IMG/VR virus record: IMGVR_UViG_3300023196_001683 | Span: 1-35,114 of that record | DNA length: 35,114 nt | DNA from: a virus | Reading direction: 5' to 3' (one strand) | Shown: positions 1-35,114 of the stretch, piece by piece | Position numbering within the stretch: position 1 is the stretch's first letter | Layout: each line of letters begins with the position of its first letter | Translations under genes and position numbers: made by a program | The notes under the pieces: generated by a model | Told to the model about the DNA's origin: nothing | Database searches by the model: none | Seen by the model: the letters and a program-made list of their open reading frames with translations, nothing else

Positions 1-377
1 TCTAGTGATCTACCGCCAAAATAAGCACCGATCACAGTTATTAATACTAATTGTAGTAAGTCTGTCCATTTAGCTTCTACTACAAAGTCTATTACACCAG
101 CATCAATAAATATTAGTAGTACTGTAGAAATTACTAAAAATATTAATACTAATGGTCTAACGTTTTTACTTAACCATGAATCAGACTTCATGTCTGCTGA
201 CCACCTTGAAGAAATTTCTTTTTCCATGTTAGTCTCATAAGTAGCTATAAGTTCTTTTATTTTTAACTCAGCTTCTAGCTTTTCTTCTTTAGATGTATGT
301 AGGTTATCTATAACACCTCCTACGCCTTTTACTAACTCAGTAGCCCCTCCTGAAAATATCTTACCTAGTATACTCAT
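1..377 (-). CDS. Holin-like protein, 3-TM gene-transfer-agent holin type (partial, 3' end missing)
   Basis: The reading frame starts at an ATG at 377-375 and runs off the left edge, so only about 125 residues are visible. It has a soluble N-terminal part rich in Lys/Glu, then a segment reading RWSADMKSDSWLSKNVRPL, followed by two hydrophobic segments. That layout (charged helix, S/T-W-L...RP motif, then membrane helices) matches the 'holin of 3TMs' family known from gene transfer agents and many marine phages. The start overlaps the stop of the upstream T9SS-type gene as ATGA, which implies translational coupling. The likely role is inner-membrane permeabilisation at lysis. The family call is by recognition only; the C-terminus and any third helix lie outside the window. 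Confidence 0.7.
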   Translation of the reverse strand, partial: MSILGKIFSGGATELVKGVGGVIDNLHTSKEEKLEAELKIKELIATYETNMEKEISSRWSADMKSDSWLSKNVRPLVLIFLVISTVLLIFIDAGVIDFVVEAKWTDLLQLVLITVIGAYFGGRSL

Positions 378-2386
378 TGTTTTATTATTTTGTTATTTAT
401 TATAGAACCTTTATATTCTATAGAAATATAGTACAAGCCTATAGGCTCCGTTGTTAAATCTATTTCTTTAAGATTTAATCCTTCATATATAACCATACCT
501 AAACTGTTATATACCTTTACGTATACGTCAAGATACGTAGCAAGATACACTTTGTTTGTTGTAGGATTTGGATAGATAGCTATTTCAGAATCTCTAGCTA
601 ATAAATCTTCTAAACCTACAGGCCATCCCTGTGCACAATAATCATACTGTGCTTGACAGTATGTGTCCCATGAAGTGTTGCAGCAATAGTTATCTACATC
701 TATAACCCATGCGTAACAAGGATTGTTTAACCAATAAGGGTTACCAGGACCAGTGATACAACCAGCATCATAATTGCAGCTAAGACTGTCAGGCGTATTA
801 GCAGTTGGGTCATAGTTATAGGCTGTTTGGTCCATACAACCTTGAACCACAGCCACACACGAATTATTGTCAGTATTAGCCAGTGGATCATAATTAAGGG
901 CAGTACTATCAGTACAACCATACAAGAAAGGAATACAACTAAAATCTTCTGTATTAGATTGCGGATTATAGTTAAGCATCGATGGATCCGTACACCCATA
1001 AATGTAAGGAACACATGAATTGTTGTCAGCATTTGCTAAGGGATTAAAGTTAAACATTGTAGAATCTGTACACCCATATACAAAAGGCTCGCAGCTTCCA
1101 TCGTCTGTATTGCAGCTATCGCAATAGTTATACATAGTTGCATCTATACATCCATCTATAATCGGAATGCATGTTGAATCATCTACGTTAGCGTTTGGAC
1201 TGTAGTTAAAAGCTAATGGATTCATACAGCCATATATAATTGATATACACGATCCAGTTAACTCAACGTTTGCATTAGCATTATAATTTAAAGCAGTGCT
1301 GTCCATACAGCCTACTACAACTAAAGTGCTACAGGAACCATTATCAAAATCAGCAGTAGAATCATATTCTAAATATAGAGGATTCATACACCCTTCTACG
1401 TAGTAACAAGAGCCGTCATTTGTATTTGCTAAACTGTCATAGTTTAAAGCTGCAGTATCAATGCAACCATATATTCTTTCTATACACTCATTACCGCAAT
1501 ACGGCATACCAAATACTGGTTGAAAAGGTATTAGCGGGCTAGCAAATCCTCCTGGAGCGTTAATAGTTATATGCTCTTCTGAAGAAAAGACATAACCACA
1601 TTGTACAGAAGTAAATTGTGATTGCTGTGTGATATTAAATATAACTCTAATAGGCTCCGCTATACTAATTTCAAATGTAAATGTAGTATCAAACCCATTA
1701 TCTAATGTAAAAAATCCTAAAAAGTTATTACCTTGACTAACTTCTAAATAAGCTCCAGCCCATCCATTACCTGCTAAATCAGTAAGAGTTAAAGTATGTG
1801 TGCAGCTATCTATTAATATATCAGTATTAGCTATAGGATCAAAATTATAAGCGGTTGTGTCAGTGCATCCAAATATTTTAGGTGTAAAACACATACCTGT
1901 ATCTACTGTAGCTATAGGTAAGAATTCTACATATGAACTATCCATACATCCAAATATAGGTGGAGGTGGCGCACAATCATTTAATGTAAATCCATGGTAA
2001 GAACTAAAACCAAAGTTAGAAGAGTCTGGTTCAACTAAAGTATCTCCACAATGCATTACATAAAAAGAACCATCTTGTCCTCCCCATAAAGCACCATTCA
2101 TACCGTCTCCGTATTGATCATACATCTCAAATGTATATGTACCGTTTACCATACAAAGTTGAGTTAGCTGTGGAGTGTAGTCTATAATATTAGTATAAGG
2201 CCCTCCTGTAACTACAGTGTCTCCAAACGAATCAATAACAGACCAAGAAGTTTCTTCTGGGTATTGATCTGGATTTATAAGTATATTTACATAAGTGCCA
2301 TTAGGACATTGCCCAAAAGCAGAAGATAGTCCAAAGACCATAGCCATTAGAAGTACATATAATATATTTGAAATATCTTTTTTCAT
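374..2386 (-). CDS. Secreted protein with GCxD repeats and a type IX secretion C-terminal domain
   Basis: I chose the ATG at 2386 (MKKDISN...), one base after the stop of the upstream gene, rather than a GTG at 2398. The 670-residue product starts with a Sec signal peptide ending around SSAFG-QC. A cysteine-containing beta-type region fills roughly residues 25-150. Eleven repeats of the form GC(T/M/I)(D/N)..A.NY.P.AN.DDGSC follow, eight of them nearly back to back. A Cys-rich spacer comes next, and the last ~75 residues form a Por/T9SS type-A sorting domain: IAIYPNPTTNKVYL, then VKVYNSLGMVIYEG, then GLYYISI and a lysine-rich end. In Bacteroidota this domain directs proteins through the type IX system to the surface or medium. 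A virion role is unlikely because of the signal peptide, so a host-surface role during infection is my inference. Confidence 0.85.
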   Translation of the reverse strand: MKKDISNILYVLLMAMVFGLSSAFGQCPNGTYVNILINPDQYPEETSWSVIDSFGDTVVTGGPYTNIIDYTPQLTQLCMVNGTYTFEMYDQYGDGMNGALWGGQDGSFYVMHCGDTLVEPDSSNFGFSSYHGFTLNDCAPPPPIFGCMDSSYVEFLPIATVDTGMCFTPKIFGCTDTTAYNFDPIANTDILIDSCTHTLTLTDLAGNGWAGAYLEVSQGNNFLGFFTLDNGFDTTFTFEISIAEPIRVIFNITQQSQFTSVQCGYVFSSEEHITINAPGGFASPLIPFQPVFGMPYCGNECIERIYGCIDTAALNYDSLANTNDGSCYYVEGCMNPLYLEYDSTADFDNGSCSTLVVVGCMDSTALNYNANANVELTGSCISIIYGCMNPLAFNYSPNANVDDSTCIPIIDGCIDATMYNYCDSCNTDDGSCEPFVYGCTDSTMFNFNPLANADNNSCVPYIYGCTDPSMLNYNPQSNTEDFSCIPFLYGCTDSTALNYDPLANTDNNSCVAVVQGCMDQTAYNYDPTANTPDSLSCNYDAGCITGPGNPYWLNNPCYAWVIDVDNYCCNTSWDTYCQAQYDYCAQGWPVGLEDLLARDSEIAIYPNPTTNKVYLATYLDVYVKVYNSLGMVIYEGLNLKEIDLTTEPIGLYYISIEYKGSIINNKIIKQ

Positions 2387-2387
2387 T

Positions 2388-2720
2388 TTAAAAATCACTC
2401 ATTATTAGTTCATCAATCACTGCTTGCATTTCTTTTCTTGTAGCTTTCATAGCAAATGATATATCTGCTTGAAACCTTTTAACTTCTTCTCCATCTTTAA
2501 ATATTACAACTGTAGGCACAACTACTATCTCATGCTTAGTTTGTAATTTAGGAGATTTAGCAATATCTACATATACTATATCACAATCTGTTAACTTACC
2601 TATATAGCTTACTTTATTAGGATCGTTCCATTCTGCATTAAAATGTGTTACTACAATCTGGCTAAATGTAGCACTAGATAGTAACATCATTAAGAGTATA
2701 AATAGACACGTATTTTTCAT
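2388..2720 (-). CDS. Exported thioredoxin-fold protein lacking the CxxC motif
   Basis: The start is the ATG at 2720, inside a TAATG overlap with the preceding gene; a longer in-frame extension upstream has no signal-peptide character. The 110-residue product has a signal peptide (about residues 1-20, cleavage near TFS-Q). The remainder follows the thioredoxin pattern: HFNAEW at 26-31, a D-I-V-Y-V-D strand at 47-52, then the cis-proline motif VVPT (Pro69) and the strand VVIFKDGEEV. Where active thioredoxins have WCxxCK, this one reads W31-N-D-P-N-K36, so it cannot do dithiol chemistry. It would sit in the periplasm or be lipid-free secreted, perhaps as a binding or chaperone-like protein. The fold call rests on these motifs only. 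Confidence 0.65.
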   Translation of the reverse strand: MKNTCLFILLMMLLSSATFSQIVVTHFNAEWNDPNKVSYIGKLTDCDIVYVDIAKSPKLQTKHEIVVVPTVVIFKDGEEVKRFQADISFAMKATRKEMQAVIDELIMSDF

Positions 2721-3094
2721 TATACAAATGTTCCGTATTCTACAGGAGTATCTGCTCCTGAAGCCCAAGCTCTTATATCTACACCTCCAGTCCATGGAAA
2801 GAAAGTAAACTGTCCTGGTTTTAATTGGATTTCAGATTGAGCAGGTGTACCTCCAGTTAGAAATAATAAATTTAAATCATTAGTATTATGTCTATTTCTT
2901 ACATAAACTTTTGTTCCTGATGCATGATCTGCTGCAGCTAATAATACAGTTGCTGCTCCTACTGCTGTTGCATCTACTTCTGTTAATAATATTCCTCCTT
3001 TAGTTACGGTTAGATCTTTTGTGTAAACCGCATCTAACGAACCAGAGTTTAGATCTCCTGATTCTATTACAATTTTTGCTTTTAAAGTTGCCAT
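2720..3094 (-). CDS. Small putative virion protein, MAT-paralog family, copy 1
   Basis: The product is 124 residues long, has no signal peptide or membrane segment, and is rich in beta-strand-type residues. It starts MATLKAKIVIESGDL and contains a KVYVRNRHNT segment (around 80-90), then LKPGQFTFFPWTGGVDI near the C-terminus. Both segments recur in the proteins encoded at 3120-3506 and 27245-27706, so these three are paralogs. Small non-enzymatic beta proteins in several copies are typical of head-decoration or fibre proteins, but I cannot identify this one. It is followed by the thioredoxin-like gene with a TAATG overlap. Confidence 0.7.
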   Translation of the reverse strand: MATLKAKIVIESGDLNSGSLDAVYTKDLTVTKGGILLTEVDATAVGAATVLLAAADHASGTKVYVRNRHNTNDLNLLFLTGGTPAQSEIQLKPGQFTFFPWTGGVDIRAWASGADTPVEYGTFV

Positions 3095-3119
3095 TTGTTA
3101 TATTTTTAATTGTTATTAA

Positions 3120-3506
3120 TTACGCTCCGTACAAACCATATTCTAGAAGACATCCTACTGTTGATTCTAAACTTTGGAATATATCTATATCATCACCATC
3201 ATCTGCTCTCCATGGAATGAAAGCCCATTCTCCTGGAGCTAATAATATGTGAGAAGTAGAACCAGAACCTATTAATACTGATATATTACCTACAGTAGAT
3301 GCATTACGCATGTAAACATATACTGTTCCTGCCCATGCATTCTCTTCTCCTAATTCTTGAGAGCTGCCTGCATTTGTTCCTATATAACGTTTTATATGAA
3401 TACCTCCTGTATTTATTCCAGTCAGTGTAGTTGTTACACTTGTACTTAAGGAATCTGTAGTCAGATCCGTTGAGCTTAATGTAAGTGTTGCTTTTACTGT
3501 TGCCAT
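3120..3506 (-). CDS. Small putative virion protein, MAT-paralog family, copy 2
   Basis: The 128-residue product begins MATVKATLTLSSTDL. The shared family landmarks are VYVYMRNASTVGN in the middle and LLAPGEWAFIPWRADDGDDIDI towards the end, matching the equivalents in the neighbour at 2720-3094 and in the distant copy at 27245-27706. It ends with LLEYGLYGA, and copy 3 ends similarly with LMEYMIVN. The start is preceded by an A/T-rich stretch, as usual in this window. Function unknown; decoration or appendage protein is the most natural guess from copy number, size and composition. Confidence 0.7.
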   Translation of the reverse strand: MATVKATLTLSSTDLTTDSLSTSVTTTLTGINTGGIHIKRYIGTNAGSSQELGEENAWAGTVYVYMRNASTVGNISVLIGSGSTSHILLAPGEWAFIPWRADDGDDIDIFQSLESTVGCLLEYGLYGA

Positions 3507-3528
3507 TTTATTTGGTTTTTATTATTAA

Positions 3529-3813
3529 TTATCTAAGTTTATCTATTTTTGCTTCGATGCGGTCAAGATCTTCTTTAAGCTCTTCAACATCATCTGCTGT
3601 ATTCTGAATAGTTAAACGTATGTTTTTATCTTTCATATCAAACTCCATACGTGTAACATCTTGCGGTGGTGGAATTGGTAACTCTCTTGCTTCTTGTATA
3701 TCTGCTTGAAGCGCAAACCACATACCAACAACAGTAGCAATAGCAAACGCTATTCCCATTAGGGTCTTAATACTTAATACAAAGCCTGTTTCTTCGTTTA
3801 ATTCTTTTGCCAT
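3529..3813 (-). CDS. Single-TM coiled-coil protein, lysis-cassette candidate
   Basis: I take the ATG at 3813 (MAKELNEETGF), just after the stop of the upstream gene, instead of a start 27 bases further upstream that would overlap that gene. The 94-residue product has one hydrophobic segment (LSIKTLMGIAFAIATVVGMWFAL) close to the N-terminus. A proline-containing linker (LPIPPPQD) follows, then a heptad-like charged helix to the end (VEELKEDLDRIEAKIDKLR). A single anchor plus a coiled coil suits a holin accessory or spanin-like protein. Its neighbour at 3815-4024 is the mirror arrangement (coiled coil then TM), which supports a shared role in lysis. Confidence 0.6.
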   Translation of the reverse strand: MAKELNEETGFVLSIKTLMGIAFAIATVVGMWFALQADIQEARELPIPPPQDVTRMEFDMKDKNIRLTIQNTADDVEELKEDLDRIEAKIDKLR

Positions 3814-3814
3814 T

Positions 3815-4024
3815 TTAATTCCAAAATATAAGTTTACCAATTATACCTAATATTGCAATCCATAAAGACCACAATGTTTTTTGAGTGCTTTTACGAAAAG
3901 ATGTATTTTGATTTACTCTAGCAATAGCTCCATCATCTGGATCTAACAAACGTTTTTTAATTAACCTTACATCATCTTTTAGATCCTTTAACTCTTCGTG
4001 TATCTGTTTATTAGTAATAGGCAT
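3815..4024 (-). CDS. XhlA-like small membrane protein (coiled coil plus C-terminal TM)
   Basis: The 69-residue product starts MPITNKQIHEELKDLKDDVRL. The first ~35 residues form an amphipathic, highly charged helix, and the last ~20 (LWSLWIAILGIIGKLIF) a single membrane helix. This is the architecture of haemolysin XhlA-type phage proteins, which associate with holins and endolysins. It sits directly upstream of the TM coiled-coil gene ending at 3529, with only a single base between its stop codon and the next ATG. The family name rests on architecture, not a diagnostic motif. Confidence 0.55.
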   Translation of the reverse strand: MPITNKQIHEELKDLKDDVRLIKKRLLDPDDGAIARVNQNTSFRKSTQKTLWSLWIAILGIIGKLIFWN

Positions 4025-4027
4025 ACC

Positions 4028-4141
4028 CTAAGCTTTACAGCATTTGTCACCTAAATCACAAACATCAGGTTTTAAACACCACTCAAAACAAACTAAACCA
4101 AATGTTATAGCTTTTACCCATTTACAAATTTTACTTTTCAT
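4028..4141 (-). CDS. Tiny cysteine-rich protein (37 aa)
   Basis: An ATG at 4141 opens a 37-codon frame ending in TAG at 4028-4030, three bases before the next gene's start. The product begins MKSKICKWVKAITFGLVCF and ends CDLGDKCCKA. It has a short basic N-terminus, a hydrophobic stretch, and six cysteines in total, three of them in the last ~10 residues. It could be a membrane-associated or lipoprotein-like micro-protein. It fills the only gap between the outer-membrane-like gene and the holin-like genes, which argues that it is real despite its size. Function unknown. Confidence 0.5.
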   Translation of the reverse strand: MKSKICKWVKAITFGLVCFEWCLKPDVCDLGDKCCKA

Positions 4142-4152
4142 AATTTTATTTT

Positions 4153-5187
4153 TTATAGTATTATATAGTTAATACCAAATTTAAAATCGTACCACTTACG
4201 ATTCCAGTACTTATTATATTTACCTTCTACAAACGTACCTAAGGTTTTGTTTAGTTTATATCCGAGTATTAAGCCTCCCGAATAATCATTCCATTGTCCT
4301 CCATTGAATTGATGATAAGAAAACTCGCTGCCATTATTATAATGATACGGCATTATGTTTCCCCAAGTATGTAGCCAGAAGTTTTTTGTATAATGATAAT
4401 AGTCAAATCCTATTACTAAAGAATAATTCCACTCTACAGGAAGTTCATTTCTTTTTTTATCTACATAGTCAGAAAGAACTTTAGGTACAACAACTTCTTC
4501 CCAGACTTCAACAGATGTTGCAACTACGTTGCCATCTGGATTACTATACTCACTATTAAATACATCTATATTATATCCTTCTTCTATAGCAAGATATGTG
4601 TAGTGAATATCTCCCGTACTAAGTATCCATTCTGCTAATGGATCAAAACCATAAGGTTCAGACATCCTTTGAGCTGAACCTATATTAAAAGATAGCTTGT
4701 TATTTACCTTTAATCTATATCGTTGAGAAGATTCGAAATACTTTACGTCTGCGAATCCATTCTTTAAATACTCAACTTTAGTTAACCATTTATCTGCAAC
4801 ATATCTAATAAAGTGATGCTGGTCTATATAGTTAACTCCTTGTTGCCTAACATAATCTACTTCAGCTAAAAACTCTAACCCTGATACTTTACCTACAGTA
4901 GCTCCGTCTGAGTAAGAACTTTCTGTACCATCATAGAAAGCATTCGCTCTATTCTCATATCCAAATCTAGCAATCTTTCTTATACCTAAAGACATCGTAT
5001 AATCAAAAGGCGTCTTAACTGTTGACGTATTTAATCCATCTGTTACAGAGTATACATCTACATCTGATATAGAGTTACCTCCATTTACAGCTGCATAAAA
5101 AGTTGAATACTTAAATGCCTTTTTTAATACCTGAGCATTTAAGTTCATAGATACTAATATACATAATAATAAGATCACCTTTTTCAT
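4153..5187 (-). CDS. Outer-membrane beta-barrel-like protein with signal peptide
   Basis: The 344-residue product opens with a clean signal peptide (MKKVILLLCILVSMNLNAQ). The rest is rich in aromatic residues and alternates polar and hydrophobic residues, as in barrel strands; examples are NYSLVIGFDYYHY, SGGLILGYKLN and FEGKYNKYW-like segments. It ends on an aromatic/aliphatic strand, KFGINYIIL, close to the hydrophobic C-terminal signature of outer-membrane barrels. A candidate promoter lies just upstream at 5193-5227, making it the first gene of the exported cassette. Insertion into the host outer membrane, for example to block superinfection, is inference. It might instead be a periplasmic beta protein. 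Confidence 0.65.
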   Translation of the reverse strand: MKKVILLLCILVSMNLNAQVLKKAFKYSTFYAAVNGGNSISDVDVYSVTDGLNTSTVKTPFDYTMSLGIRKIARFGYENRANAFYDGTESSYSDGATVGKVSGLEFLAEVDYVRQQGVNYIDQHHFIRYVADKWLTKVEYLKNGFADVKYFESSQRYRLKVNNKLSFNIGSAQRMSEPYGFDPLAEWILSTGDIHYTYLAIEEGYNIDVFNSEYSNPDGNVVATSVEVWEEVVVPKVLSDYVDKKRNELPVEWNYSLVIGFDYYHYTKNFWLHTWGNIMPYHYNNGSEFSYHQFNGGQWNDYSGGLILGYKLNKTLGTFVEGKYNKYWNRKWYDFKFGINYIIL

Positions 5188-5192
5188 ACTTA

Positions 5193-5227
5193 CAAATATA
5201 ATAAATTTAATGCGTTTTTCCTAACAA
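5193..5227 (-). promoter_or_regulatory. Bacteroidota-type promoter upstream of the exported-protein cassette
   Basis: Read on the minus strand, TATATTTG (5200-5193) fits the Bacteroidota -7 consensus TAnnTTTG exactly, and TTG lies 24 bases upstream (5227-5225). The same TTG, 24-base spacing and extended TATATTTGTAA core occur at 15623-15657, and 17 of the 24 spacer positions agree by eye. The start codon at 5187 lies only a few bases downstream, so the leader would be very short. The spacing is longer than the usual 19-21, which lowers certainty about the upstream element. Confidence 0.5.
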
Positions 5228-5251
5228 TCCTAGTTATATTACTAGATTAGT

Positions 5252-5569
5252 CTATTCGCAGCCTTCAGATAATTCCTCTTCTATTCTGCTTATTAACTCA
5301 CATGAATAACCACATACATCGTATGGAAATGCAAAAGGTAAGTTAGTAGATGTAGGAGGTCCATAGCTTAAGTTACTTTGTCCTCTTAATAACCAGAACG
5401 CTTTAGAAAACATATGCAAATTCTTTTCTGCTTTAGGAGTACATAAATGTTCTACTGCAGAATAATCAAACCATCTCTTAAGAAGGTCTTTATTCCATTT
5501 TCCACAATCAAATAGCTTTATCAAAACTGTAGAACATTCACAACAATCTGGAGATATATTAGCACTCAT
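5252..5569 (-). CDS. Small Cys-containing hypothetical protein after the giant tail gene
   Basis: The 105-residue product begins MSANISPDCCECSTVLIKLFDCGKW and has nine cysteines, several paired (CCEC). No transmembrane segment or signal peptide is evident. The start at 5569 lies two bases after the stop of the giant tail ORF (TAA at 5574-5572), so it is the last gene of the structural operon before the promoter at 5193. Cysteine richness is shared with the giant tail protein upstream. It may be a tail accessory or chaperone; I do not recognise the family. Confidence 0.55.
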   Translation of the reverse strand: MSANISPDCCECSTVLIKLFDCGKWNKDLLKRWFDYSAVEHLCTPKAEKNLHMFSKAFWLLRGQSNLSYGPPTSTNLPFAFPYDVCGYSCELISRIEEELSEGCE

Positions 5570-5571
5570 AA

Positions 5572-8019
5572 TTAACAGTTTTGATTACATTCAGCATCTG
5601 CCCCGCATGCGGAACAAAGCTTTTGAAGTTTAATAATATTTTTATCTATCCAAGGTTCTAATCCACAATCTAGTCCTGTTACTTTTAACACTCTATATAA
5701 AGTATATGCTTCTAGGTATTTATCGTAAGGACTTGTACATGTAGGGCAACAGGATATATCTAACGTGTATCTTTCGAAAGCATCTAATACTTTAGAATAA
5801 GAATCACATAAAATTAAATGACATAGTTCTACTTTTTCTCCACCTACATTATTCAGAATAATCTTATACCTACCGTCAGGCATTTCTGTTCCTGCAAATA
5901 ATGCAGTATTCTTTATAGACGAATCAAGTGTAATAGATCCTGTTGTTATAGGACCTGCTACATTAGGATCAAATATAATATCTTCTGTAACTCCTGTAGT
6001 TTCATTTGTAATTGTTCCGTATTTTGTTTCTCCAGAATCTGTAACTCCTACTATATTAGTTCCAGCTCCTACATTAATTACTATCGATGGGCCATCTGCA
6101 GAAGTACACCCACACGTAATAGCTGTAGTAAGTACACAGTCTGAATAAGTAGCCATAACATCTTTAAAGATAGTTACTGCATACTCAGTACATTCTCCTG
6201 AAGTAGTTAAAGTTACATTTGAAGAAGGGTCTAATAATTGATGTGTTCCTGGATTAACAGTAACTGCAGTTTGTGTATAAGTATCTGTAATTACAGCTCC
6301 TGTACTTGCATCTTTAATTGTAACTGTTAGACAATCTGTACCATCACAAGTACTTCCTCCAGATAATAAAGAATCTAGAGTATTATTAAATTGACCACTT
6401 GTAAATACTCCTGCAATTGAATTAGTTCCTGCAAGGCCTACAGTAGCATCCATACTCCATCCATATTGATCTAAACCATCATAACCTTGAGCAGCATATG
6501 GATTACCTGCTAATGTTATAGCATCTAGGTTACCGAGAGTTCCTGCAGTTACGGTAGAGTTTCCTGGATGAGCTTGAGCTGAAACAACAGGATTAATAGG
6601 AACAGGACCGTCAGTCGCTGTATTCCACACTCCACTGTGTATACCAGATAAAGAATTTAATAAGAAAGATAGCTTACCTGTATTAGGATCTCCTGTAGTT
6701 ATTACAGTTCCACACCCTCCATGTATACCAGGAACTACAGGATATAAAAAGCCTTTAAAGTAAGAGTAATTAGAATGCATAGCTGTAAATGAATTATAAT
6801 CTGTTATCCATTTATTGCCAGGCGCAGTACCATAATCTTCTATAACTCCTGTAGGAGGAACTCCTGAAGCTGAATCGCCTGGATGTCCTCTATCGTGGTA
6901 ATGCCCTCCTCCTTGAGCTCCTTCTGCTTCATCAAAGAAACATAAAACAACTGCTTTAGTATCAGGAGTACCCCCTGATGCTAAACCTCTATCAGAATAA
7001 GAGCCCCCTGGTTTTAAATAAGGAAGAGCACCTGATCCTGTAGCTATATCATTATATGATGCAGTTCCTGATTTAGGTCCATACATTTGTCTAGTAACCA
7101 TAGTATGTGCTCCGCCAATAGTACTTCTGTCTAATACATTAACAGTTAATGTAGTTGAATAACCAGAATTACCTCCAGATAAATGATTAGCACTGCTATT
7201 TACTAATGAAGTAGATGCTGAATGAAATTGTTGAGTATATGGGTATTCCCCTACTCTTAACCATTTTTCTCCATGTACAGGAATATGATATACATCTCCT
7301 GCAAAAGTAGGATCTGCTATAACTTTAGACTTATACCATAATTCAACTGAATTTACAATTTCAACTATGTCGTTTCTACATGTTGAGGTTACATCATAAA
7401 AACAATATATATTTGTATCGTTAGGTATAGTCTGCATACCACAACTCTCTAGTGTTCTTTCAATAACAGAAGGACCACAATAACTCGTAACATCTAAAGT
7501 TTTACCTGATAAATCTCCTATTACAGTATTTGTAGTAGTTGCCGCATATGCAGCTGATCCAGGAGTTTTTGTGTACTGTATCTGTAAAGCATCTTTTGCT
7601 GGTACAAGAAGCTTATTTGTACACGGTCCAGAAACTGTTGCGCCACACGTAGTAGCAGAAGTTTCCGTAACTGTTTCATTACCTGTTGTAAGCTTGTTAT
7701 TAAAGTTATAACAAGAATCACATTGGTATTTTTCCATTAACCTAAGAATCTTAGGCATTAACGCCATTAGTTCTTCTGCTTTATTACACTCGATTAACAT
7801 ATAAATTTGAGCAAGAATTGCCTCCATTTCTCTGTAATCTTCTAATAGTTCTTGGTACGCTTCTGGATCTCCGCACTCTTCAAAGCATTGTTTTAATATT
7901 TCTTTAGCCATATTAGTTAATGTACACTCTATTATATCTGTAACATTTTCACAAGAACCATCATCACAATTAGCTAAAGGATTATAGTTTAAAGCAAATG
8001 GATCTGTACATCCCCACAC
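5572..8019 (-). CDS. Giant tail/fibre protein, C-terminal part (vWA-like module 2)
   Basis: The coordinates start at a GTG, but the same frame stays open upstream to about 8372, where it meets the end of the ORF at 8364-10151 in another frame. I think the true product is a frameshift fusion of about 1526 residues. The visible part carries one GCTDPFALNYNP...DDGSC repeat, and a second lies just upstream in the open extension. A helical Cys-containing segment (about residues 35-105) follows. Then comes a long beta/glycine-rich domain with TNIYCFYDVTS, VYHIPVHGEKWLRVG, KAVVLCFFDEAEG, FKGFLYP and GLDQYGW, which parallels the upstream half motif by motif. The strand-D-x-T pattern resembles a von Willebrand A MIDAS strand. 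The N-terminal GTG start is doubtful; ATG at about 7910 (MAKEILKQC) is another option. Confidence 0.6.
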   Translation of the reverse strand: MWGCTDPFALNYNPLANCDDGSCENVTDIIECTLTNMAKEILKQCFEECGDPEAYQELLEDYREMEAILAQIYMLIECNKAEELMALMPKILRLMEKYQCDSCYNFNNKLTTGNETVTETSATTCGATVSGPCTNKLLVPAKDALQIQYTKTPGSAAYAATTTNTVIGDLSGKTLDVTSYCGPSVIERTLESCGMQTIPNDTNIYCFYDVTSTCRNDIVEIVNSVELWYKSKVIADPTFAGDVYHIPVHGEKWLRVGEYPYTQQFHSASTSLVNSSANHLSGGNSGYSTTLTVNVLDRSTIGGAHTMVTRQMYGPKSGTASYNDIATGSGALPYLKPGGSYSDRGLASGGTPDTKAVVLCFFDEAEGAQGGGHYHDRGHPGDSASGVPPTGVIEDYGTAPGNKWITDYNSFTAMHSNYSYFKGFLYPVVPGIHGGCGTVITTGDPNTGKLSFLLNSLSGIHSGVWNTATDGPVPINPVVSAQAHPGNSTVTAGTLGNLDAITLAGNPYAAQGYDGLDQYGWSMDATVGLAGTNSIAGVFTSGQFNNTLDSLLSGGSTCDGTDCLTVTIKDASTGAVITDTYTQTAVTVNPGTHQLLDPSSNVTLTTSGECTEYAVTIFKDVMATYSDCVLTTAITCGCTSADGPSIVINVGAGTNIVGVTDSGETKYGTITNETTGVTEDIIFDPNVAGPITTGSITLDSSIKNTALFAGTEMPDGRYKIILNNVGGEKVELCHLILCDSYSKVLDAFERYTLDISCCPTCTSPYDKYLEAYTLYRVLKVTGLDCGLEPWIDKNIIKLQKLCSACGADAECNQNC

Positions 8020-8363
8020 ACAGTACTCACATGATCCGTCATCAACGTTAGCACTAGGGTTATAATTTATAGCAGTCGGATCTGTACACCCTAATATACA
8101 CTCTAATGAAGGAGTATAACTTGCTGTTTCTTTTACTAATCTAAATAGATACTGAGTACAATCTCCTGTAAAATTATGAGTAAAACACCCATTAATAGTA
8201 ACGCCTCCCGCTAATCCTGAGACAAAAGGAGTTAATCCTGATGCATCTGTTTGCAGAGCTGTGCTTCCAATAGTAACATTTTCATTTGCAATAGGAGTCC
8301 CATCAGTAAGAGAAACTAAAAGTTTAGCACAATCAGTATTATCACAGTTTACACTTCCAACAC

Positions 8364-10151
8364 CTAAAAGACTTCTAGATCTGCTTGGAAAGTATTTGCA
8401 TTAAAAGTTGCTCCACCTACATTAACTCCCCACCCATATTGATCAAGTCCTCCCCAAGTAGGAGTATTAGCAGTCCAATAAGGATTTTCACTTTCTATTT
8501 TATCTATAGTAGCATATAGATTAGTAGGAGAAGTGTTTGCTTGCCATTTACCATCTGCAGGAACATTGTTTCCACTACTAATAACCGCTAAAGCATGAAG
8601 AGGAAATGCCTTATGTCCCCCACCAGTAGATAAGTTAGCTGGTCTAGAAGGATATAAAAAAGATTTAAACCCTCCTGTATGCCCCGCAAGTACTGCTTTA
8701 TGTTTTGTATAATCTGCTTTAAACTGATCAGTAGGTTGTTGAGGATCAATACCTGAATAATCATTACCTCCACTACTATGTGTATAAGGATCAGGTGTTA
8801 CTGTAAATACATTTTCACTATTCAGATGATACGACCATAAAGACTCATCTGCAAAGATTACTATCAGTACATCGTCAGTAGGAGCTGCTGTCGGTGGAAA
8901 CCCATTCCAAGTTTGTACACCGTTATTAACAGCAGTATTATAAGTCCACATAGGTTGCCCAATTAGAGATCCTTCTGCAGTATCATAAAATTCATCTACA
9001 TTCCAAGTCTGCCCATTTGAAGTCGCAGTATTAGTATTATATGCCCAATTTAATTGTGCTATCTGTTTTGAATTACTAGGAGGAGAAGCGAAAGCAGAAG
9101 AAATAAAAGCAGTAGCTCCTGAGTTTCTTGATATTGCACAATCTGAACCTCCCGTACAGTGAGTAAATGAAGTTGGTGCATTACTATTAAGACCAATTTG
9201 CTGATAGGGAGTTAACTGTGAATTATTAAATTTACCTGTAAGTACTGCTGTTCCCCAATCTAGCCATCTTTCTCCTGATACAGCAGTATGAAATACATTC
9301 TGAGTAGCAGACCCATGAACTGTATCTACAGTAAAATTCGAAACAGTAGTTAACCAGCCCATTAATGCTTTATACGCAGCTTCTGCTTCATTGCTTCCTA
9401 AAGATGTTCCATCATAAAAAGCATATACTTTTGTATTAGAGCTTATTGTAACAGAGCCGCATTCTGGTTCAGCCCAATCAGGCTTATCATTAGATGAAGT
9501 AAATGCATTCCATGTTTCTTCAATAACAGGACTTCCACAATATCCTGTAACAGTTATATTATCTCCTGCTACAGCAGTAATCATAAAAGGATTTGAAGTT
9601 ACTCCCGCACACGTAGAAATTTGAGTATTCTGACTCCCATTCTGCAGATTTATATTATATAGATCTGTTCCTAAAGATATACTTATCTCTAAGTCGCCTA
9701 CACTAGAACAGGCCTCATCAAAACATATTAAGCATCCTTTACCAGGAACGGCACATCCTCCACTTGATGAAGGTGGTCCTCCAGTTGGTCCTCCAGGCGT
9801 GCACGTAGGAATAGTTGTACTCCAGTTTGTAGGACATGGTCCTCCACTAGCTAAAGTTTGTGATATATATCCTGTATTAGCTTGATTACAAGTATAGCAT
9901 ATAGTTGCTGTATTAGCTTGACATGGATCAAATCTTGAGTCAACTACAGGAAAATTTGGATCAGGATGATAAGTTGTAAAAACCTGAGAAACAGTAGGAT
10001 TAGCAGCTGTAAACGAAGTTACAGACAGTAAATTTTCACACGGGCAATCAGGAGGATTTACACAATTACTCCCATTAACTTCAGGAGCTGTAGAGAATCC
10101 CACTGTACCATTTGCTAAGCAAAAGCTACATATTCTATCTTGTTGACTCAT
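8364..10151 (-). CDS. Giant tail/fibre protein, N-terminal part (vWA-like module 1), frameshifted
   Basis: This 595-residue ORF starts MSQQDRICSFC and has a Cys-rich N-terminus (about 1-150) followed by proline/glycine linkers. The domain from about residue 200 contains VTGYCGSPVIEE, KVYAFYDGTSLG (Asp247), VFHTAVSGERWLDWG, DDVLIVIFADES, FKSFLYPSRP and GLDQYGW. Each has a counterpart in the ORF at 5572-8019. It stops at TAG (8366-8364) in the middle of conserved sequence. Reading on in the -1 frame continues with a close match (LLGVGSVNCDNTDC here, LLSGGSTCDGTDC in the second module). So this is either a programmed frameshift, a mutation, or a missing T in the T4 run. The location after neck genes implies a tail or receptor-binding structure. 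Confidence 0.65.
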   Translation of the reverse strand: MSQQDRICSFCLANGTVGFSTAPEVNGSNCVNPPDCPCENLLSVTSFTAANPTVSQVFTTYHPDPNFPVVDSRFDPCQANTATICYTCNQANTGYISQTLASGGPCPTNWSTTIPTCTPGGPTGGPPSSSGGCAVPGKGCLICFDEACSSVGDLEISISLGTDLYNINLQNGSQNTQISTCAGVTSNPFMITAVAGDNITVTGYCGSPVIEETWNAFTSSNDKPDWAEPECGSVTISSNTKVYAFYDGTSLGSNEAEAAYKALMGWLTTVSNFTVDTVHGSATQNVFHTAVSGERWLDWGTAVLTGKFNNSQLTPYQQIGLNSNAPTSFTHCTGGSDCAISRNSGATAFISSAFASPPSNSKQIAQLNWAYNTNTATSNGQTWNVDEFYDTAEGSLIGQPMWTYNTAVNNGVQTWNGFPPTAAPTDDVLIVIFADESLWSYHLNSENVFTVTPDPYTHSSGGNDYSGIDPQQPTDQFKADYTKHKAVLAGHTGGFKSFLYPSRPANLSTGGGHKAFPLHALAVISSGNNVPADGKWQANTSPTNLYATIDKIESENPYWTANTPTWGGLDQYGWGVNVGGATFNANTFQADLEVF

Positions 10152-10163
10152 ATTTTTATTATC

Positions 10164-10222
10164 AGATTCTTGTAATAAGAATCTAGAATAATAAGAGTAG
10201 AGGCCCCTAAGGGCACTCTACT
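10164..10222 (-). terminator. Two tandem hairpins between structural genes
   Basis: On the minus strand the first hairpin pairs AGTAGAG and GCCC with GGGC and CTCTACT (10222-10196, TTAG loop, single-base bulge); it is followed by an A/T-rich CTTATTATTC. The second pairs AGATTCTT with AAGAATCT around ATTAC (10184-10164), a perfect 8-bp stem directly before the start of the giant tail gene. Their position after 10244-11275 suggests a partial terminator or processing site that sets expression between a high-copy structural protein and the tail gene. Neither has a long U-tract, so attenuation or RNA stabilisation is as likely as full termination. Confidence 0.5.
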
Positions 10223-10243
10223 TTATTATCATATATTAGGATA

Positions 10244-11275
10244 TTATCCTAGTAAGGTATTAATCTCACTTACGTCCATTGCACCTACACCAGTCTTGTA
10301 CGCGATTAAGATTTCAAAAGGCCATACAGTTGCTGCTGCTTCAGCTGCTCCTGTTTTGCTTTCTGTAATATTAATTCTTGTAAAGTCATAGTTAATTGAA
10401 GCGTCTACTTCACTTTCAGTGTTTCCGTAAGGGAATGTACTTCTAACCGTAGTTCCGTTCTTTCTGTAGTAACCAGCAGCCCATGCTCCTTCCGCAGCAA
10501 TTTGTCTACCTGTACCAACAGCTTGAGCGTAAGCAGCAGTTCCTGTACCTGTGTAATTAACAACAGCACCAGAACAATCAAATGCTCCTTCTAGTCCTAC
10601 TGACATTGCTACGTTAAAATCACCGCACTCCATTGGGTCAACTCCACATGCCATTGCAGCCTGCGCATCAGCTTTAGCAGTAATTGATACAAAGTCACAT
10701 CCACTATCAGTTACTACTGCAGCAGTAACAAAGTCACCTGCTTGCAGATTAATCTGAGCAACTAATCCTGCAGCAAAATCATCACAAGGGAATGTACCAC
10801 AGTCTACACAAGGATCTGTACAACAACCAGTAGTATAACTAACTGTTTTAACAAAGTCTTGGTATCCATACATTTTCATAATGCAAGGAGACTCTAGTCT
10901 AATTTTTAACATATACTCAGCCTCACACTTAAGTTTAGCTTCAGTCATACCGTTAATTCTTACTTGAGTGCTCGCACCTGCAGAATAAGTTCCATCTACA
11001 TGGTTAGCAGTAATTTCAGCAGCCGTTGCAGTAAATGCAGGACTTGAAATTAATCTACCACCTACGTTTTTAACGAAGTAATATTCGCTATCAGCAGCAA
11101 GAGCAGCAGTAACAGTCGCTCTTGTTAATCCGTTTGAAACAATAGCAAAAGCCCCCTCAGGGATAGTAGTAGTACTTACAGCACCACCAGCAGCATTATT
11201 TACTGTTCCAGCAGTTGATGCACCTGGAGCAGCGCCCGCAGTTAATGCAACAACAAATTTATTAGCTTTAATCAT
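10244..11275 (-). CDS. Putative abundant structural protein (Ala/Gly/Thr-rich, Cys cluster)
   Basis: The 343-residue product begins MIKANKFVVALTAGAAPGAS. It is dominated by Ala, Gly, Thr and Val and has no signal peptide or membrane helix. A cysteine-rich loop lies near the middle (TTGCCTDPCVDCGTFPC, about residues 149-165), followed by more regular beta-like sequence. It sits directly downstream of the neck/connector candidates and is followed by a pair of strong hairpins, a common arrangement for a highly expressed tail or appendage protein. I do not recognise a specific family; major tail protein or capsid-associated protein are both possible. Confidence 0.6.
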   Translation of the reverse strand: MIKANKFVVALTAGAAPGASTAGTVNNAAGGAVSTTTIPEGAFAIVSNGLTRATVTAALAADSEYYFVKNVGGRLISSPAFTATAAEITANHVDGTYSAGASTQVRINGMTEAKLKCEAEYMLKIRLESPCIMKMYGYQDFVKTVSYTTGCCTDPCVDCGTFPCDDFAAGLVAQINLQAGDFVTAAVVTDSGCDFVSITAKADAQAAMACGVDPMECGDFNVAMSVGLEGAFDCSGAVVNYTGTGTAAYAQAVGTGRQIAAEGAWAAGYYRKNGTTVRSTFPYGNTESEVDASINYDFTRINITESKTGAAEAAATVWPFEILIAYKTGVGAMDVSEINTLLG

Positions 11276-11292
11276 TTTTTTAATTTTAAAGA

Positions 11293-12036
11293 TTATTCAA
11301 ACATTGCAGTCTTAGCCATTTTTATTTGTAATCCTGGGTGTTCTACATTTCCTGCCGCAATCTGTACAGCGAGATCTACAATTTCGTTGTGGGTGTGTTC
11401 TGCCAACTCACAGTTTTGATCAACCGTTACAGCTACTGCACCAGGATAATTATAAGTATTTCCAGGCACGCCTGAAGGGAAAGCTATCCTTCTAGGAGTT
11501 CTTAAATAGTCCATTACAAAGTTTAAGATACTAAATGAACCGTCACTATATCCAAACACATGATCAGCATCAGCTGCCGCAGAAGAATCAGTTCCAAAAT
11601 TTATTGGAATTTCTCCCCACTCAAATGAAGGATTATAATAAGGATCACTTAAAGTATTACTTAAGTCATCGTGTTGGGTAACTCTACATACAAGGTTTTT
11701 AGGAGCACAGGGATGCTTAACAGCGACTGCTTCAACTCTAAGCATAAACATGTAATCCGTAGGCAAAGCCGCCTTTGTAGAATTAGTAGAAACTGATGGG
11801 GAACCTGCTAACGAAATTCCTTTCATTACCAAGTTCCTTAAATCATCAATTCTTTTTTGAGTTCCCTCAAAGCCAGTTTGTTTTGGGTTTGTTAACCCAT
11901 AACGCTGTTTTATGAAAAGCAATTGTGCTTCATTCAATACCCAGTCTATCTCAGGAACTTGAAAGTTCTGATAGTCCTGGCTATCAAGTTTATTAAACTT
12001 GAGCTTGAAGTCATAATGCATTTCTTGTACAGTCAT
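11293..12036 (-). CDS. Neck/ring (head-tail connector) protein candidate
   Basis: The 247-residue product starts MTVQEMHYDFKLKFNKLD, then VPEIDWVLNEAQLLFIKQRYG and FEGTQKRIDDLRNLV. This N-terminal pattern (helix, 'IDW.LNEAQ', 'RIDDLR') is one I associate with conserved proteins in crAss-like and related Bacteroidota phages, where proteins at this position form a ring under the portal. The assignment to a ring or adaptor is by recollection and gene order (after MCP), not by a catalytic motif. It overlaps the end of the upstream gene by one base (start 12036, stop codon at 12036-12038). Confidence 0.55.
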   Translation of the reverse strand: MTVQEMHYDFKLKFNKLDSQDYQNFQVPEIDWVLNEAQLLFIKQRYGLTNPKQTGFEGTQKRIDDLRNLVMKGISLAGSPSVSTNSTKAALPTDYMFMLRVEAVAVKHPCAPKNLVCRVTQHDDLSNTLSDPYYNPSFEWGEIPINFGTDSSAAADADHVFGYSDGSFSILNFVMDYLRTPRRIAFPSGVPGNTYNYPGAVAVTVDQNCELAEHTHNEIVDLAVQIAAGNVEHPGLQIKMAKTAMFE

Positions 12037-12836
12037 TAAGATCTAACTTTTAGGTCGTCAGTTAATTTAATTAAAAGTTCTTGGTTTTTAGGATTTTGTA
12101 AGTAACTAACAGTATCATCATAGTCGAACCCAATTTGCTGATCATTATATAAATAAGCAGCGCCTTTAGTTCTTAAGATACCTTTAGTTTCTAAATCAAA
12201 AACTAGAGCTTTCACTTTAATTTCCTCTGGTTTCGCAGAAGCTACTTCTGTAAAACGTTTTGGATCTTCTTCTAGAATCTCATACAAACGTGCGTAAGTA
12301 AAATCTTCTGAAGTATTAGTAGTTGCTTTACCGAATATCTTAAGAATGTCTAAACGTTTAGAAGGAGAAAGTTTACTGAATACTCCAACTGCTGAGGCTT
12401 TCACCTCTGCTGTTTTAGCTTCTTTTTCTACTTCTTGTTGTTCATCGTAAATAACATATTTAGCGTCTGGCCACCTTCCTGTATCATGCTCTTTTTGAGA
12501 GTTTGCAACTAAGCTGCTTGCTCTTAATACAGAAATTTGTAACTCCTGAAAAGGGATTTTAGTGTCAAAGATCATAGTCTTATCTTCTAATTTCACTTTA
12601 AATTCTTGCCAGTATTCATTTGTACTAAGGGGAGTTAAATCAATCCCCATTGATTTAGACAATCTATCTCTTTGCTCCTGATCTAAACCAGTAGCTAAAG
12701 TTCCGATATTCCTGTCATATACAGCCTGAATTACATCAGCTGTACCTTGAAATTTGGCACGGCCTAACTTGTGCAGGCCATGCCATCTTTCTTTTATGAT
12801 TGGTTTTACATATACTAAGTTTTTTACTACTTTCAT
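12036..12836 (-). CDS. Conserved Bacteroidota-phage structural-region protein, function unknown
   Basis: The 266-residue product begins MKVVKNLVYVKPIIKERWHGL. It has mixed alpha/beta composition, with segments such as KLEDKTMIFDTKIPFQELQ and WPDAKYVIYDEQQEVE, and an acidic helical C-terminal half. It lies between the major capsid protein candidate and the neck-protein candidate and overlaps the latter's start. Gene order suggests a connector, stopper or capsid-associated role. The KERWHG and YDE.QEVE motifs look like conserved family landmarks from related phages, but I know no function for that family. Confidence 0.6.
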   Translation of the reverse strand: MKVVKNLVYVKPIIKERWHGLHKLGRAKFQGTADVIQAVYDRNIGTLATGLDQEQRDRLSKSMGIDLTPLSTNEYWQEFKVKLEDKTMIFDTKIPFQELQISVLRASSLVANSQKEHDTGRWPDAKYVIYDEQQEVEKEAKTAEVKASAVGVFSKLSPSKRLDILKIFGKATTNTSEDFTYARLYEILEEDPKRFTEVASAKPEEIKVKALVFDLETKGILRTKGAAYLYNDQQIGFDYDDTVSYLQNPKNQELLIKLTDDLKVRS

Positions 12837-12866
12837 AATTTGAGTATTAGTTATGTAATTTTGTTA

Positions 12867-14294
12867 TTATTGTAAACCTAAGATAAGTTCACCACATCTT
12901 GTAACGTCATCGATTTGAATACCACACTGATCGTGAACGATCATAGTATACGCATCTTTAGCATTACTCATTAAACCACCTTTGTTTGCACCGTAAGGAG
13001 TTTGTAAACCAGAAACATATCCTAATTTATAACCACCTTTCTTATGTACATACTTGATGTTTGCGTCCCCACTTTTACTACCGAAATCAAGGAAAGTAAA
13101 TCTCATTGACTCTAAAGGTACTTGTTTGTTAGGGTGCATTTGAGTATTAATTTCTCTATCATCATACACAGGATTGTGTCTTAATGTTAAAGTAATACCG
13201 TTAGGCCCGATGTATTTTACGAACTGACCACCGAATGCTAAGTTTTGTCCTTCTCCAGAAATGAACTTAGAGTCCATCGTTAAGAAAGGAGCAGAAGCAT
13301 TAGACATTGCTTGATGGAACGCTAGCATTCCATATTCACCAGTATAAGCAACAATATCTCTGCTACCCATATCAACTCTTCCGAAGAAGATGTCTAGTAA
13401 ATACTCACGAATTAATTTCTCAGTAAGAGTATTATATACGTGAACATGTGAATCTTTCAATAACTCCTGAACACCAGGTCCAGTTCTTGCAGCTCTACCA
13501 TTAGCTCCTGCAACGTTATTAGACATTTGTCCGTACCATAAACCTCTTTCTTTCTCTTTGTGCCATTGAATCCAATATTCAGCCTCAGCATACTTTAACC
13601 ATTTAAAGTCTTTGTATACTTTACCTTCTTGATCCATCAATGCTACAACTAGTGCTTGATTAGCAGCATCACCAGTGATAGAGTACTCTTTTCTATAAGT
13701 AGAAAGTTGAGACTTTAATTTCATTGGCATTGCGTAAGTAGTAGATCCACTTTGATCACCACCTTCCTCATACACAGAGAACATTTTACTTAGTTGAGAA
13801 CCTGCATCAACTACTACAGAAGCAGCAGCGTCATCAGTTACCAACTTACATGTATACTTGTAGCCACCTGCAACATTTACAGGACCACTTTGAATACGAA
13901 TTAATCTCTTCGCATTGTTAGCGCCTGTGTTCGGTGATACTACGTCACCTGGCTTAAACCAGTCTTCGTCTACTGTAATAGCAAAAGGCAATCCATTAGC
14001 ACCTACAGCAACACCTGCTGAAGATCCTGAATTAGCAATTGCAATTAATGGACGATTTGAAGCTCCCATAAGCTCCCATTCCCAATCGAATCCCTCGATT
14101 TCTGAAGTTCTTCCCATCCCTTTAGTCATGGCAGTTAGTGGGTTGTCTGCGATACGAGAAGCCGTGAAGACTCTCGTTAAAACTTTATCAAACTTATGAG
14201 GTTCAGTTAAGAAGGCTGACCCCAAGTGATTAGTTTCAGTAAAGTTCGCGTGCCATGGACGAGTAAGAACTGTCAATTTTGATTGTTTAATCAT
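12867..14294 (-). CDS. Major capsid protein candidate
   Basis: The 475-residue product has the size and composition expected of an HK97-type capsid protein: soluble, evenly mixed, no signal peptide. It is placed directly after a scaffold-like acidic protein and after terminase and portal. Around residues 50-130 it has alternating beta-type sequence (EWELMGASNRPLIAI). A long region follows with WIQWHKEKERGLWYGQ and REYLLDIFFGRVDMGSRDI, resembling the spine-helix and P-domain layout. The identification relies on gene order, length and general pattern; I see no diagnostic short motif. The start ATG at 14294 is preceded by an A/T-rich leader. Confidence 0.75.
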   Translation of the reverse strand: MIKQSKLTVLTRPWHANFTETNHLGSAFLTEPHKFDKVLTRVFTASRIADNPLTAMTKGMGRTSEIEGFDWEWELMGASNRPLIAIANSGSSAGVAVGANGLPFAITVDEDWFKPGDVVSPNTGANNAKRLIRIQSGPVNVAGGYKYTCKLVTDDAAASVVVDAGSQLSKMFSVYEEGGDQSGSTTYAMPMKLKSQLSTYRKEYSITGDAANQALVVALMDQEGKVYKDFKWLKYAEAEYWIQWHKEKERGLWYGQMSNNVAGANGRAARTGPGVQELLKDSHVHVYNTLTEKLIREYLLDIFFGRVDMGSRDIVAYTGEYGMLAFHQAMSNASAPFLTMDSKFISGEGQNLAFGGQFVKYIGPNGITLTLRHNPVYDDREINTQMHPNKQVPLESMRFTFLDFGSKSGDANIKYVHKKGGYKLGYVSGLQTPYGANKGGLMSNAKDAYTMIVHDQCGIQIDDVTRCGELILGLQ

Positions 14295-14315
14295 TTTAAC
14301 AATTTTTATTAGTTA

Positions 14316-15608
14316 TTAAATATCCCAAGCTGTTGATGATTTTGTGGCACCGCCTGGGGTTTTGTTACCACCGAAAGTTGCTTTCGTATCGGTCATACGC
14401 TTCTTATTCTGTAAAGTCGTTCGAAGCTGAGAAGCTAGCTTTGATTTAGATTTCTTTTGAACTCCATCTAAACTATAGTTAGTCATTCTCAGATAAGCTT
14501 TTAGAATAAAGTCATCAACGTTACTTGACGATTTCATTTCATCTGCCTGAAACTGTGTTACAAATTGAGGTCCGTCTGGAGTCTCTATTTTTACACTAGC
14601 GTCAGTCATATAGCTCATCAGCTTTTTCTTAGACTTTCGACTAAGAGGAAATCCTTTTATTTCATCGGATTCAGATATAGTAGTTTGAATTGTAGACTGA
14701 ACTTCTTTTCTCTTTGCTACTCTTTCTTTTTCTACTTGCTCCTGCTTAACAATTAATTGTTGTTTCTGGTGCTCGTAATATTGAGAAAGTCTAGCTTGAG
14801 CTTTATCAGCTTGCTTTTCTAACTTACCTAGATTTTCGTAATCTTCTAACATCTCTGCAATATCTTCTTGATTGTCTCCTCTCAATTTAAAAAACTCTGC
14901 AAGCACAGCTTTTTGGTTTCCAATATTGTTACCTTTGATGTTCATATCACTAAAATCAGGCGTACTATACACTTCCATGAAATTAGATACCTTGCCTCCT
15001 TTCATAAGATGAGTCAGTAGTTCTTTCCCGTCTTTAGGTAAAGTTTTTTGAAAAGATTCAATCTCTTCTTTAACTCTATTTTCAATTGTGTCTGCAAAAG
15101 CATTCAACAATCCTTTTTCGGTAGGATCAAATTCCTCTTCATTAAGATCTAGAAGTTCTTTGTCGGCTAACATTTGTGCAAAGATTGCGAATTCGTTTAA
15201 ATCTTCTTCGCTAGTTTCTGAACTCTCGTCCGCCTTTTTAGAATCTTCAGTCGTATCAACCTCATCATCAGATGACTTTTCTTCGTCTAAGTCCCCATCT
15301 AAAAGCGCATCAATAACAGCTCCCTCAGGTTCTTTAGTAGTTTCCTCTGGAACTTCTTCCACAGGGTCATCAGTTTTTGAATTATCATCATCTAAAGGTA
15401 AAGGAATATCTTCCTCTTTTTTAGACTCTGGTTCTTCTTTTGTATCCTCTCCTAGATCAATACCTAGTACAGGATCTGCATTTGTCTCTAAACTAAACGC
15501 ATCATCAAAGTTAGTTTCGTCTATGTCCCACATATCATTTACGGCACCAACTGAATCGTTTCCTTCAGTGATTGGTTTTTCATCTAAAGTTTCGATTTTT
15601 TCACTCAT
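14316..15608 (-). CDS. Scaffolding-protein candidate (acidic N-terminus, coiled-coil C-terminus)
   Basis: The first ~145 of 430 residues are extremely acidic and low-complexity (many D, E, S). A helical middle follows (FAIFAQMLADKELLDL, later KLEKQADKAQARLSQYYEHQKQ), then a basic C-terminal region with KSKSKLASQLRTT and RKSKKKLMSYM. An acidic, coiled-coil protein directly upstream of the capsid gene with a basic tail is typical of scaffolds, which bind capsid protein through a basic C-terminus. It has its own candidate promoter at 15623-15657, so it likely starts the capsid transcript. A minor internal virion protein is the alternative. Confidence 0.65.
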   Translation of the reverse strand: MSEKIETLDEKPITEGNDSVGAVNDMWDIDETNFDDAFSLETNADPVLGIDLGEDTKEEPESKKEEDIPLPLDDDNSKTDDPVEEVPEETTKEPEGAVIDALLDGDLDEEKSSDDEVDTTEDSKKADESSETSEEDLNEFAIFAQMLADKELLDLNEEEFDPTEKGLLNAFADTIENRVKEEIESFQKTLPKDGKELLTHLMKGGKVSNFMEVYSTPDFSDMNIKGNNIGNQKAVLAEFFKLRGDNQEDIAEMLEDYENLGKLEKQADKAQARLSQYYEHQKQQLIVKQEQVEKERVAKRKEVQSTIQTTISESDEIKGFPLSRKSKKKLMSYMTDASVKIETPDGPQFVTQFQADEMKSSSNVDDFILKAYLRMTNYSLDGVQKKSKSKLASQLRTTLQNKKRMTDTKATFGGNKTPGGATKSSTAWDI

Positions 15609-15622
15609 AATTTATCTATTTA

Positions 15623-15668
15623 CAAATATAATTAAATTTATACTAATTTCATAACAAATCTTGTTATG
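15623..15668 (-). promoter_or_regulatory. Promoter with overlapping inverted repeat before the scaffold/capsid genes
   Basis: On the minus strand TATATTTG (15630-15623) matches TAnnTTTG, and TTG lies 24 bases upstream (15657-15655). The whole stretch resembles the promoter at 5193-5227. Overlapping the upstream element is a perfect 8-bp inverted repeat, CATAACAA-N3-TTGTTATG (15668-15650). Being part of the repeat, the TTG could be masked by a dimeric repressor, or the repeat could be an activator site. The intergenic gap (15609-15732) is the longest in the leftward block between 5252 and 31205 and contains nothing else I can name. Confidence 0.55.
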
Positions 15669-15732
15669 ATTTTTAAGTTTTTAGCTCTTATTATAGCCAA
15701 AGTTTAAAGATACAACATTTTTATGATATATC

Positions 15733-18700
15733 TTAGAATAAAGATTTGATTTTTCTTGCTACGTTCTTCATACTATTTTTACTCTTGTTTGTTTGCTCTT
15801 CTACTTTCTTTTTAGTTGACTCTGATTTGTTCTCTATATTATCTAATATACTATTAGCTTTATTTATAAACTCTATCTTTTTTGTTCTAACTCCTTTCTG
15901 TAATAACTGTTCTGCTTTCTTAAGGTTTCTATTAATCTGTATAGTTTTTTTATTTACTTCTGTATCTATTCCGTCACTTACATTCTCTGTAAGTTGAGTC
16001 ATTCTGTCTTGTAATTCTATAAGACCAGTTTCAAATCCAGTCATTGTTTCTAAACCGAACTCTCTTACAGATTGTGTATGCTGTTTAGACTTAGCATGAT
16101 CGTATGTTATTCTTTTAGATAACTGGTTAGGCACATAAGTATAAGAAGATTTATCTAAATGACGTTCTTTATAAACCTTACGGCCTTCTGCAAAGCTAGT
16201 AGGAGTAATAGTCATATAGTCTTTAGAGGTTTCATCTAAATCTACAAAAGACTTAAGAACATTGTCAAATCCTTTATTGTACGCATTGTACAGCATATTT
16301 GTTTTTGTTTGATCACTTAAGTCATGATCTGCAAAAAGTCTATTAATTAAATCTAAATTTAAAGCATGCACTAGAGCTGTACCCCTGCTCGCGCCCGCGG
16401 GAGTATATAATGTATTAGGATCAGAAAGTCCATAACTGTCAAATAAAAGTTTAGTGTGATCTTGTCCCATAAATTGTCCATGCTTAATCTGAGTCATTCC
16501 TTCACTTAAGTCATCCATGTTTAGAGTCCCTTCTGTAAAACTTCTAGGCAACAGACTTAGAGCTAGTTTAGGAGTACTAGAATTCCAGCTTGGATCATCG
16601 TTCATTCCTTTGTATCCTCTTAAAAATTCTCTAGACCAATTTTTATAATCATACCTAGATCCTTCTCCAAAAGTAGACTCTGCTCCAAACGTACCATATG
16701 CCGCGTTTGCTATTAGACTACTGTCTCCATCACTGAAATTAAAATCACTTTGTATATCAGGCATTGTTAGCGCTAAATTATTTAAATAATCAGATGACAA
16801 CTCTCCGTCCCATCCTTTAGCTTGATTTTCATTAATATCTAGTTCTACATTGTTATATGTAAACCCAGGAATTAATGCTGACTCATATTTAGGTCTGTAT
16901 CCTCCTACAACCATTACTTGATGCCCATTACTCATTCTTTGGTTTGCTAATAATTTATCTAAAGGATCAGAGTACCATGTACCTTTTATATTGTGAGTCA
17001 CATAAAGTTTTCCATTTTTTTCAGTTACTTTACCAACATGAGAATTCATATTAGAACCAAGTCCTTCTCTAACCGCTTCATTTTGATAACTAGATCCTGC
17101 ATAATAAAGATCTACAAAATCTCCTGTTTGAAGAGTTGATTCATCTAACGTAGCCTGGTTTCCTAACTGAGAGCGCGCATTATTATACCTACTAAACAAA
17201 TAATTACCTGTAGCTTCATTAGGATTAGATCTTAAAAAATCTGTATCCATAAAGTCAGAGTAATTAAATAAACTCATGCCTCCTGCTGTTACAACATTAT
17301 TGTGCATTTCCCAGGCGTCTCCTCTTATACCATTAACATTTCTTACTCCGTTTTTACTTAAATTTGTATTAAATTCCATCCCTAGTTGCAATCCTCCTGC
17401 GCATCCTGTTTGTAACTTTCCATACGCAACACACTTTTCTCCTGTCTCTTTAAAAAGATTTGGAGTATCCATTTTATTTGCAAGAATAGTAGAGTAAAAA
17501 GGAACAGGAGATATGTTTGCAGAGTTAGACTGAGATATTACTTCTGGTAACATTCTATTAGGCATTTCAGCGTCTGGATTTTTTCCTTCTAAATAAAACT
17601 GATAAATTTCAGGATCAGAATAATTAGGATATTTAAGTTGAAAATCTGTACTTGTCTGTATCAATCCTTGTGAAATATCATTTGTTGGAGGGTCTGTAGG
17701 AACTTCTCCTCCGTCTACGAATCCACCAAAAGAGTTATTACCTACCATAGTATTATCTCGTTTTGCTACATGCATCTTTTGACGCAAAATATCTGCAGGT
17801 ATAATAGGAGCTTCTGGATTTCGTATTTCAGGTCTCCATTCATTTACCATTGGCTCTATCATACTTTTATAAAAAGCAGTATTCCTTTGGTTTGGTTTAT
17901 CATTATACTCTTCTCTAGATCCTTCAATTACTACATTTTTCCAATCTTTATTTACAACAGCTTTTGTAAAAGAAGGAAATTTTGTCCAAACATTTCCTCT
18001 AATATTATACTGAATATCTAATAAAGAGTTTTGCTGTAACGTAGATAAATTTTCCCATTCAGGTACATTTTTTGATAAAAGATCTGTATGCACTTTCATG
18101 TCTGCCTTTAACAAATCATCTACTTCTGTTTGTGTAAGACCATCTTTATAATCAGCTTTAGTTTTTCCCGATGCTCCAATATTATGACCGTATCCAATAG
18201 TCCAGATTCCTTTATTATCTTTATGAGGATACCATTTCATTTCTCCTTTTTTATTTTTTTTATATCCTGAAGCAATTCCATTTTCAGTAAACTTTAAATA
18301 ATCTAACATACCTGCTGAAGTAGAACCATCAAACGTTACTTGATCAAGAGTAGCCTGATCTTGATCTCTATACATATTAGTAAACTTAGTATCCATCTCA
18401 GCAGTGTTTGGCTCTGGTATAAAATCAGGAATTGTAACATTTGTACCGTCTTGGTACTGTTGAGGAGGAAGTTCTCCTTGCTGGAAATTAAAAGCAGGGA
18501 TCGTATCGTTAGACATAATAGTGTTTTTATAAAAAGGACTATTATAAATTAAATCATTTCCCATGTATAAATGCTCAATTCTATTAGGCTCATTATTAAA
18601 TTCTGAGTGTATTCTAGAAGTTTCGTACATATTATGTAGAGTAGGAGTATAACTTCCGTTATCTCCCCATGTACCTCCTTCGTACTCTGATCTATTATCT

Positions 18701-21700
18701 TCTTCCCCTTCTGGAAGTTCATAGTTTTTAGCATACTTAGATTGTTTGCTAAAAGTAACATGATTTGGTTTTTTCCATTTGTCAGATCCATGTCCATCTG
18801 AATCTGTATTTTGGTAGTCTCCTGATTTCCAAAATCCTTGAATATCATAAGCTCCTTTATCCATATCTAACTTACGAAGTTCGTGATCTATGTCTGTTTT
18901 ATTTAATATAGATCTTCTTTTTGATAACTCATCTTTCCAAACATAGTAATCTAAAAGTTCATCTGCCGTAAGTTCTGTATTATATAAATCTAAAAAGAAT
19001 AACTCAGCGTCTTCTCCTATAGTATTTTCATCTCTATAAGGCTTTCTATTTTGTATAAAATCTACATAGTCTAATTCTTCATGTGAAAACGTACTCTGAT
19101 TGTCTTGTGGAGAATCTTGCGGAACTTGTATATCTAAATTTGGTTCTTGTATTTGAACATCAGACCCGTGGTTATATCTAGCGGGGCCTCCGTATCTCGA
19201 CATACCTGCGGGCATTTGCTCTCCTAAATCAGCAACTTCATTATTAAATTGTATTAGACTCTTGTTGTTAAAAAATTTAAAGTTTCTATCGTTTATTAAA
19301 CTAGGGCTAGGATTCTCTTTCATATAATTTTGATACTCCTCTAGAATCTCGTTTGTCATTGGAGTTTCTCTGTAGTCATAACCTATAGTGTTAAACATTT
19401 TCCACCTTAACGCATCAAGATCTGCTTTTCTTTCGTGAGGTGCATTATCATGTGAACTAAGGGTACTTCTATCTACACCGCTTTCATCCATTAATTTATG
19501 AATAAGATTTTGATCATTTTGATTAAGACCAAACTCTCCTCCTATTACTGCTCCTGACATATGCCCAAGCTCGTGTGCAGAAATCTCATCTAAACTACTC
19601 TCAAGCTGCTGTGTACTTCCGTCTCCTCCGAGATCAATATTAATTTGCTGAGCTTGTCTTGGAGATACAACTAATTTACCTTCGTTATCTCCTTTGTGTC
19701 CTACGTAAGCTCTAGATCCACTTCCTCCGAATAGTATTTTATCTCCTAGATATTTACCTATGTTGAATTTCCTTCCATTCCTTGCCCAGAATAAAGCGTC
19801 TTCTTCTCCTTTATTAAAAAACCCATGCGCAGTAGGAGCTGCTTCATCTCCAATTGGAGTATAATTATTCCACGCGCTTAGAGAGCCTTTAAAGTCTAAC
19901 TCTTTACCATCTTCCGCATAAAGATCGTGTAATAAAAATCTCTTATCGTTAACACTGAACATCCTGTTACTATGTACTTCGTAAGCAGGATCGTTTTTAT
20001 CTTTTTTCATATTACTCTCTGGACCTCCCTGCAAACGTACTGACTCATCCATAAAATCATTAGCAGATTCTTCATAGTTCATAGTAGACGTAGATAAGTG
20101 ATTTTCTCTTTTCTTTATTATATCATCTACATTCTCATATCCTTGGTTAACTAATTTCTGTCTATATAACTCAGAATTAATTCCGCCATTAAAAAAATCT
20201 TTTTGTAAATCAAAGTCCTCTTGTTTAAAAGGCATTACCTTATCTTCAAAAACTTTTGTAAATTCTTCATCTTGAAGATTAGATAAAACTTGAGGATGAA
20301 ACCGATCTCCCGCTTTGTATCTTTCTATAAATTCTTTTTTAGACATCTTTCCAAAGCCTTTTTTCTTTTTATAAGTTTTATAAAGCTTCTTTAACCCTTT
20401 CTCATCAAGCTCTTGAAAACCTTTAGAGCTCGGTGTACCATCACCTTCAACAAAAGTTCTATATTTAGTGTTGTCATCATATCCCATGTGGCTTCCAGGA
20501 ACTATCCCGTCTTGCCCCCAACCTGACGATGATCCTTCTTGCCATTCTGACGCCCATCTTCCTTCCTCTGGTACATTATTTGGAGCATCTTCTATGTTAG
20601 TTCCAAAAGGACGTAAATATCTTGCATCTCCTATCTGTTGTTCGTACTCAGGTTTTATACTACCATCTGGATTATATACTTTATTTATTAGACCTTGATG
20701 GTACCTAGCTTTATCCTCCTTTCGTAATCTTTCGTCATTCCAAACTAAAGGGTGATCCATCTGCTTCTGACCTCCCTGTGAAGGTTCTTTCATATAAGGA
20801 TTATTAAAATAAGATCTAGCAGGAGTATCTTTCCAAGCCATACCTTCATATTGTCCTGTTTTATAATATTCATGTGGATTAAAATTTGGATCATACCAAG
20901 CAGCATCGTGAACTCCTGTATTTATTTGATCTTCATAAATAGGGTTACCGTCTGCATCTTCTCCTATACTGACTTGAGTAGTATATTCAAATTCTCCTTG
21001 GGGTGTTTCAAAATGTGACTGAGGAATATTTTCATAAGTAGAATAAGCCATTCTATATCCCTGAGTAGGATCATATACAACTTCGTTTTCTTTCTCTACA
21101 GGATCTGTTTGATTAGGAACTACTTCAGTGCCTGATTCCATATAAGCAGGGATTTCATCTATACGGCTTGCAGCAAAAGTATCTATAGTTTCTCCAGGAT
21201 TTAATATACCAACATACGAACCATCCGCGTACACGCGTACGGGATAAGATTGACGTCCTTCGAGTTTACGTCCTTTATGATCTGTATATATAAGAGAAGC
21301 AGAGGTACCAGGCTTGGCCCCCTCTAAGCCTTTGTTTCGAGCTTGTGCGGTAGTTGCATTTATATGTCCTCCTTCTTCAAATTCCATACTATTTATCATT
21401 TGTGATACATTATTACCTATTTGAGATAATCCTCTTTTACCAAAATTATAAAGAGAAGATGCTGCTTCCTTTCCACTATTATATAGTGTTTTATAGCCTT
21501 CTCTTCTCTTTTCTTGTGCTTCTTCTAAATTAAGATCAAATTTATTCCATGCTGTCTCATTAAATTGTCCCTGTTTTTTATGCTCTTTACTATTATCTCC
21601 TATACTTAAATATTTGTTAACTCCATCTTCACCAAAAGTTTTAGTAATAAGATCTTGTTTTATTTCTCCTGTGTGTACAGTTTCTTCGAAATTACCATCA

Positions 21701-22200
21701 TCAGTATTATACAAGTGACCTTGGTGATCAGGGCTGAACACATTTTTCCAATAATCAACTACATTCCAGTCAGTTAATGTGGGTTTTCCTAATCCTTTGT
21801 GAGCATTTTTAAGATTATCCGATAAAGCATTAGCAACTTGCTTGTTACTAGCTAAGAACTCTCCATCTTTTTTTACTATGTCTTGTCTTTGCTTTGCGTG
21901 TCCCAGTTCTTCAAAGATCATTCTAAAAGTAGCATCGTCTCCTTTATCTCGGAGATAGATAGTATTGTCATAAGGATTATACCACCCTGGTCTTCCTGAG
22001 GCAAATGACTTAGATCCTGCCCATCCTACAAAGCTATTAGTATTATCGTAATATTGAATATCAGGAGATCCTGCATCTTCAACATAATATTTTAAAAGAT
22101 TATTATATTCTTCCTCACTTAAACGATCTTTTAATATTGACTTAACATGTTTAGGAAATTGAGATTTATCTCTTTTAGGTTGATTTGTAATCTGTCCCAT
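15733..22200 (-). CDS. Giant multi-domain virion hydrolase (zincin, GH24 lysozyme, NlpC/CHAP-like, SLT-like)
   Basis: This 2155-residue protein is one of the largest in the window. Domains I can place are as follows. A degenerate zincin-like motif lies at E97-E-L-G-H101. An intact HExxH zincin sits at H876-E877...H880 with a downstream ERKADLDA motif that could supply the third ligand. A phage-lysozyme-like GH24 domain begins around 1300, with E1306 in KFTENG and then TIGYGHN. A papain-like NlpC/P60 or CHAP-like domain has C1590 and H1721 in NSHVGKV. A possible lytic transglycosylase motif, GAESTFG, has E1841. A charged coiled-coil tail lies beyond ~2040. Flexible Gly-rich linkers separate them. 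Lying between portal and scaffold, it is probably an ejected or internal virion protein that opens the wall at infection. It starts eight bases after the portal stop. Confidence 0.75.
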   Translation of the reverse strand: MGQITNQPKRDKSQFPKHVKSILKDRLSEEEYNNLLKYYVEDAGSPDIQYYDNTNSFVGWAGSKSFASGRPGWYNPYDNTIYLRDKGDDATFRMIFEELGHAKQRQDIVKKDGEFLASNKQVANALSDNLKNAHKGLGKPTLTDWNVVDYWKNVFSPDHQGHLYNTDDGNFEETVHTGEIKQDLITKTFGEDGVNKYLSIGDNSKEHKKQGQFNETAWNKFDLNLEEAQEKRREGYKTLYNSGKEAASSLYNFGKRGLSQIGNNVSQMINSMEFEEGGHINATTAQARNKGLEGAKPGTSASLIYTDHKGRKLEGRQSYPVRVYADGSYVGILNPGETIDTFAASRIDEIPAYMESGTEVVPNQTDPVEKENEVVYDPTQGYRMAYSTYENIPQSHFETPQGEFEYTTQVSIGEDADGNPIYEDQINTGVHDAAWYDPNFNPHEYYKTGQYEGMAWKDTPARSYFNNPYMKEPSQGGQKQMDHPLVWNDERLRKEDKARYHQGLINKVYNPDGSIKPEYEQQIGDARYLRPFGTNIEDAPNNVPEEGRWASEWQEGSSSGWGQDGIVPGSHMGYDDNTKYRTFVEGDGTPSSKGFQELDEKGLKKLYKTYKKKKGFGKMSKKEFIERYKAGDRFHPQVLSNLQDEEFTKVFEDKVMPFKQEDFDLQKDFFNGGINSELYRQKLVNQGYENVDDIIKKRENHLSTSTMNYEESANDFMDESVRLQGGPESNMKKDKNDPAYEVHSNRMFSVNDKRFLLHDLYAEDGKELDFKGSLSAWNNYTPIGDEAAPTAHGFFNKGEEDALFWARNGRKFNIGKYLGDKILFGGSGSRAYVGHKGDNEGKLVVSPRQAQQINIDLGGDGSTQQLESSLDEISAHELGHMSGAVIGGEFGLNQNDQNLIHKLMDESGVDRSTLSSHDNAPHERKADLDALRWKMFNTIGYDYRETPMTNEILEEYQNYMKENPSPSLINDRNFKFFNNKSLIQFNNEVADLGEQMPAGMSRYGGPARYNHGSDVQIQEPNLDIQVPQDSPQDNQSTFSHEELDYVDFIQNRKPYRDENTIGEDAELFFLDLYNTELTADELLDYYVWKDELSKRRSILNKTDIDHELRKLDMDKGAYDIQGFWKSGDYQNTDSDGHGSDKWKKPNHVTFSKQSKYAKNYELPEGEEDNRSEYEGGTWGDNGSYTPTLHNMYETSRIHSEFNNEPNRIEHLYMGNDLIYNSPFYKNTIMSNDTIPAFNFQQGELPPQQYQDGTNVTIPDFIPEPNTAEMDTKFTNMYRDQDQATLDQVTFDGSTSAGMLDYLKFTENGIASGYKKNKKGEMKWYPHKDNKGIWTIGYGHNIGASGKTKADYKDGLTQTEVDDLLKADMKVHTDLLSKNVPEWENLSTLQQNSLLDIQYNIRGNVWTKFPSFTKAVVNKDWKNVVIEGSREEYNDKPNQRNTAFYKSMIEPMVNEWRPEIRNPEAPIIPADILRQKMHVAKRDNTMVGNNSFGGFVDGGEVPTDPPTNDISQGLIQTSTDFQLKYPNYSDPEIYQFYLEGKNPDAEMPNRMLPEVISQSNSANISPVPFYSTILANKMDTPNLFKETGEKCVAYGKLQTGCAGGLQLGMEFNTNLSKNGVRNVNGIRGDAWEMHNNVVTAGGMSLFNYSDFMDTDFLRSNPNEATGNYLFSRYNNARSQLGNQATLDESTLQTGDFVDLYYAGSSYQNEAVREGLGSNMNSHVGKVTEKNGKLYVTHNIKGTWYSDPLDKLLANQRMSNGHQVMVVGGYRPKYESALIPGFTYNNVELDINENQAKGWDGELSSDYLNNLALTMPDIQSDFNFSDGDSSLIANAAYGTFGAESTFGEGSRYDYKNWSREFLRGYKGMNDDPSWNSSTPKLALSLLPRSFTEGTLNMDDLSEGMTQIKHGQFMGQDHTKLLFDSYGLSDPNTLYTPAGASRGTALVHALNLDLINRLFADHDLSDQTKTNMLYNAYNKGFDNVLKSFVDLDETSKDYMTITPTSFAEGRKVYKERHLDKSSYTYVPNQLSKRITYDHAKSKQHTQSVREFGLETMTGFETGLIELQDRMTQLTENVSDGIDTEVNKKTIQINRNLKKAEQLLQKGVRTKKIEFINKANSILDNIENKSESTKKKVEEQTNKSKNSMKNVARKIKSLF

Positions 22201-22208
22201 AAGAAAAA

Positions 22209-24716
22209 TTATTTAGAATCTTTCTTTTTAGCGGCTTGCTTTTCTTTAGATTTTCTATCAGCTTCTTTTTCCTTACGGTCTTCTCTCATCTTTTTATCTG
22301 CTTGCTGATCTTTCATAGAAAGTTCTTTTTCTTTAACATCTAATTTACGATTTTCAAGATCCATCTTCTGATCATTATTTTGAACTTGTATTTTAAGTTT
22401 TTCAATTTCTAACTGATCAGGTATTTGATTACCGTTTATATCTTGATCTTCTTTTCCTCTAAAAGCATTGATCTCTGCAACTTTAATTTTGGTATCGTTA
22501 TCTTCGTCAATCTCATACTTCTTAAGTTGAGTTTTAGCAGCTTCGATTTCTTTCTGAGCTTCAATCTGCATCTGACCTTGCTGTTGTTGTTGATTCATTT
22601 GTTGCTCTTCTCTTGCTTTTCTACTGTCTTCAGATTTTTCAAGAAGAGTTTTAATTTCAGCAGTAGAGTCTGTAGATAACATTTTAATTATATCAGATAA
22701 CTCTGCAGTTTGATTTTGCACTGCTGCGTGTGCTAATTGTTTCATAGTTAAATAAAGCTCTCTATCTTTTGAAGAATCTGAAACAAAGATTCCAAATGAA
22801 GATTCTGGAAGAGCAATAGGATCTACTGTTAATAAATGAGTAGTCATGTCATCTAAGATATACTGGATTTTTTTGGCTTTGCCATCACCCCAAGCAACCT
22901 TAGCTGTATCTAACAACGCCTCTAGGACCCTCCCTTTAATAGAATTGTGTGTGTAAAATAATTCTTCAGTAATTGCTGAAGATTGAACAACTGCTTGTTC
23001 AGTATTTCCTACCAGTTCGTTTGGTCCAACCTGGCCTTCTCGTTGTTTTGTTATTCCAGATACTTCACTACATTGCGCTTCTAGATATTCTAATAATCCA
23101 ATTTTCTGTTGGATAGTCTGCGACATTGATAGATCAATAGATTGCCATTGGTTAAAGTGATTCTGTTCTCCTCTTTTACCTTCTTCTTTAGGATTAATAA
23201 ATGCTATTCCTAAAGCGTCAAAGTAATATAACCACTTTTCCATGTCAATACCCATTGAAGATGGTATCTGATTAATATCAGCTAAGAATTTTTTACCCTT
23301 ATCTGATGCTAAATCTAATTCTAATCTATACATCATAATGTTGTACAGATATTGGTAAGGTTTCATTCTATCTATTAAAGATACAGGATAAGCATTTAAA
23401 TTATTATAAGTTGATCCAACATATCCTAACTTACATGAATATAAATTATCTATATCTTTAGATTGATTTGGTTTTGGACGTATATTACAATATACATCAT
23501 CACCTATTTTAGTACCTTCCCATACTTCAGGAATCCATTCCCATTTAATTTTAATGTCTCCTCCTGCTTTATTTAACGTATAAGTCTCATCAACTATAGT
23601 CTCTTGTTCAGAAAAATCATCATCTACAAATGTTAGAAATCCTATTTTTTTCAGAGATCTCCATTCACAGTGTATTACATTAATGTAACCAGTTGTGCTG
23701 GAGTCTCTAGTACTCGCGGGGTCCCAATCTGTATGGAAAGACTCTGAGAATAATTGGTTCGCATCATAGGAATATTCCTTGGAACCAAGAGGGTGGGACG
23801 TGCCTGAAGCGGCAGAATCGGAGTATAGGTTTTTAATTTGTACTGGAGTTAAGTATTCTCCAAAGCTATCCACTACAGATCCTGGAGTCATTCTCATAGC
23901 ATACTTTGCCCATTGTCCATCTTCTATATAATCTATATCAGGATCTTTATCATGTGTAAAGTATAAAGGATTAACTGTATTAACTACAGGCTCTCCATTA
24001 ATTATACCTACATAATAAACTTCTTCAGATGTTATAAGGCCATGCTTCCATCCTTTTACAAATTTTTCTCTTATTTTTTGCTCTCTTCTCAGATACCCTA
24101 AGATTTGATTACCCATTATTTCTCTTTGATCTTGGTAATCTCTTTTCATGTACTCTTCAATCTGAGGAGGAGTCATCTGTGCTTGTATCTGTTGAATTTG
24201 CTGCTGCTGCTGTTGCATCATTTCTGGATCTTGAGCATCCTGAGGTCCTCCTTCAGGATTTATTCCAGCTTCTTGCATAGCTTGTTGAATCTGTGCTTGC
24301 ACTTTTTGTTGCATGTATTCTCGCAACATATCAGCTTGTGCTTTTTCTCTTTCTGTAATAGCCTCTGGATTAGTAGCTACAACTTTATAATTAAATGGTC
24401 TTTTTATTTCCTCACCAAATAACACACGTAGTTTAGGAGATATAATATCATAATGTCTAATCTCTGCAGGAAGTTCTCCTACTCCATCTATTCCATACGG
24501 TTTACATACATACTCGAAGTCTTTAACGTTTAATATTCCATTAAATAGATCATAGTTTATTCTCTTACGTGTTTCAGCACCTTGGAACCCAGCTGAAGAA
24601 GATTGTTCTGTTCCGTATAGTTCAAGAGCATCTAGTGTATCTTTACCCCATTGGAAATCATTTTTCTTCTTAGCACTATGGCTTAGCCTTTGTTGTGGAA
24701 ATGTATATGATGACAT
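22209..24716 (-). CDS. Portal protein
   Basis: The 835-residue product lies directly after the terminase large subunit and before the giant virion protein, the standard portal position. The N-terminal half has portal-like mixed alpha/beta segments. A glutamine-rich insertion (about 165-180) contains an unbroken run of seven Gln, and the last ~150 residues are a Lys/Glu/Gln-rich helical tail. Long, charged C-terminal tails occur in portals of large-genome Bacteroidota phages, where they may form the barrel; that link is inference. The start ATG at 24716 follows a candidate promoter box. Confidence comes from position and length, since portals lack short catalytic motifs. Confidence 0.8.
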   Translation of the reverse strand: MSSYTFPQQRLSHSAKKKNDFQWGKDTLDALELYGTEQSSSAGFQGAETRKRINYDLFNGILNVKDFEYVCKPYGIDGVGELPAEIRHYDIISPKLRVLFGEEIKRPFNYKVVATNPEAITEREKAQADMLREYMQQKVQAQIQQAMQEAGINPEGGPQDAQDPEMMQQQQQQIQQIQAQMTPPQIEEYMKRDYQDQREIMGNQILGYLRREQKIREKFVKGWKHGLITSEEVYYVGIINGEPVVNTVNPLYFTHDKDPDIDYIEDGQWAKYAMRMTPGSVVDSFGEYLTPVQIKNLYSDSAASGTSHPLGSKEYSYDANQLFSESFHTDWDPASTRDSSTTGYINVIHCEWRSLKKIGFLTFVDDDFSEQETIVDETYTLNKAGGDIKIKWEWIPEVWEGTKIGDDVYCNIRPKPNQSKDIDNLYSCKLGYVGSTYNNLNAYPVSLIDRMKPYQYLYNIMMYRLELDLASDKGKKFLADINQIPSSMGIDMEKWLYYFDALGIAFINPKEEGKRGEQNHFNQWQSIDLSMSQTIQQKIGLLEYLEAQCSEVSGITKQREGQVGPNELVGNTEQAVVQSSAITEELFYTHNSIKGRVLEALLDTAKVAWGDGKAKKIQYILDDMTTHLLTVDPIALPESSFGIFVSDSSKDRELYLTMKQLAHAAVQNQTAELSDIIKMLSTDSTAEIKTLLEKSEDSRKAREEQQMNQQQQQGQMQIEAQKEIEAAKTQLKKYEIDEDNDTKIKVAEINAFRGKEDQDINGNQIPDQLEIEKLKIQVQNNDQKMDLENRKLDVKEKELSMKDQQADKKMREDRKEKEADRKSKEKQAAKKKDSK

Positions 24717-24740
24717 AATAGTATATATAAACGGTAATTA

Positions 24741-24767
24741 CAAAGATAATTAAAAAAAGTTTAATTA
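24741..24767 (-). promoter_or_regulatory. Candidate promoter and AT palindrome between terminase and portal
   Basis: On the minus strand the 48-base gap contains TATCTTTGTAA (box 24748-24741), which fits TAnnTTTG and shares the TTTGTAA extension of the other boxes. Just upstream is an 8-bp inverted repeat, TAATTAAA-N5-TTTAATTA (24767-24747), overlapping the terminase stop codon. I see no TTG at the expected spacing, so the promoter is weaker than those at 5193, 15623 and 31231. The palindrome is A/T only and could arise by chance or act as a weak terminator. Confidence 0.35.
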
Positions 24768-26834
24768 CCTACGTTTTCTACCAAACATTTTAGTTATATT
24801 AGTTACTAGATACTCTGAAGCAAGACTATGTGAAGGTTCAGAAACAATTTCGGAGTCATACCTCTCTTCTATAGAGAACATTAACTGCATGAATGCCATT
24901 ACTCTATCGAAGTTTCCTAGTCTATGATATTGAATTAATTCTTCTAACAATCCTGCTGAAGGTATTAAATCCATATTATAAATCATACTTCCGTCTTCGT
25001 TTTTACCTCTTTCTGTCCATAACCATCTGAGTATAAATTTCTCTCCTGCATCTTTCATTTTGTCATTCATATGACATCCTTTTATACGAGCTACAGTAGA
25101 TTTTTGTATTACTTTAGAAATAACATTATCAGGTTGATCAGAAAGTAGCGCAAGCTTACCTCTTCTTTTAAAGTAAGACATAACTTCTCCCCTGTCATTC
25201 TCAAACATTATTTGTGCTCCTCCATAATATTCAGATAATAGCTCTAAATTTCTATTATAAATTTCAATATTATCTGGTCTTCCTACATACTCTGCTACAA
25301 TTTCATCATACCCATGATCAAACTTTTGAAATGATTTATATACATAACAAGCATTTAATGATTTACTTCCTGATTTATCGAAAGCAACAGGGTCTAATCC
25401 TATCTTATATAAACCAAAAGGTATGTCTTCTGGGGGATGTTGATATACTACAATACATCCTTCTTGTGGATCTTTTATACTATGAGGATGTTTTATAATA
25501 GGAAATAACTTTTTTGCAAGATCAAGTTTAAATCTAACCTCTCCTTCTTCTTCATAAAGCTCTCCTGGATTTCCTAACTTTTTATACCTGTCATCTGATT
25601 TTAGTTTTGCAAGAACATTGTATAATTCTACTGTTGGAAATATAGATCCTTCGTTCCTTAAGAAAGCTTCTTTTGGATTATGAGGGTGCTGAGTAACCAT
25701 CATATTATAAGCTTTAGGATCTGCTTTTTTCTTTTCTTCTCTTTCTAAATCTATATCTTCAACTGCTTTTTCTCTAAGAGCATTACCCTCTTTATCGACA
25801 AAAGGTTCTCTGTACCAGGCGTCATCTACAAACCAGCCTGCTTCTCCTACTGCGTTTTCATCATATATATTTTCGTATGCTCTTAACCCATAAGCAGAAG
25901 GATTATAAAACATTTCTTCAAAATCTGCGTTTGTACCATTTTTATTATTACACCCTGTTCCATATATAATAGGAATACCAATCATAATGTTACCATCTTT
26001 AAATAGAGGATACGAACGTTGATATGCTTGTAATAATCCTGGCCAATCTCCAGCTTCCTCAAAAAGCATTCGTTCAGCAGTACGTCCTACAGATTTTTGT
26101 GGTGAATCTTTAAATGATAATGCTAGTACTTCAGATTTATATCCTTTTTCAATATTAATCCCTGAGATTTTATCTTTTTCTACGTACCCTGCTTTAAATG
26201 CATCTTGTCTATCGTGTAAAAATCCTTTAGCCCAATCTGTATTTTCATTAATAAAGTTGACCATATTTTTGGTCATCTCCATTGTATTTGCCCAGAAAGT
26301 TTTTTCAAATGCTGCTAATATAGAAATAGAATAAGGAAACCAATTATATTTCCAAGCCATACCGAAAGCATTCTTGTATGAAAACCCCTTACGTCTGGCT
26401 TTTACAACGATCATTCCCTGACCATTTTGTTCAGCTTGTTCTAGCTCATGGTACCAGTAATAGTCCATGTCTAAAAATTTAGGAAAAGTATCTATCTTTC
26501 TTTGGCGTTTACCGTCATTTACAGTAGCAAGAATACGCCCAAAATTTAAATAAGCGTAGTGCTCTCCTGTTATACGAACACCTCCTACAGTATATCCGTT
26601 CTTACATCTCGCTTCCTCTTTATCCCAGAATTCAATGTACTCAGAAGTTCCCATAGGAGCATGAGTATACACCCCATGCTTTAGAAAATACTTAGAAGTT
26701 TCACTAAAAATTTCAGTGTTAATAAATTTTAAATAATTCTGATTTGTATGTCTTACAGGATTATCCTTATATTGTTCTAAGTCTTCCCAAGGTTGAGCAA
26801 TTATTATATCGGATCGTCTGTGTTTATCTTCCAT
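24765..26834 (-). CDS. terL: Terminase large subunit
   Basis: The 689-residue DNA-packaging motor carries both ATPase and nuclease signatures. KARRKGFSYK (145-154) is a terminase-style deviant Walker A, and MLFEEAGD (256-263) a Walker B with adjacent catalytic Glu. The C-terminal RNase H-like nuclease shows KIGLDPVAFD (Asp481) and MFENDRGE (Glu545/Asp547) as metal-ligand candidates. The N-terminal YW/EEARCKNGYTVGG...GEHYAYLNFGR region resembles terminases of Bacteroidota phages. The gene overlaps the 3' end of the UVR-motif gene by 31 bases and is followed by portal. It should act at the procapsid vertex. Confidence 0.9.
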   Translation of the reverse strand: MEDKHRRSDIIIAQPWEDLEQYKDNPVRHTNQNYLKFINTEIFSETSKYFLKHGVYTHAPMGTSEYIEFWDKEEARCKNGYTVGGVRITGEHYAYLNFGRILATVNDGKRQRKIDTFPKFLDMDYYWYHELEQAEQNGQGMIVVKARRKGFSYKNAFGMAWKYNWFPYSISILAAFEKTFWANTMEMTKNMVNFINENTDWAKGFLHDRQDAFKAGYVEKDKISGINIEKGYKSEVLALSFKDSPQKSVGRTAERMLFEEAGDWPGLLQAYQRSYPLFKDGNIMIGIPIIYGTGCNNKNGTNADFEEMFYNPSAYGLRAYENIYDENAVGEAGWFVDDAWYREPFVDKEGNALREKAVEDIDLEREEKKKADPKAYNMMVTQHPHNPKEAFLRNEGSIFPTVELYNVLAKLKSDDRYKKLGNPGELYEEEGEVRFKLDLAKKLFPIIKHPHSIKDPQEGCIVVYQHPPEDIPFGLYKIGLDPVAFDKSGSKSLNACYVYKSFQKFDHGYDEIVAEYVGRPDNIEIYNRNLELLSEYYGGAQIMFENDRGEVMSYFKRRGKLALLSDQPDNVISKVIQKSTVARIKGCHMNDKMKDAGEKFILRWLWTERGKNEDGSMIYNMDLIPSAGLLEELIQYHRLGNFDRVMAFMQLMFSIEERYDSEIVSEPSHSLASEYLVTNITKMFGRKRR

Positions 26835-27097
26835 TTAGTAGTTTGAAATAAGTGACTAAGTTTGTTTTTGGCTTCCTTCCTTTCAATCTGTGCCTTTAAA
26901 TCTCTTAACTCTGCACATTTTTCATAATCTTCTTTTTCAATAAAATATTCCATAATATTATCTATAGAATCTAAATCATCAAAGCCTTCTGGTAACCAAA
27001 AACCTTCTGATTTTTCAAAGTCCTCATAAGTCTTACGCCCTGTTACTAATAAAAAAGCATTATACATAGCCATGTGTAACGCTTCTTGATTTTCCAT
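26804..27097 (-). CDS. Small UVR-motif protein upstream of terminase
   Basis: I use the ATG at 27097 (MENQEALH). A GTG at 27130 is also in frame but would overlap the preceding gene by 17 bases. The 97-residue product contains EKEDYEKCAELRDLKAQIERKE-type sequence near residues 56-77, which matches the UvrB/UvrC (UVR) motif, a short helical hairpin used for protein-protein contacts. Its 3' end overlaps the terminase start by 31 bases, so the two are translationally coupled. The position immediately before terL is where a small terminase subunit often lies, but I see no helix-turn-helix, so that identity is only a possibility. Confidence 0.6.
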   Translation of the reverse strand: MENQEALHMAMYNAFLLVTGRKTYEDFEKSEGFWLPEGFDDLDSIDNIMEYFIEKEDYEKCAELRDLKAQIERKEAKNKLSHLFQTTKWKINTDDPI

Positions 27098-27113
27098 TAT
27101 TTTTTTAACTTCA

Positions 27114-27245
27114 TTATTTTCCTTGTCCACGGTATTTTTTTATATAGTTTTTAGAAGTTTTTGAATTAGATGTCTTGCTCTTTGCATGCACACCTGGCCT
27201 TTTCTTTTTAGCTGGTTTTGTAAATGTATATACTTTGACTGCCAT
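27114..27245 (-). CDS. Tiny basic protein (43 aa)
   Basis: The frame starts with ATG at 27245, forming TAATG with the end of the preceding gene, and stops at TAA 27116-27114. The product, 43 residues, starts MAVKVYTFTKPAKKKRPG and is very rich in Lys, Ser and Thr, with an overall strong positive charge. It fits tightly between two supported genes. Short basic proteins of this type may bind nucleic acid or the terminase, but nothing specific can be claimed. Confidence 0.5.
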   Translation of the reverse strand: MAVKVYTFTKPAKKKRPGVHAKSKTSNSKTSKNYIKKYRGQGK

Positions 27246-27706
27246 TAGTTCACAATCATATATTCCATTAAACACTCTGCTGATGTAGTCGCTGAAAACA
27301 CTATATCAATATTTCCTGCCCACGGAATAAACATCCAGTCGTCTTTTTCTAACATACCTATAACGAAATCACAAGGACTAGACCCCTCAATAGTGGGAGC
27401 GTATGAAGACCCATCTAGTTTTATTTTTAAAGTAACGTTATCTGCTTCTACGTTTTTAACGTATAAATAGTTCTTATAAAAGTTTGTACCAGGAGTAGTT
27501 ACTCCTGTAGATCTTGTTACTCCTTTATCAGTAGCTTGAATTGCATACAGTCCTCCCGATGCAATTGTTACTCTCATTAATCCTGTAGTTGCATTACATC
27601 CATCTCCGTATGGAGCTTTAGCTAGATTTTTACTAATGTTAAAATTTATCTGATCACTTACTAGATCTGTAGTAGCTAGTGTGAATTTTGCGTTTGTTGT
27701 TGCCAT
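27245..27706 (-). CDS. Small putative virion protein, MAT-paralog family, copy 3
   Basis: The 153-residue product starts MATTNAKFTLATTDLVSDQ and carries the family's YLYVKNVEADNVT segment, then KDDWMFIPWAGNIDIVF and the C-terminal CLMEYMIVN. It is clearly related to the adjacent pair at 2720-3094 and 3120-3506 but lies about 24 kb away, near the terminase. It is longer than the others by an insertion around residues 25-75 (including GVTRSTGVTTPGTNF). As a dispersed copy it could be expressed at a different time or sit at a different virion site. Function unknown. Confidence 0.7.
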   Translation of the reverse strand: MATTNAKFTLATTDLVSDQINFNISKNLAKAPYGDGCNATTGLMRVTIASGGLYAIQATDKGVTRSTGVTTPGTNFYKNYLYVKNVEADNVTLKIKLDGSSYAPTIEGSSPCDFVIGMLEKDDWMFIPWAGNIDIVFSATTSAECLMEYMIVN

Positions 27707-27728
27707 TGTTTTTTACTTTTATTGGTTT

Positions 27729-28199
27729 TTATTTATGTTCTCTATGTTCGTAAACAGTTCTTCCATTTTTCTTTAAAGCTACTGTTAACTTTTTTCTATT
27801 AGGTCTATGTGTTACAAAACTTACATGGATCCAATTAGGATTTTCATCATTACCAAACTCCCATATCAATTGATCAAACATTAAATTATCTTTTATGTAA
27901 TGATACATTTCAGCATTTGTTTTATGCCCATACGTATCATCTAGATCTAAAGCTTGGCCTTTCATGTGTTGTGAATTTTTAGATCCACCTATAGCTGTGT
28001 TTACAGGCTCTCCTCTAAACATGCTAGTTATTTTTATTGGTCCTCCAACCCATTCTCTTAATGGCTCAAAGAAATATTCAGCAATATCTTGCATGCACTT
28101 TAATTGATCTGGACCAGGAATGTTATCTAACCCTCTCCTTAAAGCTGTAGCACTTGTAGTTGCTTCTTTGTAACTTATGTGTTGACTTATATTTTTCAT
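27729..28199 (-). CDS. M15-family peptidase, endolysin candidate
   Basis: The 156-residue product shows the zinc-peptidase M15 (VanY/D-Ala-D-Ala carboxypeptidase-like) signature. It has SQHMKGQALDLD with H78 and D85, and WIHVS with H125, the three metal ligands; TSMFRGEPVN at about 59-68 precedes them in the typical 'S.YR...N' position. Such single-domain enzymes cleave peptidoglycan cross-links or stem peptides and serve as phage endolysins. No signal peptide is present, so export would need a holin; holin-like genes lie at the left end of the window. The surrounding genes are non-structural, consistent with a lysis or infection role. Confidence 0.85.
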   Translation of the reverse strand: MKNISQHISYKEATTSATALRRGLDNIPGPDQLKCMQDIAEYFFEPLREWVGGPIKITSMFRGEPVNTAIGGSKNSQHMKGQALDLDDTYGHKTNAEMYHYIKDNLMFDQLIWEFGNDENPNWIHVSFVTHRPNRKKLTVALKKNGRTVYEHREHK

Positions 28200-28203
28200 A
28201 TTT

Positions 28204-28752
28204 TTAATTTGGGTCTTCTCTGTTACCTTTCATCCGCTGTCCCCGTAGAGAAGCTGCTGTTTGTTGTTCTTTTTCAACTTGAGCTCTTACTTTATGTAAA
28301 GATTCAACAATACCTCCAATAGATTTCAAAGAATTAGTTATATCACTTGGTTTATATACAGGCTTATCTCTGGAATCTCGTTCAGATAAATCAACATGTT
28401 GTAGATAAACAGTTAAGTTATCTACTGTACTTAAAGATGCCATCAGTAATCTCATTGATGGAGTTTCTTGCAGTACCATATATTTTTTCATTGCTGAGCG
28501 GACTTGGGGACAAGGCTCGTAAGCCTCATCCTTTAAGAAGTCCTTAGCAACAACAGCATGTAACTCACCTTCTGATATTCCAGATCTATAAATAGATTTA
28601 TAGTCTGATACGAAATAGACATAACTAAGTTCGGCCATAGCTACTTCTTTATGTTCAGAACTGTCACGATCCCATATCTCTTTAAATTCAGGAATTAAAA
28701 GAGCTTCAGGAGATATAACTACTATCCTGTTCTGTAAATCAAATAAATTCAC
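28204..28752 (-). CDS. Conserved hypothetical phage protein
   Basis: The 182-residue product begins MNLFDLQNRIVVISPEALLIPEFKEIWDRD and is mostly alpha-helical. The N-terminal segment with 'P.LL..PE.K.IWDRD' and 'Y.YFVSDYKS' looks like a family I have seen in crAss-like and other Bacteroidota phage genomes, without a known function. The C-terminal ~35 residues are charged (EKEQQTAASLRGQRMKG). It overlaps the upstream gene by 14 bases and lies five bases before the M15 peptidase. Family recognition is by memory of similar sequences and may be wrong. Confidence 0.6.
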   Translation of the reverse strand: MNLFDLQNRIVVISPEALLIPEFKEIWDRDSSEHKEVAMAELSYVYFVSDYKSIYRSGISEGELHAVVAKDFLKDEAYEPCPQVRSAMKKYMVLQETPSMRLLMASLSTVDNLTVYLQHVDLSERDSRDKPVYKPSDITNSLKSIGGIVESLHKVRAQVEKEQQTAASLRGQRMKGNREDPN

Positions 28753-28954
28753 GTTCGTCTTCTATGTCTTTCTCTCTAGTTAAGTTTAACTCGTAGTCTA
28801 ACTCTTCTTTTTGAACTACAAGTTTAAATGTTGCCTCTGGATTTCTATCTACATTACAATTTTCTCCAAAATACCCGTAGATAAATGCCTGAACTATCTC
28901 AGGACTGTCAGATTTAACAGTGACCTCAACTATATGAGAATCTTTGTTTGCCAT
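28739..28954 (-). CDS. Small acidic hypothetical protein (71 aa)
   Basis: The product starts MANKDSHIVEVTVKSD, with a short beta-alpha-beta pattern and an acidic C-terminal helix ending EKDIEDEREFI. The start forms TAATG with the stop of the groES-like gene, so it is translationally coupled. Its stop overlaps the following gene's start by 14 bases. No motif is recognisable. The coupling to a co-chaperonin gene could mean a chaperone-related or head-assembly role, but this is only context. Confidence 0.55.
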   Translation of the reverse strand: MANKDSHIVEVTVKSDSPEIVQAFIYGYFGENCNVDRNPEATFKLVVQKEELDYELNLTREKDIEDEREFI

Positions 28955-29244
28955 TACTCTATTATTTTAGCAAATAAACTATATTCTTTAAATACGTGAT
29001 ATACAATATTTTTATATACAGTTGGTTGACTTCCATGTGGAGGTAATAGAACATGATCTCCTGCCTCAAAGTTTTTGACAGCTGGTCCTACACTTACTAT
29101 TTCTCCGTAAAGCTCTGAATGTTCTCTAGCTACTTCTTCAGAAACTATAATTCCTGATTTAGTTTCTTTTGAAGGTGGTTCTACGTAAACTAGGATGTTA
29201 TCATCTACTAGTTTAATATGATTCTCTGTTTCGTTTCTTTTCAT
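28954..29244 (-). CDS. groES: GroES-like co-chaperonin
   Basis: The 96-residue product is the normal length of a GroES/Cpn10 subunit. It shows the family's order of motifs: VDDNILVYVEPP near the start, SGIIV (mobile-loop end), YGEIVSVGPAVKNFEAGDHVLL in the beta core and SLFAKIIE at the end. GroES caps a GroEL ring to fold proteins; phage versions such as T4 gp31 help fold the capsid protein. No GroEL gene is visible here, so it would act with the host's GroEL. It is preceded by the zinc-ribbon gene and followed by a coupled small ORF. Confidence 0.85.
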   Translation of the reverse strand: MKRNETENHIKLVDDNILVYVEPPSKETKSGIIVSEEVAREHSELYGEIVSVGPAVKNFEAGDHVLLPPHGSQPTVYKNIVYHVFKEYSLFAKIIE

Positions 29245-29254
29245 TTCTTATTTT

Positions 29255-29581
29255 TTACCATTTACCTAAAGGACACTTTTTTTCTGGAGCATAAACGTTC
29301 TGTGGAAATGCACATCCGCACTGACCACACTTATACCCTCTGTGTACTTTATCATTTTTATTAGTTTCAGCTATAGCTGATTGTCTTTGTTTAATAGTCC
29401 TGCCATCAGGAAGCACTCGGTTGAAAATTTTCCAGATGCCTGACGCCACAAGCTCAGGACACTTGCCGCATATTTCAGCTCTAGTGTCTGCTAATGCTTG
29501 GACTCCATCAGGAAGACCTTCTTCACTGATAGCAGCATAGTAATTAGACCAACCATCTACAATATTTTTAAATACTCCCAT
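29255..29581 (-). CDS. Zinc-ribbon-like phage protein
   Basis: I chose the ATG at 29581 (MGVFKNIVDGW), four bases after the upstream stop; a start 60 bases further upstream overlaps that gene in a different frame. The 108-residue product has two Cys pairs: CGKCPEL, then CGQCGCAFPQN followed by KKCPLGKW at the very end. The CxxC...CxxCxC...C spacing and CPLGKW terminus resemble a conserved small phage family with a zinc ribbon. Zinc binding is inferred; function is unknown. It lies in the same tight operon as groES. Confidence 0.65.
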   Translation of the reverse strand: MGVFKNIVDGWSNYYAAISEEGLPDGVQALADTRAEICGKCPELVASGIWKIFNRVLPDGRTIKQRQSAIAETNKNDKVHRGYKCGQCGCAFPQNVYAPEKKCPLGKW

Positions 29582-29585
29582 AAAA

Positions 29586-29870
29586 TTAGAATCTAGGTCC
29601 TGTATCAGGAGATAATCCTCCAGTTCTTGTAGGAGATTCACATGAAGTATCTACATTAGCTAGCATTTCATCAAATGTACCTGATTTAGCTTCTGCAATA
29701 AAAAGCTTAAACTGTGCTTTTGTAAATGAAGTGTATCCTTCCTCTTTTCCTCCAACAACTACTTCGTCAGATTCTAGACTCATGTCAACTGCTGGGCAAG
29801 TTTTACAATTTGCGCAGAATGTCATTTGGATAGTTTCTTCAGTTACTACTCTATTCTTAATTCCTTTCAT
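29586..29870 (-). CDS. Small Cys-containing hypothetical protein (94 aa)
   Basis: The product begins MKGIKNRVVTEETIQMTFCANCKTCPAVD, with CxxCxxC-like spacing near residues 19-25 that could bind metal. A C-terminal part is rich in Ser, Thr and Gly (TRTGGLSPDTG). It is followed within four bases by the zinc-ribbon gene, which has a similar cysteine pattern, so the two may be functionally linked. The N-terminal Cys cluster and the disordered-looking tail are the only distinctive features. Confidence 0.55.
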   Translation of the reverse strand: MKGIKNRVVTEETIQMTFCANCKTCPAVDMSLESDEVVVGGKEEGYTSFTKAQFKLFIAEAKSGTFDEMLANVDTSCESPTRTGGLSPDTGPRF

Positions 29871-29871
29871 A

Positions 29872-30135
29872 CTATAATCCTTTTAATAGATCAGCTACTT
29901 TATTCTCTAACTCTTTACGAGTTTTTTTGTCAAATAAAGGCGTTACAACATCTCCTCCTACAGATAAAGACTGTAATATGATGCTTGCTTTTCTCATTTT
30001 TAATTCAGACATCTGCGCATGTTTTGCAAATTCTGTTGCTTCTTTATGTTCTTCCATTTGTTCTGGTGAAACATATTGGCCTCCTTCAGGAGCTACCATT
30101 TGTGGCGCTGGACCAACCTGTGCTGTTGTACTCAT
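29872..30135 (-). CDS. Small Met/Ala/Glu-rich hypothetical protein (87 aa)
   Basis: The product starts MSTTAQVGPAPQMVAPEGGQ with a flexible Pro/Gly-rich N-terminus, then a charged helical region ending NKVADLLKGL. Its start overlaps the end of the preceding gene by four bases (ATGA), indicating translational coupling. It has no membrane segment. The layout (disordered start, helix end) resembles assembly cofactors or virion-associated peptides, but no motif identifies it. Confidence 0.5.
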   Translation of the reverse strand: MSTTAQVGPAPQMVAPEGGQYVSPEQMEEHKEATEFAKHAQMSELKMRKASIILQSLSVGGDVVTPLFDKKTRKELENKVADLLKGL

Positions 30136-30344
30136 TTTAATTTTTTGATTTGATTAATAATAATTTCAGTTTCATGTAGTTTCTTAGCTTGATCTAAAAT
30201 TTTTGAGCTAAGATCTACAGTTGGTTGGTTTTTGATTTCAGAAAGTTCTTGCTGATCCTCGATCAGCTCTGATAGATCTTTCTGTTGGGCTGCTTTCATA
30301 CTTTCGTAAAAACGCTTAGCCATCTCTTGCGAGTCTTTTGTCAT
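30132..30344 (-). CDS. Small coiled-coil protein (70 aa)
   Basis: The product is almost entirely alpha-helical and charged: MTKDSQEMAKRFYESMKAAQ at the start, then DLSELIEDQQELSEI and ILDQAKKLHETEIIINQI. It lies one base downstream of the HU-like gene and overlaps the next gene as ATGA. Its size and charge suit a small oligomeric assembly factor or anti-repressor-type peptide. No specific family is recognised. Confidence 0.5.
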   Translation of the reverse strand: MTKDSQEMAKRFYESMKAAQQKDLSELIEDQQELSEIKNQPTVDLSSKILDQAKKLHETEIIINQIKKLK

Positions 30345-30345
30345 T

Positions 30346-30636
30346 TTAATAAACTTTATTTCGTATGGACCAAAGATACTTAATTTTTTTAATTAAAGTC
30401 AAGTCTTTTCCCATTTTTTTTCTAAGTCCTTTTATATACCCTTTTAAAAGACCATTAATTCTCCCACGTTTAATTCTAAAGGTTCCAAAGGAATGCAATA
30501 AAACCCCTCCTGGATCATCTTTTTGAATAGACTGCTTTACATGCCTAAACTGAGATCTAACCACGGTTTTAACTACAATCTCTGGGAGATTATACTTCTC
30601 ACTTAAGTCTTTAATAAAACTTGATTGTCTGTCCAT
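30346..30636 (-). CDS. HU/IHF-like DNA-binding protein
   Basis: The 96-residue product follows the bacterial HU/IHF layout: an N-terminal helical pair (SEKYNLPEIVVKTVVRSQF), then a beta-arm region beginning GGVLLHSFGTFRIKRGRI, equivalent to the conserved '+-G-FGTF' strand of HU/IHF. The C-terminal extension is strongly basic (KGYIKGLRKKMGKDLTL...). Proteins of this kind bend or coat DNA and occur in many Bacteroidota phages. It overlaps the upstream gene by 26 bases and is followed by the coiled-coil gene. It probably acts in genome organisation or gene control. Confidence 0.7.
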   Translation of the reverse strand: MDRQSSFIKDLSEKYNLPEIVVKTVVRSQFRHVKQSIQKDDPGGVLLHSFGTFRIKRGRINGLLKGYIKGLRKKMGKDLTLIKKIKYLWSIRNKVY

Positions 30637-30841
30637 CGCTATCCATTATAAAAGCTACATCCATTCCTGAGTATCTTTTAAGTTCATCTAATGCAGATAA
30701 GCCTAGCTCTTCTTTAAGAGCAGATGCTGATCCTATATCTAATACTACTAATTCAGGGCGTTCTTCATATTTAAAAATAAAATCCCTCAGCATAATTGTA
30801 ATATGATCTTCTATCGTTGTGTCCTGCTCTATATTATTCAT
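30611..30841 (-). CDS. Small hypothetical protein (76 aa)
   Basis: The product starts MNNIEQDTTIEDHITIML and contains ELVVLDIGSASALKEELG, an alternating beta-alpha pattern, then SGMDVAFIMDSDGQTIKFY. It overlaps both neighbours (8 bases with the winged-helix-like gene, 26 bases with the HU-like gene), which implies coupled translation. I recognise no domain. The LVVLDIGSASAL segment is reminiscent of nucleotide-fold strands, but too short to claim anything. Confidence 0.5.
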   Translation of the reverse strand: MNNIEQDTTIEDHITIMLRDFIFKYEERPELVVLDIGSASALKEELGLSALDELKRYSGMDVAFIMDSDGQTIKFY

Positions 30842-31205
30842 AGTCTTTTATTTTAAACACAAAAGATAATGAGACCTCTTTTTCATTCTTAGGTATCTCT
30901 ATTCTTTTATTTAATTCTAATTGTTTGGTTTCAGAATTGAGCACTAAAACCCCCTTGTTCTTAAAGTACTTTATATAGTTATCTAAATTAGAATGAGTTT
31001 TGAATCCTAGACGTTTACGAACAACAGTCCTTGCTTGAGTACCAAACCTATCTAATTCCACTAAATCCCCCTTCAACTCCATAAATGCCGAAAGCACATC
31101 TATCTCTCGTTGAGTTAACGGATCTGGCAATATGACATTTATCAATTTTAGATACTTCGGGTAAAATGCAGAACTTTTTAATACTTCTTTCTTTACTCTC
31201 TTCAT
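30834..31205 (-). CDS. Winged-helix-like protein, first gene of the leftward block
   Basis: The 123-residue product has a strongly basic N-terminus (MKRVKKEVLKSSAFYPK) and a central region DPLTQREIDVLSAFMELKGD...RFGTQARTVVRKRLGF...NLDNYIKYFKNKGVL. That order (helix, 'L..RE..VLSAFM', a second helix, then NL..YI..LK..G) resembles winged-helix DNA-binding proteins. It is the most upstream gene of the leftward block, 25 bases downstream of a consensus TAnnTTTG box. A regulator of the block or a DNA-end protein is plausible. Domain call by pattern only. Confidence 0.6.
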   Translation of the reverse strand: MKRVKKEVLKSSAFYPKYLKLINVILPDPLTQREIDVLSAFMELKGDLVELDRFGTQARTVVRKRLGFKTHSNLDNYIKYFKNKGVLVLNSETKQLELNKRIEIPKNEKEVSLSFVFKIKDYE

Positions 31206-31230
31206 TATATATTCATATAGTTATACTTTA

Positions 31231-31261
31231 CAAATATATAATATTTATATTTAGTATGCAA
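31231..31261 (-). promoter_or_regulatory. Consensus Bacteroidota promoter for the leftward block
   Basis: On the minus strand TATATTTG (31238-31231) matches TAnnTTTG and TTG (31261-31259) lies 20 bases upstream, within the normal Bacteroidota spacing of about 19-21. The box is followed by TAA, as in the other two strong boxes in this window, and the first start codon is 25 bases downstream at 31205. This is the best-supported promoter of the window and should drive the small-gene to packaging operon. Confidence 0.7.
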
Positions 31262-31299
31262 CTATATATGTAAGTATTTGAGTAGCTATGAGTAGAGAC

Positions 31300-31541
31300 A
31301 CAACACCTTATCCCTCCCGCAAGTGTGTTGTTGAATTCCCAGAAAACCTCAGGAGAGGGGGAGCTGCCTAAAGCTCCATTCTAGACTGAGTTTCTACCTC
31401 AGTCCATACCCGCTAATTAAAGTGGATGGTGTATGTAGTCTTAAAGAAGTACATACATAAGACGTAGTTGCACCGCTTCATATCATTGTTTTTCTTGGCG
31501 ATGTGTCCCTATACACTTAAATAGGTGATGGGACAAAAGTA
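31300..31541. other. Structured intergenic region between the divergent blocks, strand uncertain
   Basis: This gene-free stretch (31206-31722 overall) contains a train of perfect stems: ACAACAC/GTGTTGT (31300-31331), CCTC/GAGG (31347-31358), GGAGCT/AGCTCC (31360-31377), GACTGAG/CTCAGTC (31384-31404), GTATGTA/TACATAC (31431-31456) and TGTCCC/GGGACA (31504-31535). The GTCTTA/TAAGAC stem (31438-31463) is mutually exclusive with GTATGTA/TACATAC, as in a switching RNA. On the minus strand TACTTTTG (31541-31534) fits TAnnTTTG and would start a transcript right at the TGTCCC/GGGACA stem. The RNA could therefore be a minus-strand leader or small RNA, or a plus-strand one. A 27-codon frame at 31288-31371 is the only coding hint. 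The rest of the stretch is A/T-rich. Confidence 0.35.
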
Positions 31542-31654
31542 CAAAAAAAATATTATAAAAAAAATTATAGATAAGAAAATTAAAAAATAAGTGTCAGTAA
31601 TCGAGCGTTTAACCCACTACTAAACAAACTCCCCCGCTAAATTCTGGACGGAAA

Positions 31655-31712
31655 CTACCCCCGTGCCTTAAAGAGAGAGTGATTCTCCAACCTCGGGTAG
31701 CGTAACTCTTAA
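31655..31712 (+). promoter_or_regulatory. Pseudoknot-like leader before 31723
   Basis: Two interleaved stems can form: CTACCC/GGGTAG (31655-31660 with 31695-31700) and TTAAAGAG/CTCTTAA (31668-31675 with 31706-31712, one A bulged). Their order is a-b-a'-b', the arrangement of an H-type pseudoknot with loops of 7, 19 and 5 nucleotides, which looks feasible. It ends 10 bases before the ATG at 31723, a position typical of RNA elements that control translation. The evidence is pairing in one sequence only. Confidence 0.35.
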
Positions 31713-31722
31713 ACCAATTGAT

Positions 31723-32088
31723 ATGGCAACAGAGAACAACACGGGTACTATACTAGCTACAATCGTAGCTCCTATGGTTAAGGAAGCAGGTCAGGCTTCA
31801 GCTCAATCAACTGACGCAGTAACAGTGCAGACTGCAGCAAACGGCACACAATATGCGCTCTTCCGCTTTCGCGAAGGCATGGCCTCTAACCTACCAGCAG
31901 GTGTGATAGACTGTAGACCTCAGCGTACTAAGGCTGTGTTCGCAGACCAAGTGCCTATGCCTCTTGCTCAGCTTAAGACAGGCGATGTGCTAGCGTTCAG
32001 TCCAGACACATGGGACTACGCACCAGATGATAGCGAAGGAGACTTCGAAGAGTCTGAGCCTACCAACGATGCTACCGCACCGTTCTAG
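31723..32088 (+). CDS. Acidic-tailed protein, possible single-stranded-DNA-binding type
   Basis: The 121-residue product begins MATENNTGTILATIVAP. Its core has QYALFRFREG, RTKAVFADQ and LKTGDVLAF, and its C-terminal ~25 residues are acidic and end in APF. Short beta cores with an acidic tail and a terminal Pro-Phe resemble SSB proteins, but I do not see a clear OB-fold signature. The product of 33272-33802 has a similar order of motifs, so the two may be paralogs. By eye the gene is visibly richer in G and C than its surroundings, which may indicate different ancestry. A strong hairpin follows the stop codon within seven bases. Confidence 0.6.
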   Translation: MATENNTGTILATIVAPMVKEAGQASAQSTDAVTVQTAANGTQYALFRFREGMASNLPAGVIDCRPQRTKAVFADQVPMPLAQLKTGDVLAFSPDTWDYAPDDSEGDFEESEPTNDATAPF

Positions 32089-32094
32089 GACCAT

Positions 32095-32122
32095 GGACAG
32101 CAAGGCTAACGCCTTGTTGTTC
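32095..32122 (+). terminator. Strong hairpin after 31723-32088, likely terminator or RNA stabiliser
   Basis: ACAGCAAGGC pairs with GCCTTGTTGT around a TAAC tetraloop (32097-32120), giving a 10-bp stem with one G-U pair, extended by two more pairs outwards. It begins just after the stop codon. The downstream sequence (TCTGCTCC) is not a run of U, so intrinsic termination is likely partial; 3' end protection is the alternative. Confidence 0.5.
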
Positions 32123-32145
32123 TGCTCCACCCAGGCTTAAACAAA

Positions 32146-32341
32146 TACTTTTGGGCTAATAACTACTACTATTGCTAGTGTTTTAGCATGCTCACGTATC
32201 AAACAACCTCACTAAATCTTGGCCCATGTGAGTTTGTCACTTACATTGGTCGTTTGAGAGTTCGAGAGCGTTACCTAATGTTCTCAGACCTCATATCTAC
32301 CCTCAATGGGACAACGACAGTATAGACTCCATTACTATACT
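32146..32341 (+). other. Hairpin-rich interval with TACTTTTG box, possible small RNA
   Basis: TACTTTTG (32146-32153) fits TAnnTTTG. Downstream lie ATGTGAG/CTTACAT (32226-32246, flanked by GGCC-type pairs to 32251), GTTTGAGA/TCTCAGAC (32252-32259 with 32282-32289) and AGTATA/TATACT (32319-32341). The first two are 7- and 8-bp stems that follow each other directly. No TTG is seen at -33. A 45-codon frame (32188-32325) runs over the same stretch, so RNA and peptide readings compete. Confidence 0.3.
32188..32325 (+). CDS. Possible 45-aa protein
   Basis: An ATG at 32188 opens a 45-codon frame ending TAG at 32323-32325. The product starts MLTYQTTSLNLGPCEFVTYI and continues with RLRVRERYLMFSDLISTL. 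It has normal amino-acid composition and lies 35 bases downstream of a TAnnTTTG-type box. A frame of this length can occur by chance in A/T-rich DNA, and the same bases form strong stems, so I hold it as a weak call. Confidence 0.3.
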   Translation: MLTYQTTSLNLGPCEFVTYIGRLRVRERYLMFSDLISTLNGTTTV

Positions 32342-32375
32342 ATAGCTCTAATGGAAAACTAAAATACCTTTTGTT

Positions 32376-32609
32376 ATGGAAATGGATATTACTAGTGCAG
32401 TCGCAGCACTCAAAAAAAGAGACAAATCTATTAAGTCTTTAGACAGAAAATGTTATAAACTTAGTAGACTAGCTAGAACATTACTTAATGGACTAGAAGA
32501 TAGCATTAAACATGAAGAAATGTCTTACGATGATCGTAATAACATGGACCATGAAAGAGCATCTATTGTTCAAATGCTTGAAGATTCACAGTCTACTCCT
32601 GTTGAGTAG
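32376..32609 (+). CDS. Small helical hypothetical protein (77 aa)
   Basis: The product starts MEMDITSAVAALKKRDKSIK, with a second Met at residue 3 as an alternative start. It is charged and helical throughout (LDRKCYKLSRLARTLLNGLEDSI, then DDRNNMDHERASIVQMLE). A TACCTTTTG box just before the start (around 32366-32374) resembles the TAACTTTTG before 35079. It is probably cytoplasmic. No domain recognised; the compact helical pattern could be a small DNA-mimic or regulatory protein. Confidence 0.6.
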   Translation: MEMDITSAVAALKKRDKSIKSLDRKCYKLSRLARTLLNGLEDSIKHEEMSYDDRNNMDHERASIVQMLEDSQSTPVE

Positions 32610-32698
32610 CACAAACTATCACTAATCAGATAGAATTATATTCCTATTCACTGTTAACTCAGATGATAACGAAAATAATATCTGCGTGATACTCCTCT

Positions 32699-32724
32699 GC
32701 TTGAGCCTTTGCTTAAGCCTTTTA
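32699..32724 (+). terminator. Hairpin terminator candidate before the micro-gene cluster
   Basis: GCTTGAGC pairs with GCTTAAGC around CTTT (32699-32718, one G-U pair) and is followed by CTTTTACT. The stem length and U-containing tail fit a modest intrinsic terminator for the gene ending at 32609. Positions 32610-32698 hold no other feature I can support. Confidence 0.45.
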
Positions 32725-32746
32725 CTAACCTTTTAAATATTATGCA

Positions 32747-32908
32747 ATGAATATTATTAAACTAAAAGGAAAGATAATCTTTAACTTAGACCTTGTTCCA
32801 TTTATAGGTTTAGGTATAGGAGTAGATTTCTTTAACCAATCTAAAAGACTCATTATACTTCTTCCTTTTGTAAGTATCGAGTTAGGTTACAACGGCCTTA
32901 AATCATGA
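32747..32908 (+). CDS. Small protein (53 aa), first of a coupled micro-gene cluster
   Basis: An ATG at 32747 gives a 53-codon frame ending TGA at 32906-32908. The product begins MNIIKLKGKIIFNLDLVPF and has two hydrophobic stretches, IGLGIGVDFF and LIILLPFVSIELGY, so it may associate with the membrane. The preceding AACCTTTT resembles the CTTTTG boxes elsewhere on this strand. Its stop overlaps the next start (ATGA-type), supporting a real, coupled gene. Function unknown. Confidence 0.5.
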   Translation: MNIIKLKGKIIFNLDLVPFIGLGIGVDFFNQSKRLIILLPFVSIELGYNGLKS

Positions 32909-33021
32909 TGCGTACATCACAGTATTTAGGCCCAACATACAGCTTCAACGGTATTGAGTACCGTTTGCGTGGACTATGTTGTAAAACAAATAAGTATGAA
33001 TATGTTAAACTAAATGATTAA
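32905..33021 (+). CDS. Small protein (38 aa) in coupled cluster
   Basis: The frame starts MMRTSQYLGPTYSFNGIEY and ends with YEYVKLND before TAA at 33019-33021. Its start overlaps the stop of the upstream ORF and its end overlaps the start of the next by eight bases. It is basic and aromatic-rich, with adjacent Cys residues (GLCCKTN). The chained overlaps make a chance origin less likely. No family recognised. Confidence 0.45.
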   Translation: MMRTSQYLGPTYSFNGIEYRLRGLCCKTNKYEYVKLND

Positions 33022-33124
33022 GTTCATCAAAATGTGCAATCTATTTGGATTCTTCAGAGTCATGAAAGACTCAGAATACTATCATGCCAAGTATGATCAC
33101 ATGAAAAACGATAACATGATATAA
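33014..33124 (+). CDS. Small protein (36 aa) in coupled cluster
   Basis: The frame begins MIKFIKMCNLFGFFRVMKD and ends TAA at 33122-33124. It has a hydrophobic N-terminal half and a charged C-terminal half (HAKYDHMKNDNMI). It is the third gene of the overlapping chain 32747-33124. The following ~147 bases before 33272 contain a possible imperfect stem around GTTCCTAG/CTAGAAC but nothing else I can support. Confidence 0.45.
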   Translation: MIKFIKMCNLFGFFRVMKDSEYYHAKYDHMKNDNMI

Positions 33125-33271
33125 CCATATCAAAAGGGATGGAGCACACCATTTAATAAAAGCCAAATTGTTCCTAGACATAGTGGATGCCTAACGGAGT
33201 CGCACTAGAACTCAAACTGTCTCTCTTTATAAGAGTATAACAAATGTATAAACCAATTAAATTACTAAAAC

Positions 33272-33802
33272 ATGGACATGAACACAATTAATCCAAATGC
33301 AGAACTACAACTAGCTTCTGTAAGACTATCAGGAAAGGCTGATGCAAATACTGTTGACGACAAAGATGGAATTGACGGTAAACTAAATTTAACATCTGAT
33401 GGCAGAAAATACTACATTGCTGCATTCAGAGACCCTTCTAACCCATTTGGCGCAGAAAGAACTAGAGTTATAGCACAAACTACTGACTCTGAAGACAATC
33501 CAGTATGGAAAGCAGGTAATCCTTCTTTAATCAAACAATTTGTCGGTAAAACAATACCAGGCGACATCGTTACTAAATCTGTTGTTCCTTATACAGTTGA
33601 CGGTCGTGAGGTTATGTCTTATACTTCAGTTGTGCTTAAAGGTGAGACTATCACTTCTGTATTTAAGGCTCAAGGCCATGCATTAATGACATCTGATGGT
33701 GTTATTGCTGGCGAGGCTGCATTTGAAGAGTCTAGTGACTTTGAAGATGCAGATACATCACCATCTACTGAGCAAACTTCTGATGAAGTATTCGGTAGCT
33801 AA
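33272..33802 (+). CDS. Acidic-tailed protein, possible paralog of 31723-32088
   Basis: The 176-residue product starts MDMNTINPNAELQLASVRLS. It contains KYYIAAFRDP, ERTRVIAQT and TIPGDIV in the same order as QYALFRFREG, RTKAVFADQ and LKTGDVL in the protein from 31723, then AFEESSDFEDADTS, an acidic tail like that protein's. The middle (TVDGREVMSYTSVVLKGET) is beta-rich. A DNA-binding or replication role is suggested by the acidic tail only. It is one of the most convincing rightward genes and is followed by a clear terminator. Confidence 0.65.
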   Translation: MDMNTINPNAELQLASVRLSGKADANTVDDKDGIDGKLNLTSDGRKYYIAAFRDPSNPFGAERTRVIAQTTDSEDNPVWKAGNPSLIKQFVGKTIPGDIVTKSVVPYTVDGREVMSYTSVVLKGETITSVFKAQGHALMTSDGVIAGEAAFEESSDFEDADTSPSTEQTSDEVFGS

Positions 33803-33814
33803 ATGATATAGATT

Positions 33815-33850
33815 GGGGCACATCCGTGTGTCCCTTTCTTTTCTTCTTGT
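33815..33850 (+). terminator. Intrinsic terminator after 33272-33802
   Basis: GGGGCACA pairs with TGTGTCCC (33815-33834) around TCCG, a UNCG-type stable tetraloop, with one G-U pair. A pyrimidine, mostly T, tail follows (TTTCTTTTCTTCTTG). It starts 12 bases after the stop codon. This is a classical rho-independent terminator and separates the preceding gene from the hairpin-rich interval downstream. Confidence 0.8.
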
Positions 33851-34047
33851 ATTAATTAATAACTAATACTTTAACATATAGTATGCGAACTCTACAGTTG
33901 TAGATTCTATTTATTACTATTAGGGCTTAGCCTGATAACCATAGCAATATGGCTAAAGACTGTTACTGTCTACATAAAACGGTAATGGTTGCTCTCGCAA
34001 GAGAGTCAATCTAAGCAAGCAGGATACTACACGGCACCAATGGACGA

Positions 34048-34185
34048 ATGTCTGAGGGTATGTGTATCTCTTCTTTTAGTTGGAGAGATGAGCTAGTGAT
34101 AGCAATAGGAAATAACTGTAGATTTAGTTCTGAGTTAACTGTCAAGTTAATAAAGAGTATAAGTCAGTATGATGGGCAATCTTAG
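34048..34185 (+). CDS. Possible 45-aa protein
   Basis: An ATG at 34048 opens 45 codons ending TAG at 34183-34185; the product begins MSEGMCISSFSWRDELVIAI and ends with SISQYDGQS. Composition is protein-like, but three perfect hairpins (34066-34089, 34092-34103, 34135-34150) lie inside it. Coding and RNA-structure readings cannot be separated here. No homolog known to me. Confidence 0.3.
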   Translation: MSEGMCISSFSWRDELVIAIGNNCRFSSELTVKLIKSISQYDGQS

Positions 34186-34216
34186 GGAATAAGATATAAC
34201 CTGAAATACCATAGCG

Positions 34217-34417
34217 ATGAAAAGCTATACCTGGGATGTATTGTATTTTGTCTTTCAAAAGAAGACAAAGCAATTGTGGACCAACCACATCCTGGACAAT
34301 TTATGTATTACAATAACTAAAAAAGAACAAGTGTTGGCCTGTTACTACCGAAAGGTGACTAAATCTCCCCTCGAGGGAGAGTGGATGATTTCTCAAGATG
34401 ATTCTGTTTGCGAATAA
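34217..34417 (+). CDS. Possible small protein (66 aa)
   Basis: The frame begins MKSYTWDVLYFVFQKKTKQL and continues with ILDNLCITITKKEQVLACYY and SPLEGEWMISQDDSV. It has good amino-acid balance and is the longest frame in 33803-35078. The 8-bp hairpin at 34247-34269 and the 6-bp hairpin at 34364-34380 lie inside it. It may be a real small cytoplasmic protein or a chance frame over a structured RNA. Confidence 0.4.
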   Translation: MKSYTWDVLYFVFQKKTKQLWTNHILDNLCITITKKEQVLACYYRKVTKSPLEGEWMISQDDSVCE

Positions 34418-34618
34418 AAGACTGATATAGAGTTTAGCGGCTTTATGTTACGTTTGAGTAATTCGTGAGTAAGTAGTAACATTAGAAGTGGTTAGTCTAA
34501 CTAACCGTCACTGCACATTACTATTGGAGACAATAGTGGATATGTTGTTAACCCTCGATGGAACTAAACAACTAAAGATGTGTATATAATGGTGTAATCT
34601 CAGCCCATTATATTTTAA

Positions 34619-34738
34619 ATGATGAATAAAGTTAAAGTTATTCGAAGACTCAGATGGGAGCTTACACAATGTAAGCGTACAATCCTATTTCACAGACTAG
34701 TCATCTGTATTTTAATAATTCTAGTATTTATTTACTAG
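34619..34738 (+). CDS. Small single-TM protein (39 aa)
   Basis: The frame begins with two Met codons (MMNKVKVIRRLRWELTQCK) and ends TAG at 34736-34738. A basic N-terminal half is followed by a strongly hydrophobic segment, LVICILIILVFIY, at the very end, so the peptide would be a tail-anchored membrane protein. It begins right after the hairpin ATAATGG/CCATTAT. The intervening stretch to 34823 contains a stem ATTCTAC/GTAGAAT (34747-34784) and no clear gene. Confidence 0.4.
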   Translation: MMNKVKVIRRLRWELTQCKRTILFHRLVICILIILVFIY

Positions 34739-34823
34739 GATTATATATTCTACAATAAACAACTGCCTTCACGTGGCGTAGAATGTAAGTAGTTTGCTAA
34801 CCCCATTACGCAAATGAAACTAA

Positions 34824-34910
34824 ATGTTGGAAATAAAAACTCAAGGTGCTATCAATACCCAAAGGGCCAAAGGACTATTCTGCACTGCACTCGATTCTGA
34901 TAACAGATGA
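34824..34910 (+). CDS. Possible 28-aa protein
   Basis: An ATG at 34824 begins MLEIKTQGAINTQRAKGLF and ends TGA at 34908-34910. Its stop overlaps the start of the next tiny frame as ATGA. The sequence looks normal for protein, but length alone gives little support; the coupling to a second frame that ends exactly at a terminator raises it slightly. Another frame over the same stretch (34814-34900) is an equally short alternative. Confidence 0.25.
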   Translation: MLEIKTQGAINTQRAKGLFCTALDSDNR

Positions 34911-34984
34911 CACTGGAAATTATATTGAACAGATACTTGTCAAATTATGATACTGTACCCGTAGTTTTTATTTTATTAATTTAG
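34907..34984 (+). CDS. Possible 25-aa hydrophobic-tailed protein
   Basis: The frame starts MTLEIILNRYLSNYDTVP and ends VVFILLI before TAG at 34982-34984. The stop abuts the first stem of the terminator at 34983-35050, as expected for a real last gene. A membrane-anchor tail similar to the gene at 34619-34738 is visible. It is too short for a firm call. Confidence 0.3.
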   Translation: MTLEIILNRYLSNYDTVPVVFILLI

Positions 34985-35050
34985 CCACATTAACAACTAT
35001 TTCCTTGTTCAACAGGGTTTTAGTTGTTATATTTGGCTTTCCTTTTTTTT
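34983..35050 (+). terminator. Long intrinsic terminator
   Basis: Nested pairing runs AGCCA/TGGCT (34983-34987 with 35034-35038), TAACAACTA/TAGTTGTTA (34991-34999 with 35021-35029) and CCTTGTT/AACAGGG (35003-35009 with 35011-35017, tip opened). It is followed by CTTTCC and eight T residues (35043-35050). A long imperfect stem plus U-run is strong evidence. It ends the transcript covering the micro-genes and hairpin-rich stretch and insulates the last gene of the window. Positions 35051-35078 hold a TAACTTTTG box. Confidence 0.8.
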
Positions 35051-35078
35051 ATTAACACTATTTAACTTTTGTAAGCGT

Positions 35079-35114
35079 ATGAAAACACTAAACGAACAAC
35101 TTAAGGAGATCCAA
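35079..35114 (+). CDS. Start of a gene truncated by the window edge
   Basis: An ATG at 35079 opens MKTLNEQLKEIQ, 12 codons with no stop before the right edge. A TAACTTTTG box about 12 bases upstream resembles the TACCTTTTG before 32376, and a long terminator isolates it from the upstream unit, so this looks like the first gene of a new rightward transcript. Product unknown; the N-terminus is helical. Confidence 0.45.
   Translation, partial: MKTLNEQLKEIQ

What the first reader, a model, noticed from the sequence alone, without database searches (positions are those of the whole stretch)
15733..22200. Single protein with several peptidoglycan- and peptide-degrading modules
The 2155-residue protein carries an HELGH zincin (876-880), a GH24 lysozyme-like region (E1306, TIGYGH), an NlpC/CHAP-like Cys-His region (C1590, H1721) and a possible transglycosylase Glu (E1841), with a coiled-coil tail. 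Four hydrolase types in one virion-located polypeptide is unusual; normal tail lysins have one or two. Its position between portal and scaffold suggests it is packaged and ejected.
Basis: partly seen in the sequence, partly recalled or inferred. Interest (0 to 1): 0.75.

Follow-up and report, generated by a model that had tools for sequence, protein, structure and literature searches.

The report
Modular enzyme-carrying phage cargo protein
A marine phage related to the gut crAssphages keeps, between its portal and capsid-scaffold genes, one gene for a giant modular protein that probably rides inside the virus head: it joins one unnamed constant domain to a changeable set of enzymes (here a lysozyme, a metallopeptidase and probably more), and relatives swap the enzymes like cassettes.

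Summary
Only the GH24 lysozyme is found by domain libraries. The HELGH zincin gains support from invariant HExxH...ERKAD ligands, a homolog in an unrelated phage, recurrence of HExxH in 13 slot proteins and a weak fold match to zincins. The NlpC/CHAP-like and transglycosylase-like regions keep their catalytic residues but rest on motifs only.

The larger finding is the slot. In a well-supported clade of marine phages, the gap between portal and scaffold genes normally holds one ORF of 218-2336 aa; in the sister clade (with Flavobacterium phage Fpv1) it is 60-95 bp. Across slot proteins enzymes vary (GH24, SLT, zincin, ADP-ribosyltransferase, kinase), while one ~140-aa domain ('KPNH'), absent from Pfam and PHROGs, recurs in 18 of 21 complete proteins. 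An [FY]xxGGxV motif separates modules. Gut crAss-like phages cr130_1 and cr131_1 carry KPNH joined to a lysozyme- or glucosaminidase-like region in the same slot. Stand-alone KPNH genes sit beside terminase, portal or head genes in unrelated phages.

Best reading: a capsid-packaged, ejected 'polyvalent' cargo protein that opens peptidoglycan during DNA entry. Virion location is untested.

The parts
15733..22200 (-). 2155-aa slot protein, the only gene between portal and scaffold
   Evidence: single ORF; slot comparison
21409..22176 (-). N-terminal module D1 (aa 9-264) with conserved FEELGHA[KR]Q; HExxH-like with the first His replaced by Glu; shared with L003 and L022, absent from L005 and L007
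   Evidence: zincin-like reading is inference
21361..21381 (-). linker motif FEEGGHI (aa 274-280); the boundary at which D1 is missing in L007 and L005
21121..21369 (-). module D2 (aa 278-360), shared with L003, L005, L007, L120 and L121; function unknown
19921..21105 (-). module D3 (aa 366-760), no similarity outside close relatives; function unknown
19219..19923 (-). zincin metallopeptidase-like module D4 (aa 760-994): HELGH 876-880, ERKADLD 923-929
19156..19176 (-). linker motif YNHGSDV (aa 1009-1015)
18571..19053 (-). KPNH domain D5 (aa 1050-1210), constant module of the slot proteins
   Evidence: AlphaFold2 pLDDT above 90 over most of it
18436..18456 (-). linker motif YQDGTNV (aa 1249-1255)
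17761..18303 (-). GH24 lysozyme module D6 (aa about 1300-1480); E1306, D1328, T1334
17701..17721 (-). linker motif FVDGGEV (aa 1494-1500)
16849..17679 (-). NlpC/CHAP-like module D7 (aa 1508-1784): C1590, C1600, GDAW 1627, H1721, H1736
   Evidence: invariant residues; no significant profile match
16096..16830 (-). lytic-transglycosylase-like module D8 (aa 1791-2035): E1841, SEGMTQI 1899, YNKG 1974
   Evidence: invariant residues; no significant profile match
15736..16095 (-). charged C-terminal tail (aa 2036-2155), net charge +7 over the last 100 aa
22209..24716 (-). portal gene, upstream boundary of the slot
   Evidence: phrog_6547, 2e-188
14316..15608 (-). scaffold-like gene (crAss gene-77 position), downstream boundary of the slot
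   Evidence: phrog_16294, 1.3e-11, unknown function; role from position before the major capsid gene
12867..14294 (-). major capsid protein gene
   Evidence: phrog_11589, 1e-122

Best explanation
The ORF encodes a modular 'polyvalent' cargo protein, made with the head proteins, loaded into the capsid near the portal and ejected ahead of or with the DNA. The KPNH domain is its constant part and most likely ties it to the head (packaging or docking). The enzyme modules are payload: the lysozyme, and probably the NlpC/CHAP-like and transglycosylase-like modules, open peptidoglycan for DNA entry, while the zincin either trims the polyprotein into pieces or cuts host proteins. The [FY]xxGGxV motifs are punctuation between modules, and modules are gained and lost at them. 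Shown here: the slot, its single variable ORF, the constant KPNH domain, the motif enrichment, GH24, the zincin ligands and one clean module gain or loss at a motif. Inferred: virion location, ejection, loading by KPNH, cutting at the motifs, and the activities.
For: Slot: one ORF of 218-2336 aa in contigs whose portal is at least 58% identical to the window's, 60-95 bp in most others; the portal tree puts the slot-bearing phages together (100/100) apart from an empty-slot clade with Fpv1 (100/100). KPNH in 18 of 21 complete slot proteins, at N-terminal, middle or C-terminal positions. Same slot in gut crAss-like phages: cr131_1 gp70 = KPNH (E 1.6e-11) plus a weak Phage_lysozyme match (1e-3); cr130_1 gp60 (385 aa, 69% identical to cr131_1 gp70 over its KPNH part, named glucosaminidase-like in BFVD) followed by a LysM protein; cr125_1 has three HExxH genes with FEDGGEV and YLAEGGEV. 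Stand-alone KPNH genes lie next to TerL, portal or major head genes in unrelated phages. Relatives' slot proteins carry ART-PolyVal (9.7e-11), Kinase-PolyVal (1.3e-12) and SLT (4.2e-14). KPNH-bearing giants of other phages carry zincin, LysM, YkuD and SLT. HExxH: 13 seen, 1.0 expected in shuffles. Motif: 56 seen, 6.0 expected, maximum 13 of 300 shuffles. KPNH begins within 45 aa after a motif in 13 of 18 proteins, 4.5 expected. L007, whose portal is 99% identical, lacks D1, with the break at the FEEGG|HINATT motif. Crassvirus virions are known to store and eject cargo proteins (PMC10172136).
Against: No proteomic or biochemical evidence. In crAss001 the proven cargo genes (gp45-gp50) lie elsewhere, after the tail genes. 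Only GH24 is recognised by curated profiles. Motif patterns were chosen after seeing the sequences and the shuffles ignore relatedness. Three of 21 complete slot proteins (L009, L021, L143) lack KPNH, and no KPNH was found in the stretches of those contigs that were held.
Confidence: 0.68

Rival explanations
1. It is a tail-associated lysin or tape-measure-like protein: an exposed or tail-tube protein that digests peptidoglycan locally, not carried in the head.
For: Lysozyme, SLT and CHAP-type domains are common in tail proteins; PHROGs hits in relatives include lytic tail protein and tail lysozyme names.
Against: The gene lies inside the portal-scaffold-capsid block, not in a tail block. KPNH stands alone beside head genes elsewhere. 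One SLT-bearing PHROG is 'internal virion protein with endolysin domain'. No long hydrophobic or tape-like helix was seen.
Confidence: 0.15
2. It is a late lysis protein (giant endolysin) acting from within the host cell at the end of infection.
For: GH24 matches endolysin families.
Against: A separate small Peptidase_M15_3 protein, an ordinary endolysin type, lies at 27729-28199 (6.7e-15). ART and kinase domains in relatives' slot proteins have no role in lysis. There is no signal or membrane segment.
Confidence: 0.05
3. It is an anti-competitor or host-takeover effector first, with wall enzymes only as a delivery aid: ejected into the cytoplasm, where zincin, ART or kinase modules disable host defence or rivals.
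For: Polyvalent proteins are interpreted this way (PMC5512222); relatives have ART and kinase modules; payload turns over fast (59% identity between slot proteins of the window and L003, whose capsid proteins are 97% identical).
Against: In the window's own protein the recognisable payload is mostly wall-directed; no ART, kinase or nuclease was found.
Confidence: 0.2
4. Only GH24 and the zincin are enzymes; the CHAP-like and transglycosylase-like regions are non-catalytic or belong to other folds.
For: No profile, PDB, single-family or hhalign support; AlphaFold2 failed there, mean pLDDT 32.
Against: Cys, His and Glu of the expected motifs are invariant in four relatives down to 53-57% identity, and the non-significant hhalign alignments fall on the right catalytic elements.
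Confidence: 0.3

Closest known systems
Polyvalent proteins of phages and conjugative elements (Iyer et al. 2017, PMC5512222)
   Same: Several unrelated enzyme domains in one long polypeptide, coded among virion genes, with zincin peptidase, lysozyme, ART and kinase modules; thought to be packaged and injected.
   Different: Here payload is joined to an unnamed constant domain, sits at a fixed portal-scaffold slot across a clade, and modules are bounded by a repeated short motif. The window's payload is mostly wall-directed.
cr130_1 gp60 and cr131_1 gp70 of gut crAss-like phages (Suoliviridae, Oafivirinae)
   Same: KPNH domain joined to a lysozyme- or glucosaminidase-like region, in the same slot between portal and scaffold.
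   Different: 385-395 aa with one enzyme region; annotated as hypothetical; cr131_1 needs TAG read as an amino acid.
Crassvirus cargo proteins gp45, gp46 and RNA polymerase subunits of crAss001 (PMC10172136)
   Same: Large proteins stored in the head near the portal and ejected; related portal and head genes.
   Different: Other genome position; proposed channel-forming and transcription roles; no wall-degrading modules described; no KPNH match in the 49 kb of crAss001 held.
T7 gp16 and other internal virion transglycosylases (from general knowledge; PHROGs 'internal virion protein with endolysin domain')
   Same: Capsid-internal protein with a peptidoglycan-cleaving domain ejected at infection.
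   Different: One enzyme domain, and part of a conserved ejectosome set instead of a variable slot.

Membership tests
Polyvalent proteins | Two or more domains with unrelated biochemical activities in one polypeptide | tested here: met
   GH24 plus zincin-type module; relatives combine zincin, SLT, ART or kinase
Polyvalent proteins | Coded among virion structural genes of a portal-terminase phage | tested here: met
   between portal and scaffold-like gene, next to major capsid gene
Polyvalent proteins | Packaged in the virion and delivered into the host | not testable with these tools
   needs virion proteomics and delivery assays
GH24 phage lysozyme | Significant profile match and E-D-T catalytic residues | tested here: met
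   Pfam 32.2 bits against cut-off 22.3; E1306, D1328, T1334 invariant
Zincin metallopeptidase (gluzincin-like) | HExxH plus a downstream acidic third ligand, conserved | tested here: met
   H876, E877, H880 and E923-D927 invariant in four proteins; same arrangement in L159 (iE 5.6e-5)
Zincin metallopeptidase (gluzincin-like) | Zincin fold | tested here: inconclusive
   best VIA row is anthrax lethal factor, Z 4.4, rmsd 3.6 over 88 residues; FtsH, ERAP2 and IRAP rows also listed, Z 2.2-2.4; Foldseek alone found nothing
NlpC/P60 or CHAP cysteine peptidase | Profile match to NLPC_P60 or CHAP | tested here: inconclusive
   no match; hhalign not significant but on the His and GD motifs; C1590, C1600, H1721 invariant
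GH23 lytic transglycosylase | SLT profile match; E-S, G..Q and YN.G motifs in order | tested here: inconclusive
   motifs present and invariant, but no profile match and hhalign not significant; E-to-GxxQ spacing is longer than in standard SLT
Order Crassvirales (the phage) | Portal and head proteins related to crAss-like phages | tested here: inconclusive
   portal 36-39% identical to crAss-like and Fpv phages; tree separates the clade from gut members; signature RNA polymerase and tail genes are outside the 35-kb fragment

The most novel reading that the evidence does not exclude
KPNH plus the [FY]xxGGxV punctuation is a general capsid-loading system: KPNH docks the protein at the portal or scaffold during head assembly, and any enzyme joined to it is packaged, released piecewise by the built-in zincin at the motifs, and ejected. 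The portal-scaffold slot would then be a payload bay that Bacteroidota phages reload by module exchange.
Probability: 0.28. Interest if true: 0.82.

Novelty: new variant of a known kind. Interest (0 to 1): 0.62.

Why it matters
How tailed phages of Bacteroidota cross the wall and what they inject is poorly known, although crAss-like phages are among the most abundant viruses of the human gut. A fixed slot with a constant, unnamed domain and swappable enzymes gives a handle: KPNH can be used to find cargo proteins in uncultured phages (372 viral contigs matched from one 10-residue pattern), and named gut genomes (cr130_1, cr131_1, cr125_1) show the same slot. If KPNH is a loading tag, it would be a tool for packaging chosen enzymes into phage heads.

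Tried and rejected
AlphaFold2 on D7+D8 (aa 1505-2035) with four sequences gave mean pLDDT 32 and was not used for fold searches. Profile searches of D1, D4, D5, D7 and D8 against PDB sequences gave nothing significant. Pfam CHAP, SLT and NLPC_P60 searched singly in the window found nothing. hhalign of D7 and D8 against CHAP, NLPC and SLT alignments built from bacterial genomes was no better than unrelated controls. Post-hoc regular expressions for D7 and D8 match only the window's own family and none of the true CHAP or SLT loci, so they are not counted as evidence. Foldseek against PDB gave no match below E 1 for the zincin+KPNH model, and the VIA rows covered mainly the zincin part; KPNH was not folded alone, so no claim of a new fold is made. 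The cr125_1 gp56 Foldseek hit is not KPNH by sequence; it has HEMNH and is probably a zincin. The motif as internal ribosome site: GGAGG occurs in 19 of 38 motifs, but glycine codons vary and Bacteroidota rarely use Shine-Dalgarno sites (general knowledge), so a protein-level role was preferred. KPNH in cultured-phage records by tblastn with three queries: none, though gut crAss records hold it by profile. Apparent similarity of the tail (2031-2155) to 649-738 came from an iterated profile and was not trusted. A first portal tree held one wrongly framed row and was redone.
Full report
The window is a 35,114-base linear viral fragment (IMG/VR). Its packaging and head genes run on the minus strand: terminase, portal, the 2155-aa protein, a scaffold-like gene, and the major capsid gene. 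The portal is nearest to crAss-like phages and to Flavobacterium phage Fpv1, at 36-39% identity.

Checking the observation. Domain libraries find one enzyme: a GH24 lysozyme, Pfam E 1.5e-7 over 1325-1423, also seen by PHROGs and NCBIfam. Its E1306, D1328 and T1334 are invariant in four relatives.

The zincin. HExxH and a downstream ERKADLD stretch are invariant in four proteins. A profile of the module matches residues 191-281 of a 2335-aa protein of another phage, L159 (iE 5.6e-5), which has HEYGH and ENKSDLNALR, directly followed by a KPNH domain, as in the window. HExxH occurs 13 times in the slot proteins against 1.0 expected in shuffles, though some of these proteins are related. In the structural second look the best row is anthrax lethal factor (Z 4.4, rmsd 3.6, 88 residues), with the zincins FtsH, ERAP2 and IRAP further down at Z 2.2-2.4. 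Such Z values are weak and the fold test is inconclusive, but the literature unifies the peptidase of polyvalent proteins with the same fold (PMC5512222).

The other two modules. In the NlpC/CHAP-like module C1590, C1600, GDAW, H1721 and H1736 are invariant; C1600 in GC[AS]GGLQ is the better candidate nucleophile. In the transglycosylase-like module E1841, SEGMTQI and NKG are invariant. No profile, PDB, hhalign or AlphaFold2 result supports either. They remain motif-level predictions.

The slot. Portal- and capsid-based scans of viral contigs brought about 130 loci. Where the portal is at least 58% identical to the window's, the space between portal and scaffold-like gene holds a long ORF of 218 to 2336 aa, normally one (L049 and L115 have more). 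In most loci with portals below about 45% identity the space is 60-95 bp, as in Fpv1; L016, L018 and L081 have small ORFs there. A portal tree supports the slot-bearing phages as one group (100/100), apart from an empty-slot group with Fpv1 (100/100).

Variable payload, constant domain. Between the window and L003 the capsid protein is 97% identical, the portal 92%, and the slot protein 59%. Only the window, L003, L005 and L007 share zincin, GH24, D7 and D8 as a set. Other slot proteins carry SLT (L009), ART-PolyVal (L011) or Kinase-PolyVal (L035). One domain of about 140 residues, called KPNH here after its KKPNHPTFS signature, is found in 27 of 46 slot sequences and in 18 of 21 complete ones, at any position in the chain. 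It has no Pfam or PHROGs family and its signature was not found in the paper library. A scan from one 10-residue pattern found 372 viral contigs with a relative. In unrelated phages it is often a stand-alone gene of about 140 aa near terminase, portal or major head genes. In 112-120 kb phages it is fused into giants with zincin motifs, LysM, YkuD and SLT.

Punctuation. The pattern [FY]xxG[GSTD]x[VIA] occurs 56 times in the slot proteins against 6.0 in shuffles, maximum 13. Glycine codons vary, so selection is on the protein. In the window it falls at 274, 1009, 1249 and 1494, at module boundaries. KPNH begins within 45 residues after a motif in 13 of 18 proteins, against 4.5 expected. L007, with a portal 99% identical to the window's, lacks the first 275 residues, and the break lies at FEEGG|HINATT; the D1 module of L022 is likewise flanked by FEDGG and YEDGDKV. 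The pattern was chosen after reading the sequences and relatedness is not modelled, so these numbers show a trend and are not formal probabilities.

Gut crAss-like phages. A search of predicted viral structures with the zincin+KPNH model gave three crAss-like proteins at probability 0.90-1.00. All three lie between portal and scaffold-like gene: cr131_1 gp70 (KPNH at 1.6e-11 plus a weak Phage_lysozyme match, 1e-3), cr130_1 gp60 (385 aa, glucosaminidase-like by name, 69% identical to gp70 over the KPNH part, followed by a LysM protein), and cr125_1 gp56 (HEMNH, with two more HExxH genes beside it, one bearing FEDGGEV and YLAEGGEV). A minimal form of the window's architecture therefore exists at the same place in named gut phages.

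Mechanism. Crassvirus virions store cargo in the head near the portal and eject it ahead of DNA (PMC10172136). Polyvalent proteins are thought to be packaged and injected, with zincins processing the chain (PMC5512222). The simplest model is that the slot protein is loaded during head assembly, probably through KPNH, and ejected; wall enzymes open peptidoglycan, and the zincin separates modules or cuts host proteins. Loading by KPNH, processing at the motifs, virion location and all activities are inferred. A separate M15 endolysin gene at 27729-28199 makes a pure lysis role unlikely.

Novelty. Multi-enzyme injected phage proteins are a known kind. New here are the fixed hypervariable slot of a clade, the widespread unnamed KPNH domain as its constant part, the module-boundary motif, and the tie to gut crAss-like phages. 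I rate it a new variant of a known kind.

Noticed in passing
window 374-2398 (-): A phage-coded 674-aa protein with a signal-peptide-like start ends in a Por_Secre_tail (type IX secretion sorting) domain, Pfam 4.3e-5, 24.2 bits, just under the cut-off of 27. A phage protein apparently addressed to the host's type IX secretion system is unusual.
   Followed up: no
window 28954-29244 (-): GroES-like co-chaperonin, Cpn10 1.6e-9.
   Followed up: no
window 27729-28199 (-): Small Peptidase_M15_3 protein, 6.7e-15, likely the ordinary endolysin.
   Followed up: partly
window 2388-2795 (-): Thioredoxin-like protein, 8.3e-5.
   Followed up: no
window 30346-30636 (-): HU/IHF-like DNA-binding protein, 3.8e-5, a family also typical of crAss-like phages.
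   Followed up: no
window 4153-5187 (-): 344-aa protein with a signal-peptide-like start that reads like an outer-membrane protein; no Pfam match.
   Followed up: no
L022 853, L029 1015, L035 529 and 1693; cr131_1 gp71 and cr118_1 gp75: A second short motif, LPEVTVT-like, in some slot proteins: 4 seen, 0.12 expected, maximum 2 of 500 shuffles. It resembles a TonB box; absent from the window's protein.
   Followed up: partly
L228 14492-16879 (cr125_1): Three neighbouring genes with HEYGH, HEQAH (TAG read as Gln) and HEMNH in the portal-scaffold slot of a gut crAss-like phage.
   Followed up: partly
L159 7050-14057, L171 7716-14273, L165 7725-12260: Giant KPNH-bearing proteins of other phages (contigs of 56-114 kb) with LysM repeats, YkuD L,D-transpeptidase domains, SLT, and in L159 and L171 HExxH motifs.
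   Followed up: partly
L225, L226: KPNH relatives in bacterial assemblies of Duodenibacillus massiliensis and Sphingomonas asaccharolytica, presumably prophages.
   Followed up: no
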